Shown piece by piece: positions 1 through 49,646 of a stretch of DNA of 49,646 nucleotides. The stretch covers positions 1 to 49,646 of the forward strand of contig CAKZVJ010000006.1 in the NCBI GenBank assembly GCA_937923345.1, in the 5' to 3' direction. The DNA comes from an uncultured Saprospiraceae bacterium (GTDB taxonomy: Bacteria; Bacteroidota; Bacteroidia; Chitinophagales; Saprospiraceae). Every line of letters begins with the position of its first letter. Position 1 is the stretch's first letter. The notes under the pieces were generated by a model. It made no database searches. It was not told where the DNA came from and worked only from the letters and a program-made list of their open reading frames with translations. The position numbers and the translations under genes were made by a program.

Positions 1-399
1 CTTAACCGTCTCTAAAACACCTTTGCAGAAAAATACCATTCTGTCTGGGTTATCCTTAAACGGCTTTCCTTTAGAATCTTCAAAAACGGACTTTCTCTTA
101 AAGAAGTCTTCGTTATCTAAAAAATATACTTGCATCCGTGCGCCAGGCAAAGAAGCTACTTTTATGATTAGTGGAAAATCATCATCATCTACAATGATAT
201 TCATACCAGATAGTCTTACCACTTCGTGAAGACGGTGTCTACGTTCGTTGATCGTTCCGAATCGGGGCATCAACACCCTGATTTCCATTCCTTTCTCCTG
301 TATATATTGTGGTAATTTTCTTGCAATCGCAGCTACTTCTGAGAGCGCCGTGTATGGTTGCATCTCTTGTGTTACTATTAACACTTTTTTCTTCGACAT
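1..399 (-). CDS. Glycogen/starch synthase-like protein, N-terminal part (runs off the window)
   Basis: The reading frame opens at an ATG at 399 on the minus strand and stays open to the window edge, giving 133 residues. It starts MSKKKVLIVTQEMQPYTALS and continues with an EVAAIARKLPQ stretch and an EIRVLMPRFG segment. This is the pattern of the N-terminal Rossmann domain of GT5 glycogen/starch synthases, which transfer glucose from ADP- or UDP-glucose to a glucan. In Bacteroidota a short single-domain form (about 270 residues) often lies next to panC, and that arrangement, divergent from panC, is seen here. The usual KxGG substrate loop is altered to a TALSEV-like sequence, so true synthase activity is uncertain. 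The family call is good; the function is inferred and the C-terminal part is not visible. Confidence 0.75.
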   Translation of the reverse strand, partial: MSKKKVLIVTQEMQPYTALSEVAAIARKLPQYIQEKGMEIRVLMPRFGTINERRHRLHEVVRLSGMNIIVDDDDFPLIIKVASLPGARMQVYFLDNEDFFKRKSVFEDSKGKPFKDNPDRMVFFCKGVLETVK

Positions 400-709
400 A
401 ATCAAATTTTCTGTGATACCAACAAAGACCTCTCTACGTTGGAAAAGGCACTTTTTAACGAATTTGTAACCAAAATGAACGGTTACAGGAAAAAATGCCT
501 TCTATTTAAGGGTGCAAATTTAATAAAAATATAGCACTTCTTACTGAATTAGAGGGTCACATGTGTTAAACCGCTCTTAAATTAGAGCGCTTAAATCCTA
601 TATTTGCCCAAAAGAGTACAAAATGATACCTATGGGCTAAAAAAACGGAATAAATAACTGATAATCAGTGCTCCTCTATACATTCGTCCAATACTAAACG
701 AAAGAACTT
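400..709. promoter_or_regulatory. Divergent control region between the glycogen-synthase-like gene and panC
   Basis: This 310-base gap has no gene. For panC there is an exact TAnnTTTG box, TATATTTG, at 599-606, about 100 bases before the ATG. For the minus-strand gene there is an exact box at 515-522 (CAAATTTA on the plus strand, TAAATTTG on the minus). Neither has a clear -33 TTTG. A dyad, CGCTCT-TAAATT-AGAGCG (572-589), covers the position expected for the panC -33 region and could be an operator. The boxes and dyad are seen; their function is inferred. Confidence 0.45.
572..589. promoter_or_regulatory. Dyad symmetry upstream of the panC -7 box
   Basis: Perfect 6-base arms CGCTCT and AGAGCG surround a 6-base AT spacer. 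The centre is about 19 bases upstream of the TATATTTG box, where RNA polymerase should contact the promoter. The position suits a repressor site, but no regulator is identified. Confidence 0.35.
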
Positions 710-1570
710 ATGTACATATTTAAAAAAGTAGAAGATCTTCAAAATTATCTTACTCAGCTCCGAGAAAGTGGCAAAAGCATTGGTTTTGTGCCTACTATGG
801 GCGCTTTGCACGCGGGCCACATTTCGCTGATAGAGCAAGCCAATCAAGGCAGCGATATCACCGTCTGCAGCATTTTTGTCAACCCGACTCAATTTGACAA
901 TGCGGATGACTTGAAAAAATATGCGCGTAATCTGCCCAAAGACGCCAAAATGCTGGGGGACGCACTGACTAATGTCTTGTTTGCTCCAAATATTGACGAG
1001 GTCTATCCGCCTGGTCTGGAGACGGAGGTAGATTTGGACTTTGGCCAATTGACTAAGGTGATGGAAGGCCGATTTAGGACGGGTCATTTTGAAGGGATGG
1101 TGCAGGTGGTCAATCGACTACTCAACATCGTAGCACCAGACAGTCTGTACATGGGTCAAAAGGATTTTCAACAAGCTGCCATCGTCAAGAACATGCTCGA
1201 ACAGCAAAAGAGAAAAACGCAACTCGTCGTATGCCCGATCATTCGAGAACCCCATGGTCTGGCGATGAGCTCTCGCAACGAGCGACTAAGTGCTGAAGAT
1301 CGTACCTTGGCTAAAGTACTACATGAGGCCTTGCTTGAGGCGAAGCAAAATATACAGCAATCAGATATAACATCCATCAAGAATGCTGCTCAAGAAAAAA
1401 TAGCGTCTGCTGGGCTCAAGCTCGACTACTTTGAAATCGCAGATGCAAATACGCTTTTACCCATCGCGGCGGCTGATCAGAGCACCGAGATTGTCGCTTG
1501 TGTGGCGGCTTTTCTGAAGGATGTGCGGTTGATAGATAATATGATTTTGTTAAAAGCTATTAGCCGTTAG
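710..1570 (+). CDS. panC: Pantothenate synthetase
   Basis: This is a 286-residue cytoplasmic enzyme that condenses pantoate with beta-alanine using ATP, the last step of pantothenate (vitamin B5) synthesis. The nucleotidyltransferase HIGH-type motif is HAGH at residues 34-37, after the PTMGALHAGH signature. The KMSKS-equivalent MSSRN lies near residue 185, and GQKDFQQ and a late VRLIDNM segment are present. Length is normal for the family. The ATG at 710 gives the expected MYIFKKVEDL start. The last residues (KAISR and the stop) are encoded inside a 14-base tandem repeat, so the tail looks like an add-on to the usual end. panD, which supplies beta-alanine, lies 5.5 kb away beyond two unrelated secreted proteins. 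Confidence 0.97.
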   Translation: MYIFKKVEDLQNYLTQLRESGKSIGFVPTMGALHAGHISLIEQANQGSDITVCSIFVNPTQFDNADDLKKYARNLPKDAKMLGDALTNVLFAPNIDEVYPPGLETEVDLDFGQLTKVMEGRFRTGHFEGMVQVVNRLLNIVAPDSLYMGQKDFQQAAIVKNMLEQQKRKTQLVVCPIIREPHGLAMSSRNERLSAEDRTLAKVLHEALLEAKQNIQQSDITSIKNAAQEKIASAGLKLDYFEIADANTLLPIAAADQSTEIVACVAAFLKDVRLIDNMILLKAISR

Positions 1571-1609
1571 CTATTAGCCGTTAGCAAAAAGAACAAAGCT
1601 GCTAACGGC
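1556..1609. repeat. 14-bp tandem repeat plus hairpin at the panC 3' end
   Basis: GCTATTAGCCGTTA occurs twice in tandem at 1556-1583, and panC stops inside the first copy. The second copy forms one arm of a hairpin: GCCGTTAGC (1577-1585) pairs with GCTAACGGC (1601-1609). No T-run follows, so a terminator role is uncertain. Confidence 0.7.
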
Positions 1610-1881
1610 CAAAGGTTTGAAAATCGTAAAATGTAAAATGTGCCCCTTCGGAAAGTATAAATTATAAATGGTGAATTATGAGTCCACTCCGGAAAGTAGC
1701 GGATTGCAAAAAATGAACTATTTTGGATGAGATTTTTTATTCTCGAAATTCAGTGATGCTTGAGCATCAGTGGATTGAGAAAATGGAAAATATCGCCAAA
1801 AGAGTCATTTTGTGGTTTCGTGACTTTTCGGAGCGGACTCAATTATAAACGCAACGCTAGGTGAAGCTCTTTTGGGAATTA
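1571..1881. other. Convergent intergenic gap filled by repeats
   Basis: This 311-base stretch between panC and the minus-strand T9SS gene contains no gene. It holds the end of the 14-bp tandem repeat and its hairpin, a partial terminus-like sequence (CTTCGGAAAGTATAA, about 1645-1660), and the 161-bp inverted-repeat element. Confidence 0.7.
1680..1840. repeat. 161-bp terminal-inverted-repeat element, copy 1 (MITE-like)
   Basis: The element starts GAGTCCACTCCGGAAAGT and ends with the near-perfect inverse (GAGTCCGCTCCGAAAAGT on the other strand), i.e. 18-base inverted termini with two mismatches. It is flanked by an identical 6-base direct repeat AATTAT (1674-1679 and 1841-1846), like a target duplication. 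The middle holds a small hairpin, TGATGC-TTGA-GCATCA. A second 161-base copy at 12493-12653 differs at only 9 positions. There is no convincing protein: this copy has an in-frame stop. It lies between convergent genes (panC and the 3420-1882 gene). The structure is seen; mobility is inferred. Confidence 0.75.
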
Positions 1882-3420
1882 TTATTCTATTACTACTCTA
1901 TCCGAATACAAAACTCTTCCCTCGCTATAGATACTGTATACGTATAAACCCGTAGTAATCTGATCCAATGCTATCTGCTCGATGGCCTCCCCATTGTGTA
2001 GGTCTATCTCGCGGCGCAGCAGTTCTCTGCCTAGTACATCACGCAATACGAAGGATACTTCGCGGCTACTCATATGCTTAAGGTAGACCTTGAGGTAGTC
2101 ACTTGCAGGATTGGGATAGACCCCAATACGAGCACTGGGCAAGGAGGTCGTAGAGGTCGTAGAGACGGGTATCATCAAATCACTGGGAAAGGCCTTGCTA
2201 CTATCACAGAAGGGTGCAGTATCTAATCGATAGTTGGGAAAGTGTGGGGTCGTTCTAGCGTTCCATACGGGAATCTTGATGTTTTGCACCACATCGCAAG
2301 CCTCTCCCTTTTGATCTGGCTCCATAATCACGTAGATGCGGTCTACACCTCCACGGGAGCTCATATAGATGCGGCAGTCTGGCGCCAACGACATACGTCG
2401 AAAAAAAGTAGGGATGCTGTTTCCAAATATCTCTTGGCCCGTGGCAAACTCTTCTCGCTCGGCTACCTGCACTACTGACCCTGCTATATCGCTCGCTTGG
2501 GTATCGTACTGCCAGATTCCTAAGGCGCTATTGGCGTATAAAAATCGAGAGGTACCCGAGAAGGATAGCCCTCCTGTCCTAGGAGAGGTCTCTAAACTAC
2601 TTGGTACTTCTATGTGGCGAAAATTGCTCAAACGACCTGTCTCTCTATCAAAATCAAACAATAGCAAATCGTCTAGCACATTGAAGCGCGCAAACATCGT
2701 CCCATCTGGTGAAAAATTGGACTGTGAAGAACCCTGCGCTAAGACCTCGGTCCCTATAAAACTGCTCACTGTATCAATCACTTCACCCTCCCTCACCAAC
2801 AAGCACTTGTACTCATTGCTAAAGTAGTCTTGATTGAGGATCCACCAGTCCTGGCCATTGGCGTGCTTAGTCGCACTCAGTATATTTCCTGCCAAAGTGT
2901 CTAGTACTTCCTCCTTCTTGGACAGCACTATATTTTCCTTTATGTCTACCATGGCCCGCAGCAAGCGGACACGGATATCAAATCCCAAAGAGTCATCTGC
3001 CAAATACTCCTCATCGTAAAAAACCGACACAATATCCTCATCCGAAGTCGGCAAGGCCAACATTCCTTGGTCCGCGGGATAACCATTATTCCCTACACAA
3101 AATTCATCATGTATAAAGCCTCCATTCTCTAGCAAATCACCGTGCTCGTCATAAAAATCACAGCCATCTGAATACAACTGCAATCGTCCCTCTGCGTCGG
3201 AATAGGATAGACTGGTCAAGAATAAAAATTGGTCTTTCTCAATGATACTGGTACTCACCTCCTGACCCTCAAAGTGGAGTAGCACCCCATTAAAATTGGC
3301 CTCTGAAACCGTAAAATCTCCATAACCATACAACCAAGTATAATCGTGTTTTTGAGCTCTTAGAGGGCTTATGAATAGAAGCATGCATATTATGCATTGT
3401 AGTATTTTGTTGTAAGTCAT
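1882..3420 (-). CDS. Secreted protein with T9SS type A C-terminal sorting domain
   Basis: From the ATG at 3420 this is a 512-residue protein. The longer frame would need a TTG at 3474 and would put extra residues in front of a clear signal peptide (MTYNKILQCIICMLLFISP, cleavage near RAQ-K), so the ATG is preferred. The body has no recognised enzyme motif; repeated strand-rich segments (for example NFSPDGTMFARF and FSGTSRFLYA) suggest a beta-propeller-like fold. The last ~80 residues begin RIGVYPNPASDYLKVYL and end with a strand-rich GLYVYSIYSEGRVLYSDRVV, a typical type A signal for T9SS export and surface anchoring. It is downstream of, and probably cotranscribed with, the 6649-3482 gene, with a hairpin between them. 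Function unknown. Confidence 0.85.
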   Translation of the reverse strand: MTYNKILQCIICMLLFISPLRAQKHDYTWLYGYGDFTVSEANFNGVLLHFEGQEVSTSIIEKDQFLFLTSLSYSDAEGRLQLYSDGCDFYDEHGDLLENGGFIHDEFCVGNNGYPADQGMLALPTSDEDIVSVFYDEEYLADDSLGFDIRVRLLRAMVDIKENIVLSKKEEVLDTLAGNILSATKHANGQDWWILNQDYFSNEYKCLLVREGEVIDTVSSFIGTEVLAQGSSQSNFSPDGTMFARFNVLDDLLLFDFDRETGRLSNFRHIEVPSSLETSPRTGGLSFSGTSRFLYANSALGIWQYDTQASDIAGSVVQVAEREEFATGQEIFGNSIPTFFRRMSLAPDCRIYMSSRGGVDRIYVIMEPDQKGEACDVVQNIKIPVWNARTTPHFPNYRLDTAPFCDSSKAFPSDLMIPVSTTSTTSLPSARIGVYPNPASDYLKVYLKHMSSREVSFVLRDVLGRELLRREIDLHNGEAIEQIALDQITTGLYVYSIYSEGRVLYSDRVVIE

Positions 3421-3440
3421 AATATAAAATATAAAATGAA

Positions 3441-3471
3441 GATGCCTACCCAAAAGGAATGGGTAGACATC
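3441..3471 (-). terminator. Hairpin between the two T9SS genes
   Basis: GATGCCTACCC and GGGTAGACATC form an 11-base stem with one mismatch around a 9-base loop. It begins about 10 bases after the stop of the upstream 1055-residue gene and ends just before the next start. A partial terminator or a stability element between the two genes is likely; no strong U-tract follows. Confidence 0.5.
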
Positions 3472-3481
3472 CAAATATAAT

Positions 3482-6400
3482 CTAATCTATCAGCAATAGC
3501 TTTCCTTGATGAACAGTATTTCCGTCTTGTAGTATACTATAGTAGTAAATACCTGATGGATGTAGACTAAGATCTAAGGTATTATCTCCTTGGCTTAACT
3601 CATTCTGAAGTAATATCTTACCCTGTAAGTTAAGGACTCTAATAGTAGCCTGCGCGTCTGTAGGCCATTGCAACATAAAAATATCCGCACTCGGATTGGG
3701 GGAGATTTCTACAGAGCTAGAGTTATGATCATTTGACTTATTCGATCTAGCCTGGACAGCACCACAGTCTTGCAAAGCACTAAAATCTGTCCAAGATTGG
3801 CTATTATTATATAAGGTACGTGCCCAATACACAGCATGTCCTGCATCCTTTGAGCATTGACTAGCTAAGGTATATATGCTTTGCCATTCTTGTTCTGTAA
3901 AATTTACAAATTCTGGATGCCGAGCAGCCAGCACCTTAGACATTATGTAAACCATATTTGCATCATAACTACTATCTATATATATCTGATCTAGTAAGGA
4001 TTCCTGTGTTTCTAATTCGCTCAGCAGATCTGCTTGATATATATTTTCGCTGCTTGTCAATTGAGTAGATAAATCCGAGAGTTGATTAAGTAAATTGCTG
4101 CGCTCGCTGTAGTATACTGTCTCATCAATGTCATTATTAGAAAATGCTTCTTCAATGGTACTTAAGACTGTGATACGCTCTTTAATCTGAGCATGTAGGG
4201 CAGCTTGGTTGGGCACATTTGAGCTTATACTCGCTATCTGATGAAGCTTTCCTAAGTTGCTGTTTACATTGTCTCCATGGTAAGCGATCATGCTGGACTC
4301 CTCTATCGGCTCAGATAGTCCCGCTAGCAGTCTGAATAGGTCATATTGCATCATCCTCTCTAACTGAGGCTCTGCTCCATTGTATATTTGTCTATTCGCC
4401 GCAATATCTAGGCTGATGGCATCTGCAGGCTCCGAGATCCTCACAGGCCCCTGCCTAGTCAAGCATGTCATTTCGCTTTCTTCACACTCCGCTCCTTCGC
4501 CAAAAGGAGTTTGAGAGAAAAAATGATCTGGATTAAGTGGGTTGAGTACTCCTGTTTGTATCTCAGATAGCGGAGGGCAGATACAAGAGTCGTCTCCTCC
4601 ATCTGATGCGCAAAGCACTCTGAAATGAGACATTTGAATAAATTGTTCGTCGTTAGAAAAATGTAGGGCCGCTAAACCATTATTACTAAAGCAGTTGTTT
4701 TGCAAGTCTTGGGTGCCTATGACGGCAATATTGTCTAACTGCAAGCCAACGCCATTATTTGCCATACTATTCACTCTAAAGTCCATACCGCTACTAGGGC
4801 CGCTAAAAGTAAATCCATCTTCTACGGCTGAGACATCATTACAAGCTACTCGCATAAAAGGAGAATCTACGATATTTACACCAGTACTTTTTGTAAAATT
4901 AGTATCCCCTACTGGCAGTGAGCCAATTATATTGCATGATACGATAGAACCAGCTGCATTATCAATATCTAGAAGGGTATACCGTTTTTTACTGGTTGTA
5001 GTATTGACCAGCTGGTTATTTGTAATTTTTGCTCTACTGCCTGTATAGGCAAGGGCTACGTCTCCTCTGATCAAATTCACAACATTATCATCTATTTGCC
5101 ATCCTGCACCACCAAAGTTCAGCTCATTCTCTTCACACAATATACCAGCTGAGGCAATTGCATCTGTTGCGTTTGTAAATTCAGAGTCGACCGTGATTTG
5201 ATTATTCATCATGTTACCAAAGTGGGGTGAATTGTTGCTGGTATGGATTCCGTATCTATCCGCTGCGATAATAGAATTTTTCAAATCAATAATTCTATTG
5301 ATTCCGTTTCTCACCCGGATACCATCAGTAACATTACTAATCACAGCTCTATCAATAGAAGCTGAAACGTTATTCAGGAAAATAGCAGTATGCATATTTG
5401 TAAACAACTCCTCTGTGATGCTAGGCATTTGTTGCACAAGACTAGATCCTCCTCTATTGGTAGCAAAAATACCATAGCCTGAGATACCACTTCTGCTTGT
5501 TCTAATCATATTGCTAAATTGCGAACCCCCAAAAATAAAAGAAGAATTGGTAGACACAATTCCATTACGCATATTGTCGAAGATATTAATGGTCGAGAAG
5601 TCAAAGCCAAATGCAGAGAGATTAGCAAAGCCAACATTAGTCAATTCAATACCTGCCCGCGGTAAATCTATTGGTACAGGGTTTTGTCCTTGGTAAGGCT
5701 GTGCAAGAAACCCTGAACCCTGAAAGCTATTTCCTCTCAAATTCAAATCAAAAGTATTTTGCCCTGGCGTATTGTCATCTAAGAAGATTCCAACATAATT
5801 GTCCGAAAAATTACATCCAGTGAGACGGACTGTAGCTCCTCTCTCCATCCTAATTGCGTTGTTTCCATCTTTAAAAGTGCAATTACTCATAAGTAAGGTA
5901 CCTCCTTCTTCAACAACTATGGCGTCCCAGAAAATATCAGAGCAAGAGTCAAATGTAGCGTCTACAAATCTTGCAGTAACCCCTGAAGGAATGATTATCT
6001 TCTTACCTTGCTCAAAAAATACCGCTCTCGAAAAATTTGAAAACATGCACCAATCTTGATCCACCAACAAATCTTCTTGAATTAAAAACTGTAAATCGTT
6101 GTTGCAATCCAATGGTGCATTCCCACTAGGAATACCAAAAGTTTGATTGGTATATACTTCAGTAATCGTATTGTCCGTATCATCTGAAAACAGCACTCTC
6201 GTCGTTCCAATATTAATGCTTATTGGAAGTAAAGTGCCGTCACATAAATTATTGCATAAATTTCCCGAGCAAGGAACACAATTTGGGTTATTTCCGCATA
6301 GGTCATCAAAGCTGATTAATGGAGAGTTACAAGGGGCTTCGACATTATTCCACCAATAAACTACAAATTCATCGTTTGTGTTTCCAGTACTACCATCTGA

Positions 6401-6649
6401 GGCGATACTTATTTCAACAGTCTGGCAATTTTGCTCTACTGTGAAATTATCATAAGACCCTATCAAAAAGGATTGATTTAGCCCAAAAACTGCAGAAGTA
6501 CTCCCATTTGGGCCCTCTGGATTTGTCCAGTTATTAGCTACAATAACATCACCTGGTCCAAAATAAAAATTGACGGTAGGATCTGTGCTTAAAATTATTT
6601 TAATATGATTAAGACAATTGACTATCGTTACCATAATAGAGTAATTCAC
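3482..6649 (-). CDS. Large right-handed beta-helix protein with T9SS sorting domain, N-terminus atypical
   Basis: This 1055-residue protein has a long central region (about 200-700) of irregular repeats with alternating strands and N/G turns, for example MSNCTFKDGNNAIRMERGA and LTGCNFSDNYVGIFLDDN, typical of parallel beta-helix (PbH1) surface proteins. A helical segment (about 820-960) follows, then a type A T9SS domain starting VEISPNPSADIFMLQWP and ending YYSILQDGNTVHQGKLLL. The opening codon is GTG (6649), with an ATG five codons later (6634). Neither gives a normal signal peptide: the N-terminus MNYSIMVTIVNCLNHIKII lacks a charged n-region and a signal cleavage site. No signal sequence was found in the other frames of the ~180 bases upstream. 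The 5' end may therefore be truncated. Function probably adhesion or surface display (inference). Confidence 0.8.
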   Translation of the reverse strand: MNYSIMVTIVNCLNHIKIILSTDPTVNFYFGPGDVIVANNWTNPEGPNGSTSAVFGLNQSFLIGSYDNFTVEQNCQTVEISIASDGSTGNTNDEFVVYWWNNVEAPCNSPLISFDDLCGNNPNCVPCSGNLCNNLCDGTLLPISINIGTTRVLFSDDTDNTITEVYTNQTFGIPSGNAPLDCNNDLQFLIQEDLLVDQDWCMFSNFSRAVFFEQGKKIIIPSGVTARFVDATFDSCSDIFWDAIVVEEGGTLLMSNCTFKDGNNAIRMERGATVRLTGCNFSDNYVGIFLDDNTPGQNTFDLNLRGNSFQGSGFLAQPYQGQNPVPIDLPRAGIELTNVGFANLSAFGFDFSTINIFDNMRNGIVSTNSSFIFGGSQFSNMIRTSRSGISGYGIFATNRGGSSLVQQMPSITEELFTNMHTAIFLNNVSASIDRAVISNVTDGIRVRNGINRIIDLKNSIIAADRYGIHTSNNSPHFGNMMNNQITVDSEFTNATDAIASAGILCEENELNFGGAGWQIDDNVVNLIRGDVALAYTGSRAKITNNQLVNTTTSKKRYTLLDIDNAAGSIVSCNIIGSLPVGDTNFTKSTGVNIVDSPFMRVACNDVSAVEDGFTFSGPSSGMDFRVNSMANNGVGLQLDNIAVIGTQDLQNNCFSNNGLAALHFSNDEQFIQMSHFRVLCASDGGDDSCICPPLSEIQTGVLNPLNPDHFFSQTPFGEGAECEESEMTCLTRQGPVRISEPADAISLDIAANRQIYNGAEPQLERMMQYDLFRLLAGLSEPIEESSMIAYHGDNVNSNLGKLHQIASISSNVPNQAALHAQIKERITVLSTIEEAFSNNDIDETVYYSERSNLLNQLSDLSTQLTSSENIYQADLLSELETQESLLDQIYIDSSYDANMVYIMSKVLAARHPEFVNFTEQEWQSIYTLASQCSKDAGHAVYWARTLYNNSQSWTDFSALQDCGAVQARSNKSNDHNSSSVEISPNPSADIFMLQWPTDAQATIRVLNLQGKILLQNELSQGDNTLDLSLHPSGIYYYSILQDGNTVHQGKLLLID

Positions 6650-7022
6650 CTCTGAAATTAGATGACTTCATAGCATCGAGTTAGAAATTAAATTTATTCT
6701 TCCTAACATCTCCTTCATCTTGGTATTCAACAAATAATTTTTATGCTACGGGTTTGGATGAATACCTGCACCTAGTTACATTTATCTAAATACAGTGCAG
6801 CAATTTGTAGTGCTTACTAAAATCAGAAACACGGCAAAACTTTCAATATAACGACCTAGCGCTGTGCAGTGGTGGAGCCGAGAGGCGACAGTCCGTCAGG
6901 ACCGACCGAACAGGGAGTCACGGAACATAGCGACCCACGCTTTTTTCGGCGTGGGTAGGTCCCAAAAAAAGAAAAATCAAATCATAGCAATACACTACAA
7001 TATTGAGTAACTTTGACCTATT
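6650..7022. other. Intergenic gap with GC-rich structured island
   Basis: This gap lies between the start of the 1055-residue T9SS gene and panD. It contains no gene. The stretch 6845-6965 is clearly richer in G+C than the surrounding AT-rich DNA and has a strong hairpin: ACCCACGC (6933-6940) with GCGTGGGT (6949-6956). An exact TAnnTTTG box (TAACTTTG, 7008-7015) ends only 7 bases before the panD ATG. Confidence 0.6.
7008..7015 (+). promoter_or_regulatory. Possible -7 box directly before panD
   Basis: TAACTTTG matches the Bacteroidota -7 consensus TAnnTTTG exactly. If used, transcription would start at or within a few bases of the panD ATG (7023), giving a nearly leaderless mRNA. No -33 TTG is seen at the right distance, so the match may be chance. 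Confidence 0.25.
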
Positions 7023-7370
7023 ATGTTGATACAAAGATTCAAATCCAAGATACATCGTGCTACGGTAACGCAGGCGGACCTCAACTATGTGGGGAGCATC
7101 ACTATTGATGAGGACCTCATGGATGCCGCCAACCTGATAGAGGGAGAACGTGTGCAAATCGTGAATAATAATAACGGTGAGCGCCTCGAGACCTATGTCA
7201 TAAAGGGTAAAAGGGGCGCTGGGACGATCTGCCTCAATGGCGCGGCGGCGCGTAAGGTGGCGGTTGGTGATATCGTGATCATCATCTCTTATGCATGGAT
7301 GGATGCGGAGGAGGCCAAGAAATATAAGCCTATCGCTGTGTTTCCTGATGATGAGAACAAGCTAGTCTAG
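7023..7370 (+). CDS. panD: Aspartate 1-decarboxylase
   Basis: The 115-residue pyruvoyl enzyme converts L-aspartate to beta-alanine for pantothenate synthesis. The N-terminus [20 protein letters not shown] is canonical and fixes the start. The self-processing site is the G24-S25 bond in YVGSIT: Ser25 becomes the pyruvoyl group. The [17 protein letters not shown] segment of the double-psi barrel is present. Length is normal (usually 115-130). It heads a plus-strand cluster; the next gene starts 5 bases after its stop. Its metabolic partner panC is separated from it by the two T9SS genes, whereas the two are commonly close together in related genomes (established tendency, not checked here). Confidence 0.97.
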
Positions 7371-7375
7371 AGCAG

Positions 7376-8458
7376 GTGAAAAAAACACTCCTCAATATTG
7401 TCAAGGTCATAGTTTTCTTTAGCGTTGGGCTTGGTATCCTCTATTATCTATATAGTAGTTTTTCGGCGAAGTATGTGGTGGACTGCATGGCGAAGGGGCA
7501 AGCGGAGGCGGATTGCGATTTTGGGACGAAGCTGATTGAGGATTTTAAGTCGGCGCGGCCGTTCTGGATATTCATGATATTTGTCACCTTCACGATCAGC
7601 AATATCAGCCGGGCGATGCGGTGGAAGATGCTCATCAAACCGCTGGGCAGAGAGGCGCGACTCATCAATACGTTTCTGTGTACGGTGATCGGATATTTTA
7701 CCAATTTGTTTTTGCCTCGCGCTGGTGAGGTCATCAAGGCTGGGGTCCTGAGTAAGTACGAAAACATACCTGCTGAGAAGGTCATGGGGACTGTGGTCCT
7801 GGATAGGCTGCTGGATGTAATCAGTATACTGATCGTCTCTGTGCTGGCGCTCTTGCTAGAATACGACAAGATTTGGGGTTATTTTGGTGGGCCTATGAAG
7901 GCTTTCTTTGGTGGCTTTGGCTGGCAGACGCTGTTGTTGGTGGGGGGACTAGTCCTGGGTGCTGTACTGCTGTTGTTTTTCTTCAGATCTACTTTTGCGG
8001 AGACAGGGTTTTATAAAAAGATAGCCAAGGTAGCGCTTGGGTTCAAGGAAGGGATATTGAGTATTGGCAAGCTGGATAATGTGCCCTTGTTCTTGTTTCA
8101 CTCTGTGCTGATATGGGTGATGTACTTTATGATGGTGTACGTAAGTTTCTTTGCTTTTGCACCTACAGAAAATCTGCCTCCCGTAGCTGCTTTATTGGCT
8201 TTTGTATTTGCCGCATGGGGCATCGTGATTCCCTCTCCAGGAGGTATGGGCTCCTACCATTATTTGACTATTGTGGCGCTTGGTTTATATGGTATATCTG
8301 AATTTGATGCCGCTTCGTTTTCTAATATTTCGTTTTGTACGATACAGTTGGCTACTAATATCTCCTTTGGGATACTGGGCTTCGCGATAATTGGCTACCT
8401 TAACAGAAATTACAAACCTCTTGATATAGTCGATGATGCTGGAGCACATAAAAGCTAA
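7376..8458 (+). CDS. Flippase-like multi-pass membrane protein (LPG synthase TM family)
   Basis: A 360-residue integral membrane protein with about 7-8 hydrophobic segments and the family hallmarks SNISRAMRWKMLIKPLG near residues 75-95, GEVIKAGVLSKYENIPAEKV near 115-135, DRLLDV, and a late PSPGGMGSYH motif. It matches the membrane domain of lysylphosphatidylglycerol synthase/flippase-like proteins (UPF0104 type) without the C-terminal aminoacyl-transfer domain. A lipid-transport or lipid-modification role is inferred from the family only. The start is GTG at 7376, five bases after panD, so translation is probably coupled. The next gene begins 26 bases inside its 3' end. Confidence 0.85.
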   Translation: MKKTLLNIVKVIVFFSVGLGILYYLYSSFSAKYVVDCMAKGQAEADCDFGTKLIEDFKSARPFWIFMIFVTFTISNISRAMRWKMLIKPLGREARLINTFLCTVIGYFTNLFLPRAGEVIKAGVLSKYENIPAEKVMGTVVLDRLLDVISILIVSVLALLLEYDKIWGYFGGPMKAFFGGFGWQTLLLVGGLVLGAVLLLFFFRSTFAETGFYKKIAKVALGFKEGILSIGKLDNVPLFLFHSVLIWVMYFMMVYVSFFAFAPTENLPPVAALLAFVFAAWGIVIPSPGGMGSYHYLTIVALGLYGISEFDAASFSNISFCTIQLATNISFGILGFAIIGYLNRNYKPLDIVDDAGAHKS

Positions 8459-8921
8459 AATATCAGATCTTCCGAGCCTCCAAAGGCGCGTCAATGCCTG
8501 GCGGGTGCGCGGAGAGGAAATTGTCTTCACGAATGGGTGTTTTGATCTATTGCATCTGGGTCATGTGACTTATCTTGCTGAGGCTAGAGCGCTCGGGGAC
8601 CGATTGGTTGTCGGGCTAAATGCGGATGCTTCTGTGTCTAGGCTCAAGGGTGAGCACCGACCTATCCACGATATGCACAGCCGTGCCATGATGCTCGCTA
8701 GTATGGAATGTGTAGATGCGGTGGTGGTTTTTGAGGAGGATACTCCCCTGCTGCTGATTGAAGGTTTGCTACCAGATATACTCGTAAAAGGGGGCGATTA
8801 TGAACTGAACCAAATAGTCGGACACGACGTAGTAATACAGGCGGGTGGAGTAGTGAAAACCATCGCTTTTTTAGATGGCTACTCTAGCACCAAAATCGAG
8901 GCTCGAATAAAAGGTGCATGA
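8433..8921 (+). CDS. rfaE2: D-glycero-beta-D-manno-heptose 1-phosphate adenylyltransferase (RfaE2-type)
   Basis: The 162-residue cytidylyltransferase-fold enzyme carries TNGCFDLLHLGHV with the HxGH nucleotide-binding motif at residues 41-44, and a C-terminal GYSSTKI signature. It activates heptose 1-phosphate with ATP to ADP-heptose for LPS core synthesis. It is the stand-alone form of the second domain of HldE; no kinase partner is visible in the window. The first ATG (8433) overlaps the upstream membrane gene by 26 bases, and a second ATG follows immediately, so the exact start is uncertain by one codon. Related cytidylyltransferases share the fold, but the ISSTxI-like end favours RfaE2. 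Confidence 0.88.
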   Translation: MMLEHIKAKISDLPSLQRRVNAWRVRGEEIVFTNGCFDLLHLGHVTYLAEARALGDRLVVGLNADASVSRLKGEHRPIHDMHSRAMMLASMECVDAVVVFEEDTPLLLIEGLLPDILVKGGDYELNQIVGHDVVIQAGGVVKTIAFLDGYSSTKIEARIKGA

Positions 8922-8950
8922 CCCTGTATTAGGTATAATTCACTGTGTCC

Positions 8951-9994
8951 ATGAAATTGCAGAAATTAATTGATTACTTAGAAGCCATAGCGCCTCCTGC
9001 TTACCAGGAATCTTATGACAATGCTGGCCTGATCGTCGGGGATCCAAACGTCACCATCAAAGGGGTACTCATCTGTCTAGATAGCACTGAAGATATCATA
9101 GCAGAAGCTAGAAAACGGAAGTGTAATGTCATCGTCGCGCATCATCCGATTGTGTTTAAGGGTCTGAAGCGCTTTAATGGAAATACCTATGTGGAGCGCA
9201 CGGTGATGCAGGCCATCAAACATGATATCTGCATCTATGCGATCCATACTAATCTAGATAATGTATATCGCAATGGGGTAAATACTAAAATCGCGGAGAA
9301 ACTATCGCTCAAAAACTTACAGCTCCTCGCCCCCAAGAAAAACTTGGTGAAGCTAGAATTCTATCTCAATCAAAGTCAGATAGAAGCCTATCAAAAATAT
9401 TATTCTAAAAAGGGGGTCCCAGCTGGCTTCCATAACGTGCATAGTCTGCTAGCCGTTCAAACCGACAAAAAGCGTGACGTAGCTGAGATGAAATACGAAA
9501 CCGCTGTGGCCGAAAATGAGGTCGGTGACTTGGTGCACTTTCTGCAAAACAGCATAGGATCTAAAGCACTACAATATAATACCTACCCTATTTCTGAACG
9601 CAATCACCAAGTAGGGTCGGGGATGATAGGCCATTTGGCTAAGCCACTGCTGCCAGCGACTTTCTTCAAAAGGCTGAAAAAAGCCATGGATTTGAAGGTG
9701 TTTAAGCATACGGCCGTGTTGGATAAAAAAATCAGCAAAGTGGCCGTTTGTGGGGGCTCGGGAGGCTTTCTCTTATCCCATGCGATCCGCCAAGGAGCAG
9801 ATATCTTTATCACCTCTGACTATAAGTATCATGAGTTTTTTGATGCCGATGGGAAGATAATCATTGCAGACATAGGGCATTATGAGTCAGAACAGTATAC
9901 TATTGAGCTATTACATGGGTTAATAACAAAAAAATTTAGTAATTTTGCGTCCCATTGTACTAAAATTAGTACAAATCCAGTGTTTTATTATTAA
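8951..9994 (+). CDS. Nif3-like dinuclear metal-centre protein
   Basis: From the ATG at 8951 (an upstream GTG at 8945 is less likely) this is a 347-residue Nif3/YqfO-type protein. Metal ligands are visible: VAHHP (H64-H65), HTNLD (H99, D103) and the late GHYESEQ (near residue 312). Between them lies the extra PII-like domain (about 120-235) typical of the long Bacteroidota/Firmicutes form. These hexameric proteins bind two metal ions; roles as GTP cyclohydrolase-I-type enzymes or metal chaperones have been proposed but are not settled. It is followed 32 bases later by the zinc-ribbon protein, a pairing common in Bacteroidota (established knowledge). Confidence 0.92.
   Translation: MKLQKLIDYLEAIAPPAYQESYDNAGLIVGDPNVTIKGVLICLDSTEDIIAEARKRKCNVIVAHHPIVFKGLKRFNGNTYVERTVMQAIKHDICIYAIHTNLDNVYRNGVNTKIAEKLSLKNLQLLAPKKNLVKLEFYLNQSQIEAYQKYYSKKGVPAGFHNVHSLLAVQTDKKRDVAEMKYETAVAENEVGDLVHFLQNSIGSKALQYNTYPISERNHQVGSGMIGHLAKPLLPATFFKRLKKAMDLKVFKHTAVLDKKISKVAVCGGSGGFLLSHAIRQGADIFITSDYKYHEFFDADGKIIIADIGHYESEQYTIELLHGLITKKFSNFASHCTKISTNPVFYY
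9940..9974 (+). promoter_or_regulatory. Putative internal promoter with 20-bp perfect dyad at the end of the Nif3 gene
   Basis: TAATTTTG (9940-9947) is an exact TAnnTTTG box. Seven bases after it begins a perfect dyad, TTGTACTAA-AA-TTAGTACAA (9955-9974), overlapping the expected transcription start of the zinc-ribbon gene (ATG 10027). It could be an operator or a short 5' hairpin. It lies inside the last codons of the Nif3 gene, and no good -33 element is seen. Confidence 0.4.
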
Positions 9995-10026
9995 TTCACC
10001 ACGAGTTTACTAAAAATCTAATAATC

Positions 10027-10773
10027 ATGGCTACTACCACTGAAATAACAATAGAAGATAGACTAAAGCAGCTGTATGCTTTGCAATCGATTGATTCTGA
10101 TATAGATAAGCTACAGATATTGAAAGGAGAGTTACCGATGGAGGTAAAGGACCTGGAGGATGAAATAGCGGGTTTAGACACTAGAGTGGGGAAATTAGAA
10201 GGTGCGATACAGGATCTTGAGACTGAGAAGACGAATCACGTTAATAAAATTAAGGAGGCGGAGATATTAGCGGAGCGCTATAAGAAGAAGATGGATGAGG
10301 TAAAGAACAACAGAGAATTTGAGGCCCTTACTAAGGAACTTGAATATCAAGAATTGGACATCAAATTGTCTACCAAGAAAATCAAGACTGCAGAGTCTAA
10401 TATAGAGATCAAGAAAGAATCGCTTACCAATGCGCAAGAAAAGCTGGCTGAAAAGAAGAATGACTTAGAAGCTAAGAAGGTGGAGCTAGAAAAGATCAAG
10501 GAGAAGACGGACAAGGAGGAAATCAAGCTAAACAAGAAAGCGGATAAGCAGCGTAAAGTAATCGAAGATAGATTGTTGAGAGCTTACGATAAAGTAAGAG
10601 CTGCGTATAGAAACGGCCTAGCGGTAGCTACAGTAGAAAGAGATTCTTGTGGAGGTTGCTTCAATAAGATTCCGCCACAGATACAGTTGGAAATCGGAAT
10701 GAGAAAGAAAATCATAGCCTGTGAGCACTGTGGTAGAGTTCTAGTTGACTCTTCGCTTACAGACAAAAAATAA
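10027..10773 (+). CDS. Coiled-coil protein with C4-type zinc ribbon
   Basis: The 248-residue protein has a long charged, heptad-rich coiled coil (about residues 10-190), then a zinc ribbon with C208-x2-C211 (CGGC) and C232-x2-C235 (CEHC). This matches the zinc-ribbon/DUF164 family, whose members resemble CT398 of Chlamydia. The molecular role is not settled; nucleic acid or protein binding is possible. It is the last gene of the panD cluster and is followed 30 bases later by a strong terminator. The conserved region IPPQIQLEIGMRKKIIACEH between the cysteine pairs is typical of the family. It may have its own promoter at 9940. Confidence 0.88.
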   Translation: MATTTEITIEDRLKQLYALQSIDSDIDKLQILKGELPMEVKDLEDEIAGLDTRVGKLEGAIQDLETEKTNHVNKIKEAEILAERYKKKMDEVKNNREFEALTKELEYQELDIKLSTKKIKTAESNIEIKKESLTNAQEKLAEKKNDLEAKKVELEKIKEKTDKEEIKLNKKADKQRKVIEDRLLRAYDKVRAAYRNGLAVATVERDSCGGCFNKIPPQIQLEIGMRKKIIACEHCGRVLVDSSLTDKK

Positions 10774-10803
10774 GGCTTACCAATATCCAAATAAAAACAA
10801 TCG

Positions 10804-10840
10804 AAAGTGTCTTTGAATTAAATTTCAAAGACACTTTTTT
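10804..10840 (+). terminator. Rho-independent terminator after the zinc-ribbon gene
   Basis: A perfect 14-base stem, AAAGTGTCTTTGAA (10804-10817) with TTCAAAGACACTTT (10824-10837), 6-base loop, ends in a run of six T. It closes the panD cluster. Confidence 0.9.
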
Positions 10841-10856
10841 ATTGAAATGATGTGTC

Positions 10857-12422
10857 TTGTATCACTATTTATATTCAGTGCGCGTTATATTTGATGTGTT
10901 GTTACACTCTATAAAATACCTGCTCCTTCTAGTGTGCCTATTGGCATCTAAAAATGTGATGTCTAGTGAGCACTATTATTTTGAATACAGTCCTTTGGTA
11001 ACGGAGGCTTATGAAAAGATTATCTCATTAAGACTAGATGAGGGTCGACTTTTGATAGACTCGATCAAAAGTGTAGAGCCGAACAATCTCAGTGTATACC
11101 ATATCGAAAACTATATTGACTTTCTGACGATTTTCATAAATGAGGATATAGAAGAATTTGAAAGGCTAGAAGGAAATAAAAATATAAGGCTACAAAAGAT
11201 TCGTCAGGGGCCCCAGGATTCGCCGTTCTTTCTCTTTAGTCAGGCGGAGATACAGTTGCAATGGGCGATTTCTCGATTAAAATTTGAAGAGTACTTTCAG
11301 GCGTTTACTGAGGTCAATCGGGCCTATAAGCAACTAGAGAAAAACCTAGACCAGTTCCCCTCTTTTAAGGGTTCCCTTAAAAGTCTCGGCATCATCCACG
11401 CTATCGTCGGCACTATTCCTGACAATTATAAATGGGGCCTTAAACTGATCGGAAGGTTAGATGGAACCATCGCACAAGGAAAGCTAGAATTGGAAGAGGC
11501 TATAGCTTATAGTAAGGCTACTGATTTTATCTTCACACAAGAAACTGTGGTGAGTTATGCCTTTCTCTTGCTTCATTTGGACAATAAGTCAGACCTGGCC
11601 TGGAAGACTATATCAGAAGCTAATCTAGATATAGCAAATAACCCCTTGGCGTGTTTTGCCATTGCCAATATTGCGATGCGGGTCGGGCGTTCTAAAGAGG
11701 CGTTAATCGTATTGGAACAAAAACCTAGTGGTGAGGGCTACTTGCCGTTTTATTATTTGGATCTACTGCAAGGGTATGCCATGCTGTATGCGCTAGACCC
11801 CAACGCGGATATATATATAGAGCACTATCTGAACAATTACCGTGGCGTAAATTTGATCAAAGATGCCTACCAAAAATTGGCTTGGCACTTCTTGGTGCAT
11901 GGAAATGAAATTGCCTACAAAAACAATATGCGTCTTTGTCAAGTCAGAGGATATACACTCATCGATAGCGACAAGAGTGCCATGAAAGAGGCTGGGAAAA
12001 ATATCATCCCTAACCCAACCCTACTCAGTGCGCGACTCTTGTTTGATGGCGGATATTACGATGAAGCCAAAAGTATGTTGGAGGCAACACCTGTAGATGA
12101 ATATAATATCGAGAAAGATAGGCTGGAGTATGCTTATCGGCTAGGCAGAATAAATCATGCCTTAAAAAATATTCCTGAGGCCATTAACAATTATAACTAC
12201 AGCATAGCTTTTGGTATCAATGCACCCTATTTTTACGCTTGCAATGCGGCCCTACAGTGTGGTCTAATCTATGAAAAGTTAGAGAACTATAAAGAAGCGC
12301 AGCGGTACTTTGATCTATGTATCAAAATGGATCCAGAGGACTATAGGACTAGCTTACACCAAAAAGCAAAGGCTGGGCTGAATAGGATTGAGAGTGGAGT
12401 TAGGTGGAGAGTGGAGAATTGA
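10857..12422 (+). CDS. Exported TPR-containing protein, unknown function
   Basis: The protein has up to 521 residues; the open frame begins at a TTG (10857) with no ATG before 10959. A later TTG at 10899 would give a compact signal peptide (MLHSIKYLLLLVCLLASK) and sits 6 bases after an exact TAnnTTTG box (10886-10893), so the mature start is uncertain. The body is helical with TPR-like repeats, best seen near the C-terminus (YDEAKSMLEA, EAINNYNYSIAFG, YKEAQRYFDLCIKMDPEDY). No catalytic motif was found; a periplasmic protein-interaction role is inferred. The last residues, IESGVRWRVEN, and the stop are encoded by a GA-rich tandem repeat, so the original C-terminus has probably been altered. 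It faces mazG across a repeat island. Confidence 0.75.
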   Translation: MYHYLYSVRVIFDVLLHSIKYLLLLVCLLASKNVMSSEHYYFEYSPLVTEAYEKIISLRLDEGRLLIDSIKSVEPNNLSVYHIENYIDFLTIFINEDIEEFERLEGNKNIRLQKIRQGPQDSPFFLFSQAEIQLQWAISRLKFEEYFQAFTEVNRAYKQLEKNLDQFPSFKGSLKSLGIIHAIVGTIPDNYKWGLKLIGRLDGTIAQGKLELEEAIAYSKATDFIFTQETVVSYAFLLLHLDNKSDLAWKTISEANLDIANNPLACFAIANIAMRVGRSKEALIVLEQKPSGEGYLPFYYLDLLQGYAMLYALDPNADIYIEHYLNNYRGVNLIKDAYQKLAWHFLVHGNEIAYKNNMRLCQVRGYTLIDSDKSAMKEAGKNIIPNPTLLSARLLFDGGYYDEAKSMLEATPVDEYNIEKDRLEYAYRLGRINHALKNIPEAINNYNYSIAFGINAPYFYACNAALQCGLIYEKLENYKEAQRYFDLCIKMDPEDYRTSLHQKAKAGLNRIESGVRWRVEN

Positions 12423-12469
12423 GAGTGGAGAATTGAGAGTGGAGAGTGGAGAGTGGAGAGTGGAGAGTT
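12388..12469 (+). repeat. GA-rich tandem array overlapping the TPR gene stop
   Basis: Imperfect repeats of GAGAGTGG and GTGGAGAATTGA run from within the last codons of the TPR gene to 12469. A shorter array of the same unit lies at 12829-12853, so the two bracket the 161-bp element and other intergenic DNA between them. Confidence 0.8.
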
Positions 12470-12492
12470 CTTAGCGTTTATAATTCACAATT

Positions 12493-12653
12493 GAGTCCAC
12501 TCCGGAAAGTAGCGGATTTCAAAAAGTGGGCTATTTTGGATGAGAGTTTTTATTTTCGAAATTCAGTGATGCCTGAGCATCAGTGGACTGAGAAAATGGA
12601 AAATATCGCCAAAAGAGTCATTTTTTGGTTTCGTGACTTTTCGGAGCGGACTC
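12493..12653. repeat. 161-bp terminal-inverted-repeat element, copy 2 (MITE-like)
   Basis: It has the same length and termini as copy 1 (1680-1840), with 9 substitutions and no indels, about 94% identity. It is flanked by ACAATT and ACCATT, a 5-of-6 match resembling a target duplication. The central hairpin is kept (GATGC-CTGA-GCATC). An open frame runs through this copy, but 8 of the 9 differences from copy 1 change the amino acid and one gives a stop, so it is not under protein-level selection. Again it lies between convergent genes. Confidence 0.75.
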
Positions 12654-12664
12654 ACCATTTATAA

Positions 12665-12830
12665 TTATTCAAAGGGCAGCTTTTCCCGCTATCCGCTTGT
12701 ACGCCTGTCACTGATATACAGTTCGTCATAGTCGTAGTGCCGTATTCGCTTGGTCGCTCATCCAGCTCTACTCCTTGACTCATATGCATATCAGCACCAC
12801 TTGTATCGCTTCTATCGAGGCTGCAAAAAG
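12665..12830 (-). repeat. Member A of a degenerate dispersed intergenic repeat family
   Basis: Read on the minus strand, this stretch shares short ordered words with 23195-23335 and 49440-49570: GGATGAGCG, then GCGAATACG (with the 23-kb copy), CGACTATnnnGAA (with the 49-kb copy), and AAGCGGAT near the end of all three. The order of the words is conserved while the sequences between them have diverged. No coding potential is seen. Confidence 0.4.
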
Positions 12831-12853
12831 GAGGAGAGTGGAGAGTGGAGAGC
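12829..12853 (+). repeat. Second short GA-rich array
   Basis: GGAGGAGAGTGGAGAGTGGA and following bases repeat the unit of the array at 12388-12469 in the same orientation. It ends 3 bases before the mazG stop (12856). Confidence 0.7.
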
Positions 12854-12855
12854 GC

Positions 12856-13197
12856 TTATTCTTTTAGTTTCTTATTGTTTTGGTGGCGATCTTTATCTCT
12901 GTTTGTTTTCTTTGCAAGACTTTTGATCAGTGCTTCCTCTAGGTTAATGCCTGTTTGGTTGGCCAAACAGATAAGTACGAATAAGACGTCTGCCATCTCG
13001 GCAGAAAGATTATCCATCGCATTCTTCTCATCTTCTGGTCGCTTGAAGGATTGCTCTCCATAGACTCTGGCCATAAGGCGGGCCATCTCTCCTACTTCTT
13101 CCATCAAGACGGCGGTGTTAGTCATCTCGTCAAAATATCTTACACCGATGGTCTTGATCCATTCGTCTACTTTACGCTGGGCTTCTTGGATAGTCAA
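12856..13197 (-). CDS. MazG-type nucleotide pyrophosphohydrolase
   Basis: The 113-residue all-alpha NTP-PPase carries the metal-binding EEVGE helix (about residues 33-37) and EMADVLF (about 67-73), the EExxE...ExxD pattern that hydrolyses (d)NTPs to monophosphate and pyrophosphate. It is a single MazG domain, as in short housecleaning enzymes. The likely start is TTG at 13197 (MTIQEAQ); no ATG precedes it in frame. The C-terminus is a lysine-rich tail. It is the last gene of the bat cluster, 36 bases after batD, and is probably cotranscribed, though no functional link to Bat proteins is known to me. Confidence 0.88.
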   Translation of the reverse strand: MTIQEAQRKVDEWIKTIGVRYFDEMTNTAVLMEEVGEMARLMARVYGEQSFKRPEDEKNAMDNLSAEMADVLFVLICLANQTGINLEEALIKSLAKKTNRDKDRHQNNKKLKE

Positions 13198-13233
13198 ATT
13201 GTACTTGTTTTTTTTTATTAGGCTAAAAAAAAA

Positions 13234-14976
13234 TTATTGATTTTCTAAGGAGGCAATAATTTCGTGCGCGGATGTGTACACTTCTTGCATAGCGCTTTCT
13301 CCTGAGACGCCCGCAAAACGAGCCATTTCACACCTTTCAAGGAGCGCAGATAGGGCTTCGATCGTTTGGGGAGAAGCTTGTTTTGCTTGCAGCTTATTGG
13401 CAATATTGCTTCTAGATAATTCTGAAAACGGGATGTCCATTTTATCTCCGATGTATCCAAACATAGACTTGGCGATTTCATCAAAGAACAATTTACTCTC
13501 GTTCTTTTTCATATGCTCTTCTGCAGTGGATAGTCTTTTCTTGGCTACACCGGCAGCTTGTTGCTTCCTTACTAAGTCAGGGTCAATATTGCCTTTTTTG
13601 ATTTCATTTCTTCGATAGATGAGAATACCACACATCGCTAAAAAAGGTAGTGCGAAAAGCGACTTCCCTATGGGGCTATGAATCCAAGCGCTACTAGACA
13701 TACTCGTCAATGAGGTACTCGTCAACAGTGGTTTTAGCGCAGAAGACATGGCATCACTTTCAGAGACTACAGCCCTTTCATTCTTCTTATTGGTTCCTTG
13801 CCGCACCATAATGTTATCAACACCTGTGATGATGGTAATGTATTTAGCACTATCTGGATCAAAATAAGTGAACTCTGGTTTTATGAGATATCGTGTTGCC
13901 TTTTGAGGAAGTACCGTGTACTCCAAACTCATATAGCTTTGCATATAATCTTCTCTGGGAATAGATTTTTTTTCAATAACGGATTTGCTGTAAACCTCTA
14001 GATTGTCATCAAAGATCACATCTGGCGGAAGTAACCGTTTAACATCACCATTACCACTAATCTCCAACTTTATGGTCAGCGCATCATCTGTTGTTAAATT
14101 AGAAGGACTTACGACAGACTGGGCGGTGTACTTTCCTACTGCACCAGAAAAAGAAGCAGGCGCATTCTTAGGCAATTCTAAAACATCAATCACCACAGGA
14201 TCGGTCGTGAAGTTAAAATAGTTAATTGGTTCGAAGAATATGCTTCGAGATTTTTTGGTAGGGTCATTGACTCCCAACTTAAACTTAGAAGCTTCGATTT
14301 CGAGCTTTCCTGTTCGTTGAGGATACAAGGCTACTGTCTTGACGGTACTCACGTTGTACTGTTCTCCATTGACTACTTCTATAGTTCTATTAGAGCCTCT
14401 GGTGCGTAGTTTTTCCACAAAGAATCCATCGTAAGCTGGTTCTCTTACTTGATCATATCGCTTGACGTTGACCGCGTAATAAATTTTATACTCAAGCAAC
14501 ACTTGCTGCCCGATATATGCTGTATCAGATGAAGGTACTGCGCGCACAAACATTTGCTCTGACATATTTTTGTTTAGCTCTTTTTGACTTTTAGCTCCAC
14601 CTTTCCCCTTTAGCACTACGATTTTGACCAAATTAGATTTTATCTTTTTGTTGTCATACATCGCGGTGGCCGCAGGTATCACAAACTCGCCTGCTTGTTT
14701 AGGTTGTAGAGTGTACACAAACTTAAATTCGCTACTAGTCACTCCATTGATGGTCGTAGAAGACATACTCGTAGATGGACCACTCACTACGTTAAAGTCT
14801 CTAAAGTCTGGACCACGAAAAGATCTAGAATCTATCTGTTCTAAAGTCACTGAATAGGCGAAAGTGTTTCCTACCACTACCTTGCGCGCATTAGCTTCGG
14901 CCTTAAACAGGTATTGAGCTTGCAGGCTACTTGTTAAGGAAGTAAGGAGTAAAAGTAGATGAAAAACTTTGCGCAT
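13234..14976 (-). CDS. batD: BatD protein
   Basis: The 580-residue exported/membrane protein has a signal peptide (residues 1-20), tandem Ig-like beta domains with the BatD signature GPDFRDFNVVSGPSTSMSST near residues 55-75, and a C-terminal membrane helix near 435-455 followed by a cytoplasmic helical tail. BatD belongs to the Bacteroides aerotolerance cluster, thought to support envelope integrity or oxygen/oxidative stress tolerance; the biochemical role is unresolved. It follows the short BatD-like gene by 2 bases. Length is normal for the family. Confidence 0.92.
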   Translation of the reverse strand: MRKVFHLLLLLTSLTSSLQAQYLFKAEANARKVVVGNTFAYSVTLEQIDSRSFRGPDFRDFNVVSGPSTSMSSTTINGVTSSEFKFVYTLQPKQAGEFVIPAATAMYDNKKIKSNLVKIVVLKGKGGAKSQKELNKNMSEQMFVRAVPSSDTAYIGQQVLLEYKIYYAVNVKRYDQVREPAYDGFFVEKLRTRGSNRTIEVVNGEQYNVSTVKTVALYPQRTGKLEIEASKFKLGVNDPTKKSRSIFFEPINYFNFTTDPVVIDVLELPKNAPASFSGAVGKYTAQSVVSPSNLTTDDALTIKLEISGNGDVKRLLPPDVIFDDNLEVYSKSVIEKKSIPREDYMQSYMSLEYTVLPQKATRYLIKPEFTYFDPDSAKYITIITGVDNIMVRQGTNKKNERAVVSESDAMSSALKPLLTSTSLTSMSSSAWIHSPIGKSLFALPFLAMCGILIYRRNEIKKGNIDPDLVRKQQAAGVAKKRLSTAEEHMKKNESKLFFDEIAKSMFGYIGDKMDIPFSELSRSNIANKLQAKQASPQTIEALSALLERCEMARFAGVSGESAMQEVYTSAHEIIASLENQ

Positions 14977-14978
14977 AT

Positions 14979-15443
14979 TTATATTTTGTACGTTTTCCGT
15001 TTCTTTTTTAATTTCTTTTTTGAAGGCGGAACCTCTTCAAGATTGTCCATGACTTCTTGATTGGGATTTTCTAACACATGAATCTTGATAGCGTCCGTTT
15101 CAAAAATATCTTCTCCTACAGATACTTGTGCTTGTTTAATTTCTATGTCTCCAACGGAAATAGCTTGCAAAATAAAACTATACGATGCTTCTTGACTCAT
15201 CTGCCCATTTATAATAGTGGTAGACGAAGAGACATTGGGCCCAGCTAGTACCCGCAAGCCAGAAAAATCTGGTGTTTCAAAATCAGTAATGTTACCTCCT
15301 TTTACGATATACTGTATTGTCAATCTCTCCCCTGCAAGCAATGTGTCCTTACTCACATTGGTAGAAACTGCAAGGTCTTGGCTAAGAAGTCCTTTGCACA
15401 TAAAAGTTAATAGTAGAATAGTAATGATTGAGAACCGTTTCAT
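14979..15443 (-). CDS. Short BatD-like protein (N-terminal module only)
   Basis: The 154-residue protein has a signal peptide (1-22), one BatD-type Ig-like module and a basic tail (KKKLKKKRK). Its core TPDFSGLRVLAGPNVSSSTT lines up with GPDFRDFNVVSGPSTSMSST of the next gene, and both continue with an ING...Y(S)F(I/V)...LQ pattern. It therefore looks like a partial duplicate of the N-terminal BatD module. There is no transmembrane anchor. It sits 3 bases after batC and 2 before batD. A full-length BatD alone is the usual arrangement as far as I know; the extra copy may act as a soluble periplasmic partner (inference). Confidence 0.82.
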   Translation of the reverse strand: MKRFSIITILLLTFMCKGLLSQDLAVSTNVSKDTLLAGERLTIQYIVKGGNITDFETPDFSGLRVLAGPNVSSSTTIINGQMSQEASYSFILQAISVGDIEIKQAQVSVGEDIFETDAIKIHVLENPNQEVMDNLEEVPPSKKKLKKKRKTYKI

Positions 15444-15446
15444 TAT

Positions 15447-16208
15447 TTACCAATCTTTTTCTTGCTTGTTAGGTTTGGAATCTGCCTTTTTTAGTTTCTC
15501 TTGTGTTCTTTTTTCTTCGTCTTCCACAATTTTTAAAAGCTCGGCTGCCTCCTCTTTATTCAGGTCTTTCTTTTCCGTTTCTTCTCCCGCTTGAGGTTTA
15601 TTTTCTTTTTGCTCCTCTTCACTTTCTCCCTCTTCTTTCTTTTTCTCTTCTTCACTTTTTTCGTCTCCCTCTTGCTGCTGGTTTTCTTCCTGTTGTTGCT
15701 GTTGTTGTTGCTCCTTCTCTTCTTCCTCTTCCTCTTCTCCGCCTTCTTGTTGTTGTTGCTGCTGCTGCTGTTGTTGCTGCATTTGCTTGACAAGCCTGTT
15801 GGCTACGGAAAGATTATACTTACTGTCTTCATCATCCGGATTATTTCTTAGTGCATTTTTATACGCCTCTACTCCTTTTTCAAACTCTTGCATATTCATA
15901 TAGGTGTTGCCTAAATTGTAATATGCATCAGACTTGACTGATGGATCACTTGCTAAGCTAGCTGCTTGTTCAAAGTGATTAAGTGCCTCTTCATATCTAT
16001 TTTGTTGATAAATTGAGTTGCCTAAATTGTATTCTCCATTAGCAGAAAGTTCATCTTCGATGGCTTTTCTATAAGTTTCTTCTGCTCCTTCAAAATTCTC
16101 TTTTTCGTACAACTTATCTGCATTGCGAAGCAATTTGTGCGCAGTCTGACCATGAAGCTGGACAGCAGTTAAAATTACAACTAAGAAGAAAAATATCGAT
16201 CTCATCAT
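15447..16208 (-). CDS. batC: BatC-type TPR protein with long Gln/Glu tract
   Basis: The 253-residue protein has a signal peptide (1-20), about three TPR repeats (residues 25-135, e.g. EGAEETYRKAIEDEL, YNLGNSIYQQNRYEEALNHF), then a low-complexity region (about 140-215) of runs of Q and E, and a charged Lys/Glu tail. The position after two von Willebrand A genes fits BatC. The Q-tract is encoded by alternating CAG/CAA codons (seen as ctg/ttg on the plus strand, about 15685-15785), so it can vary by slippage. It probably mediates protein interactions in the Bat complex (inference). Confidence 0.88.
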   Translation of the reverse strand: MMRSIFFFLVVILTAVQLHGQTAHKLLRNADKLYEKENFEGAEETYRKAIEDELSANGEYNLGNSIYQQNRYEEALNHFEQAASLASDPSVKSDAYYNLGNTYMNMQEFEKGVEAYKNALRNNPDDEDSKYNLSVANRLVKQMQQQQQQQQQQQEGGEEEEEEEKEQQQQQQQEENQQQEGDEKSEEEKKKEEGESEEEQKENKPQAGEETEKKDLNKEEAAELLKIVEDEEKRTQEKLKKADSKPNKQEKDW

Positions 16209-16256
16209 ATTTTGACAAACGTATTTATCAGGCTTTCTATTTTAAAAATTTAGAAA

Positions 16257-17288
16257 CTAAACATCAAAAATATCTTTATTTTTTACCCATTGATTTTTTT
16301 GGTACGAAAAGAAAATATCAATCAATAAAAGTAATAGAGCGAAGCCAATAAAATATTGAAAATAACTATTGTACTCCGTAAATGAACGTTGCTCAATATC
16401 CCTTTTTTCTATTTTATCAATTCGCTTGCGTAGTTCAGTTATTACTTTATCAGAATTCTCTTGAAGATTAAAATAGGTCCCGTTGCCTTTTGAGGCTAGC
16501 TCTGTTAGCATTTCGGGATTCATCTTAGAAACAACAGCTTGTCCTGATCTGTCTTGCTTGAATGCTTTTCTCCCATTGAAAGAAATGGGTATAGGGCCTC
16601 CCTCGGCAGTACCCACCCCTACGGTAAATGTCAACATACCCTCTTCACTAGCCGTTTGTGCTTTGACCAAAGCAGTCTCATCATGATTTTCTCCATCTGT
16701 GATAATCACTAAGGCTTTATGATGTTTGTTGTCTTCACTGAATGAGCTCGTTGCTAGATCTATTACTTCGGCAATGGCTGTGCCCTGAGTAGGAGCCATT
16801 TTTGTATTCGCACTTCTCATAAACATAGCCGCGGCTGCATAATCATTTGTCAATGGCATTTGCAAGTATGCATTTCCCGCAAAAAGTATCAAACCTATAC
16901 GTTCTCCCTTTAGTCCTACTACTAGCTCTTGTCCAAATTTTTGTGCCTGTTCTAATCTACTAGGACGAACATCTTCGCACAACATACTATTGCTGATATC
17001 TAAAGCAATAAAAACATCTACCGCTTTAGCTTGCACTTTTTCTTTTTTAGAGCCCCATTGCGGATTGGCCCAGCCAATACAAATACAAAGTAATGCCACT
17101 GCAGGTAATACAAATTTTAAGATGGGCTTTCGCTTAGAAAAGCTTGGAATCATCTTTTGAAGATTAGTCCAATTTCCTAATTCTTTTAGTCCCCTATTTC
17201 GAAATCCCATATAAATAAGAAAGGCAACAAGCACAAGTAGCACTAGCACCAATCCATATAAATGGCTTATATTTTCAAATCTAAACAT
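16257..17288 (-). CDS. batB: BatB, membrane-anchored von Willebrand A protein
   Basis: 343 residues: two N-terminal membrane helices (about 8-28 and 57-73), a VWA domain with MIDAS motif D97-I-S-N-S101 and the later ITDGEN, and a C-terminal membrane helix near residue 312-330. VWA domains bind ligands through a divalent metal at the MIDAS. It is paired with BatA (3 bases upstream), the standard order of the aerotolerance cluster. Its two flanking helices place the VWA domain in a loop at the membrane. Length is as expected. Confidence 0.93.
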   Translation of the reverse strand: MFRFENISHLYGLVLVLLVLVAFLIYMGFRNRGLKELGNWTNLQKMIPSFSKRKPILKFVLPAVALLCICIGWANPQWGSKKEKVQAKAVDVFIALDISNSMLCEDVRPSRLEQAQKFGQELVVGLKGERIGLILFAGNAYLQMPLTNDYAAAAMFMRSANTKMAPTQGTAIAEVIDLATSSFSEDNKHHKALVIITDGENHDETALVKAQTASEEGMLTFTVGVGTAEGGPIPISFNGRKAFKQDRSGQAVVSKMNPEMLTELASKGNGTYFNLQENSDKVITELRKRIDKIEKRDIEQRSFTEYNSYFQYFIGFALLLLLIDIFFSYQKNQWVKNKDIFDV

Positions 17289-17291
17289 AGT

Positions 17292-18305
17292 CTAAGGAAT
17301 AGATCTTAATAGTGTATACTTCAATATCATTTCTAAAAAAAGAGCAATCAAGCCTATAAGGGCAAAGAGATAAAACTTGTCTTGATATCGCTTTAACACG
17401 GATACCTCAATTTCTGTTTTTTCCAATTGATCTATCGAGGCGTATATCTCTTGAAGGCTCTCTTCATTTGTCGCTCTATAATAACGGCCACCAGTCATAC
17501 TTGAAATTTCTTTCAGCAAGACTTCATCAATTTCTACTCCCTGTAAACTATAAATAAATTGTCCCCTGGCATTTCTATTCCTAGGGGTGTGTGCATGTCC
17601 AGTAGAGCCCACTCCAATGGTATATACTTTTACTCCAAACTCTTTAGCTATTTCTGCTGCATCGATGGGTTTTACATATCCAGAATTATTCACTCCATCC
17701 GTCAATAAGATAACTACTTTAGACTTCACTTCGCTATCTTTAAGTCTATTGACTGCTGTAGCTAAGCCCATACCAATAGCGGTACCATCTTGAAGCTTTC
17801 CAACTTGGAGACCACTTTCAGGATTTAAGAAATCCAAAATGACCGCGTGATCCGTAGTCAAGGGAGCTTGCGTATATGCTTCACCTGCAAAGGCAGTCAG
17901 GCCTATGCGATCGTATTTTCTTCCTTTAACAAAATCTCCAGCAACGACCTTACTTACCCATAGACGATCGGGTGTGAAATCTTGAGCAAGCATACTACTC
18001 GACAAATCCATCACTAAGACAATATCAATTCCTTCTGCTTTTACTTCTTCTTCTTGGAGCACAGACTGCGGCCTCGCCATCGCAAATACTAAAGCCAACA
18101 AACTGATACCTCTCAATATGGGCGTCAAGATGGTCAATCTAGACTTCAAAGACGTAATATCTTCTACCCCTTGCAAACTTGACATTCTAAAACGGGGAAA
18201 ATAAGATTGCCTGCGCAGGTAATACCACACTAACACGCCCAGGACAATTGGTAACAAAAGAAAAAACCAAGGATGTACAAATTGAATATTACTTAATCCA
18301 CTCAT
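17292..18305 (-). CDS. batA: BatA, membrane-anchored von Willebrand A protein
   Basis: 337 residues with N-terminal helices (about 10-30 and 58-78), a VWA domain with MIDAS D100-L-S-S-S104, and the LLTDGVNNSG segment carrying the second metal-site Asp, plus a C-terminal membrane helix near 310-330. Its ATG overlaps the stop of the upstream BatD-like gene (ATGA, 18302-18305), indicating coupled translation. With MoxR AAA ATPases, such VWA proteins are believed to form chaperone-like assemblies (family knowledge). Confidence 0.93.
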   Translation of the reverse strand: MSGLSNIQFVHPWFFLLLPIVLGVLVWYYLRRQSYFPRFRMSSLQGVEDITSLKSRLTILTPILRGISLLALVFAMARPQSVLQEEEVKAEGIDIVLVMDLSSSMLAQDFTPDRLWVSKVVAGDFVKGRKYDRIGLTAFAGEAYTQAPLTTDHAVILDFLNPESGLQVGKLQDGTAIGMGLATAVNRLKDSEVKSKVVILLTDGVNNSGYVKPIDAAEIAKEFGVKVYTIGVGSTGHAHTPRNRNARGQFIYSLQGVEIDEVLLKEISSMTGGRYYRATNEESLQEIYASIDQLEKTEIEVSVLKRYQDKFYLFALIGLIALFLEMILKYTLLRSIP

Positions 18306-19246
18306 GCCTCATCGGGGTTTAATGGTTCAGCAATAACTTCCTTTTTAGTATTCGTGACAAATGACTCTGCCTCATTTAGCAGTTTAGATTGTGAATCAAT
18401 CGGGGGAGTCGCTTTTGCAAACTTCACCATATCTGCCATTCTAAACATATCAGACAACTGCGTTTTGTGCTCCTCAGAAATATCTTCGTTTTTGAGTGCT
18501 CTAATTATTTCTGCAGTTGTTGACTCTAGCGCTTGAATATTGTATCTCTTTTCTAGATACTCTCTCACAATATAAGTCAGCTCGGATTGGTATTCCTTAA
18601 GCTTTCCTTTTTGCCAAAGTTCTTTTTCTGAAAGCGCCTTCAATTTGTTTAACGCGATTTCATGCGGAGGCTTGGGCGCTACATACACTTCTTCGACTGG
18701 TTTATTTTGAATACGCCTATAAATGAAGTATCCAATCAGACATAAGAAAAGAAGTCCAAGAACGGACAAAATCAAAGGCATATAGTCCGCCAGGGTCACC
18801 GGTTCAGCGACAATGTTTTTTATAATTCTAATTTGTAAAGAATCAATCTGCGGGGTAAGAACTGCTAACTGAATTCTTTGTGTTTTTTGGCTTACTTTTT
18901 TGTTTCCATTATCAAACTGTACTTTGATGGATGGGATAAAATAATATCCCGAGTCGAATGAAGTAATCGTAAGTTGCTTTTGATAAATGGACTTATCATC
19001 TACTACAATCTTTTCCCAGTCGCCTTCTTTTACCAATTCAAATGCTTGCGCCGTATCTATGGGACTCAAATCTGCTCTAGGATTTACAACGCCATCCGTA
19101 CCTAATATCTTTAAATACAAATTGAGATGATCTCCTATCATGATATGCGCACTATCCACCTTGGCTACAACTTGCTGGCCATAGGCAAAACTAGTGATGC
19201 TCAATAATACAAGGCAAAAGGCAATATGTCTCAATAACTGTTGCAA
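18302..19246 (-). CDS. BatD-like/DUF4381-type membrane protein
   Basis: The 314-residue protein starts with a signal peptide (ending near FAYGQQ), has an extracytoplasmic beta domain (25-145) resembling a BatD module, one membrane helix (about 155-178), and a cytoplasmic helical domain with LKEYQSELTYIVREYLEKRY typical of the DUF4381 segment found between DUF58 and BatA genes. The start is TTG (19246), with no ATG in front of the signal peptide; it follows the DUF58 stop by 2 bases. Exact role unknown; its constant position in such operons argues for membership of the MoxR-Bat complex. Confidence 0.78.
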   Translation of the reverse strand: MQQLLRHIAFCLVLLSITSFAYGQQVVAKVDSAHIMIGDHLNLYLKILGTDGVVNPRADLSPIDTAQAFELVKEGDWEKIVVDDKSIYQKQLTITSFDSGYYFIPSIKVQFDNGNKKVSQKTQRIQLAVLTPQIDSLQIRIIKNIVAEPVTLADYMPLILSVLGLLFLCLIGYFIYRRIQNKPVEEVYVAPKPPHEIALNKLKALSEKELWQKGKLKEYQSELTYIVREYLEKRYNIQALESTTAEIIRALKNEDISEEHKTQLSDMFRMADMVKFAKATPPIDSQSKLLNEAESFVTNTKKEVIAEPLNPDEA

Positions 19247-19248
19247 AT

Positions 19249-20118
19249 TTATTTAGAACGTTTTTTAAAAAAATTCAATAATGGGCCCGTGTAAGCTTCA
19301 TCAGTACGGAGGCTAATCAAGTCCGCACCACTTTTCGCAAAGGCTGTTTTGAAATAGGCATTGTTTTTAGAAAACCACTCGCTCTGCGCTGAGCGTACTC
19401 GAGCACTACTGGTATCTAAATAATGAAAGCTCCCAGTTTCTGCATCTACCACTCTAATCAATCCAATATTCGGCAGCTCCTTTTCCTTAGGATCATAAAT
19501 GTGCATTCCGATTAAATCATGTCTCCGTGCTGCTATTCGCAAAGCGGTATCGTATCCATCAGCGATAAAATCAGAAAGTACAAAACAAATACATCTCTTT
19601 TTTACCATGTTGTTGAAATACTCTAAAGCCATACCGATGTTGGTTTCTTTACCTACTGGTTCGAAATCCAACAATTCTCTGATGATCCTCAGAATATGTG
19701 TTTTTCCTTTTTTAGGTGGAATGAATTTCTCTATTCGATCTGAAAAGAAAAGCACCCCTACTTTATCATTATTATTAATGGCCGAAAAGGATATGACTGC
19801 ACAAAGCTCCGTAATCATATCATTTTTCATTTGCTCGCCCATCCCAAAAAATGAAGACTTACTCACATCAATTAATAAAATAACGGTTAGCTCTCTTTCT
19901 TCTTCGAATACTTTAATGTGGGCTTCTCCAGTTCTGGCCGTTACGTTCCAATCTATATTGCGAACATCATCACCATACTGGTAAGAACGAACCTCGCTAA
20001 ATGACATCCCCCTTCCCTTAAAGGCACTATGGTACTCTCCAGAAAAGATCTGCTTACTCAAACCTCTGGTCTTGATTTCTACCTTCCGTACTTTTTTTAA
20101 GAGTTCTGCCGTATCCAC
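19249..20118 (-). CDS. DUF58 domain protein
   Basis: The 289-residue cytoplasmic protein carries the DUF58 signature RSYQYGDDVRNIDW (residues 44-57) followed by a VWA-like core with D84-V-S-K-S88 (LLIDVSKSS). DUF58 proteins are encoded next to MoxR ATPases and VWA proteins and are presumed partners in the assembly. The start codon is GTG (20118), giving the usual DTAELLKKVRKVEIK opening. No signal or membrane helix was seen. Gene order moxR-unknown-DUF58 differs from the common adjacency of moxR and DUF58 by one inserted gene. Confidence 0.9.
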   Translation of the reverse strand: MDTAELLKKVRKVEIKTRGLSKQIFSGEYHSAFKGRGMSFSEVRSYQYGDDVRNIDWNVTARTGEAHIKVFEEERELTVILLIDVSKSSFFGMGEQMKNDMITELCAVISFSAINNNDKVGVLFFSDRIEKFIPPKKGKTHILRIIRELLDFEPVGKETNIGMALEYFNNMVKKRCICFVLSDFIADGYDTALRIAARRHDLIGMHIYDPKEKELPNIGLIRVVDAETGSFHYLDTSSARVRSAQSEWFSKNNAYFKTAFAKSGADLISLRTDEAYTGPLLNFFKKRSK

Positions 20119-20125
20119 GTTAATC

Positions 20126-21148
20126 TTACTTTTTCATTTTTTTAAGTTTCGCAGGAGATATTTTATCTGAACTTATATTAGCCCATGGTATAAAAATTTC
20201 TGGCTGACCATATACTGAACTTCTTTCTGTCTTCACCTTAATTCCTAAATCACATAACACTGGGTTGAGCAGAGAAACATTTTTCATCCAATTAATTTTA
20301 TCTTCTGACTCCCCCATTTTCTGATTGGCTTCTACAATCCTCTGCTTGACGCCTGCTTCCCACTTTGCAGTAGGTTTAAAGTAGTCACTCGTGTGTATAT
20401 ATTTGTTCAATTCTCTATCATAATTGAAGGAAACTGTTTTTATCTTATCGTTCCAAGAACTAGAATAATTGATGTAACCCGAAAAATACTTATCAGACAA
20501 CTCCGTTATCTGAAACCATACTTCCGCCTTATTCTCAAATCTATCCTTAGATTTTTTTGTCGTATTTCTTTCTATCTCCTTGTTCCAATCACTCATCAAC
20601 TTTTCTATCTCTTTGTCAAAATCTTCATTTAGTCTGGGGATATCTTTTTTGATGATTGTAGAGTGATCGATGTAAGATGATTTATTATGTACATTCAATG
20701 GCCTCTTCTCTCTTAGATCAACTTCTTTTTGAGCAGATTGCGTGATAGATTTTTTATCAAAAGATGCAGCATAAGATTGCTTGTCATCTATAGAGGTCCA
20801 ATCCAATGCAATAGTTTCATTTTCTAATCTTCCTTTGTAGTAACCGCTGGGTACGTTTTCAAATTTTTCGAGAAGTATGAGGTTGCCAGCTTGCAAAGAC
20901 CCCTCCAGCAGGTAAGTCGTTTCTGCATCCGCATATTGTAGATACCCTTTGCAATTGAATCCATCAAATGCAACACACAGTTTAGCGGAATGTACTTCGT
21001 CAATGTGCCCTTCATAATTGTGCAACCAAGTGATAGGGGTATCAAACAATTTCATCACTTCTTTTTCCATCAAGGATTGAGCAAACAAAAAATTGACTGC
21101 ACATATAAGCATCAATGCGAAACACCATTTCAATATGTAATCTTTCAT
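20126..21148 (-). CDS. Exported protein of unknown function inside the bat operon
   Basis: From the ATG at 21148 (a TTG at 21154 is possible) this is a 340-residue protein with a signal peptide (ending near NFLFAQ). Residues 30-130 form a strand-rich segment (e.g. GYLQYADAETTYLLEGSL, PSGYYKGRLENETIALDW). A lysine-rich helical linker follows, then a C-terminal part with WFQITELSDKYFSGYINYSS. I do not recognise a family. It lies between moxR (55 bases upstream) and DUF58 (7 bases downstream), in the same direction, so it is part of the operon. It could be a lineage-specific accessory of the Bat system. Confidence 0.7.
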   Translation of the reverse strand: MKDYILKWCFALMLICAVNFLFAQSLMEKEVMKLFDTPITWLHNYEGHIDEVHSAKLCVAFDGFNCKGYLQYADAETTYLLEGSLQAGNLILLEKFENVPSGYYKGRLENETIALDWTSIDDKQSYAASFDKKSITQSAQKEVDLREKRPLNVHNKSSYIDHSTIIKKDIPRLNEDFDKEIEKLMSDWNKEIERNTTKKSKDRFENKAEVWFQITELSDKYFSGYINYSSSWNDKIKTVSFNYDRELNKYIHTSDYFKPTAKWEAGVKQRIVEANQKMGESEDKINWMKNVSLLNPVLCDLGIKVKTERSSVYGQPEIFIPWANISSDKISPAKLKKMKK

Positions 21149-21203
21149 TTGCAATCTTTTGAATAATTGGGTTGAAGGTAAATTGGAATATCAAAAGCAA
21201 CTA

Positions 21204-22205
21204 TTAAGGAACTTCTACCGCATTTAGTATTTGCTTGATTATCTCTTCTTGGGTGATGTTTTCTGCTTCTGCTTCATAGGTAATCCCTATTCTATGCCGA
21301 AGTACATCGTAACAAATATTGCGCACATCATCTGGAGTAACGTAGCCTCTTCTATTCAAAAAAGCAATGGCCTTTGATGCTAAGGCAAGATTGATGCTTG
21401 CTCTAGGTGATCCCCCAAAACTAATCAGAGGCTTCAATTTTTCAAGACCAAATTTTTCTGGTGTTCTCGTTGCAAAAACGATGTCCAAGATATACTGCTC
21501 AATCTTCTCATCCATATATACCTTACGAACGGTTGATCGCGCGGTCATTATTTCTTCCAGAGACACGGCTTGTTTTACTTTACCAAATCCATCGATATTG
21601 AGATTCCTTCTGATGATTTCTCGCTCCTCATCTTGGTTAGGATAATCTATTTTGACCTTTAGCATAAATCTATCCACTTGTGCTTCTGGCAATGGGTAGG
21701 TCCCTTCTTGTTCGATAGGATTTTGTGTCGCCAATACTAAAAATGGCTCTTCTAATTTGAAAGTATTCGTACCTATGGTCACCTGTCTTTCTTGCATGGC
21801 CTCAAGCAATGCACTTTGTACTTTGGCAGGCGCACGGTTGATCTCATCCGCTAATACAAAATTGGCAAATACAGGTCCTTTCTTAACAGAAAAATCATTC
21901 TTGCTTGGATTGTAAATCATTGTCCCTACTATATCTGCAGGAAGCAAGTCAGGAGTAAATTGTATCCGGCTGAATTGCGCATTAGTCGCACTGGACAATG
22001 TCTTTATGGCTAAGGTCTTTGCCAGACCAGGCAGTCCCTCTAATAATACATGTCCTTTGGTCAATAATCCCACAAGAAGACGTTCTAACATGTGTTCTTG
22101 TCCAACAATAGTCTGGGAAGTCTCTGCATACAGCTTGGTAACAAAAGCGCTGTCTGCTTGGATCTGCGCATTAAGCGCCTGTATATCAATAGATTGTTGC
22201 ATCAT
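21204..22205 (-). CDS. MoxR-family AAA+ ATPase
   Basis: The open frame extends to 22265, but the ATG at 22205 (MMQQSIDIQ) gives the normal MoxR start and a 333-residue protein. Walker A is GLPGLAKT (57-64), Walker B LADEIN (118-123), and sensor 1 ATQNP (159-163) followed by EGTYPLPEAQVDRF, the MoxR signature. The ATPase is cytoplasmic and is thought to remodel VWA-domain partners. It is the first gene of the bat operon; the gap upstream (22206-22546) must hold the operon promoter, although no exact TAnnTTTG box was found on that strand. Confidence 0.93.
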   Translation of the reverse strand: MMQQSIDIQALNAQIQADSAFVTKLYAETSQTIVGQEHMLERLLVGLLTKGHVLLEGLPGLAKTLAIKTLSSATNAQFSRIQFTPDLLPADIVGTMIYNPSKNDFSVKKGPVFANFVLADEINRAPAKVQSALLEAMQERQVTIGTNTFKLEEPFLVLATQNPIEQEGTYPLPEAQVDRFMLKVKIDYPNQDEEREIIRRNLNIDGFGKVKQAVSLEEIMTARSTVRKVYMDEKIEQYILDIVFATRTPEKFGLEKLKPLISFGGSPRASINLALASKAIAFLNRRGYVTPDDVRNICYDVLRHRIGITYEAEAENITQEEIIKQILNAVEVP

Positions 22206-22546
22206 TTTTAAATTCAATTTTATAGCATGTGTACCACGGTAATTCTCAAAAATTAAACACAGCAAAGTAAGTGCTTGTTTATCTGCTATTTGCTAAGCCA
22301 ACTATTAAAAATCTAATTTGCTGGTTATCAGCGACTTTAAATTCATTACCGAACCATTGTGCATCTAAGTTTGTCTTTTATTAAACGTAATGTACTTAGT
22401 GCTGGGTTACCTTTATTTCTAAAACCTGGTTTATCTATAAGATGTAAATAGATAATCAGCGGTTTCTGCAAAAATCGGTATATTTTAGAGCATGAAAGTA
22501 ATCAATATTTTCATTTAAATTTTTCTTAACAATTAACAACAATACT
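22206..22546. other. Divergent gap between moxR and a small exported-protein gene
   Basis: These 341 AT-rich bases should carry the bat-operon promoter (minus) and the promoter of the 22547 gene (plus). No exact TAnnTTTG box was found for either; the nearest on the plus strand is TATATTTT (about 22479-22486). No repeat or gene was seen. Confidence 0.5.
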
Positions 22547-23152
22547 ATGTGGACAAGATTATTTATTACCGCTATTTTATCTTTTTATATAGCATTGTGC
22601 TTTGGGCAAAAACCTGTCAGTCAGCAAGATAAATCTGCTCACCTCAAGATGCTACAAAATGGAGTGCTCTTGATTCGACTATCAGATCAAAGCTCTAAGA
22701 TAAAAGCTTTGCAAGCGCGTGGGCAGATGAAAGATGCAGATGCCTTAAAAAAAGAGACTAATTCTCTAAATGACCTAATCGTTCAAACGTTTAAAACTCA
22801 CTATACCTTTAGCAAAATACACTTTATAAATCCTGAAGATTCTAGACAAATCCTAAAAGATAAATCCCAACCACTCACCGATATAATTAGTGGTGATCGT
22901 ATAGATCTATCTGGTCAAGATGTATATTTTACGAGTTACGGAATAGGCAATCCGGCGGATAGTTTTGAGAGATACAATCGCAAAGGATTTCAGATTCGTG
23001 TACTAGAAGATGGCAAGATCATGCACCTTGATGGAGACCTATTTTATGCTGGTGTGAAGCAGGGTTTCTTTGTAGGTCCTTTCGATAAAAATCTGGTTAA
23101 GACCATCACTAAACTGAATCGTCGACTAAGCTCTGGTAGTCGGTATTTTTAA
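22547..23152 (+). CDS. Small exported protein, unknown function
   Basis: The 201-residue protein has a signal peptide (MWTRLFITAILSFYIALC, cleavage near FGQ-K). Residues 30-80 are helical and charged (KIKALQARGQMKDADALKKE); the rest is strand-rich with GDRIDLSGQDVYFTSYGIG and a basic end (TKLNRRLSSGSRYF). I recognise no family. It is transcribed away from moxR and faces rho across a repeat and a terminator, so it is probably monocistronic. The signal peptide and codon use support a real gene. Confidence 0.75.
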   Translation: MWTRLFITAILSFYIALCFGQKPVSQQDKSAHLKMLQNGVLLIRLSDQSSKIKALQARGQMKDADALKKETNSLNDLIVQTFKTHYTFSKIHFINPEDSRQILKDKSQPLTDIISGDRIDLSGQDVYFTSYGIGNPADSFERYNRKGFQIRVLEDGKIMHLDGDLFYAGVKQGFFVGPFDKNLVKTITKLNRRLSSGSRYF

Positions 23153-23194
23153 GCCATTTTTAGGAACCTAATTCAATAAACACATTTCTCTTTG

Positions 23195-23335
23195 CGCTCT
23201 GGGGAGAAGTGATATGAGCAGTGCTAGACGACTAATGAAGGGCTGACTAGCAGTGGATGAGCGGATGAGCGAATACGCTGCTCGGCAGTGCCTGAATAGG
23301 AGACTAGGGCTGTGAATACAAACGGATCACCAGGA
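23195..23335 (+). repeat. Member B of a degenerate dispersed intergenic repeat family
   Basis: It carries GATATGAG, GGATGAGCG, GCGAATACG, CCTGAAT, AGGGCTG, GAATAC and AAACGGAT in that order. The second and third words recur in the 12.7-kb copy, and CCTGAAT-AGG-CTG-AACGGAT recurs in the 49.5-kb copy. It lies between the stop of the 22547 gene and the rho terminator. No coding potential. Confidence 0.4.
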
Positions 23336-23354
23336 TAAAGCGCCCAAAAAAAAA

Positions 23355-23380
23355 TAGCCTCAACGAAAACGCTGAAGCTA
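23355..23380 (-). terminator. Terminator of rho (bidirectional)
   Basis: TAGCCTCAACG and CGCTGAAGCTA form a stem with two mismatches around an AAAA loop. It has A-runs on the left (T-run on the minus strand) and T-runs on the right, so it can serve rho on the minus strand and the small exported-protein gene on the plus strand. Confidence 0.75.
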
Positions 23381-23410
23381 CCTTTATTTTTTTAGATAAA
23401 TTTTATTTCC

Positions 23411-24955
23411 TTATCCATTCATAGAGTTCATAAACTCATCGTTGCTACGTGTAGATCGCATATGCTTACTCAAGAAATTCATCGCCTCATCTGGCTTCAT
23501 ATCTGTAAGCTGCTTTCTTAGGATATGCATTCTCGTCAATACATCTTTGTCCTGTAGCAAATCGTCTCTACGGGTACTGGACTTCGTCAAATCAATAGCT
23601 GGATACATACGCTTGTTAGCCAATGAACGATCCAACTGAAGCTCCATGTTACCGGTACCCTTAAATTCCTCAAAGATAACGCCGTCCATCTTGGAGCCCG
23701 TATCGATCAAGGCAGTTGCCAAGATAGTCAGTGAGCCTCCTTTCTCGATGTTTCTAGCCGCACCGAAAAATTTCTTCGGCTTGTGTAGTGCGTTGGCCTC
23801 CACACCACCAGAAAGTACTTTCCCACTCGCAGGCGCAACTGTGTTGTATGCACGGGCCAAACGTGTGATAGAATCCAAAAGAATAACTACATCGTGACGA
23901 CTTTCTACGAGTCGCTTTGCTTTCTCTAAAGCAATGTTGGCTACTCGAACGTGATTCTCAGCTGGTTCATCAAATGTAGAGGCAATCACTTCTCCCTTTA
24001 CATTTCGCTTCATATCAGTCACCTCTTCTGGACGTTCGTCTACGAGTAATACGATAAGGTATGCTTCTGGATGGTTTTTAGCGATGGCGTTGGCTACATC
24101 TTGAAGCAACCAAGTTTTACCTGTTTTAGGCTGCGCAACGATCAGACCTCTTTGTCCTTTCCCGATTGGAGTAAATAAATCGATAATTCTATTGCCAAAA
24201 TCTTTTCCTTCAGGGTGTGAAGTCAAAGTAAATTTTTCATCTGGAAATAAAGGCGTAAGGTAATCAAATGGTACACGCTCTCTAATATCTTTAGGGTCGA
24301 GGCCATTAATCTTTGATACCTTCAAGAGCGCGAAATATTTCTCTCCTTCTTTTGGTGGTCGTATTGCCCCTTTCACCGTATCTCCTGTTTTCAAACCAAA
24401 CAATTTGATCTGAGATGGAGAGACATAAATATCATCTGGACTAGTCAAATAGTTGTAGTCAGAAGATCTTAAGAAACCATATCCATCTGGCATCATCTCT
24501 AGGATACCTTCACCTTCTATAATGCCATCGAGTTCAACATCAAATTTTGGCTTCTGCTGCTGAGGCTTTCTGTTGTCTCTTCGGTCATCCTTTCTTCTAT
24601 CTCTATTATCTCCTTTGCCGTTAGCGTCATACTTCTTGCGTGGAGAATCCTCTTTAGCTCTAGTATTGTTTCTTTTATTATCGCGAGGCTTAGTTTTTTC
24701 CTCTGCCGTTTTTTCTTCGACAGGGGCTTCTTCTACAGCGACCTCTTGTTCTTGATCCTCTTTTACTTCCTCTTTCTTTACGCTTGATTTTGCAGTAGGA
24801 GCTTTTTTGTCTTCGGTAGACACCGCCTGCTCATCTAAAATGCGATAAATTAATTCTTGTTTGGTTAGCTTTTTATAACTTTTTAGTCCTAACTCCTCAG
24901 CCTTTTCTCTCAGTTCAGGAACTAACATGTCATTTAATTGCAGAATATCCAACAT
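23411..24955 (-). CDS. rho: Transcription termination factor Rho
   Basis: 514 residues. Rho_N helical domain (1-45), then a long low-complexity charged insertion (about 46-140, rich in E/K then R/D/N/K) typical of Bacteroidota and some Actinobacteria Rho proteins. The S1/cold-shock-type RNA-binding domain follows (about 145-215, with [13 protein letters not shown]). The ATPase domain has Walker A around residues 275-281 (QPKTGKT) and Walker [17 protein letters not shown]-type sequence. The hexameric helicase terminates transcription. The gene has an unusually long 5' gap and may be autoregulated by its leader, as in other bacteria (inference). Confidence 0.97.
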
Positions 24956-25307
24956 TGCTTGATTATGGTTGTTTGTTTACAAAATGTAATAGCACTTTTA
25001 AGGAGTGTATTTTTATTGGGTAGGTAAATATAAATGTGTATTTGAAAATGTTATGTTTTTAGCGAATCCCCATAAAGCTGACCCTTTTCCTATTTTGGCC
25101 AGTAATCTTTTTATTCAGTGGGTATGAAAATTCCAGAAAAGAAGTATCTAAGTAATAAATAAAGTAAAAGGATACTACTAAAAGGGAAAATGGAGTGATT
25201 TATCGTCGCACAAAAATAGATTTTTTTTTGATATCAAATACTATCTTTGTCGAATTATAATTTTTTTGCCTCTAATCGAGCCTAAATATATAACAAAATA
25301 ACGAAAT
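24956..25307. promoter_or_regulatory. Divergent rho/serS control region with long rho leader
   Basis: This 352-base AT-rich gap has no gene. For serS an exact TATCTTTG box lies at 25242-25249, about 60 bases before the ATG, with a T-run near -33. For rho the minus strand has an exact TATTTTTG box (25211-25218 on the plus strand as CAAAAATA) with a TTTG (25235-25238) 16 bases upstream. The two putative promoters overlap, and the rho mRNA would have a leader of about 250 bases. The boxes are seen; usage is inferred. Confidence 0.5.
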
Positions 25308-26588
25308 ATGCTAGAACTTAGTTTCATCAAAGAACATAAAGAAAAAGTGCTAGAGGGGCTAGAAAGGCGCTGTTATCCCGCTGAAACTAGTGAAATTATC
25401 GATTCTATCCTCGAAAAGAATGAAAATCGCAAGACGTTACAAGGTTTTCTTGATGTCAAAAGAGGTGAAATAAACAAGCTATCTGGACAAATAGGCGACC
25501 TTTTCAAAAGTGGAAAGCAAGAAGAAGCTCAGGCGCTAAAAGATCAAGTCAATGCGGTAAAGGGGGAGATGGGCGACAAAGAAAAGCAGCTTATAGCCGC
25601 AGAAAATCAATTGACTCAACTCTTATATAAGATACCAAACGTCCCTCACCCTTCTGTACCAAAAGGGAAATCTGATGAAGACAATGAAGTACATATTCCG
25701 CACCAAGGAGATTTGCCAGATCTAGGAGAATCTGCACTGCCTCACTGGGAACTAGCCAAGAAGTACCAACTTTTTGACCTTGAGTTAGGCGTTAAGATTG
25801 CTGGTGCTGGTTTTCCATTGTACAGAGGCAAAGGGGCTAAGCTAGAGCGTGCCTTGATCAACTACTTTTTAGACGAGGCAGACAAGAGAGGCTACGAAGA
25901 GATTATCCCACCCCTACTGGTCAATGAAGCTAGTGGTATTGGCACCGGCTCACTGCCGGACAAGGAAGGACAGATGTATTATATGGAGAAGGATGATCTA
26001 TATCTTATACCTACAGCCGAGGTCCCGGTGACCAATATACATAGAGGAGACATTCTGGATGAATCTCAGCTGCCTATTAAATACACAGGCTACACCCCTT
26101 GTTTTAGAAGAGAAGCAGGTTCCTACGGTGCACACGTACGAGGACTCAATCGAGTCCACCAATTCAACAAAGTGGAAATCGTCCGTTTCGAAAAACCAGA
26201 AAATTCATACGCTGCCTTAGAAGAAATGCTAAAGCATGTCTCCGATCTACTGACTGCATTGGAGCTTCCATTTAGAGTGCTTAGACTTTGTGGTGGAGAC
26301 CTGACTTTTGCGTCCGCGTTGACTTATGATTTTGAGGTATACTCTGCTGCGCAAAAGCGATGGTTGGAGGTGAGCTCAGTATCTAACTTTGAGACCTTTC
26401 AGAGCAATCGCATGAAAACCAGATATAAAGACAGCAATAAAAAGAAACAACTGGTGCATACCTTGAATGGTTCAGCGCTCGCCTTGGCACGAATTGTGGC
26501 CTGCATATTAGAGAATAATCAGACGACAAATGGCATCAAAATACCAGTAGTATTGCAGCCATATACCAAATTTGAGGTTATAAGTTAA
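25308..26588 (+). CDS. serS: Seryl-tRNA synthetase
   Basis: The 426-residue class II synthetase charges tRNA-Ser. The N-terminal coiled-coil arm occupies about residues 25-105. Motif 2 is FRREAGSYGAHVRGLNRVHQ-like near residues 265-285, and motif 3 is HTLNGSALALARIVACILEN near the C-terminus (about 385-405). TAEVPVTN and the ALTYDFEVYSAAQKRWLEVS core are present. The ATG start gives the standard MLELSFIKEHKEKVLEGL. Length is normal. Confidence 0.97.
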   Translation: MLELSFIKEHKEKVLEGLERRCYPAETSEIIDSILEKNENRKTLQGFLDVKRGEINKLSGQIGDLFKSGKQEEAQALKDQVNAVKGEMGDKEKQLIAAENQLTQLLYKIPNVPHPSVPKGKSDEDNEVHIPHQGDLPDLGESALPHWELAKKYQLFDLELGVKIAGAGFPLYRGKGAKLERALINYFLDEADKRGYEEIIPPLLVNEASGIGTGSLPDKEGQMYYMEKDDLYLIPTAEVPVTNIHRGDILDESQLPIKYTGYTPCFRREAGSYGAHVRGLNRVHQFNKVEIVRFEKPENSYAALEEMLKHVSDLLTALELPFRVLRLCGGDLTFASALTYDFEVYSAAQKRWLEVSSVSNFETFQSNRMKTRYKDSNKKKQLVHTLNGSALALARIVACILENNQTTNGIKIPVVLQPYTKFEVIS

Positions 26589-26663
26589 CAATATTAACTA
26601 AACCTAAAGTGACACTAAAAGCGTTTATACAGTCATAATAATAAATACAAATAGAATATAATT

Positions 26664-27362
26664 ATGGGAGGTTACATGGTTTATATGGTAATGGCAGCTG
26701 TTCTTTCAGGAATCGGCATGCTAGTCAGCAATAGACTAAAAAGCAAATTTGATCACTATAGCCGAGTGCCACTGCAGAGTGGACTATCAGGTAAGGAAGT
26801 AGCAGAACAAATGCTGCAGCATTATGGTATCCATGACGTTAAAATCGTACCTGCTAAAGGTATGCTAACTGATCACTACAATCCACAGACGAAGACGATT
26901 GCCTTGAGTGAGCCAGTATACAATGCACGCAGTGTAGCAGCCGCAGCAGTAGCCGCGCACGAGTGTGGCCACGCGGTCCAGCATGACACTTCATATGCAT
27001 GGTTACAGATGCGTTCCGCTATCGTGCCTGTGGTAAACATAGCGTCTAAGGCTCAGCAATTTTTAATGATGGCTGCTCTGGGCATGTTTGGGATGGGTGG
27101 CAACCCTACTTTATTGCTCATCACTGTGATTGCTTTTGGAGTTACTGCCTTATTTAGTTTCATCACTTTACCAGTAGAGTTCGATGCGAGTAATAGAGCG
27201 ATGGCTTGGTTGGACGAAGCAGATGTAGCAAGAGGTACAGATTATGATGGCGCTAAAGACGCACTGTGGTGGGCCGCTATGACCTACGTTTCTGCAGCAC
27301 TTGGAGCATTGGTATACTTCGTATTCTTTGCTCTAAAATACGCCGCTGCTGCTAATCGCTAA
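26664..27362 (+). CDS. Neutral zinc metallopeptidase (YugP/Zn_peptidase_2 family)
   Basis: 232 residues with membrane helices at the N-terminus (about 3-22) and in the C-terminal half (about 120-165 and 200-228). The zinc motif is AAHECGHAVQHD, with H99, E100 and H103. The family (YugP-like) is a predicted membrane-bound zinc peptidase; substrates are unknown. The sequence SKAQQFLM and LPVEFDASNRAMAWL are typical of it. It lies 75 bases after serS in the same direction and ends in a clear terminator, so it may share the serS transcript. Confidence 0.92.
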   Translation: MGGYMVYMVMAAVLSGIGMLVSNRLKSKFDHYSRVPLQSGLSGKEVAEQMLQHYGIHDVKIVPAKGMLTDHYNPQTKTIALSEPVYNARSVAAAAVAAHECGHAVQHDTSYAWLQMRSAIVPVVNIASKAQQFLMMAALGMFGMGGNPTLLLITVIAFGVTALFSFITLPVEFDASNRAMAWLDEADVARGTDYDGAKDALWWAAMTYVSAALGALVYFVFFALKYAAAANR

Positions 27363-27397
27363 TTTCAGCATACAGAAATATACGAATCTTAGATATA

Positions 27398-27432
27398 AAA
27401 TAGCCATTCCAGTTTGGGGTGGCTATTTTTTT
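27398..27432 (+). terminator. Rho-independent terminator after the zinc peptidase gene
   Basis: AAATAGCCA (27398-27406) pairs with TGGCTATTT (27420-27428), with further inner pairing, followed by a run of T to 27432. Confidence 0.88.
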
Positions 27433-27620
27433 ATTTGGGGCTGACCCTGCCGCCTGCCTGTTCGCTAGGCCAGCGTGGGGCGTCGGGTCGGGTCGTCCGT
27501 TGTATGGTATGCTCACGCGCAGACGCCCGCGCTGCGATACCATGCCACTTCCACCCCTCATCCTTCTAGGGCTTCCTGCTGTACGCATCGCCCAGTGGGA
27601 TTGTACCTTTTCCTGATTCG
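27433..27620. repeat. GC-rich intergenic island with inverted repeat, before nhaC
   Basis: About 180 bases of markedly higher G+C than both neighbours. TGGTATGCTCACGC and GCGATACCATGCC form the arms of a hairpin (TGGTAT...ATACCA, about 27504-27543) surrounded by GTCCGTTGTA and CACTTCCACCCC. From memory, similar islands (a hairpin between a TCCG(C/T)T-type word and a CACTTC/CGCTTC-type word) are common between genes in Bacteroidota, but I cannot verify that here. An open frame crosses it in phase with nhaC; it is not part of the protein. Confidence 0.5.
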
Positions 27621-27637
27621 CGTCCATTTGCTTCACC

Positions 27638-27666
27638 TTGGATTCTCTGAGTTTTTAATATCTTTA
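27638..27666 (+). promoter_or_regulatory. Probable nhaC promoter
   Basis: TTG at 27638-27640, an 18-base spacer, then TATCTTTA at 27659-27666 is one mismatch from the Bacteroidota TTTG/TAnnTTTG pattern at proper spacing, about 40 bases before the nhaC ATG. Confidence 0.45.
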
Positions 27667-27705
27667 GGAATACCTTTTAAGATACCATACACATACAAGA
27701 AAACG

Positions 27706-29193
27706 ATGGACCAGCACATACAAGAAAACAAGGAACTCAGTCTACTCGAAGCCCTGATACCTGTAGTCATACTTATAGCCTTACTTGCTTACAACATTGT
27801 CTGGCAAGATGGTGGATGGCTAGGTGATTACTCCAACCACTATATACTGCTGATGGCAGGGGGTATCGCTGCCGTAGTAGGACTATTCAATAAGGTAAGT
27901 CTACAGACTATGATTTCTGAAGTGTGGGAAAACCTCAAAAGCGTCTTTACGCCTTTGATGATATTACTCCTTGTGGGTGCATTAGCTGGGACTTGGATGA
28001 TGAGTGGCATCGTGCCCGCTATGGTATATTATGGCATGCAGATTCTAAACCCCACGATTTTCTTGGCTGCTTCAGTCGTCATCTGCACTATCATCTCTCT
28101 GGCGACTGGTAGTTCTTGGACTACGACGGCGACTGTAGGCATAGCCCTGATTGGTATCGCTGGCGCCATGGGTATCTCTTTAGGTATGGCTGCGGGGGCT
28201 ATTATCTCAGGCGCCTATTTCGGAGATAAGATGTCTCCATTGAGTGATACCACAAACCTTGCTCCAGCTATGGCAGGTGGGGAACTGTTTAGCCATATAC
28301 GCTATATGACCTTGACTACTGTCCCTACTATTATCATTACGCTTATCGTATTTACCATCATAGGCTTTACTGCAGATACCAATGGTCAATTGAATGAAAA
28401 CACTGTCATCAATGATATGCTATTGGATAAATTCAATATTACACCTTGGTTATTTGTAGTCCCTATCATTGTAGTAGCTACTATCATGATGAAAATCAAG
28501 CCATTGATTGCCTTATCGATTGGTGCTATCCTCGGAGCAATCTGTACCATCACGTTCCAACCTGAGGTGATCAAAGAATTGACTGGCGCGAGCACTTTAG
28601 GCATGGGTGAATACTTTAGTGCTACTATACAAAGCCTTTTCAAAGGAACACAACTCGCCCTCCCTGAATTTGTCGGCAGTTCTGACTTGCCAGAAAAGTT
28701 AAAAGAAAAACTGCCAGACCTCTTGTCAGGAAAAGGCATGGAAGGGATGCTGTGGACGATATACCTTATCATTGCTGCTATGGTTTTTGGTGGGGTGATG
28801 GATGGCATCGGAGCACTAGCGAGAATTACAAAATCTCTATTGAGCATGGCTAAATCTACCTTTGGATTGTTCGCTAGTACAGTGGCTAGTTGCCTTGCAC
28901 TGAACATCACCGCCTCAGACCAATACCTTGCTCTAGTCGTTCCGGGAAAGATGTTTAAGAAAGCATACGAAGACCAAGGATTGGCACCAGAAAATCTAAG
29001 CCGTACTTTAGAAGATTCGGGTACTGTGACCTCCGTGCTTATTCCATGGAACACTTGCGGTGCTTATCAGTCTGGTGTATTAGGCGTGAGCGTAGCCGAC
29101 TATTTTATCTACGCGATCTTCAATTGGTTGAGTCCGATCACGACCCTAATCTTTGCAGCTTTGAGTATCAAAATAAAGCAATTGGCCAAATAA
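27706..29193 (+). CDS. nhaC: NhaC-family Na+/H+ antiporter
   Basis: From the ATG at 27706 this is a 495-residue protein; the open frame extends back to 27475 through a GC-rich island and must not be used as the start. About 10-12 membrane helices. Family signatures include ATGSSWTTTATVGIAL near residue 125-140, SGAYFGDKMSPLSDTTNLAP near 160-180 and the late LEDSGTVTSVLIPWNTCGAY. These transporters exchange Na+ for H+ across the inner membrane; some family members exchange amino acids instead. Monocistronic by position. Confidence 0.93.
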   Translation: MDQHIQENKELSLLEALIPVVILIALLAYNIVWQDGGWLGDYSNHYILLMAGGIAAVVGLFNKVSLQTMISEVWENLKSVFTPLMILLLVGALAGTWMMSGIVPAMVYYGMQILNPTIFLAASVVICTIISLATGSSWTTTATVGIALIGIAGAMGISLGMAAGAIISGAYFGDKMSPLSDTTNLAPAMAGGELFSHIRYMTLTTVPTIIITLIVFTIIGFTADTNGQLNENTVINDMLLDKFNITPWLFVVPIIVVATIMMKIKPLIALSIGAILGAICTITFQPEVIKELTGASTLGMGEYFSATIQSLFKGTQLALPEFVGSSDLPEKLKEKLPDLLSGKGMEGMLWTIYLIIAAMVFGGVMDGIGALARITKSLLSMAKSTFGLFASTVASCLALNITASDQYLALVVPGKMFKKAYEDQGLAPENLSRTLEDSGTVTSVLIPWNTCGAYQSGVLGVSVADYFIYAIFNWLSPITTLIFAALSIKIKQLAK

Positions 29194-29198
29194 AAAAA

Positions 29199-29221
29199 TA
29201 CATTTTCATAAAGAAAATGTA
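29199..29221. terminator. Hairpin just after nhaC
   Basis: TACATTTTC and GAAAATGTA form a perfect 9-base stem with a 5-base loop, 5 bases after the nhaC stop. The plus strand has no T-run after it, while the minus strand has seven T, so as an intrinsic terminator it faces the wrong way for nhaC. Confidence 0.45.
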
Positions 29222-29311
29222 CGGTTGATACGGCAAGCTCTCGTATTTAATTTTTTCTCAATATTTAATGCTCGCCAAGCGCAGTTTACTTTTTTATATG
29301 ATAAAAAAAGT

Positions 29312-29319
29312 TAATTTTG
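29312..29319 (+). promoter_or_regulatory. -7 box upstream of the NYN/PIN-like gene
   Basis: TAATTTTG is an exact TAnnTTTG box about 70 bases before the ATG at 29388, with T-rich sequence at the -33 position. Confidence 0.4.
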
Positions 29320-29387
29320 CTGTCCCAACCATATCCCCAGACCCTACACCGATAGATTTTTTTTTACCGAAATAACTGAATCTACAA

Positions 29388-30164
29388 ATGCATAGTCATA
29401 GTAAGATACGCTACGTATTTATATCATACGAAGACCTCAAAGAAATCAAGTTTAAAAAACTTGAAAAAATCTGTGATAAGATATTCATTCTTATCAATGA
29501 AGGGATAAATGACTTACCCTTTATCCTCGTTCAGAAAATACAAAAGTTAGGAAAGAATGCTAAGTGGATTCAAATCTCCAATAAGGAAGATGCACTCGCC
29601 TTGTCGATGGCTTTCCTTATGGGCCAAATGCACGAAAAAATAAATAAAGATATTGAGTTTGCTATTTTATCTAATGATAAGCAATATGATAGTATCGTTT
29701 CTTATCTCAATTCAGTAGGTAGAGATTGTATTAGAGTCAAAAACAAAAAGAAGAATATAGCTAGCTATTCTACTACAGAAGCTGCGGAACCTAGTAAAGG
29801 AATCGAAGTAATAGAAATAGAAAGCGAGATTGAACCTAAAAAAACGTTCCATGAATTGAGCAATGAACTTGATCATGTAGAACCTATTGAACCCAAGTCC
29901 AATATCAGCCTTGGCAACACGGCTCTAGACATCTTAGCTAACGGTAGTGACGCAGCGCAAGGCGTGAAAATCGCTGCCAATGAGACTATTAAAAGACTTA
30001 TACGTTCGGGCAACAGGCCATCAGAATTGAGTTTGCTCAAAAGCTATATCATCCTTCACAATCAAAATGAATCCATAGAAGAAAATATAGAAGAAATCAT
30101 CGAGCATCTCGCGAGTACAAATGAAATAGAGATCAGAGAGGATGAGGTTATTTACAACTTTTAA
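29388..30164 (+). CDS. Degenerate NYN/PIN-like domain protein with C-terminal winged-helix-like domain
   Basis: 258 residues. The first ~120 follow the layout of NYN/PIN-like nucleases: a first strand FISYEDL where active members have F-I-D-Y-E-N, a buried strand KIFILINEG, KNAKWIQISNKEDALALSMA, and the late strand AILSNDKQYDSIVSYLNSVG (S-x-D at residues 95-97, YD at 100-101). The first catalytic Asp is replaced by Ser, and the usual central Asp position is Ala/Ser, so nuclease activity may be lost. An acidic linker (125-165) leads to a C-terminal helical part (about 170-258) ending EIREDEVIYNF, like the end of OST-HTH/LOTUS or winged-helix modules. An RNA-binding role is inferred; the fold call is moderate. 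Confidence 0.55.
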   Translation: MHSHSKIRYVFISYEDLKEIKFKKLEKICDKIFILINEGINDLPFILVQKIQKLGKNAKWIQISNKEDALALSMAFLMGQMHEKINKDIEFAILSNDKQYDSIVSYLNSVGRDCIRVKNKKKNIASYSTTEAAEPSKGIEVIEIESEIEPKKTFHELSNELDHVEPIEPKSNISLGNTALDILANGSDAAQGVKIAANETIKRLIRSGNRPSELSLLKSYIILHNQNESIEENIEEIIEHLASTNEIEIREDEVIYNF

Positions 30165-30177
30165 ATTCTAAACTGTC

Positions 30178-30203
30178 GGCAATAGACTCCCCCTGCTATT
30201 GCC
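30178..30203 (+). terminator. Hairpin after the NYN/PIN-like gene
   Basis: GGCAATAG and CTATTGCC form a perfect 8-base stem around a 10-base loop, 14 bases after the stop. No T-run follows, so it may be a stabilising hairpin or Rho-assisted terminator. Confidence 0.5.
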
Positions 30204-30331
30204 ATCCCGTAGTTACATTTCTTAGGCACAGAGTAAGTTATAGTCAATTTACTGACTAGGCACCATATTGCAAGACACCTTTTCGCAGGTTCTAAACCGA
30301 GAATTAGTGCTTATTTTCTCAAATACACTTC

Positions 30332-30339
30332 TACATTTG
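30332..30339 (+). promoter_or_regulatory. -7 box upstream of frr
   Basis: TACATTTG matches TAnnTTTG exactly, about 90 bases before the frr ATG; the -33 position is T-rich but lacks TTG. Confidence 0.4.
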
Positions 30340-30430
30340 TAAATATTATAAGATTTTTATTATATTCTTATATTAGCATTCAAATAGGGTCCGCCAGGAA
30401 ACTAGTAGACACAAATAAAGAAATATAGTC

Positions 30431-30994
30431 ATGGAATTAACTTTGGAAGATTTTATTAAGCAAGAGCGTACTGCCATGAATGACAGTATGGAGCACCTTA
30501 AGAAGGAGCTCTCTAAGATACGTGCAGGAAAAGCGAACCCTAGTATGCTAGATGGTTTGATGGTAGACTACTACGGTACACCTACCCCTATCTCGCAGGT
30601 AGCAAATGTGAACTCCCCGGACTCCAAAACCATTGCTATTCAGCCATGGGAAAAGGGTATGCTCGCCAATATCGAGCAGGCTATCTTCAAGGCCAATCTT
30701 GGACTTACGCCTATGAATGATGGTGAATTTGTACGCATTACTATTCCACCCTTGACAGAAGAGCGTAGAAAAAACCTCGTAAAGCAAGTAAAAGCGGTAG
30801 GCGAAGAAACTAAAATCGCCCTTCGACTAACTCGTCAAAAAATGATGGATGCTGTCAAAAAGGAAGTAAAAAATGGTTACCCTGAGGACGAAGGAAAAAA
30901 GAAGGAAGAGCAGATTCAAAACTTACTCAAAGGCTACGGCACCGAGGTGGACAAGTTGACTGACGCAAAGGAGAAAGACATCATGTCTATCTAG
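30431..30994 (+). CDS. frr: Ribosome recycling factor
   Basis: 187 residues, normal length for this factor, which with EF-G splits the post-termination ribosome. Typical features: LKKELSKIRAGKANPSMLDG (about 24-43), VDYYGTPTPISQVANV, and the late IPPLTEERRKNLVKQVKAV (about 105-125), followed by the long C-terminal helix. The N-terminal extension MELTLEDFIKQERTAMNDSM is common in Bacteroidota. It is followed by msrB 60 bases downstream on the same strand. Confidence 0.97.
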   Translation: MELTLEDFIKQERTAMNDSMEHLKKELSKIRAGKANPSMLDGLMVDYYGTPTPISQVANVNSPDSKTIAIQPWEKGMLANIEQAIFKANLGLTPMNDGEFVRITIPPLTEERRKNLVKQVKAVGEETKIALRLTRQKMMDAVKKEVKNGYPEDEGKKKEEQIQNLLKGYGTEVDKLTDAKEKDIMSI

Positions 30995-31054
30995 TATCCG
31001 CCAGGTCAAATAAACCAAGTTAAGCTCTAGTTGTTATCCTACAAAGAAAAAAAT

Positions 31055-31408
31055 ATGAACAAATTGAGCCCAGAAGAGGAACGCGTCATTCTCCATAAAG
31101 GTACCGAAAGACCACATACTGGTGAGTACAATAAACACTATGAAGATGGTATCTATTCTTGCAAGCAGTGTGATACTCCATTATACAAATCTGAACACAA
31201 ATTTGACTCTGGTTGTGGTTGGCCAAGTTTTGATGATGAAATCGAAGGGGCAGTAGAGCAGCTACCTGATGCAGATGGTAGACGTATAGAAATTGTCTGT
31301 GCCAATTGTAAAGGGCATCTCGGACACGTATTCAAGGGAGAGCGATTTACCGCCAAAAATCTACGCCACTGTGTCAACTCTATTTCTCTTAAGTTTGAAG
31401 AGAAATGA
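31055..31408 (+). CDS. msrB: Peptide-methionine (R)-S-oxide reductase
   Basis: From the ATG at 31055 (a TTG at 31031 would add eight residues) this is a 117-residue MsrB. Zinc cysteines C36-x2-C39 and C82-x2-C85, the GCGWPSF motif (53-59), GHLGHVF (87-93) and catalytic C106 in RHCVNS are all present, so it is a Cys-type, zinc-binding, active-looking enzyme. It reduces methionine-R-sulfoxide in proteins. No signal peptide, so cytoplasmic. Its stop overlaps the next start (ATGA, 31405-31408). Confidence 0.95.
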
Positions 31409-31905
31409 TTCTAGATTACAAAAAAGTACTTGCTACGATGCCGCAGATAGGAACAGTACAATGGATAGGTCTTCGGCCCGGCAAAAAAGAGCCGTTACAA
31501 TCTGTACTTTCTGCTGAAGTCAATACTAAGAATGGGCTCACAGGGGACCGATATAAATCTGCAGGCAAGCGAATGATTACTTTGATTCAAGAAGAACACC
31601 TGCTTGCTGTCGGTAGTATCTTAGGAAAAGATAGACCTGTTGATCCCTTATTGACTAGGAGAAATTTAGTGGTTAAAGGTATTAATCTACTGGCATTGAA
31701 AGGAGCAAAATTTCAAATCGGAGAAGAGGTTATATTAGAGTACACCAGCCCTTGTCATCCCTGTACTAGAATGGAAGAAAACTTTGGCCCTGGAGGACTC
31801 AATGCTATGCGCGGACACGGTGGTATCTGTGTACGGGTGCTGGCTGGAGGCAGTATCCATGTGGGGGATGAGGTGAAGATGATTGAAGCAGGTCCTACTG
31901 CCTAG
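31405..31905 (+). CDS. MOSC domain protein
   Basis: 166 residues, essentially one MOSC (molybdenum cofactor sulfurase C-terminal) domain: [20 protein letters not shown] near residues 45-64, [14 protein letters not shown] near 88-101, and the cysteine-containing [10 protein letters not shown] near 114-123. Stand-alone MOSC proteins bind molybdenum cofactor or reduce N-hydroxylated/oxidised compounds through it; the substrate cannot be told from sequence. Translationally coupled to msrB, so a role in oxidative repair is possible (inference). It overlaps the convergent lipoprotein gene by 11 bases. Confidence 0.9.
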
Positions 31906-32524
31906 CATACTTTCCATAAAACCATAATCTGGGCGAAAGATTTGTATCGTCTCCTTCATAGTACCCGTAGCCAATGATTTCATAAAACAGTTCGTCTACA
32001 GACTCGTAGAAGTATTCTATTTTTTGAGGAGAAGTTTGACGGGACTGCCAGATGATGGTGCTCGGTCCATCTGTGCTGCCTTCATGGATTATGGACTCTG
32101 TAGGCTTATTGACCACACACCACATTTTTCCATTCTCTACTTTATTGGCTCCCCTGCTTACTTCTTGTTTTCCTGTATCCGGGTACGTATCTGTGATGGT
32201 GACGGTTTGGTAATAAGGACTCTCGGAGGTATATACTTGTTTTACTTTTATTGTATTACTGATTTTTAGAGACGGTCTTTGGATTTGTGCGGTGCTTAAT
32301 TTTTTCATCTCTATTTCTCCCAATGGTCGGCGGTCTGTATCTTCATATATGGTAAACTCTCCTAGCCAAGTGCCGTCAAGTATTTTATAGACATTGGAGT
32401 ATGCTTCGTCTGCTTTGGTAAAGACGGGCTTGGCGTCAGTCATGCCCTTTGTCGTCTTTGAAGTACACCCGAGACTATTAAGGAATACTAGAGGGAAAGC
32501 AATCAATAAGAGAAAATTTCGCAT
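31895..32524 (-). CDS. Lipoprotein of unknown function
   Basis: The ATG at 32524 gives MRNFLLLIAFPLVFLNSLGC with a lipobox ending at C20, so the mature protein of about 190 residues should be lipid-anchored. The body is strand-rich with LDGTWLGEFTIYED and KIEYFYESVDELFYEI, reminiscent of small lipocalin-like domains of heme/lipid-binding lipoproteins, but I do not assign a family. It lies 77 bases downstream of the desaturase-family gene on the same strand, possibly an operon. Its 3' end overlaps the MOSC gene by 11 bases (convergent). Confidence 0.75.
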   Translation of the reverse strand: MRNFLLLIAFPLVFLNSLGCTSKTTKGMTDAKPVFTKADEAYSNVYKILDGTWLGEFTIYEDTDRRPLGEIEMKKLSTAQIQRPSLKISNTIKVKQVYTSESPYYQTVTITDTYPDTGKQEVSRGANKVENGKMWCVVNKPTESIIHEGSTDGPSTIIWQSRQTSPQKIEYFYESVDELFYEIIGYGYYEGDDTNLSPRLWFYGKYARQ

Positions 32525-32601
32525 AAGATAAGGTATAGAATGGTTCCGTAATTTTTGAGAATAGTATATCAAAGTGCGTATATAAATTGAATGCTCTAAA
32601 G

Positions 32602-33816
32602 CTATTCACTTTTGATATAGAAGTGAAAATAACACAAACTCAAAGTACCAAAAATAGCAAATAAAGTAATAAGTAGTGGTACCGATAGAGCAAGCGAATC
32701 TGCAATTAGCAATCCAATGCCTACTAGACTAAACATACGAGCTGTCTCATAATACCAAATCCAAGTTGCTTTCTTCTCAAACATAAATCCAAATGATAAG
32801 GTGGTCATTACAATCCAAAGTGCATAGGCCGCACGGGGTAGAATCGGAAGTTTTTCTTGAACATAAAAGAACAAGGGAACCAGAACAAGTAAGAGTAAGA
32901 AATGCACAAGAACATATTTCGCAATCGATGGCAAGACTGGTGAATCGTATTTTTTATAATTCGCCTGGGGCATCTGGGGTGCTTGGTAGCCTCCCAGGTA
33001 AGTAGGCATCCAACCAGGTTTATTGAAGAGCATCTTCAGTGTATCCCTGAAAGAACGAGACTGCCGAGTCGTATTGTAAAGGTCTATATAATGAGAAAAA
33101 TTAGCGTATACAGGATTCCAACTTTTGATGGGTACTGTCACTCCATAAGTAGGCCGCTCCTCTTCCTCCTTAAAGGTGCCAAACAAACGATCCCAAAAAA
33201 TAAATACGCCTGCAAAATTCTTATCGATGTATTTTGGATTGCGCCCATGATGCACGCGGTGATGGGAAGGGGTATTCAATAGTGCTTCAAACCAAATGGG
33301 TAACTTATCAATATGCTCTGTATGAATCCAAAATTGATACAGCAAATTGAGCCCACCAATTAAGAGTAACAATTTCGGATCAAAGCCCATGAGTGCCATC
33401 GGTAAGAAAAAAGGAAAGCCCCAAATAAATCCAGTGGAGGTTTGGCGCAGTGCCACCGACAGATTGTAATCTTCACTCTGATGATGTACCACATGTCCTC
33501 CCCAAAACAAACTCACCGTATGCGCCAGTCTATGTTCCCAATAGTAGGCCAAGTCAAACAAGATGAAAAGTGCGATAAAGGTCCAGGCGTTTGTAGGCAA
33601 ATGGTAAAAAGCGAATCTGTCATAGATAGCGGCGTATATCCCGATCTTCACAATGCTGAAGAACACTCCTGTCGTTTGCTGAAGTGTACCCGTACTGATG
33701 TTTGTAATCGCATCACTCAATCTATAGGTATGTTTCTTAGTGATGGCTTCGTAGACCAACTCCAGGGCCATAAGACCAAAGTACATAGGAATAGCTAATA
33801 CGGTAACGGCAATCAT
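32602..33816 (-). CDS. Sterol desaturase/alkylglycerol monooxygenase-like membrane enzyme
   Basis: 404 residues, multi-pass membrane protein of the fatty acid hydroxylase superfamily. The di-iron histidine boxes are visible: HRLAH (about 94-98), HVVHHQSEDYNL (about 107-118), HTEHI (about 165) and HHRVHHGRN (about 184-192). NPKYIDKNFAGVFIFWDRLF matches alkylglycerol monooxygenase-like members, which cleave ether lipids. The C-terminal ~110 residues add extra membrane helices, as in the animal AGMO family. Substrate unproven; an ether- or hydroxy-lipid is likely. Start ATG at 33816. Confidence 0.88.
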   Translation of the reverse strand: MIAVTVLAIPMYFGLMALELVYEAITKKHTYRLSDAITNISTGTLQQTTGVFFSIVKIGIYAAIYDRFAFYHLPTNAWTFIALFILFDLAYYWEHRLAHTVSLFWGGHVVHHQSEDYNLSVALRQTSTGFIWGFPFFLPMALMGFDPKLLLLIGGLNLLYQFWIHTEHIDKLPIWFEALLNTPSHHRVHHGRNPKYIDKNFAGVFIFWDRLFGTFKEEEERPTYGVTVPIKSWNPVYANFSHYIDLYNTTRQSRSFRDTLKMLFNKPGWMPTYLGGYQAPQMPQANYKKYDSPVLPSIAKYVLVHFLLLLVLVPLFFYVQEKLPILPRAAYALWIVMTTLSFGFMFEKKATWIWYYETARMFSLVGIGLLIADSLALSVPLLITLFAIFGTLSLCYFHFYIKSE

Positions 33817-34200
33817 AATACACTAAGATACTCAATATTTTGAAATGGAAATATAACTACCTAGTTAGATCAATTAGTAGAAAGACTGATTAAATTTACA
33901 ACTACATTTAAATCGGCTCTATTGTGTTTTGTATGGGTATGCTTATAAGACAACCTGTTAAAGAGAGAGTTGACTAATAGTTTTAAAGACAAATCTGAAT
34001 TTGGGATAAAATCAAGATTATTCTCAGCAGCAATTTGTCACGATTTTTTCAGCAAAATCGCGCCAAATTAAGTTTTGGATTGCAGTACTACACAGGATTG
34101 AGAGATATGCTTTGCTGTGTAAGCCCTGCGAGAAAATCGGGACAAGCTTTTCAGGCTTATTTTATTCTACCCACACCAATCCTTTTAGAGCCAATAAATC
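33817..34200. other. Gap between the desaturase-like gene and the LuxR regulator
   Basis: 384 AT-rich bases upstream of the desaturase-like gene and downstream of the two-component operon. I saw only weak inverted repeats (e.g. ACACAG...CTGTGT near 34091-34123). No gene, no exact TAnnTTTG box for the desaturase gene. Confidence 0.5.
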
Positions 34201-34803
34201 TCAACTCCCATAATTCATAAGCTTAGAAATTAGTTCGACTTTACTATGTACTTCACACTTTTGATATATCCTCTTGATGTGAGACTTGACTGTGTTTTCT
34301 GAAATAAATAGCTTCTCTGCGATCTGGTCATTTTTGAGTCCATCTCGAATATCAGAAATGATTTCAAATTCTCTTTTAGAGATTTTAATTTTTTTATTGA
34401 TCATTTCCAAATCTGGAAATATAGGTGCTTTTCTATTGCTATACCTAAATAAGGCCAGCTCTAATTCTACACGAATATCTTCCATCGTAAATGGCTTAAT
34501 CACATAACCGATGGGATTTGTTTCTTTTACTTCGCTCAAGGTCTGCTTGTCTGTATAACTTGTAACATAAATAAATGGAATTTGAAATTCCTTATTGATG
34601 ATATGCGCCATCTCTATTCCATTTCTAGATCCCATGATATTAATATCCAACAATAATAAATCAGGATGTAAAGAACTGATTCTATCCGTTAGCTTATCAC
34701 TATTGTATACAATATCCAAAACAGTATAGCCTAAAGTTTCTAGTTTGTTTTTTAAATCAATAGCGATGATAACTTCATCTTCTACTATTAGTACTTTTTT
34801 CAT
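34201..34803 (-). CDS. LuxR-family response regulator
   Basis: The ATG at 34803 gives 200 residues. A receiver domain (1-120) has acidic pocket residues E8-D9, phospho-acceptor D53 (LLLDINI), T81 and K103 (VIKPF). A LuxR-type helix-turn-helix (about 140-198) contains KNDQIAEKLFISENTVKSHI. It binds DNA after phosphorylation by the kinase encoded just upstream; its start lies 29 bases inside the kinase gene, so translation is coupled. Targets unknown. Confidence 0.93.
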   Translation of the reverse strand: MKKVLIVEDEVIIAIDLKNKLETLGYTVLDIVYNSDKLTDRISSLHPDLLLLDINIMGSRNGIEMAHIINKEFQIPFIYVTSYTDKQTLSEVKETNPIGYVIKPFTMEDIRVELELALFRYSNRKAPIFPDLEMINKKIKISKREFEIISDIRDGLKNDQIAEKLFISENTVKSHIKRIYQKCEVHSKVELISKLMNYGS

Positions 34804-36781
34804 AACTAGGTATATTTTCAATGGTTATATTAATTTCTGTACCATTTTCAGGGTTCACACTTAGTACAGCGTCTAGCTTTTGACAAAACGCTTTCACCAT
34901 TTGATATCCAAAAGAATTATTCTGATCAGAAAGCACTTTTGGATTCAAGCCCTTTCCATTGTCCTTGATTGTAAGTGAAATTTTATTTTCATCTTTTTTA
35001 AGAGCCACGAACAAAACTCCATTAGCATCATCGGGAAAGGCATATTTAAACACGTTACTTATCAGTTCATTTGCAATCAAACCCAAGGAAATAATTCTAT
35101 CGATGTCAATCAAAATGTCATCTATATCTGTGATAAGCTGAATTCTATCTTTATCAATATCATATGACTGGTACAATCTGTCAATTAGTTTTTCATAATA
35201 AGATTTTACCCTAATGTTTTTTAGATCATTTTCTTGATAAAGATTTTGATGAATGAGTGCCATGGATTGCACTCTGTTTTGTCCATCTTTTAAGGCATCT
35301 AAAACCTTTTCATCTGTAATAAAATTAGACTGTAAGCTCAGTAAACTTGAAACCGTTTGCAAGTTATTTTTCACCCTGTGGTGAATTTCTTTTAACAATA
35401 ATTTTTTCTCCTCTAAAGAATCTTCAATAAATTCATTCTTCTGCGCTAGTAGTTTTTGCGACCTAGCTCTGTTGTTATAAAGTCGCGCAACTACTAAGGC
35501 AGACAAGAGCAATAATAAAAGTAAAAATCCAAGTAAAATATTATTTCTTTCCGCAATACGCAAGCTTTCCTCTACTAGCAATTTTTGTTTATTTAAGCTC
35601 TTGATATAATTCTCCTTCTCCTCAGTTTCGTACTTGACTTGTACATCTTGTACCGCATTAGCCATATCAGTATTAAATAAAGAGTCTCTGATATTTTTGT
35701 AAGATTCAAATTGCTTGTAGGTGGATTCCATATCTTTCTCCATCTTTATATTACAGCTTATAATCCCATTAATAGCATCTGATTCATCTAAAAGCCGATG
35801 ATGAATTCTTGAAGTTTCAAGGGCGAGTTGAAAGTATCTTTTAGATTCTTCGTAGTTTCCTTCTGCAAAATAAATACGCCCTAAGGTCAACCTAGACTCT
35901 GTCATAGATGGATAATTCACCTTGAGAATCTCATAATGATTGAAAGCTTCTATACCATTTTTTTTTGCTTTTGCGATTTGATTTGCACTTAGATAATATC
36001 TTGCTAAACCTGATTTGCAATTATTAAGTAGGATAATATCGTCTAGCTCTTTTATCTTTATTAAGGCTGCCTCATTCGTTTGGATGGCTTCTGCTGTCCT
36101 TCCCATTTTATTCAAAATCAAAGCTTTCACCATATAATGCCTAGCATGCTTTCTATCCCATTTAAAATTTTCACGAGCCTCATACTTTGATATGAGATCA
36201 GTCATTAAGTCTAATCCTATTTTTTCCTGACCAAGATTAGCATAGTTTCTAGCCAACTTTCTAGTGACTATACTATACTTAGGGTGCTGAACACCTGGTA
36301 AGCTCTCAAACACTTCTCGCAAGTGCCTAAGCCCAGATTCATATTTACTGGTTCGGAAAAACAATTCACCTAACTGATAATTGGCCTGCAGAAAATAAGA
36401 AGAGCCTGGTGTAGCTTTGTAATAGTCATAGCATTCGTAAAGAACACTAATCTTGTCTTCAAATCTATTCTCATTCTCATATCTATATGCATCAATCAGT
36501 TTCCACAAATATTGGACTGATTCAGACTCACCTCTATCTATTTCGCCTTCTACTTTATCTACAAACTCCAATACCGCTTTTCGGCTTAACGTATAAAATC
36601 GCGCATTGAGTTTTTTAATTAGAAATTCTGTTTTTTCTTCTGTTGTGGGTAGTTTATCAATAGTCGATTGAAATAAATGCAAAAGCGAATCTCTCTTATT
36701 ATCGACTTTCAACTCTTGTCCATGTACACTATATATACATACAATTAAAGAAATCGCTATATGTAAAATTCTAATTTTCAA
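34775..36781 (-). CDS. TPR sensor histidine kinase (HisKA_2 type)
   Basis: 668 residues. Signal/anchor (1-20, TTG start at 36781, no ATG in front), a periplasmic-type TPR region (about 60-370), one membrane helix (about 414-434), a coiled linker, the HisKA_2 dimerisation box KEIHHRVKNNLQTVSSLL (phospho-His near 467-468) and a HATPase domain with IANELISNVFKYAF and KDNGKGL. TPR-HisKA_2 kinases paired with LuxR regulators are common in Bacteroidota. The signal sensed is unknown. Confidence 0.92.
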   Translation of the reverse strand: MKIRILHIAISLIVCIYSVHGQELKVDNKRDSLLHLFQSTIDKLPTTEEKTEFLIKKLNARFYTLSRKAVLEFVDKVEGEIDRGESESVQYLWKLIDAYRYENENRFEDKISVLYECYDYYKATPGSSYFLQANYQLGELFFRTSKYESGLRHLREVFESLPGVQHPKYSIVTRKLARNYANLGQEKIGLDLMTDLISKYEARENFKWDRKHARHYMVKALILNKMGRTAEAIQTNEAALIKIKELDDIILLNNCKSGLARYYLSANQIAKAKKNGIEAFNHYEILKVNYPSMTESRLTLGRIYFAEGNYEESKRYFQLALETSRIHHRLLDESDAINGIISCNIKMEKDMESTYKQFESYKNIRDSLFNTDMANAVQDVQVKYETEEKENYIKSLNKQKLLVEESLRIAERNNILLGFLLLLLLLSALVVARLYNNRARSQKLLAQKNEFIEDSLEEKKLLLKEIHHRVKNNLQTVSSLLSLQSNFITDEKVLDALKDGQNRVQSMALIHQNLYQENDLKNIRVKSYYEKLIDRLYQSYDIDKDRIQLITDIDDILIDIDRIISLGLIANELISNVFKYAFPDDANGVLFVALKKDENKISLTIKDNGKGLNPKVLSDQNNSFGYQMVKAFCQKLDAVLSVNPENGTEINITIENIPSYEKSTNSRR

Positions 36782-36829
36782 TATTTATTTTATGTGAATA
36801 GCAAAATAAACGATTAAGGAATCATGGCT

Positions 36830-36847
36830 TTCACCTGAATAGGTGAA
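36830..36847. promoter_or_regulatory. Dyad upstream of the TPR histidine kinase
   Basis: Perfect 7-base arms TTCACCT and AGGTGAA with a 4-base spacer, about 50 bases before the kinase start codon. Suited to an operator or 5' hairpin; no regulator identified, though the linked LuxR regulator is a candidate. Confidence 0.35.
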
Positions 36848-37383
36848 TATCTCAAATTTCTATATCAATTTATGAAATGTTAACCCATTTAATAATTAAA
36901 CGGATACCAAAACAAATGCTTTTGTTTATGCGATTTGAGGCATTCTCATTTATTAAATGACTATCCTCTCATTTATACAATTGAAAAGTTAGGCTAATGC
37001 ATGGGGCTATAAATGCTGCAACTATTGCATAGCTTTTTTATATATCTCAATGGTAAAATTGAAGGTGGGTATCTTTAGAGTAGCTAACGTAATTATGCAA
37101 GGATCAATATTAGAGAGGTTGTATATTTCAAGCTTTGTGACTTGAAAAATTATATCGCTAATTATTCTCAATTCGGAAATATGGCATGCAGTATTTTGAA
37201 TTGTTTGGAGTGATACAAAAAAATACCTAGACCACGATGTAGCCTAGGTAGTTAATTGGATGAATCAGAAATTTTGAATTTCTAAGACCGGATTGTTATG
37301 TATGAAAAAAATTTACCTATTGAAATTTTATTGTCTCGGCTCTACAACTGCTGTAAGAATATATTTGTTCGATGCGTTTGATA

Positions 37384-37560
37384 TTTTTTTTTTGCGTGAG
37401 GGATATGTAGGGGACAGCCTCTTCGGCTGTCGTCTCTACCGGAGTGTAACGGAGGTCGAGACCGAGCTGACTAGCGAGCCCGGAGGAGCCCGACTCTAGT
37501 GCATCCGCGCTGCAAGCGGATGCACTAGGGGCACGCCCAAGGCTAACAAGTATCCTCCTT
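37384..37560. repeat. GC-rich island with two strong hairpins
   Basis: GACAGCC-TCTTC-GGCTGTC (about 37413-37431) and a perfect 13-base stem CTAGTGCATCCGC/GCGGATGCACTAG (37496-37508 and 37516-37528) lie in a stretch far richer in G+C than its AT-rich surroundings. A T-run precedes it. No relation to the 6.9-kb or 27.5-kb islands could be shown beyond composition. Confidence 0.6.
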
Positions 37561-37729
37561 GTTTATATGGTAAGTGTAAAATAAAATTAGGCATTCATCT
37601 TATCCTGCAAAATAAATAAAAACATATAGCCCTATTTATCAAGTGTTTATATGCTAAATAAGTAATATCTAGTGTGAGGTATGATCCAAGATGGATCAGA
37701 TAGTCGTATGTGTAAGAAAATTATAAAGC

Positions 37730-38959
37730 ATGACGAAAAATATACTCCTCTATTTGATTCTAATCTCCTGCCTACTTACTGCCTGTACACCGAGTGGAGA
37801 TAAACAAGCCAATACCGAAAATACTACTGACATACCTAAGCTACTGGATAGACCTAGTGAGCTGGCGGGTGTGGAATGGGATAAAATGCAATCTGCCTAT
37901 CAAAACTGCAAGGTAAGTATCGCCAAAAAGCCTGACGCGCATGACAAGTATATAAAGCTCGCAGAGGTGTTTATGCATGAAGCGAGGGTGACAGGTGAGC
38001 ATGGGCACTACTACCCTGCTGCACTGGAGGTACTCAACAGGGTTCTCGACAAAAATGTAGATAATAAAGATATAAGGTTTAACGCCATGTTGTACAAGGC
38101 GTCGGTGATGCTGTCGCAACATGAGTTTGCGGAGGCGAAATCATTGTGCATCGAAGCTATTAAAATCAATCCGTACAACGCTCAGCTGTACGGTACTTTT
38201 GTGGATGCTCTCGTGGAGCTCGGCGAGTATGATAAAGCGGTGCTGATGGCGGATAAGATGGTATCCATAAGGCCTGACATCCGATCGTACGCAAGAATAT
38301 CTTACCTAAGAGAAATACACGGTGACCTCGATGGTGCTATAGAAGCTATGACCTTAGCGGCTGAATCTGGCTACCCAGGTCTGGAGCAAACGGCGTGGGC
38401 TATCTTAACGCTCGGCGAGCTATATGAAAAAAATAATGAACCTGATAAAGCAAAAATGGCTTATGAGCAAATCTTGAAGGAGCGAGAAAACTATCCGTTT
38501 GCGATAGCTGCTTTGGGAAAGTTGGAACTCAATGAAGAGCGTTATCCAGCAGCAGAGGTATTGCTACAAAAAGCTGCTAATATCATACCTGAGGTCGGCT
38601 ACTACTGCGACCTAGCGTATCTATACAAGGCAACTGATCGTCCTGACAAATTTAAAAGTACGGTGGATGAGATATTGGTCATGCTACAAGATGACGTAGA
38701 CTCTGGACATAATATGAATCTCGAGTATGCAGATCTATATCTAAATCTGATCCAAGATACAGACATGGCCAGTAAATACGCAGAGAAGGAATATGCAAAG
38801 CGCCCTAAAAATATCGACGTGAATAAAATGATGGCAGAGATACTGCTAGCCAAAAATGATACGTCAGCCGCCCAGCCTTACCTAGATTACATAAAGACTG
38901 TGAAGCAGAATACTCCTAAGACAAACGAGGCTCAAGAGCGTCTATCGATGGATATCTAA
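37730..38959 (+). CDS. TPR lipoprotein
   Basis: 409 residues. MTKNILLYLILISCLLTAC is a lipoprotein signal with lipobox LTAC (C19), so the protein is membrane-anchored. The body consists of TPR repeats from about residue 100 to 390 (e.g. EFAEAKSLCIEAIKINPYNA, GEYDKAVLMADKMVSIRPD, YPAAEVLLQKAANIIPEVG). A histidine-containing segment near residues 75-95 (VFMHEARVTGEHGHYYPAAL) is less typical. Role unknown; a scaffold function is inferred. It is upstream of the DUF4331 gene by 228 bases, with a strong hairpin between. Confidence 0.82.
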   Translation: MTKNILLYLILISCLLTACTPSGDKQANTENTTDIPKLLDRPSELAGVEWDKMQSAYQNCKVSIAKKPDAHDKYIKLAEVFMHEARVTGEHGHYYPAALEVLNRVLDKNVDNKDIRFNAMLYKASVMLSQHEFAEAKSLCIEAIKINPYNAQLYGTFVDALVELGEYDKAVLMADKMVSIRPDIRSYARISYLREIHGDLDGAIEAMTLAAESGYPGLEQTAWAILTLGELYEKNNEPDKAKMAYEQILKERENYPFAIAALGKLELNEERYPAAEVLLQKAANIIPEVGYYCDLAYLYKATDRPDKFKSTVDEILVMLQDDVDSGHNMNLEYADLYLNLIQDTDMASKYAEKEYAKRPKNIDVNKMMAEILLAKNDTSAAQPYLDYIKTVKQNTPKTNEAQERLSMDI

Positions 38960-39014
38960 TCGCTTCATAAACCGATTACGCCATACCGAATCAACACTTA
39001 ACCTAGCTTCTATC

Positions 39015-39043
39015 TGCAGAAGTGACCTGGAGTCACTTCTGCA
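39015..39043 (+). terminator. Hairpin after the TPR lipoprotein gene
   Basis: TGCAGAAGTGAC (39015-39026) and GTCACTTCTGCA (39032-39043) form a perfect 12-base stem with a 5-base loop, 55 bases after the stop. There is no T-run, so termination by itself is uncertain. Confidence 0.5.
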
Positions 39044-39187
39044 ACTGGTACTGACTTGCCTGTGTCTTGATGCAGTAGTCAAGATGACAAGAGACACTAC
39101 CTGATACTACGATACAATACGATTCTTGGGTGAGCACTCGCTTTAGTACTTGCCACAATATTTTTTAACTAATTTAAATTAAGCAGA

Positions 39188-42100
39188 ATGAAAAAAGTAC
39201 AACTTTCCAGGTTTGGGTTCATTTTGAATATTGCTTTTATAGCAATCATTCTAATGTCCCTACTAACCGCTCCATTACAGGCTTCCAGTCACAGGGAAGC
39301 GCCGCTGATCTCTTTGGATCCATTTGCGGATAACACCGATCTATATGCTTTTAGATCACCGGACAATCCAGATATGATTACCATCATAGCTAGTTATGTC
39401 CCATTTCAATTGCCACAGGGTGGCCCGAACTGGTATGGCTTTAGTGATCATGTGAGATATGAAATCCATATCGATAATGACGCTGGAACTCCAGGTGATG
39501 ATGTTACTTACTATCTAACTTTTCAGAGAACAAATGAGGACCCGACTACTTTCTTTAATATAAGATTGGGTGCGCAGAATATCAAGACAACTTATACCTT
39601 GGAGAGAAGCTTGGATAATGGGCTTACTTTTGAAACTATCCTGGAAAATGGAATAGTACCTCCTCCGAACATCGGACCTAGATCGATAGAATCTGCAGTA
39701 GGTCTAGGAACGACTTATGAGCAACTTATACAGGATGCTATCATGACTACGACTACTGGTGAAAGAGTATTTTGTGGCCCTTCTGATGATCCATTTTTTG
39801 CAGACTTGGGTGGCATTTTTGATTTAGGAAATTCTGCTAGAGAGGATGGAATGAATAGAGATGGTGTAGGCTGCTTTAATGTATCTACTATTGCCTTACA
39901 GATTCCGATCACTACGCTATTGAAGGATGGTGCTCCAAGTACCCCAACCAATATATTGGATCCAGACTATGTAATCGGTGTATGGGCGTCTGCTAGTAGA
40001 AGACAGATCAGAACTTTCAATACAGATGGACCTGATGCTACCTATGATGGGGAGTTTGTACAGGTATCGAGATTGGGTATGCCATTGACCAATGAAGCTG
40101 TAGTGCCTATCGGTGAAAAGGATTACTGGAATGCGATCAGTCCTTATGACGAGATCACAGATGAAATATTGGATCCATTTTTTTACAATCCAGAATTGGC
40201 TTTGTATATGGATGATGATCAATTTGGTGGTGCGGTGCCTTCTTTTTCTCCGTTGAGAATCCAGAGAAATTCGCTAGGTGCTTTTGATTTTGGTAACGGA
40301 CAAGATGGTTTGTTTCCGCTAAAAGGAAGTGACGCAGTTGCGGGTACTGCTTTGGATGATGAAATATTTGGTACACTATTATTGCCTGGCCCTGGGCTTC
40401 CAAGGTCTGTCGATTTATGGCCTATCTTTCATACGGGTGCGCCTAACTTTCCTCCCTATCAATTGGCTACAGGAAAAGATGGAAATCCATTGGCAGCTGG
40501 TAAGCCATTTATCCACAACTTCCTGCCTAATGGTGGAGATATGTTGAGACTGAATATGGCTACTCCTACTACCGATAGAAACTCTCCAGACTTTTCTACT
40601 CTTGGTCTAGTAAGTGCAGCGGTATTGGGTCTTACGGATCCTAGATTTAATCAAAGCACAGATTTGGAATTCATTCCTAACATGGATGGCTTCCCTAACG
40701 GTCGTCGTCTAGCTGATGATGTAACTCGAATAGAACTACAAGCAGTATCTGGTATCGTGCTGGCAGCAGTAGGATTATGGTATGATGATTTTGATGGCAC
40801 GAATCCAGTAACAGAAGATTTATTGGATGTACTTACTTATACTACTGGAGTAGAGAGCAATGATGTTCCCTTCAAGTCTTCATTCCCTTACGTCGCTTCT
40901 CCGTTTTCTGCGACAGGCGAGTGTGGCGGTGTGCTAGTAGATGAAGGCGATGATGATGGTGAAGTAGATCCATTCACAGATGCGGATTTAGAATTAAGCA
41001 TGACGAGTCCATCCAATTCATATGCGCTATTTGAGTCTGTACCATTCACCATAACATTGACTAATAACGGCCCATTGAATGCAACTGGAATCGTAGTGAA
41101 CCTACCTTTACCAAATGGACTTGTATTTTCTTCCTCTACTGTAGATGCAGGACAATACAATAATTTTGCTGGCACATGGAGCATAGATGTACTAGGCCCA
41201 GGTCAGAGTATAAATCTAAATCAAAACTTATTTTCTGTGTCATCAGGAAATATCAACAACTTCGCTCAGGTAGCATCCGTAGGTCAAAATGACCCTGACA
41301 GTACGCCTGGAAACGATACGGATCAAACAGCTGACGAAGATGATGAAGCATTGATGACTGTAAGTATCGGTGGAGGTACATCTGGTCAGGAAGCGGATAC
41401 GCGTTTATTTGTTTCTTCTAACACTGAAGGTGTAGTTGGCCTTTATAATGTATTTGAAGATTTTTCAATAAGTATGAATGCTAAAGCAACTACTGGTATT
41501 GATGCGGATGGAATTAGTTTTGTAGATACAGATGATAGGTTGATACAATTGAATAGAACTGACAATAGAGTAGATGTATTTAATAATGTTTCCTCAAGTC
41601 TATCCAATAGTGATCCTTTGAATTTGTCTTTCTCTTCAAGTTCTGATTTTACTAATGGTCGTGAAATAGCAGTAAATAAAGAGTTAGTAATCGTAGCACA
41701 AGATGCTAGTGAAACCAATGGAAATGTGAATGCTCTAGTTACTTACGAAATTGATGAGGATGGAATAAGCCTATCCAAAACAAATAATGTTGGTATCAAT
41801 CTCTGGGGTATACACATCATAGGAAGCACTTTGTGGGCTGTAGTGGATAACTCTAACAGGCTTGCTGTTTTTGAGAATTTCTTTACAGCGCCAGGTGGTG
41901 ATCTAGAGCCTGGTCTAGTAGTAGAGGTAGAAGGTCTAGTGCGTACGCATGGATTGACTTATGTACCTGCTCAAGATTTGCTCATACTTACGGATATAGG
42001 TAGTGCAGCGAGTGCAGATGATGGAGCTATTCTAGTCATTAACAACTTCCAGGATGCAATTGCTGATGGAACGATATCCCTTGCTGAGCAAATCAGAATA

Positions 42101-42631
42101 GGTGGAAATAACACCTTCCTTGGGAATCCTGTAGATGTAGCATACGAATCTTCTACAGATAGAATATTTGTAGCAGAAAGAGCAAGTGGTGGTGGTAGAG
42201 TATTGGGATACAATATGCCTACTGCTTCTGGAAATTTCTTCCCGAGTTACAATCAGTTGTTTGCGGGGGCTTCAGCTATATTTGCACAAACTCCTGACGT
42301 ATCGTCAAGAGTAGCACAGAATGAAGCAGCAGTAAGTGTAGCTCCAACGCAGAGCATTGCCTTAGGAACAATCTTTCCATTGCCTGCGAAGAATACCGTG
42401 AATGCGACACTTAATTCAAGCGTAACGGGTATGGCTGACTTTTTGGTTTTTGATGTAAACGGAAAGCCAATAAGCAATTTCAGATATGAAGTGTTTGAAG
42501 GAGCCAATACTATATCCTTTGACATTTCTGAATATCCAGCAGGATACTATTACTTGAATATAATAGATCCAAATACTAAGATAAAAACTGGACAGAACAT
42601 AAATACACATAAGTTCTTGAAAGTAGACTAG
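39188..42631 (+). CDS. Large secreted DUF4331 protein with DUF11-like, propeller-like and T9SS domains
   Basis: 1147 residues. Signal peptide (1-32), then ASSHREAPLISLDPFADNTD, the hallmark opening of DUF4331, a domain of unknown function covering about 33-585. A DUF11/CARDB-like beta domain (about 600-720, with FTITLTNNGPLNATGIVVNL) follows, then an acidic linker, a beta-propeller-like region (about 740-1045, recurrent VFNN/VFENF/VINNF motifs) and a type A T9SS signal (about 1065-1147, IFPLPAKNTVNATLNSSVTG). Exported and surface-bound; substrate unknown. It is followed by a terminator and an ECF sigma/anti-sigma pair. Confidence 0.9.
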   Translation: MKKVQLSRFGFILNIAFIAIILMSLLTAPLQASSHREAPLISLDPFADNTDLYAFRSPDNPDMITIIASYVPFQLPQGGPNWYGFSDHVRYEIHIDNDAGTPGDDVTYYLTFQRTNEDPTTFFNIRLGAQNIKTTYTLERSLDNGLTFETILENGIVPPPNIGPRSIESAVGLGTTYEQLIQDAIMTTTTGERVFCGPSDDPFFADLGGIFDLGNSAREDGMNRDGVGCFNVSTIALQIPITTLLKDGAPSTPTNILDPDYVIGVWASASRRQIRTFNTDGPDATYDGEFVQVSRLGMPLTNEAVVPIGEKDYWNAISPYDEITDEILDPFFYNPELALYMDDDQFGGAVPSFSPLRIQRNSLGAFDFGNGQDGLFPLKGSDAVAGTALDDEIFGTLLLPGPGLPRSVDLWPIFHTGAPNFPPYQLATGKDGNPLAAGKPFIHNFLPNGGDMLRLNMATPTTDRNSPDFSTLGLVSAAVLGLTDPRFNQSTDLEFIPNMDGFPNGRRLADDVTRIELQAVSGIVLAAVGLWYDDFDGTNPVTEDLLDVLTYTTGVESNDVPFKSSFPYVASPFSATGECGGVLVDEGDDDGEVDPFTDADLELSMTSPSNSYALFESVPFTITLTNNGPLNATGIVVNLPLPNGLVFSSSTVDAGQYNNFAGTWSIDVLGPGQSINLNQNLFSVSSGNINNFAQVASVGQNDPDSTPGNDTDQTADEDDEALMTVSIGGGTSGQEADTRLFVSSNTEGVVGLYNVFEDFSISMNAKATTGIDADGISFVDTDDRLIQLNRTDNRVDVFNNVSSSLSNSDPLNLSFSSSSDFTNGREIAVNKELVIVAQDASETNGNVNALVTYEIDEDGISLSKTNNVGINLWGIHIIGSTLWAVVDNSNRLAVFENFFTAPGGDLEPGLVVEVEGLVRTHGLTYVPAQDLLILTDIGSAASADDGAILVINNFQDAIADGTISLAEQIRIGGNNTFLGNPVDVAYESSTDRIFVAERASGGGRVLGYNMPTASGNFFPSYNQLFAGASAIFAQTPDVSSRVAQNEAAVSVAPTQSIALGTIFPLPAKNTVNATLNSSVTGMADFLVFDVNGKPISNFRYEVFEGANTISFDISEYPAGYYYLNIIDPNTKIKTGQNINTHKFLKVD

Positions 42632-42656
42632 TACTTACGCTGCTAAAAATTGAAGG

Positions 42657-42683
42657 AAGGCTGCCGCTAAGCACGGCAGTCTT
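42657..42683 (+). terminator. Terminator after the DUF4331 gene
   Basis: AAGGCTGCCG (42657-42666) pairs with CGGCAGTCTT (42674-42683), one G-U pair, extended by further pairing of flanking purine/pyrimidine runs; followed by a T-rich tract. Confidence 0.8.
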
Positions 42684-42794
42684 CTTTCAAATTTAGTTGT
42701 ACGCTGAAACAAGCCTTTATTGAGGTCATATTTATTTTTCACAATACTTTAGACCTTCTCCGTCTAAAAATACTATATTCGCACGGTCGAATAT

Positions 42795-43388
42795 ATGGGT
42801 AATCAAAATCATAAAAATTTAGAATCACAAATTGTGTCTCTTTTGCAAAAGAGAGATAAGCAAGCGGTGAGTATTATTTATGATAATTATGCCCCTGCTC
42901 TGTTTGGTGTTATTTTAAGAATTGTAAAAACCCAAGAAAACGCTGAAGAAGTATTGCAAAATGTACTTCTAAAAGTTTGGAACAATTCAACTTCCTACGA
43001 TGCTACTAAAGGAAGATTATACACATGGTTACTCAATATTTCAAGAAATGCAGCGATTGATTTTACTCGTACGGTTAAATTCAAATCGAGTAAAAACACT
43101 GACGCATTTAATCCGGACATGTTTAATGACAACGCTGCATTTGGTGCAAGTTCAACACCAAAGGATATTGGACTTGAAAAAATGATTAATGGTTTAGATC
43201 AAAAATATAAAGAACTCATAGATCTAGTATATTTCAACCAGTACACACAAAGTGAGGTAAGTCAAGAACTCAATATACCCTTGGGTACTGTAAAGTCTAG
43301 ACTTAGAAAAGCTTTAAGCGAATTGAGAAATATCTTAGGAGATGAAATTAATTTGTCCCTCTTCGCGGCAATATTTTTGTATATGTAA
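42795..43388 (+). CDS. ECF RNA polymerase sigma factor
   Basis: 197 residues. Region 2 (about 20-90) contains DNYAPALFGVILRIVKTQEN, EEVLQNVLLKVWNN and the ISRNAAIDF core; region 4 (about 130-185) contains LDQKYKELIDLVYFNQYTQS and IPLGTVKSRLRKALSELR. This is a sigma-70 ECF factor that directs RNA polymerase to a specific promoter set. Its partner anti-sigma gene begins 20 bases downstream. Its regulon is unknown; the neighbouring T9SS gene is an obvious candidate. Confidence 0.95.
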   Translation: MGNQNHKNLESQIVSLLQKRDKQAVSIIYDNYAPALFGVILRIVKTQENAEEVLQNVLLKVWNNSTSYDATKGRLYTWLLNISRNAAIDFTRTVKFKSSKNTDAFNPDMFNDNAAFGASSTPKDIGLEKMINGLDQKYKELIDLVYFNQYTQSEVSQELNIPLGTVKSRLRKALSELRNILGDEINLSLFAAIFLYM

Positions 43389-43408
43389 TATTATAAGGAT
43401 AATAGAAA

Positions 43409-44212
43409 TTGGATATTAAATCATACATAGAATCTGGAATACTTGAGCAGTACTTGCTTGGTATGACTTCGCAGGAAGAATCCCTGGAAGTACAGAAGTA
43501 TGCTATGCAATATCCTGAAATACAACAAGAGCTAGACAATATCGAGGCTGCATTGTTAAAATACGCAGACTCATATTCTACTCCACCTCCAGCGGGTCTA
43601 AAGCAAAAAATTCTCGATCAACTAGATGGAGATAGTAATACTATCGAAAACAAAGAGTCAAACAATAATACAACTCCGTCGAAGAATGCCTCTAATGGGT
43701 GGAAAATATTAACTATACTTTCAGCTATTATACTGAGCGCACTTGCAGCATATCATACCAGCAAAACGCAAGCTCTAGTAAAGCAAACTGAGAACTTGCA
43801 ACTCCAATATGACACCCTTAAAGAAGATTGTGATAAAAAACAAATCGCGCAAGAGAATATAAATAAGCAAATCGCATTCTTGAAGGATACCAATACCCAA
43901 ACGGTTCGCATGAAAGGAACTCCTTTATCACCTATTTCTGAAGGGGTTGTCTTTTGGAATAAAAATGAGCAGGTTGCTTATCTAGACATTGCTTCGCTTC
44001 CAAAACCCGCCTTTGATAAGCAATATCAACTCTGGGCAATCGTAGATGGCAAACCAGTTGATATGGGTGTCTTTGATCTCCCTGCTTCTCATGGCGACCT
44101 TCAAGCAGTACCATTTATTGAAAAGCCTCAAGCTTTTGCGGTTACGCTAGAACCTATCGGTGGGGTAGCTAGTCCGACGATGGATCAAATGTATATACTG
44201 GGTGAGGTTTAA
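43409..44212 (+). CDS. RskA-type anti-sigma factor
   Basis: 267 residues from a TTG start (43409). The N-terminal helical sigma-binding part (1-60, with SYIESGILEQYLLGMTSQEE) is cytoplasmic, one membrane helix lies at about 98-116, a coiled coil at 120-165, and the periplasmic RskA domain at about 170-267 (YLDIASLPKPAFDKQYQLWA). It should hold the ECF factor encoded 20 bases upstream until a signal releases it. A close paralogue follows at 44830. Confidence 0.92.
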   Translation: MDIKSYIESGILEQYLLGMTSQEESLEVQKYAMQYPEIQQELDNIEAALLKYADSYSTPPPAGLKQKILDQLDGDSNTIENKESNNNTTPSKNASNGWKILTILSAIILSALAAYHTSKTQALVKQTENLQLQYDTLKEDCDKKQIAQENINKQIAFLKDTNTQTVRMKGTPLSPISEGVVFWNKNEQVAYLDIASLPKPAFDKQYQLWAIVDGKPVDMGVFDLPASHGDLQAVPFIEKPQAFAVTLEPIGGVASPTMDQMYILGEV

Positions 44213-44477
44213 TGCCTTACGTATTGGTGGTACTCCATTCGAGACTGTGATTTCAAAATAAATTTTCTAGTATTTTATTCTTGACAGCTGATCGTTCACG
44301 TTCTTTTTATTACTCAAAGAATGAACTATGAGTCCTGTTGGCAGTGTCATTTACTTTCTCATCTAGATGTATCCCTAAGCATATTGCCATTTTTATTCTG
44401 AATCGTCTACTCGGAAAAAAATAAAAAAACACTTTTTTTCATTATCAAAGATCCAAACCCCTTGATGTAGTCGTATA

Positions 44478-44694
44478 TAGTTTTGTAGAGGAGATGACGG
44501 GAAATCGCCTAGCTAAAAATTTAAAATAAAAGAAATATAATAATAGATTCGATCATGGACAATAAATAGAAATGATGGATTATTTATAATTGATTATGAA
44601 TTATCCCAAAGCATCGAATCTGAAAAATACTATTAGTTAATAAGTGTTTTCATTTAGTTTTGGTTGGTTAGCAGCCCAAGTAATTTGGGCTGCT
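44478..44694 (+). ncRNA. Candidate small RNA between the two anti-sigma genes
   Basis: An exact -7 box TAGTTTTG (44478-44485) is followed by a region with nested pairing: AGATTCGAT (44545-44553) with ATCGAATCT (44613-44621), enclosing ATAAATA (44562-44568) with TATTTAT (44581-44587). It ends in a clear terminator, AGCAGCCCAA/TTGGGCTGCT (44670-44694). The transcript would be about 200 bases. There is no ORF longer than a few codons inside. No -33 TTG stands at the right spacing, so the promoter is the weak point. It could also be a long structured 5' leader ending in an attenuator for the next gene. Confidence 0.35.
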
Positions 44695-44697
44695 TTA
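44670..44697 (+). terminator. Terminator between the two anti-sigma genes
   Basis: AGCAGCCCAA (44670-44679) pairs with TTGGGCTGCT (44685-44694) over a 5-base loop and is followed by TTATT. It would end the upstream transcript about 135 bases before the second anti-sigma gene. Confidence 0.8.
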
Positions 44698-44829
44698 TTG
44701 AATAAGCTGATGAAATAAAAAATATCTTTTGCACTAAAGAATGCGAACAACTTAAAAGGTTAATAAGAAGCGAAAAGATGTGCAAAAGGAACCATGGCAT
44801 TGTTGCTTCATCTATTTAAATCGTAAAAA

Positions 44830-45615
44830 ATGAGCTATCGAATATTCTTAGAATCTGGAATCTTAGAGCAATACGTGCTAGGCATCACAAGTCCGAAAGA
44901 GTCAAAAGAGGTGCTTAAATACGCTAATCAAAAACCACAAATTAGAAAAGAGATACAAGCTATAGAGGAGGCGCTATTGAGATACGCTATGTTATTTTCA
45001 GCTAAACCACCTCACAAGGTAAAAGATGAAATTATTCAAAAAATAGAATCGGAAGGCATAAACAATGTACAAATAAAAAGAGCTACTGACTACGAAAAAT
45101 ATATTAGCTGGAGAGCCATTGCCTTACTAACCATATTACTTATACTTATAGCTAATGCATCCTATCAAAATAGAAGGCAGTCTATACTAAACTTAGAGAA
45201 AGAAAGACTAAACAAAAAAATAGACTCTCAAAAGGAGCGATTGCAGAGTGATTTTCAAAACACACAATTGGATGACAAGCTTACTTTTTTGAGACATCGA
45301 AGCACTCTGCAGACTATATTGAATGGAACTCCACTAGCCGAAAATGCAAAAGCAGTTCTTTATTCTAATAGTGAATTAAGAGTGGCCTACCTCGCAATTT
45401 CAAAATTGCCAAGGACTGGCGCTGATATGCAGTATCAGTTATGGGCCCATGTCAATGATGAGGCCATAGAAATGGAGAGCATAGATATTCCTAGCGCCAC
45501 ACTCATACCCGTTCGCTTTATTGAAAACGCGGAAGCTATTTCCATCTCCTTGGGGCAAAGTAGCGGGGTCAAAACGCCAACGGCAGAGCGGATATATCTA
45601 TACGGTGAACTGTAA
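44830..45615 (+). CDS. Orphan RskA-type anti-sigma factor paralogue
   Basis: 261 residues, same architecture as the 43409 protein: ESGILEQYVLGITSPKES at residues 8-25, membrane helix at about 93-112, coiled segment, and RskA domain (about 170-261, YLAISKLPRTGADMQYQLWA and the final RIYLYGEL). The two proteins align end to end, so they arose by tandem duplication. Unlike the first, it has no sigma gene beside it and is separated by a terminator. It may bind the same sigma factor or a distant one. Stands convergent to the heme oxygenase gene. Confidence 0.88.
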   Translation: MSYRIFLESGILEQYVLGITSPKESKEVLKYANQKPQIRKEIQAIEEALLRYAMLFSAKPPHKVKDEIIQKIESEGINNVQIKRATDYEKYISWRAIALLTILLILIANASYQNRRQSILNLEKERLNKKIDSQKERLQSDFQNTQLDDKLTFLRHRSTLQTILNGTPLAENAKAVLYSNSELRVAYLAISKLPRTGADMQYQLWAHVNDEAIEMESIDIPSATLIPVRFIENAEAISISLGQSSGVKTPTAERIYLYGEL

Positions 45616-45668
45616 CGTTGACAAGTTTTGAGCGAGAATTGCGAACGTATCTAGACTACACTACTAGT

Positions 45669-46226
45669 TTAATTAACAAGATTTAATTTAGACAATTCTT
45701 TGCCAATCAGCGCAAAGGTATCGCAAGCTGCTGCGGGTGCAGAGGCAAACTTTTCTACATCTAGTGAGCGTAATGCACCCACCAATTCTGGCCAGCCAGC
45801 TTCTTTTGGGGACATGGATAAATAGGACATCGGTACATCTCCTAGGGTGTCTTTAATCTTTGCACATAACATCGACGCTCCCAGGCTAGAGCCTATCAAA
45901 ACATAACACATCCCCAGAAGCTTATCTTTACTAAGTGTAGATACTGGGATCCCAATTTCAACAATACTTTTTTCTACATGAAGGAAATTCAAGTCATCTC
46001 GAATGGCGTTTGCTCTAGCATGTAATTTTGGAACCAGAGAATTGATTGGTACTTGATCAATGGAGGGAATAAGTAGCTGCCAAGGCTTATAAAAGGACGA
46101 GACTAGATGTACATATTCTGCTTTATTCATAGTCCCTTGCTGGCAAGACATAAGTAGGGGATGCTCATGAAGCGCATGATGCAACTCGGTAGTTTCTTGC
46201 CTCATCATGTCTAATAAATTTCTCAT
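45669..46226 (-). CDS. bphO: Bacterial heme oxygenase (biliverdin-producing)
   Basis: 185 residues of the BphO type. The proximal heme ligand is probably H16 in TTELHHALHEHPL; the distal helix has CYVLIGSSLGASMLCAKI with the GSSLGA glycines that contact heme. It oxidises heme to biliverdin IXalpha, CO and iron. Biliverdin is the chromophore of the phytochrome encoded upstream; 34 bases separate it from the receiver gene, so all three genes form one operon. The short length is normal for the phytochrome-associated family. Confidence 0.93.
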   Translation of the reverse strand: MRNLLDMMRQETTELHHALHEHPLLMSCQQGTMNKAEYVHLVSSFYKPWQLLIPSIDQVPINSLVPKLHARANAIRDDLNFLHVEKSIVEIGIPVSTLSKDKLLGMCYVLIGSSLGASMLCAKIKDTLGDVPMSYLSMSPKEAGWPELVGALRSLDVEKFASAPAAACDTFALIGKELSKLNLVN

Positions 46227-46259
46227 CCCAATTACTCATTAAAAAGTTATACAATAGTA

Positions 46260-46697
46260 TTACATACTTTCATCTATTAGACTCTGTATTTTAGAGTAAA
46301 GAAATTCTGGTAAAAATGGCTTTCTCAAAACCTCTACTCCGAGCGAGCCACCCACTGCTTTTGTATTCAAAAATGGATCAAAACCATAATTCGCAGAAGC
46401 AGCTGTGACAACAATAACGGGCACTGTGACTCCCCAAGCTGGAATTTTGTTAAGAGAGGTATTTCTTAAATAACTCATTAGTGTCAGCCCACCTCTAGGC
46501 AACAAATTGCCCTCGTCGTCGGCTAAAAATATATCCATCACGATAATATCAAATTGAAATTGATTGCAATACGTTACGGCTTCATCAACAGTGATAGCAT
46601 GATGAACTATTAAGCCTTTGTCTCTAAAAGTTTGTGCCCATTGCATGGCCAAATCTAAGTCATCTTCAAAAATAAGTACAGATCTCTTTTTATCCAT
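46260..46697 (-). CDS. Stand-alone response regulator linked to the phytochrome
   Basis: 145 residues, only a receiver domain: acidic E11-D12-D13, phospho-acceptor D55 (VMDIFL), T98 (VVTAA), K126 (LRKPF). There is an insertion after D55 (DDEGNLLPRGGLTLMSYLRN) compared with a minimal receiver, as in phytochrome-associated regulators. No output domain, so it probably relays phosphate or acts by protein contact. It overlaps the phytochrome gene by 8 bases. Confidence 0.9.
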   Translation of the reverse strand: MDKKRSVLIFEDDLDLAMQWAQTFRDKGLIVHHAITVDEAVTYCNQFQFDIIVMDIFLADDEGNLLPRGGLTLMSYLRNTSLNKIPAWGVTVPVIVVTAASANYGFDPFLNTKAVGGSLGVEVLRKPFLPEFLYSKIQSLIDESM

Positions 46698-49257
46698 TTT
46701 TTACATCTATGTTAACTGATCGTAGGACAGTAAGCAATTGCGATTTGCTTACTGGTTTTGCCAAAACATCAAGGCAAGCAGTACCATTTAATTCTTGATC
46801 TTTACTGCCATAACCTGTGACAAATATAAAGGGAATTCTCTTTTTTTCTAAAAGAGCGGCAATACCTAAACTATTTTCTCCATGTATATTAGCATCTAAA
46901 AAAGCAATATCATATTGCGTTTTTTCTATGCACTCTTCGGCAGATTCTAAAGTAGGCGCCGCATCTACCCGAGAAGCGCCAAGAAGATTTAGATGGCTCT
47001 TCATTTCTTTGGATATTATATAATCATCTTCCAGCACCAAGGCAACAAAGGACGGGAGCGAAACAGGTTCTATTGTTACTGGCGTAATTTTATTTACCAC
47101 ATTTACCTTACCGCCTTGTTTGTATTCGACTGGGATGGTAAAATGAGCAATCACGCCAGTTGGAGCAAAATCAAGAGTGCACTTTGCATTGTACTCATAG
47201 TGTAATGCCTCTTTGATAAGTGTGCTTCCAAATCCATGTCTAGTAGGTTCTTCTACCTCTGGTCCTCTCTGTTCGGTCCATGTTATATTAAGCGCACCTT
47301 TGCTATATGCCCAAGAAAGATTTACTTGCCCTTCAGCATTTGACAATGCACCATACTTACTGGCATTGGAAGCAAGCTCATTTAATATGAGCGCTAGCAA
47401 AGAGGCCATAGGAGGCGATAAAGAAATATCCTCCCCTTTTAGCAATAGTCGCTTTCCTAGATAATCTCGATAAGGTATCAAAGCGTGCTCAAAGAGAACT
47501 TGAATATCGACTTCTTCCCAATCATATTCTGTCAATAGCTTTTGTGTTTCCGATAAAGCTAATAGCCTAGCCTCGAGGGTCTCTACAAAGTCCTCAATAT
47601 TGTGAGAAGCTCCCTTCGTTTGTGTAATGATAGAACCTATCAAAGCCAACATATTTCGTACCCGATGATTGAGTTCACGAATGACTAAGCCCATTCGTTG
47701 ACGATGCTTAGATTGAACTACAAAATTTGACAACACTTTTGACAATGCGTCTTGCAATGACTCCGCCATGAGCATATCATTAGAGTCAAAAGTATCAGAC
47801 GTATTTTTCTTCAAGTCTTTATATTCTAAAAATGAGCCTCTAGGTGTCAGCCTAAATCCATCTTCCGTTTTTAGTATTTCTTTGGTTGGTTTACCAGCCC
47901 AGCGAATCGTTTTGCTTGCATCTCTTCTAAAGTACAAAAGATAATCATAAGAAGAAGCAGGCTTAGGTATGGCCAGCACGCCCGCAACGTCTCCACAATC
48001 TAAATCTTGAAACTTTGACCCAATGGAATCAATCCCTATCGGCTTTGGAATTGTACCTTCTACTTTAATGATCCCATCAAGCTGACTACATAACTTTCTA
48101 GTCAGATTTTCATCAGGGCATATCCCATAACTATCAAATCGATCCGCATTTAGTAATGCAACACCGTCACAATTGACAAGTGTAGCTAATTCTGTTCTAG
48201 CTGTTTCCCAGTAGGAAGAAAATCCAAGGATACTATCATCTTGCACAAAAAGTGTCGAAGCTACGCGTGTACATTCAGAGATAAATTTTGTTCTTTTCTT
48301 AAACAAAATAGAATTTAAAATCAAGGAAATAGAACTACCGAGCATCTCTAGCGCTACTAATTTGTCGGAGCTCAGCATTTTTTCGCTCATATGATGAAAT
48401 GCAAAAAGTCCCCACATCTTACCATTGATGGTAATCGGCAGGCTAAGTGTTCCACCTATTCCCATGTTCTGCAAATACATCATATGAACAGGGACGATGC
48501 CTCGCAGTAAAGCAAGAGACAAATCGAGAGGTTCCAATTCAGAATCATGGGAAACAAGGTTTACTTGCTTTGCATTGATTGAAGGTATGATTCGAATAGG
48601 CGTTGTCTCATAAAGTCTTCGTGCACTTTCTGGAATATCATATGCTGGAAAGCGATGACCTAAAAAAGAGTCGACTTGAGGTTCTCGTGATTCAGCAACG
48701 ATCTCTCCTGCTCCATCACTTAGAAAACGATATGCTTTGACTCTATGAAAACCTGATAAAGCACGCAACTCAAGAACCACTCTCTCCAATAAGGTCTGCT
48801 CGTCTGTAATGGTACTCAATCGAGAAACTATTTGATGCAGGCCTTCGAGCATCTTAAGATTAGCGCTTCGTTTTTGGGCTGCAGGTTGTAATTCTAAAAT
48901 GAGGCGTTCATTTTCTGCATAAGCGAAAACATCACATGTCACGTCTCCATGGACTAAACGGCCTACGTACTCTCGCTGATCTCTGATGGTACTATGGGCT
49001 AGCGCATTCTTGCATTGATGTATAAGTTCACGGGAGAGAATTTTTTCAAAATTAACTCCTAAAACCTCTCTTACTGTTAGACCAAGGGCTTCTTCAATAT
49101 TCTCAGAAACACTAATAATATTATTAGACTTAATGTCTACCGCCATCAAATATCCAAAAGGTTGAATATAACCTATATCGTGTATAGGTATGGACTCACA
49201 ATCTTGAATGGCTTGTTTTTCTGCCTTGAGTCTATCAGCTATCTGTTCTTGATTCAT
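46690..49257 (-). CDS. bphP: Bacteriophytochrome hybrid histidine kinase (PAS-GAF-PHY-HWE-REC)
   Basis: 855 residues. Biliverdin-attachment C20 in QDCESIPIHDIGYIQPFG, followed by the PAS domain. GAF domain with Y-D-I-P at 206-209 (PAYDIPESARR), conserved His in VPVHMMYLQNMG (H258) and FHHMS (H288-H289). PHY domain with the tongue motif PRGSF at 472-476. The kinase core has ELNHRVRN (H531), N-box NELASNASKYG (626-636) and W660-T-E662, placing it in the HWE family. A C-terminal receiver (about 738-850) has D788 and K834. All light-sensing residues I can check are intact, so a red/far-red photoreceptor is expected. It leads an operon with a receiver and heme oxygenase. Confidence 0.96.
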   Translation of the reverse strand: MNQEQIADRLKAEKQAIQDCESIPIHDIGYIQPFGYLMAVDIKSNNIISVSENIEEALGLTVREVLGVNFEKILSRELIHQCKNALAHSTIRDQREYVGRLVHGDVTCDVFAYAENERLILELQPAAQKRSANLKMLEGLHQIVSRLSTITDEQTLLERVVLELRALSGFHRVKAYRFLSDGAGEIVAESREPQVDSFLGHRFPAYDIPESARRLYETTPIRIIPSINAKQVNLVSHDSELEPLDLSLALLRGIVPVHMMYLQNMGIGGTLSLPITINGKMWGLFAFHHMSEKMLSSDKLVALEMLGSSISLILNSILFKKRTKFISECTRVASTLFVQDDSILGFSSYWETARTELATLVNCDGVALLNADRFDSYGICPDENLTRKLCSQLDGIIKVEGTIPKPIGIDSIGSKFQDLDCGDVAGVLAIPKPASSYDYLLYFRRDASKTIRWAGKPTKEILKTEDGFRLTPRGSFLEYKDLKKNTSDTFDSNDMLMAESLQDALSKVLSNFVVQSKHRQRMGLVIRELNHRVRNMLALIGSIITQTKGASHNIEDFVETLEARLLALSETQKLLTEYDWEEVDIQVLFEHALIPYRDYLGKRLLLKGEDISLSPPMASLLALILNELASNASKYGALSNAEGQVNLSWAYSKGALNITWTEQRGPEVEEPTRHGFGSTLIKEALHYEYNAKCTLDFAPTGVIAHFTIPVEYKQGGKVNVVNKITPVTIEPVSLPSFVALVLEDDYIISKEMKSHLNLLGASRVDAAPTLESAEECIEKTQYDIAFLDANIHGENSLGIAALLEKKRIPFIFVTGYGSKDQELNGTACLDVLAKPVSKSQLLTVLRSVNIDVKNG

Positions 49258-49323
49258 CCTTTTTCTGCATTTTGTATTTGAAGCTGCTGTATCTACACTT
49301 ATAGAATAATAAATAACGATACC

Positions 49324-49338
49324 CTAAACATTGTTTAG
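49324..49338. promoter_or_regulatory. Dyad upstream of the phytochrome operon
   Basis: CTAAAC-ATT-GTTTAG, perfect 6-base arms, about 70-80 bases before the phytochrome ATG. Position suits an operator; unproven. Confidence 0.3.
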
Positions 49339-49439
49339 TACACTATGCTAAAAATACATCAAGGGGCATTGACATCCAAATTCTATTTATACTTTAATCA
49401 CAATCACTCGATGATATTATAATGAGTAGTAGCTACTGG

Positions 49440-49570
49440 ACAAGTGGTAGAAGTGGTATGAGGTAGTCTGGAGATGACATGAAGGAAGGAGATACGACGG
49501 ATCGTATGATACTAGTAACGACTATCCTGAATCCAGCTCCAGGCTGCCGAGTATGAACGGATGACACGAC
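49440..49570 (+). repeat. Member C of a degenerate dispersed intergenic repeat family
   Basis: Shares CGACTATnnnGAA with the 12.7-kb copy, and CCTGAAT, AGGCTG and AACGGAT in order with the 23.2-kb copy. It is immediately followed by the hairpin at 49570-49621. Confidence 0.4.
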
Positions 49571-49621
49571 CCCAATCAATAATGGTCAGCGAAGGTATTC
49601 GCTAACCATTATTGATTGGGG
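49570..49621. repeat. 24-bp near-perfect inverted repeat (hairpin)
   Basis: The left arm starts CCCCAATCAATAATGGT and ends AGCGAA; the right arm is its complement with one C-A mismatch over 24 bases, with a 4-base GGTA loop. There is no T-run on either side, so it is not a classic intrinsic terminator. It may be an element end, a protein-binding site or a bidirectional terminator for a gene beyond the window. Confidence 0.75.
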
Positions 49622-49646
49622 ATGTCCTATAATCATTATGCAATAT

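Follow-up and report, generated by a model that had tools for sequence, protein, structure and literature searches.

A 161-bp near-palindromic repeat in a Saprospiraceae genome: a miniature inverted-repeat transposable element, very probably moved in trans by a distant IS1182-like transposase

Two nearly identical copies of a 161-bp sequence, too short for a transposase gene, lie in a 49,646-bp stretch of DNA from an uncultured Saprospiraceae bacterium (the whole stretch analysed, referred to here as the window), and the question is what this sequence is and what moves it. A first-pass annotation, made from the window alone, had read the pair as a miniature inverted-repeat transposable element (MITE) with a conserved central hairpin, placed between convergent genes, and had taken the similar but exchanged flanks as a hint that the core had been inverted. 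It also proposed looking for (i) further copies with constant ends in the genome and its relatives, (ii) empty sites carrying a single 6-bp word and (iii) full-length transposons with the same termini. The features discussed below are collected in Table 1.

Table 1. Positions of the two window copies, of the host repeat that they interrupt, and of related elements at other loci
Feature	Sequence	Coordinates	Strand	Remark
MITE copy 1	window	1680..1840	+	161 bp, near-palindromic along whole length
Copy 1, left terminal inverted repeat	window	1680..1697	+	GAGTCCACTCCGGAAAGT
Copy 1, right terminal inverted repeat	window	1823..1840	-	2/18 positions differ from left
Copy 1, left 6-bp direct repeat AATTAT	window	1674..1679	.	
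Copy 1, right 6-bp direct repeat AATTAT	window	1841..1846	.	
MITE copy 2	window	12493..12653	+	161 bp, 94% identical to copy 1
Copy 2, left terminal inverted repeat	window	12493..12510	+	
Copy 2, right terminal inverted repeat	window	12636..12653	-	
Copy 2, left direct repeat ACAATT	window	12487..12492	.	one mismatch to right word
Copy 2, right direct repeat ACCATT	window	12654..12659	.	
Host repeat AATTATAAATGGTGAATTATAAACGC (AT-rich, 26 bp), left part at copy 1	window	1660..1679	+	last 6 bases at 1847-1852
Host repeat, right part interrupted by copy 1	window	1847..1852	+	
Host repeat, one part at copy 2	window	12474..12486	-	interrupted by copy 2
Host repeat, other part beyond copy 2	window	12660..12666	-	
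Insertion sequence	L251	1854-3695		1842 bp, AAAATT both sides, 580-codon open frame
Insertion sequence	L276	707-2545		1839 bp, ATAGAT both sides; ends 3 and 2 mismatches to consensus
Insertion sequence	L250	3-1888		1886 bp, left flank lost at contig end
24-bp tandem units at hairpin tip	L084	2038-2352		4 copies
24-bp tandem units at hairpin tip	L082	2006-2237		3 copies
24-bp tandem units at hairpin tip	L358	around 1500		2 copies

The two copies with their 18-bp inverted termini were reproduced in coordinates, lengths and flanks, and the identity of about 94% that had been claimed for them comes to 94.4%. The left terminal repeat GAGTCCACTCCGGAAAGT agrees with the inverted right one, GAGTCCGCTCCGAAAAGT, at 16 of 18 positions, and the 18-bp end, when up to three mismatches are allowed, matches four times in the window, always within the two copies, and never in 100 shuffles. 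The hairpin is indeed conserved, but it is not confined to the centre: nearly the entire element pairs with itself (66 pairs), and its predicted RNA fold reaches -74.4 kcal/mol on the plus strand versus -55.8 on the minus strand (z -9.5 and -9.1). Both copies do lie between convergent open reading frames (ORFs), namely 710-1570 (+) and 1882-3474 (-) for copy 1, and 10857-12422 (+) and 12856-13197 (-) for copy 2. This does not hold as the general setting of the element, since convergent gaps account for 20 of 80 classifiable copies (102 copies examined, with 20 unclassifiable and 2 inside short ORFs) versus 16 of the 93 intergenic gaps that measure 60 bp or more, which is no clear enrichment. 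Several repeats lie in the surrounding intergenic DNA. TRF reports period-7 repeats (TTAGCCG, GAGAGTG/GGAGAGT) at 1555-1585, 12390-12468 and 12833-12852 of the window, a 7-bp period (AATTATA/AATGGTG/AATTATA) can be seen by eye in the AT-rich host repeat at 1660-1679, and another dispersed repeat, roughly 170 bp long, directly adjoins copy 2 at 12656-12824, with matches in the same genome (G000; contig C206, 5827-5995, 94%; contig C28, 19439-19588, 89%) and in its sister species (G004; contig C16, 2306-2485, 81%).

Beyond the window, the search for further copies that had been suggested returned many, with constant ends. The window's own genome assembly (4.47 Mb in 335 contigs, 91% complete) breaks at repeats, and a search of it with the 161-bp query (E at most 1e-3) gave 45 rows, of which 5 are the palindrome matching itself, leaving 40 places, a count that rests on the scoring of 40 of 111 first-look candidates. 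Eighteen of these places are full-length and 22 are partial, the latter mostly at contig ends; the element marks where the assembly breaks (about 20 of the 40 places). The number of insertions is inexact, since a single copy may appear there as two partial places, one for each of its sides, and since the scoring covered 40 of the 111 candidates. With three mismatches allowed, the 18-bp end occurs 130 times in this genome (58 forward, 72 reverse) versus 8 times for a reversed control. The sister species also holds many copies, and the distinct copies collected, partial ones included, number 38 in G000 and 44 in G004. Among the other genomes of the genus, the element has partial matches only in G002 and none in G001, G003 and G005. 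No insertion site common to G000 and G004 was seen among 35 loci of the former and 13 of the latter, compared with flanks of up to 1.5-2.5 kb; three locus pairs do have matching flanks, but at another distance from the element or in another orientation. Three matches to viral contigs were also seen in the searches.

Members of the family differ in length by what they carry at the hairpin tip. A 24-bp unit, which reads CACGCCAACTAGTTGTCGCACAGG or nearly so, is absent from members of 161 bp, single in those of 185 bp, and present 3 and 4 times in members of 232 bp (contig C22) and of 315 bp (on contig C11). In G000 members of at least 185 bp it can stand head-to-tail at the tip, one to four times; both window copies are without it. 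The tip units of the longer members resemble a minisatellite inside a MITE. The possibility that the unit is an independent dispersed repeat was considered and set aside: its 23 matches in G000 all fall in actual or apparent members of the family, as read at five loci and taken from coordinates for the remainder.

The words that flank the element follow a strict pattern. Across all loci, 293 candidate end pairs yielded 71 exact 6-bp direct repeats, every one of which starts with A and ends with T, and where looser ends were allowed 77 of 80 exact words had this form, giving ANNNNT as the target word. The position of the word is equally sharp, since 71 of 288 candidate pairs have an identical word at offset 0, compared with 0-5 of 288 at any of eight other offsets. 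If words with a single mismatch are counted too, the number rises to 106 of the 293 candidate end pairs, the rest including, unseparated, both wrong pairings and copies without a readable repeat. The duplication is either 6 bp long, or 4 bp long, the element then including a terminal T and A; the sequence is identical either way. The looser ends also gave 13 imperfect rows; L161 and L179 were set aside as likely wrong pairings, and 7 of the remaining 11 fit the 4-bp reading whereas 4 do not.

The 18-bp end is widely distributed in the Bacteroidota. When one genome per species was scanned for exact matches to GAGTCCRCTCYGRAAAGT, at least 113 stretches were found; among the matches listed, there are 80 titles (several from the same genome), comprising 71 Bacteroidota, 5 Chlorobiota or Balneolales, 3 named only 'bacterium' and 1 Streptomyces. 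With up to one mismatch, the end occurs in 16 of 150 sampled genomes of the family (G000 included) versus 3 of 150 for the reversed control, and a slightly different pattern was found in 13 of 395 genomes of the phylum, 10 of them with a single match, against 2 of 395 for the control. The distribution of the end is patchy, and dense in few genomes. Two genomes of the same family, G080 and G157, have 97 and 45 end matches, and a transposase of the IS1182-like kind was not found in them. Across all loci, 102 distinct elements whose direct repeats have at most one mismatch fall into 37 clusters, although fewer than 37 are unrelated, as the coverage rule splits size variants and some small G000 clusters share their arms, by eye, with the family of the window. 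Nine clusters have more than one member, and when one printed member of each was judged, a full-length hairpin on both strands was found only in that of the window.

Full-length transposons with the same termini, the third item proposed for checking, are present in related genomes and bear the same kind of direct repeat. These are insertion sequences of about 1.84-1.89 kb that surround a DUF772/DDE transposase distantly related to IS1182. Since L250, L251 and L252 were found via their ends, the ends of these three give no independent evidence. L276 (genome G342) was found by its protein alone, in a profile search of the 395 phylum genomes, and because it was chosen in this way its ends and direct repeat serve as an independent test. 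ORFs of at least 100 amino acids within 3 kb inside the ends form seven clusters that span at least three loci (annotation being limited to these seven and part of the remainder). In the transposase cluster every ORF starts at a distance of 47-81 bp from an end, on its inner side, and points away from that end. The other six clusters look, by eye, like host genes, for example a GTPase, a response regulator and a helicase.

An N-terminal DUF772 domain together with DDE residues is typical of the IS1182 family. DUF772 was found above the Pfam cut-off in all three transposases (E 5e-13 to 2e-12) and DDE_Tnp_1 above its cut-off in one of the three, while D159, D396 and E502 (numbering of the L250 protein), presumably the catalytic residues, are invariant across them. 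The best NCBIfam model for all three is IS1182 (NF033551), which covers most of each protein and scores 84-111 bits against a cut-off of 270. By this curated model the candidate parent transposases are not members of IS1182, but a distant relative or a separate group. The transposase query matched G165 (its own source), G106, G144 and, weakly, G128, and no IS1182-like transposase was found in G000 (91% complete) or G004 as assembled. Between the MITE and the insertion sequences only about the terminal 18 bp are common, by eye, and not the subterminal sequence. A 664-bp stretch (L137, 6466-7129) carries a transposase remnant and two ends, of which one is exact and the other weak, with no matching direct repeat; it is possibly an internally deleted relative, between insertion sequence and MITE.

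The surroundings of the two window copies supply the empty sites that had been asked for, in paralogous form. When the element and one word are removed from copy 1, the 26-bp sequence AATTATAAATGGTGAATTATAAACGC is restored; when copy 2 is collapsed in the same way and read on the opposite strand, the same 26 bases result if the right-hand word is kept, and one mismatch if the left-hand word is kept. This repeat stands uninterrupted at four exact places in G000, a fifth differing only at a degenerate Y position, and within three mismatches at 66 places, including the interrupted one beside copy 1, with none for the reversed control at either stringency. Judged on their sequence, the uninterrupted host repeats are paralogous empty sites. 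Both variants of the mismatched word at copy 2 occur in other copies of the host repeat, so that the mismatch could stem from a point change or from exchange among copies. The AT-rich repeat is not a general target, and the empty-site test spans a minority of copies, because only 6 of 22 copies in the own genome and 0 of 35 in G004 (both flanks readable) sit inside it. Two relatives agree with this, their sites being unoccupied. G005 has the two genes that flank copy 2, and also the gene to the left of copy 1, and gave no match to the element, although its intergenic DNA is too diverged to align and to yield an exact orthologous empty site; in G004 the gene to the left of copy 1 is present, with no element in the 2 kb or so beyond it.

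These sites bear directly on the suggested inversion of the core, by site-specific or homologous inversion between the ends, which started from the resemblance of one copy's right flank to the inverse of the other copy's left flank. The flanks look exchanged because the copies are oppositely oriented in copies of one host repeat, as the collapsed sites reveal; an inversion is therefore unnecessary, elements in other flanks carry direct words as well, and inversion in place can be regarded as extremely improbable. The hairpin could alternatively be kept by selection as RNA (a terminator, stabiliser or small RNA), the copies being domesticated regulatory repeats. As given above, one strand folds more strongly as RNA; wobble pairs in the consensus are G-U rather than A-C (6 and 0 in G000; 7 and 1 in G004), and the same lean is seen among distinct variants at paired positions (19 versus 9 in G000, 20 versus 17 in G004). 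This arises partly by construction, because that strand was the one used to predict the structure and because variants inherited together are not independent. Shared descent can explain the lean among distinct variants, and singleton mutations at paired sites are balanced between G-U and A-C (6:5 in G000, 11:9 in G004), as expected from neutral decay of DNA copies; they thus give no support to selection at the RNA level. There is, moreover, no Rfam match in the window and no clear preference for convergent gaps, and we consider selection for an RNA very unlikely. A scan around copy 1 (1500-2000) predicted 0 promoters and 0 terminators, with shuffle means of 1.4 and 0.2.

A further alternative accepts the MITE and assigns it to another, unrelated transposase that is still in the host, the likeness of its ends to those of the IS1182-like elements being incidental. 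It would account for the failure to find the IS1182-like enzyme in G000 or G004 and for a likeness that extends to the ends alone. Against it, L251 and L276 have both 18-bp ends and the ANNNNT repeat in common with the element, although L276 was identified from its protein alone, and of the seven ORF clusters inside the ends the one that fits is the IS1182-like transposase, the other six being host-like; we therefore hold this alternative to be unlikely.

The reading that the 161-bp sequence is a MITE moved in trans by a distant IS1182-like DDE transposase with the same ends is, by our assessment, very probably correct. Its classification as a MITE stands: the element has terminal inverted repeats, direct repeats, no transposase, multiple copies with constant ends, paralogous empty sites, and ends in common with an autonomous element. 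It has an 18-bp terminal inverted repeat at either end and, between these, an interior that is non-coding and near-palindromic; the DDE transposase of an insertion sequence with the same ends would most likely bind these ends in trans and insert the element at A-NNNN-T targets, where a staggered cut followed by host repair would leave the direct repeat. Mobilisation in trans is a step that we infer, because the transposase was not found in the incomplete G000 assembly. More tentatively, and with somewhat less than an even chance of being right, one rare group of IS1182-like transposases may serve a Bacteroidota-wide assortment of MITEs (the 37 clusters, some of them size variants) that have little in common beyond the 18-bp end and a near-absolute A-NNNN-T target; in some genomes the passengers would number in the tens with the driver not found, and the tips of some passengers would grow by 24-bp units.

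Two known systems invite comparison, each on the parts of its description that were accessible. MITEPye1 of Paracoccus yeei is a non-autonomous element with direct repeats, no transposase gene and a long predicted stem-loop; its terminal repeats, 18 bp in length, resemble those of IS1182-family elements, by whose transposases it is thought to be trans-activated (PMC11578231). It is alphaproteobacterial, with 1-3 copies per chromosome, whereas the element described here belongs to the Bacteroidota and occupies 40 places; 4-bp direct repeats are reported for MITEPye1 and ANNNNT was found here on both sides, a comparison made by description and not by end sequence (PMC11578231). BrickBuilt, the MITE of another member of the Bacteroidota, Porphyromonas gingivalis, contains a tandem minisatellite of 23 nt and is predicted to fold strongly (PMC4596501). 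Its ends, such as GAGACCTTTGCA, match IS5-family elements, in contrast to GAGTCCRCTCYGRAAAGT here; its 23-nt unit is present in up to 22.8 copies, as opposed to 0-4 copies of a 24-bp unit of another sequence; and its direct repeats vary in length, unlike the ANNNNT words (PMC4596501). Membership in BrickBuilt, as defined by IS5-like ends and 23-nt repeats, was accordingly not found.

A review of MITEs in prokaryotes from 2024 names neither IS1182 nor Bacteroidetes in its main text (PMC10969869). The sequence GAGTCCACTCCG was not found in the freely accessible literature searched. Within the accessible portions of that literature, MITEs together with the IS1182 family led to Paracoccus, Bacteroidetes together with IS1182 to nothing related, and Saprospiraceae MITEs to predicted elements on other contigs and not to the one described here. 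On the literature searchable, the element is a new MITE family of an ordinary, well-known kind, which an existing genome-wide MITE catalogue may already list.

The known working of MITEs is unchanged by this result. It does give an end and a target rule by which the element can be annotated in Bacteroidota, it indicates which transposase is probably responsible for the movement, and it offers a clean case for how passengers outnumber or outlive their driver.
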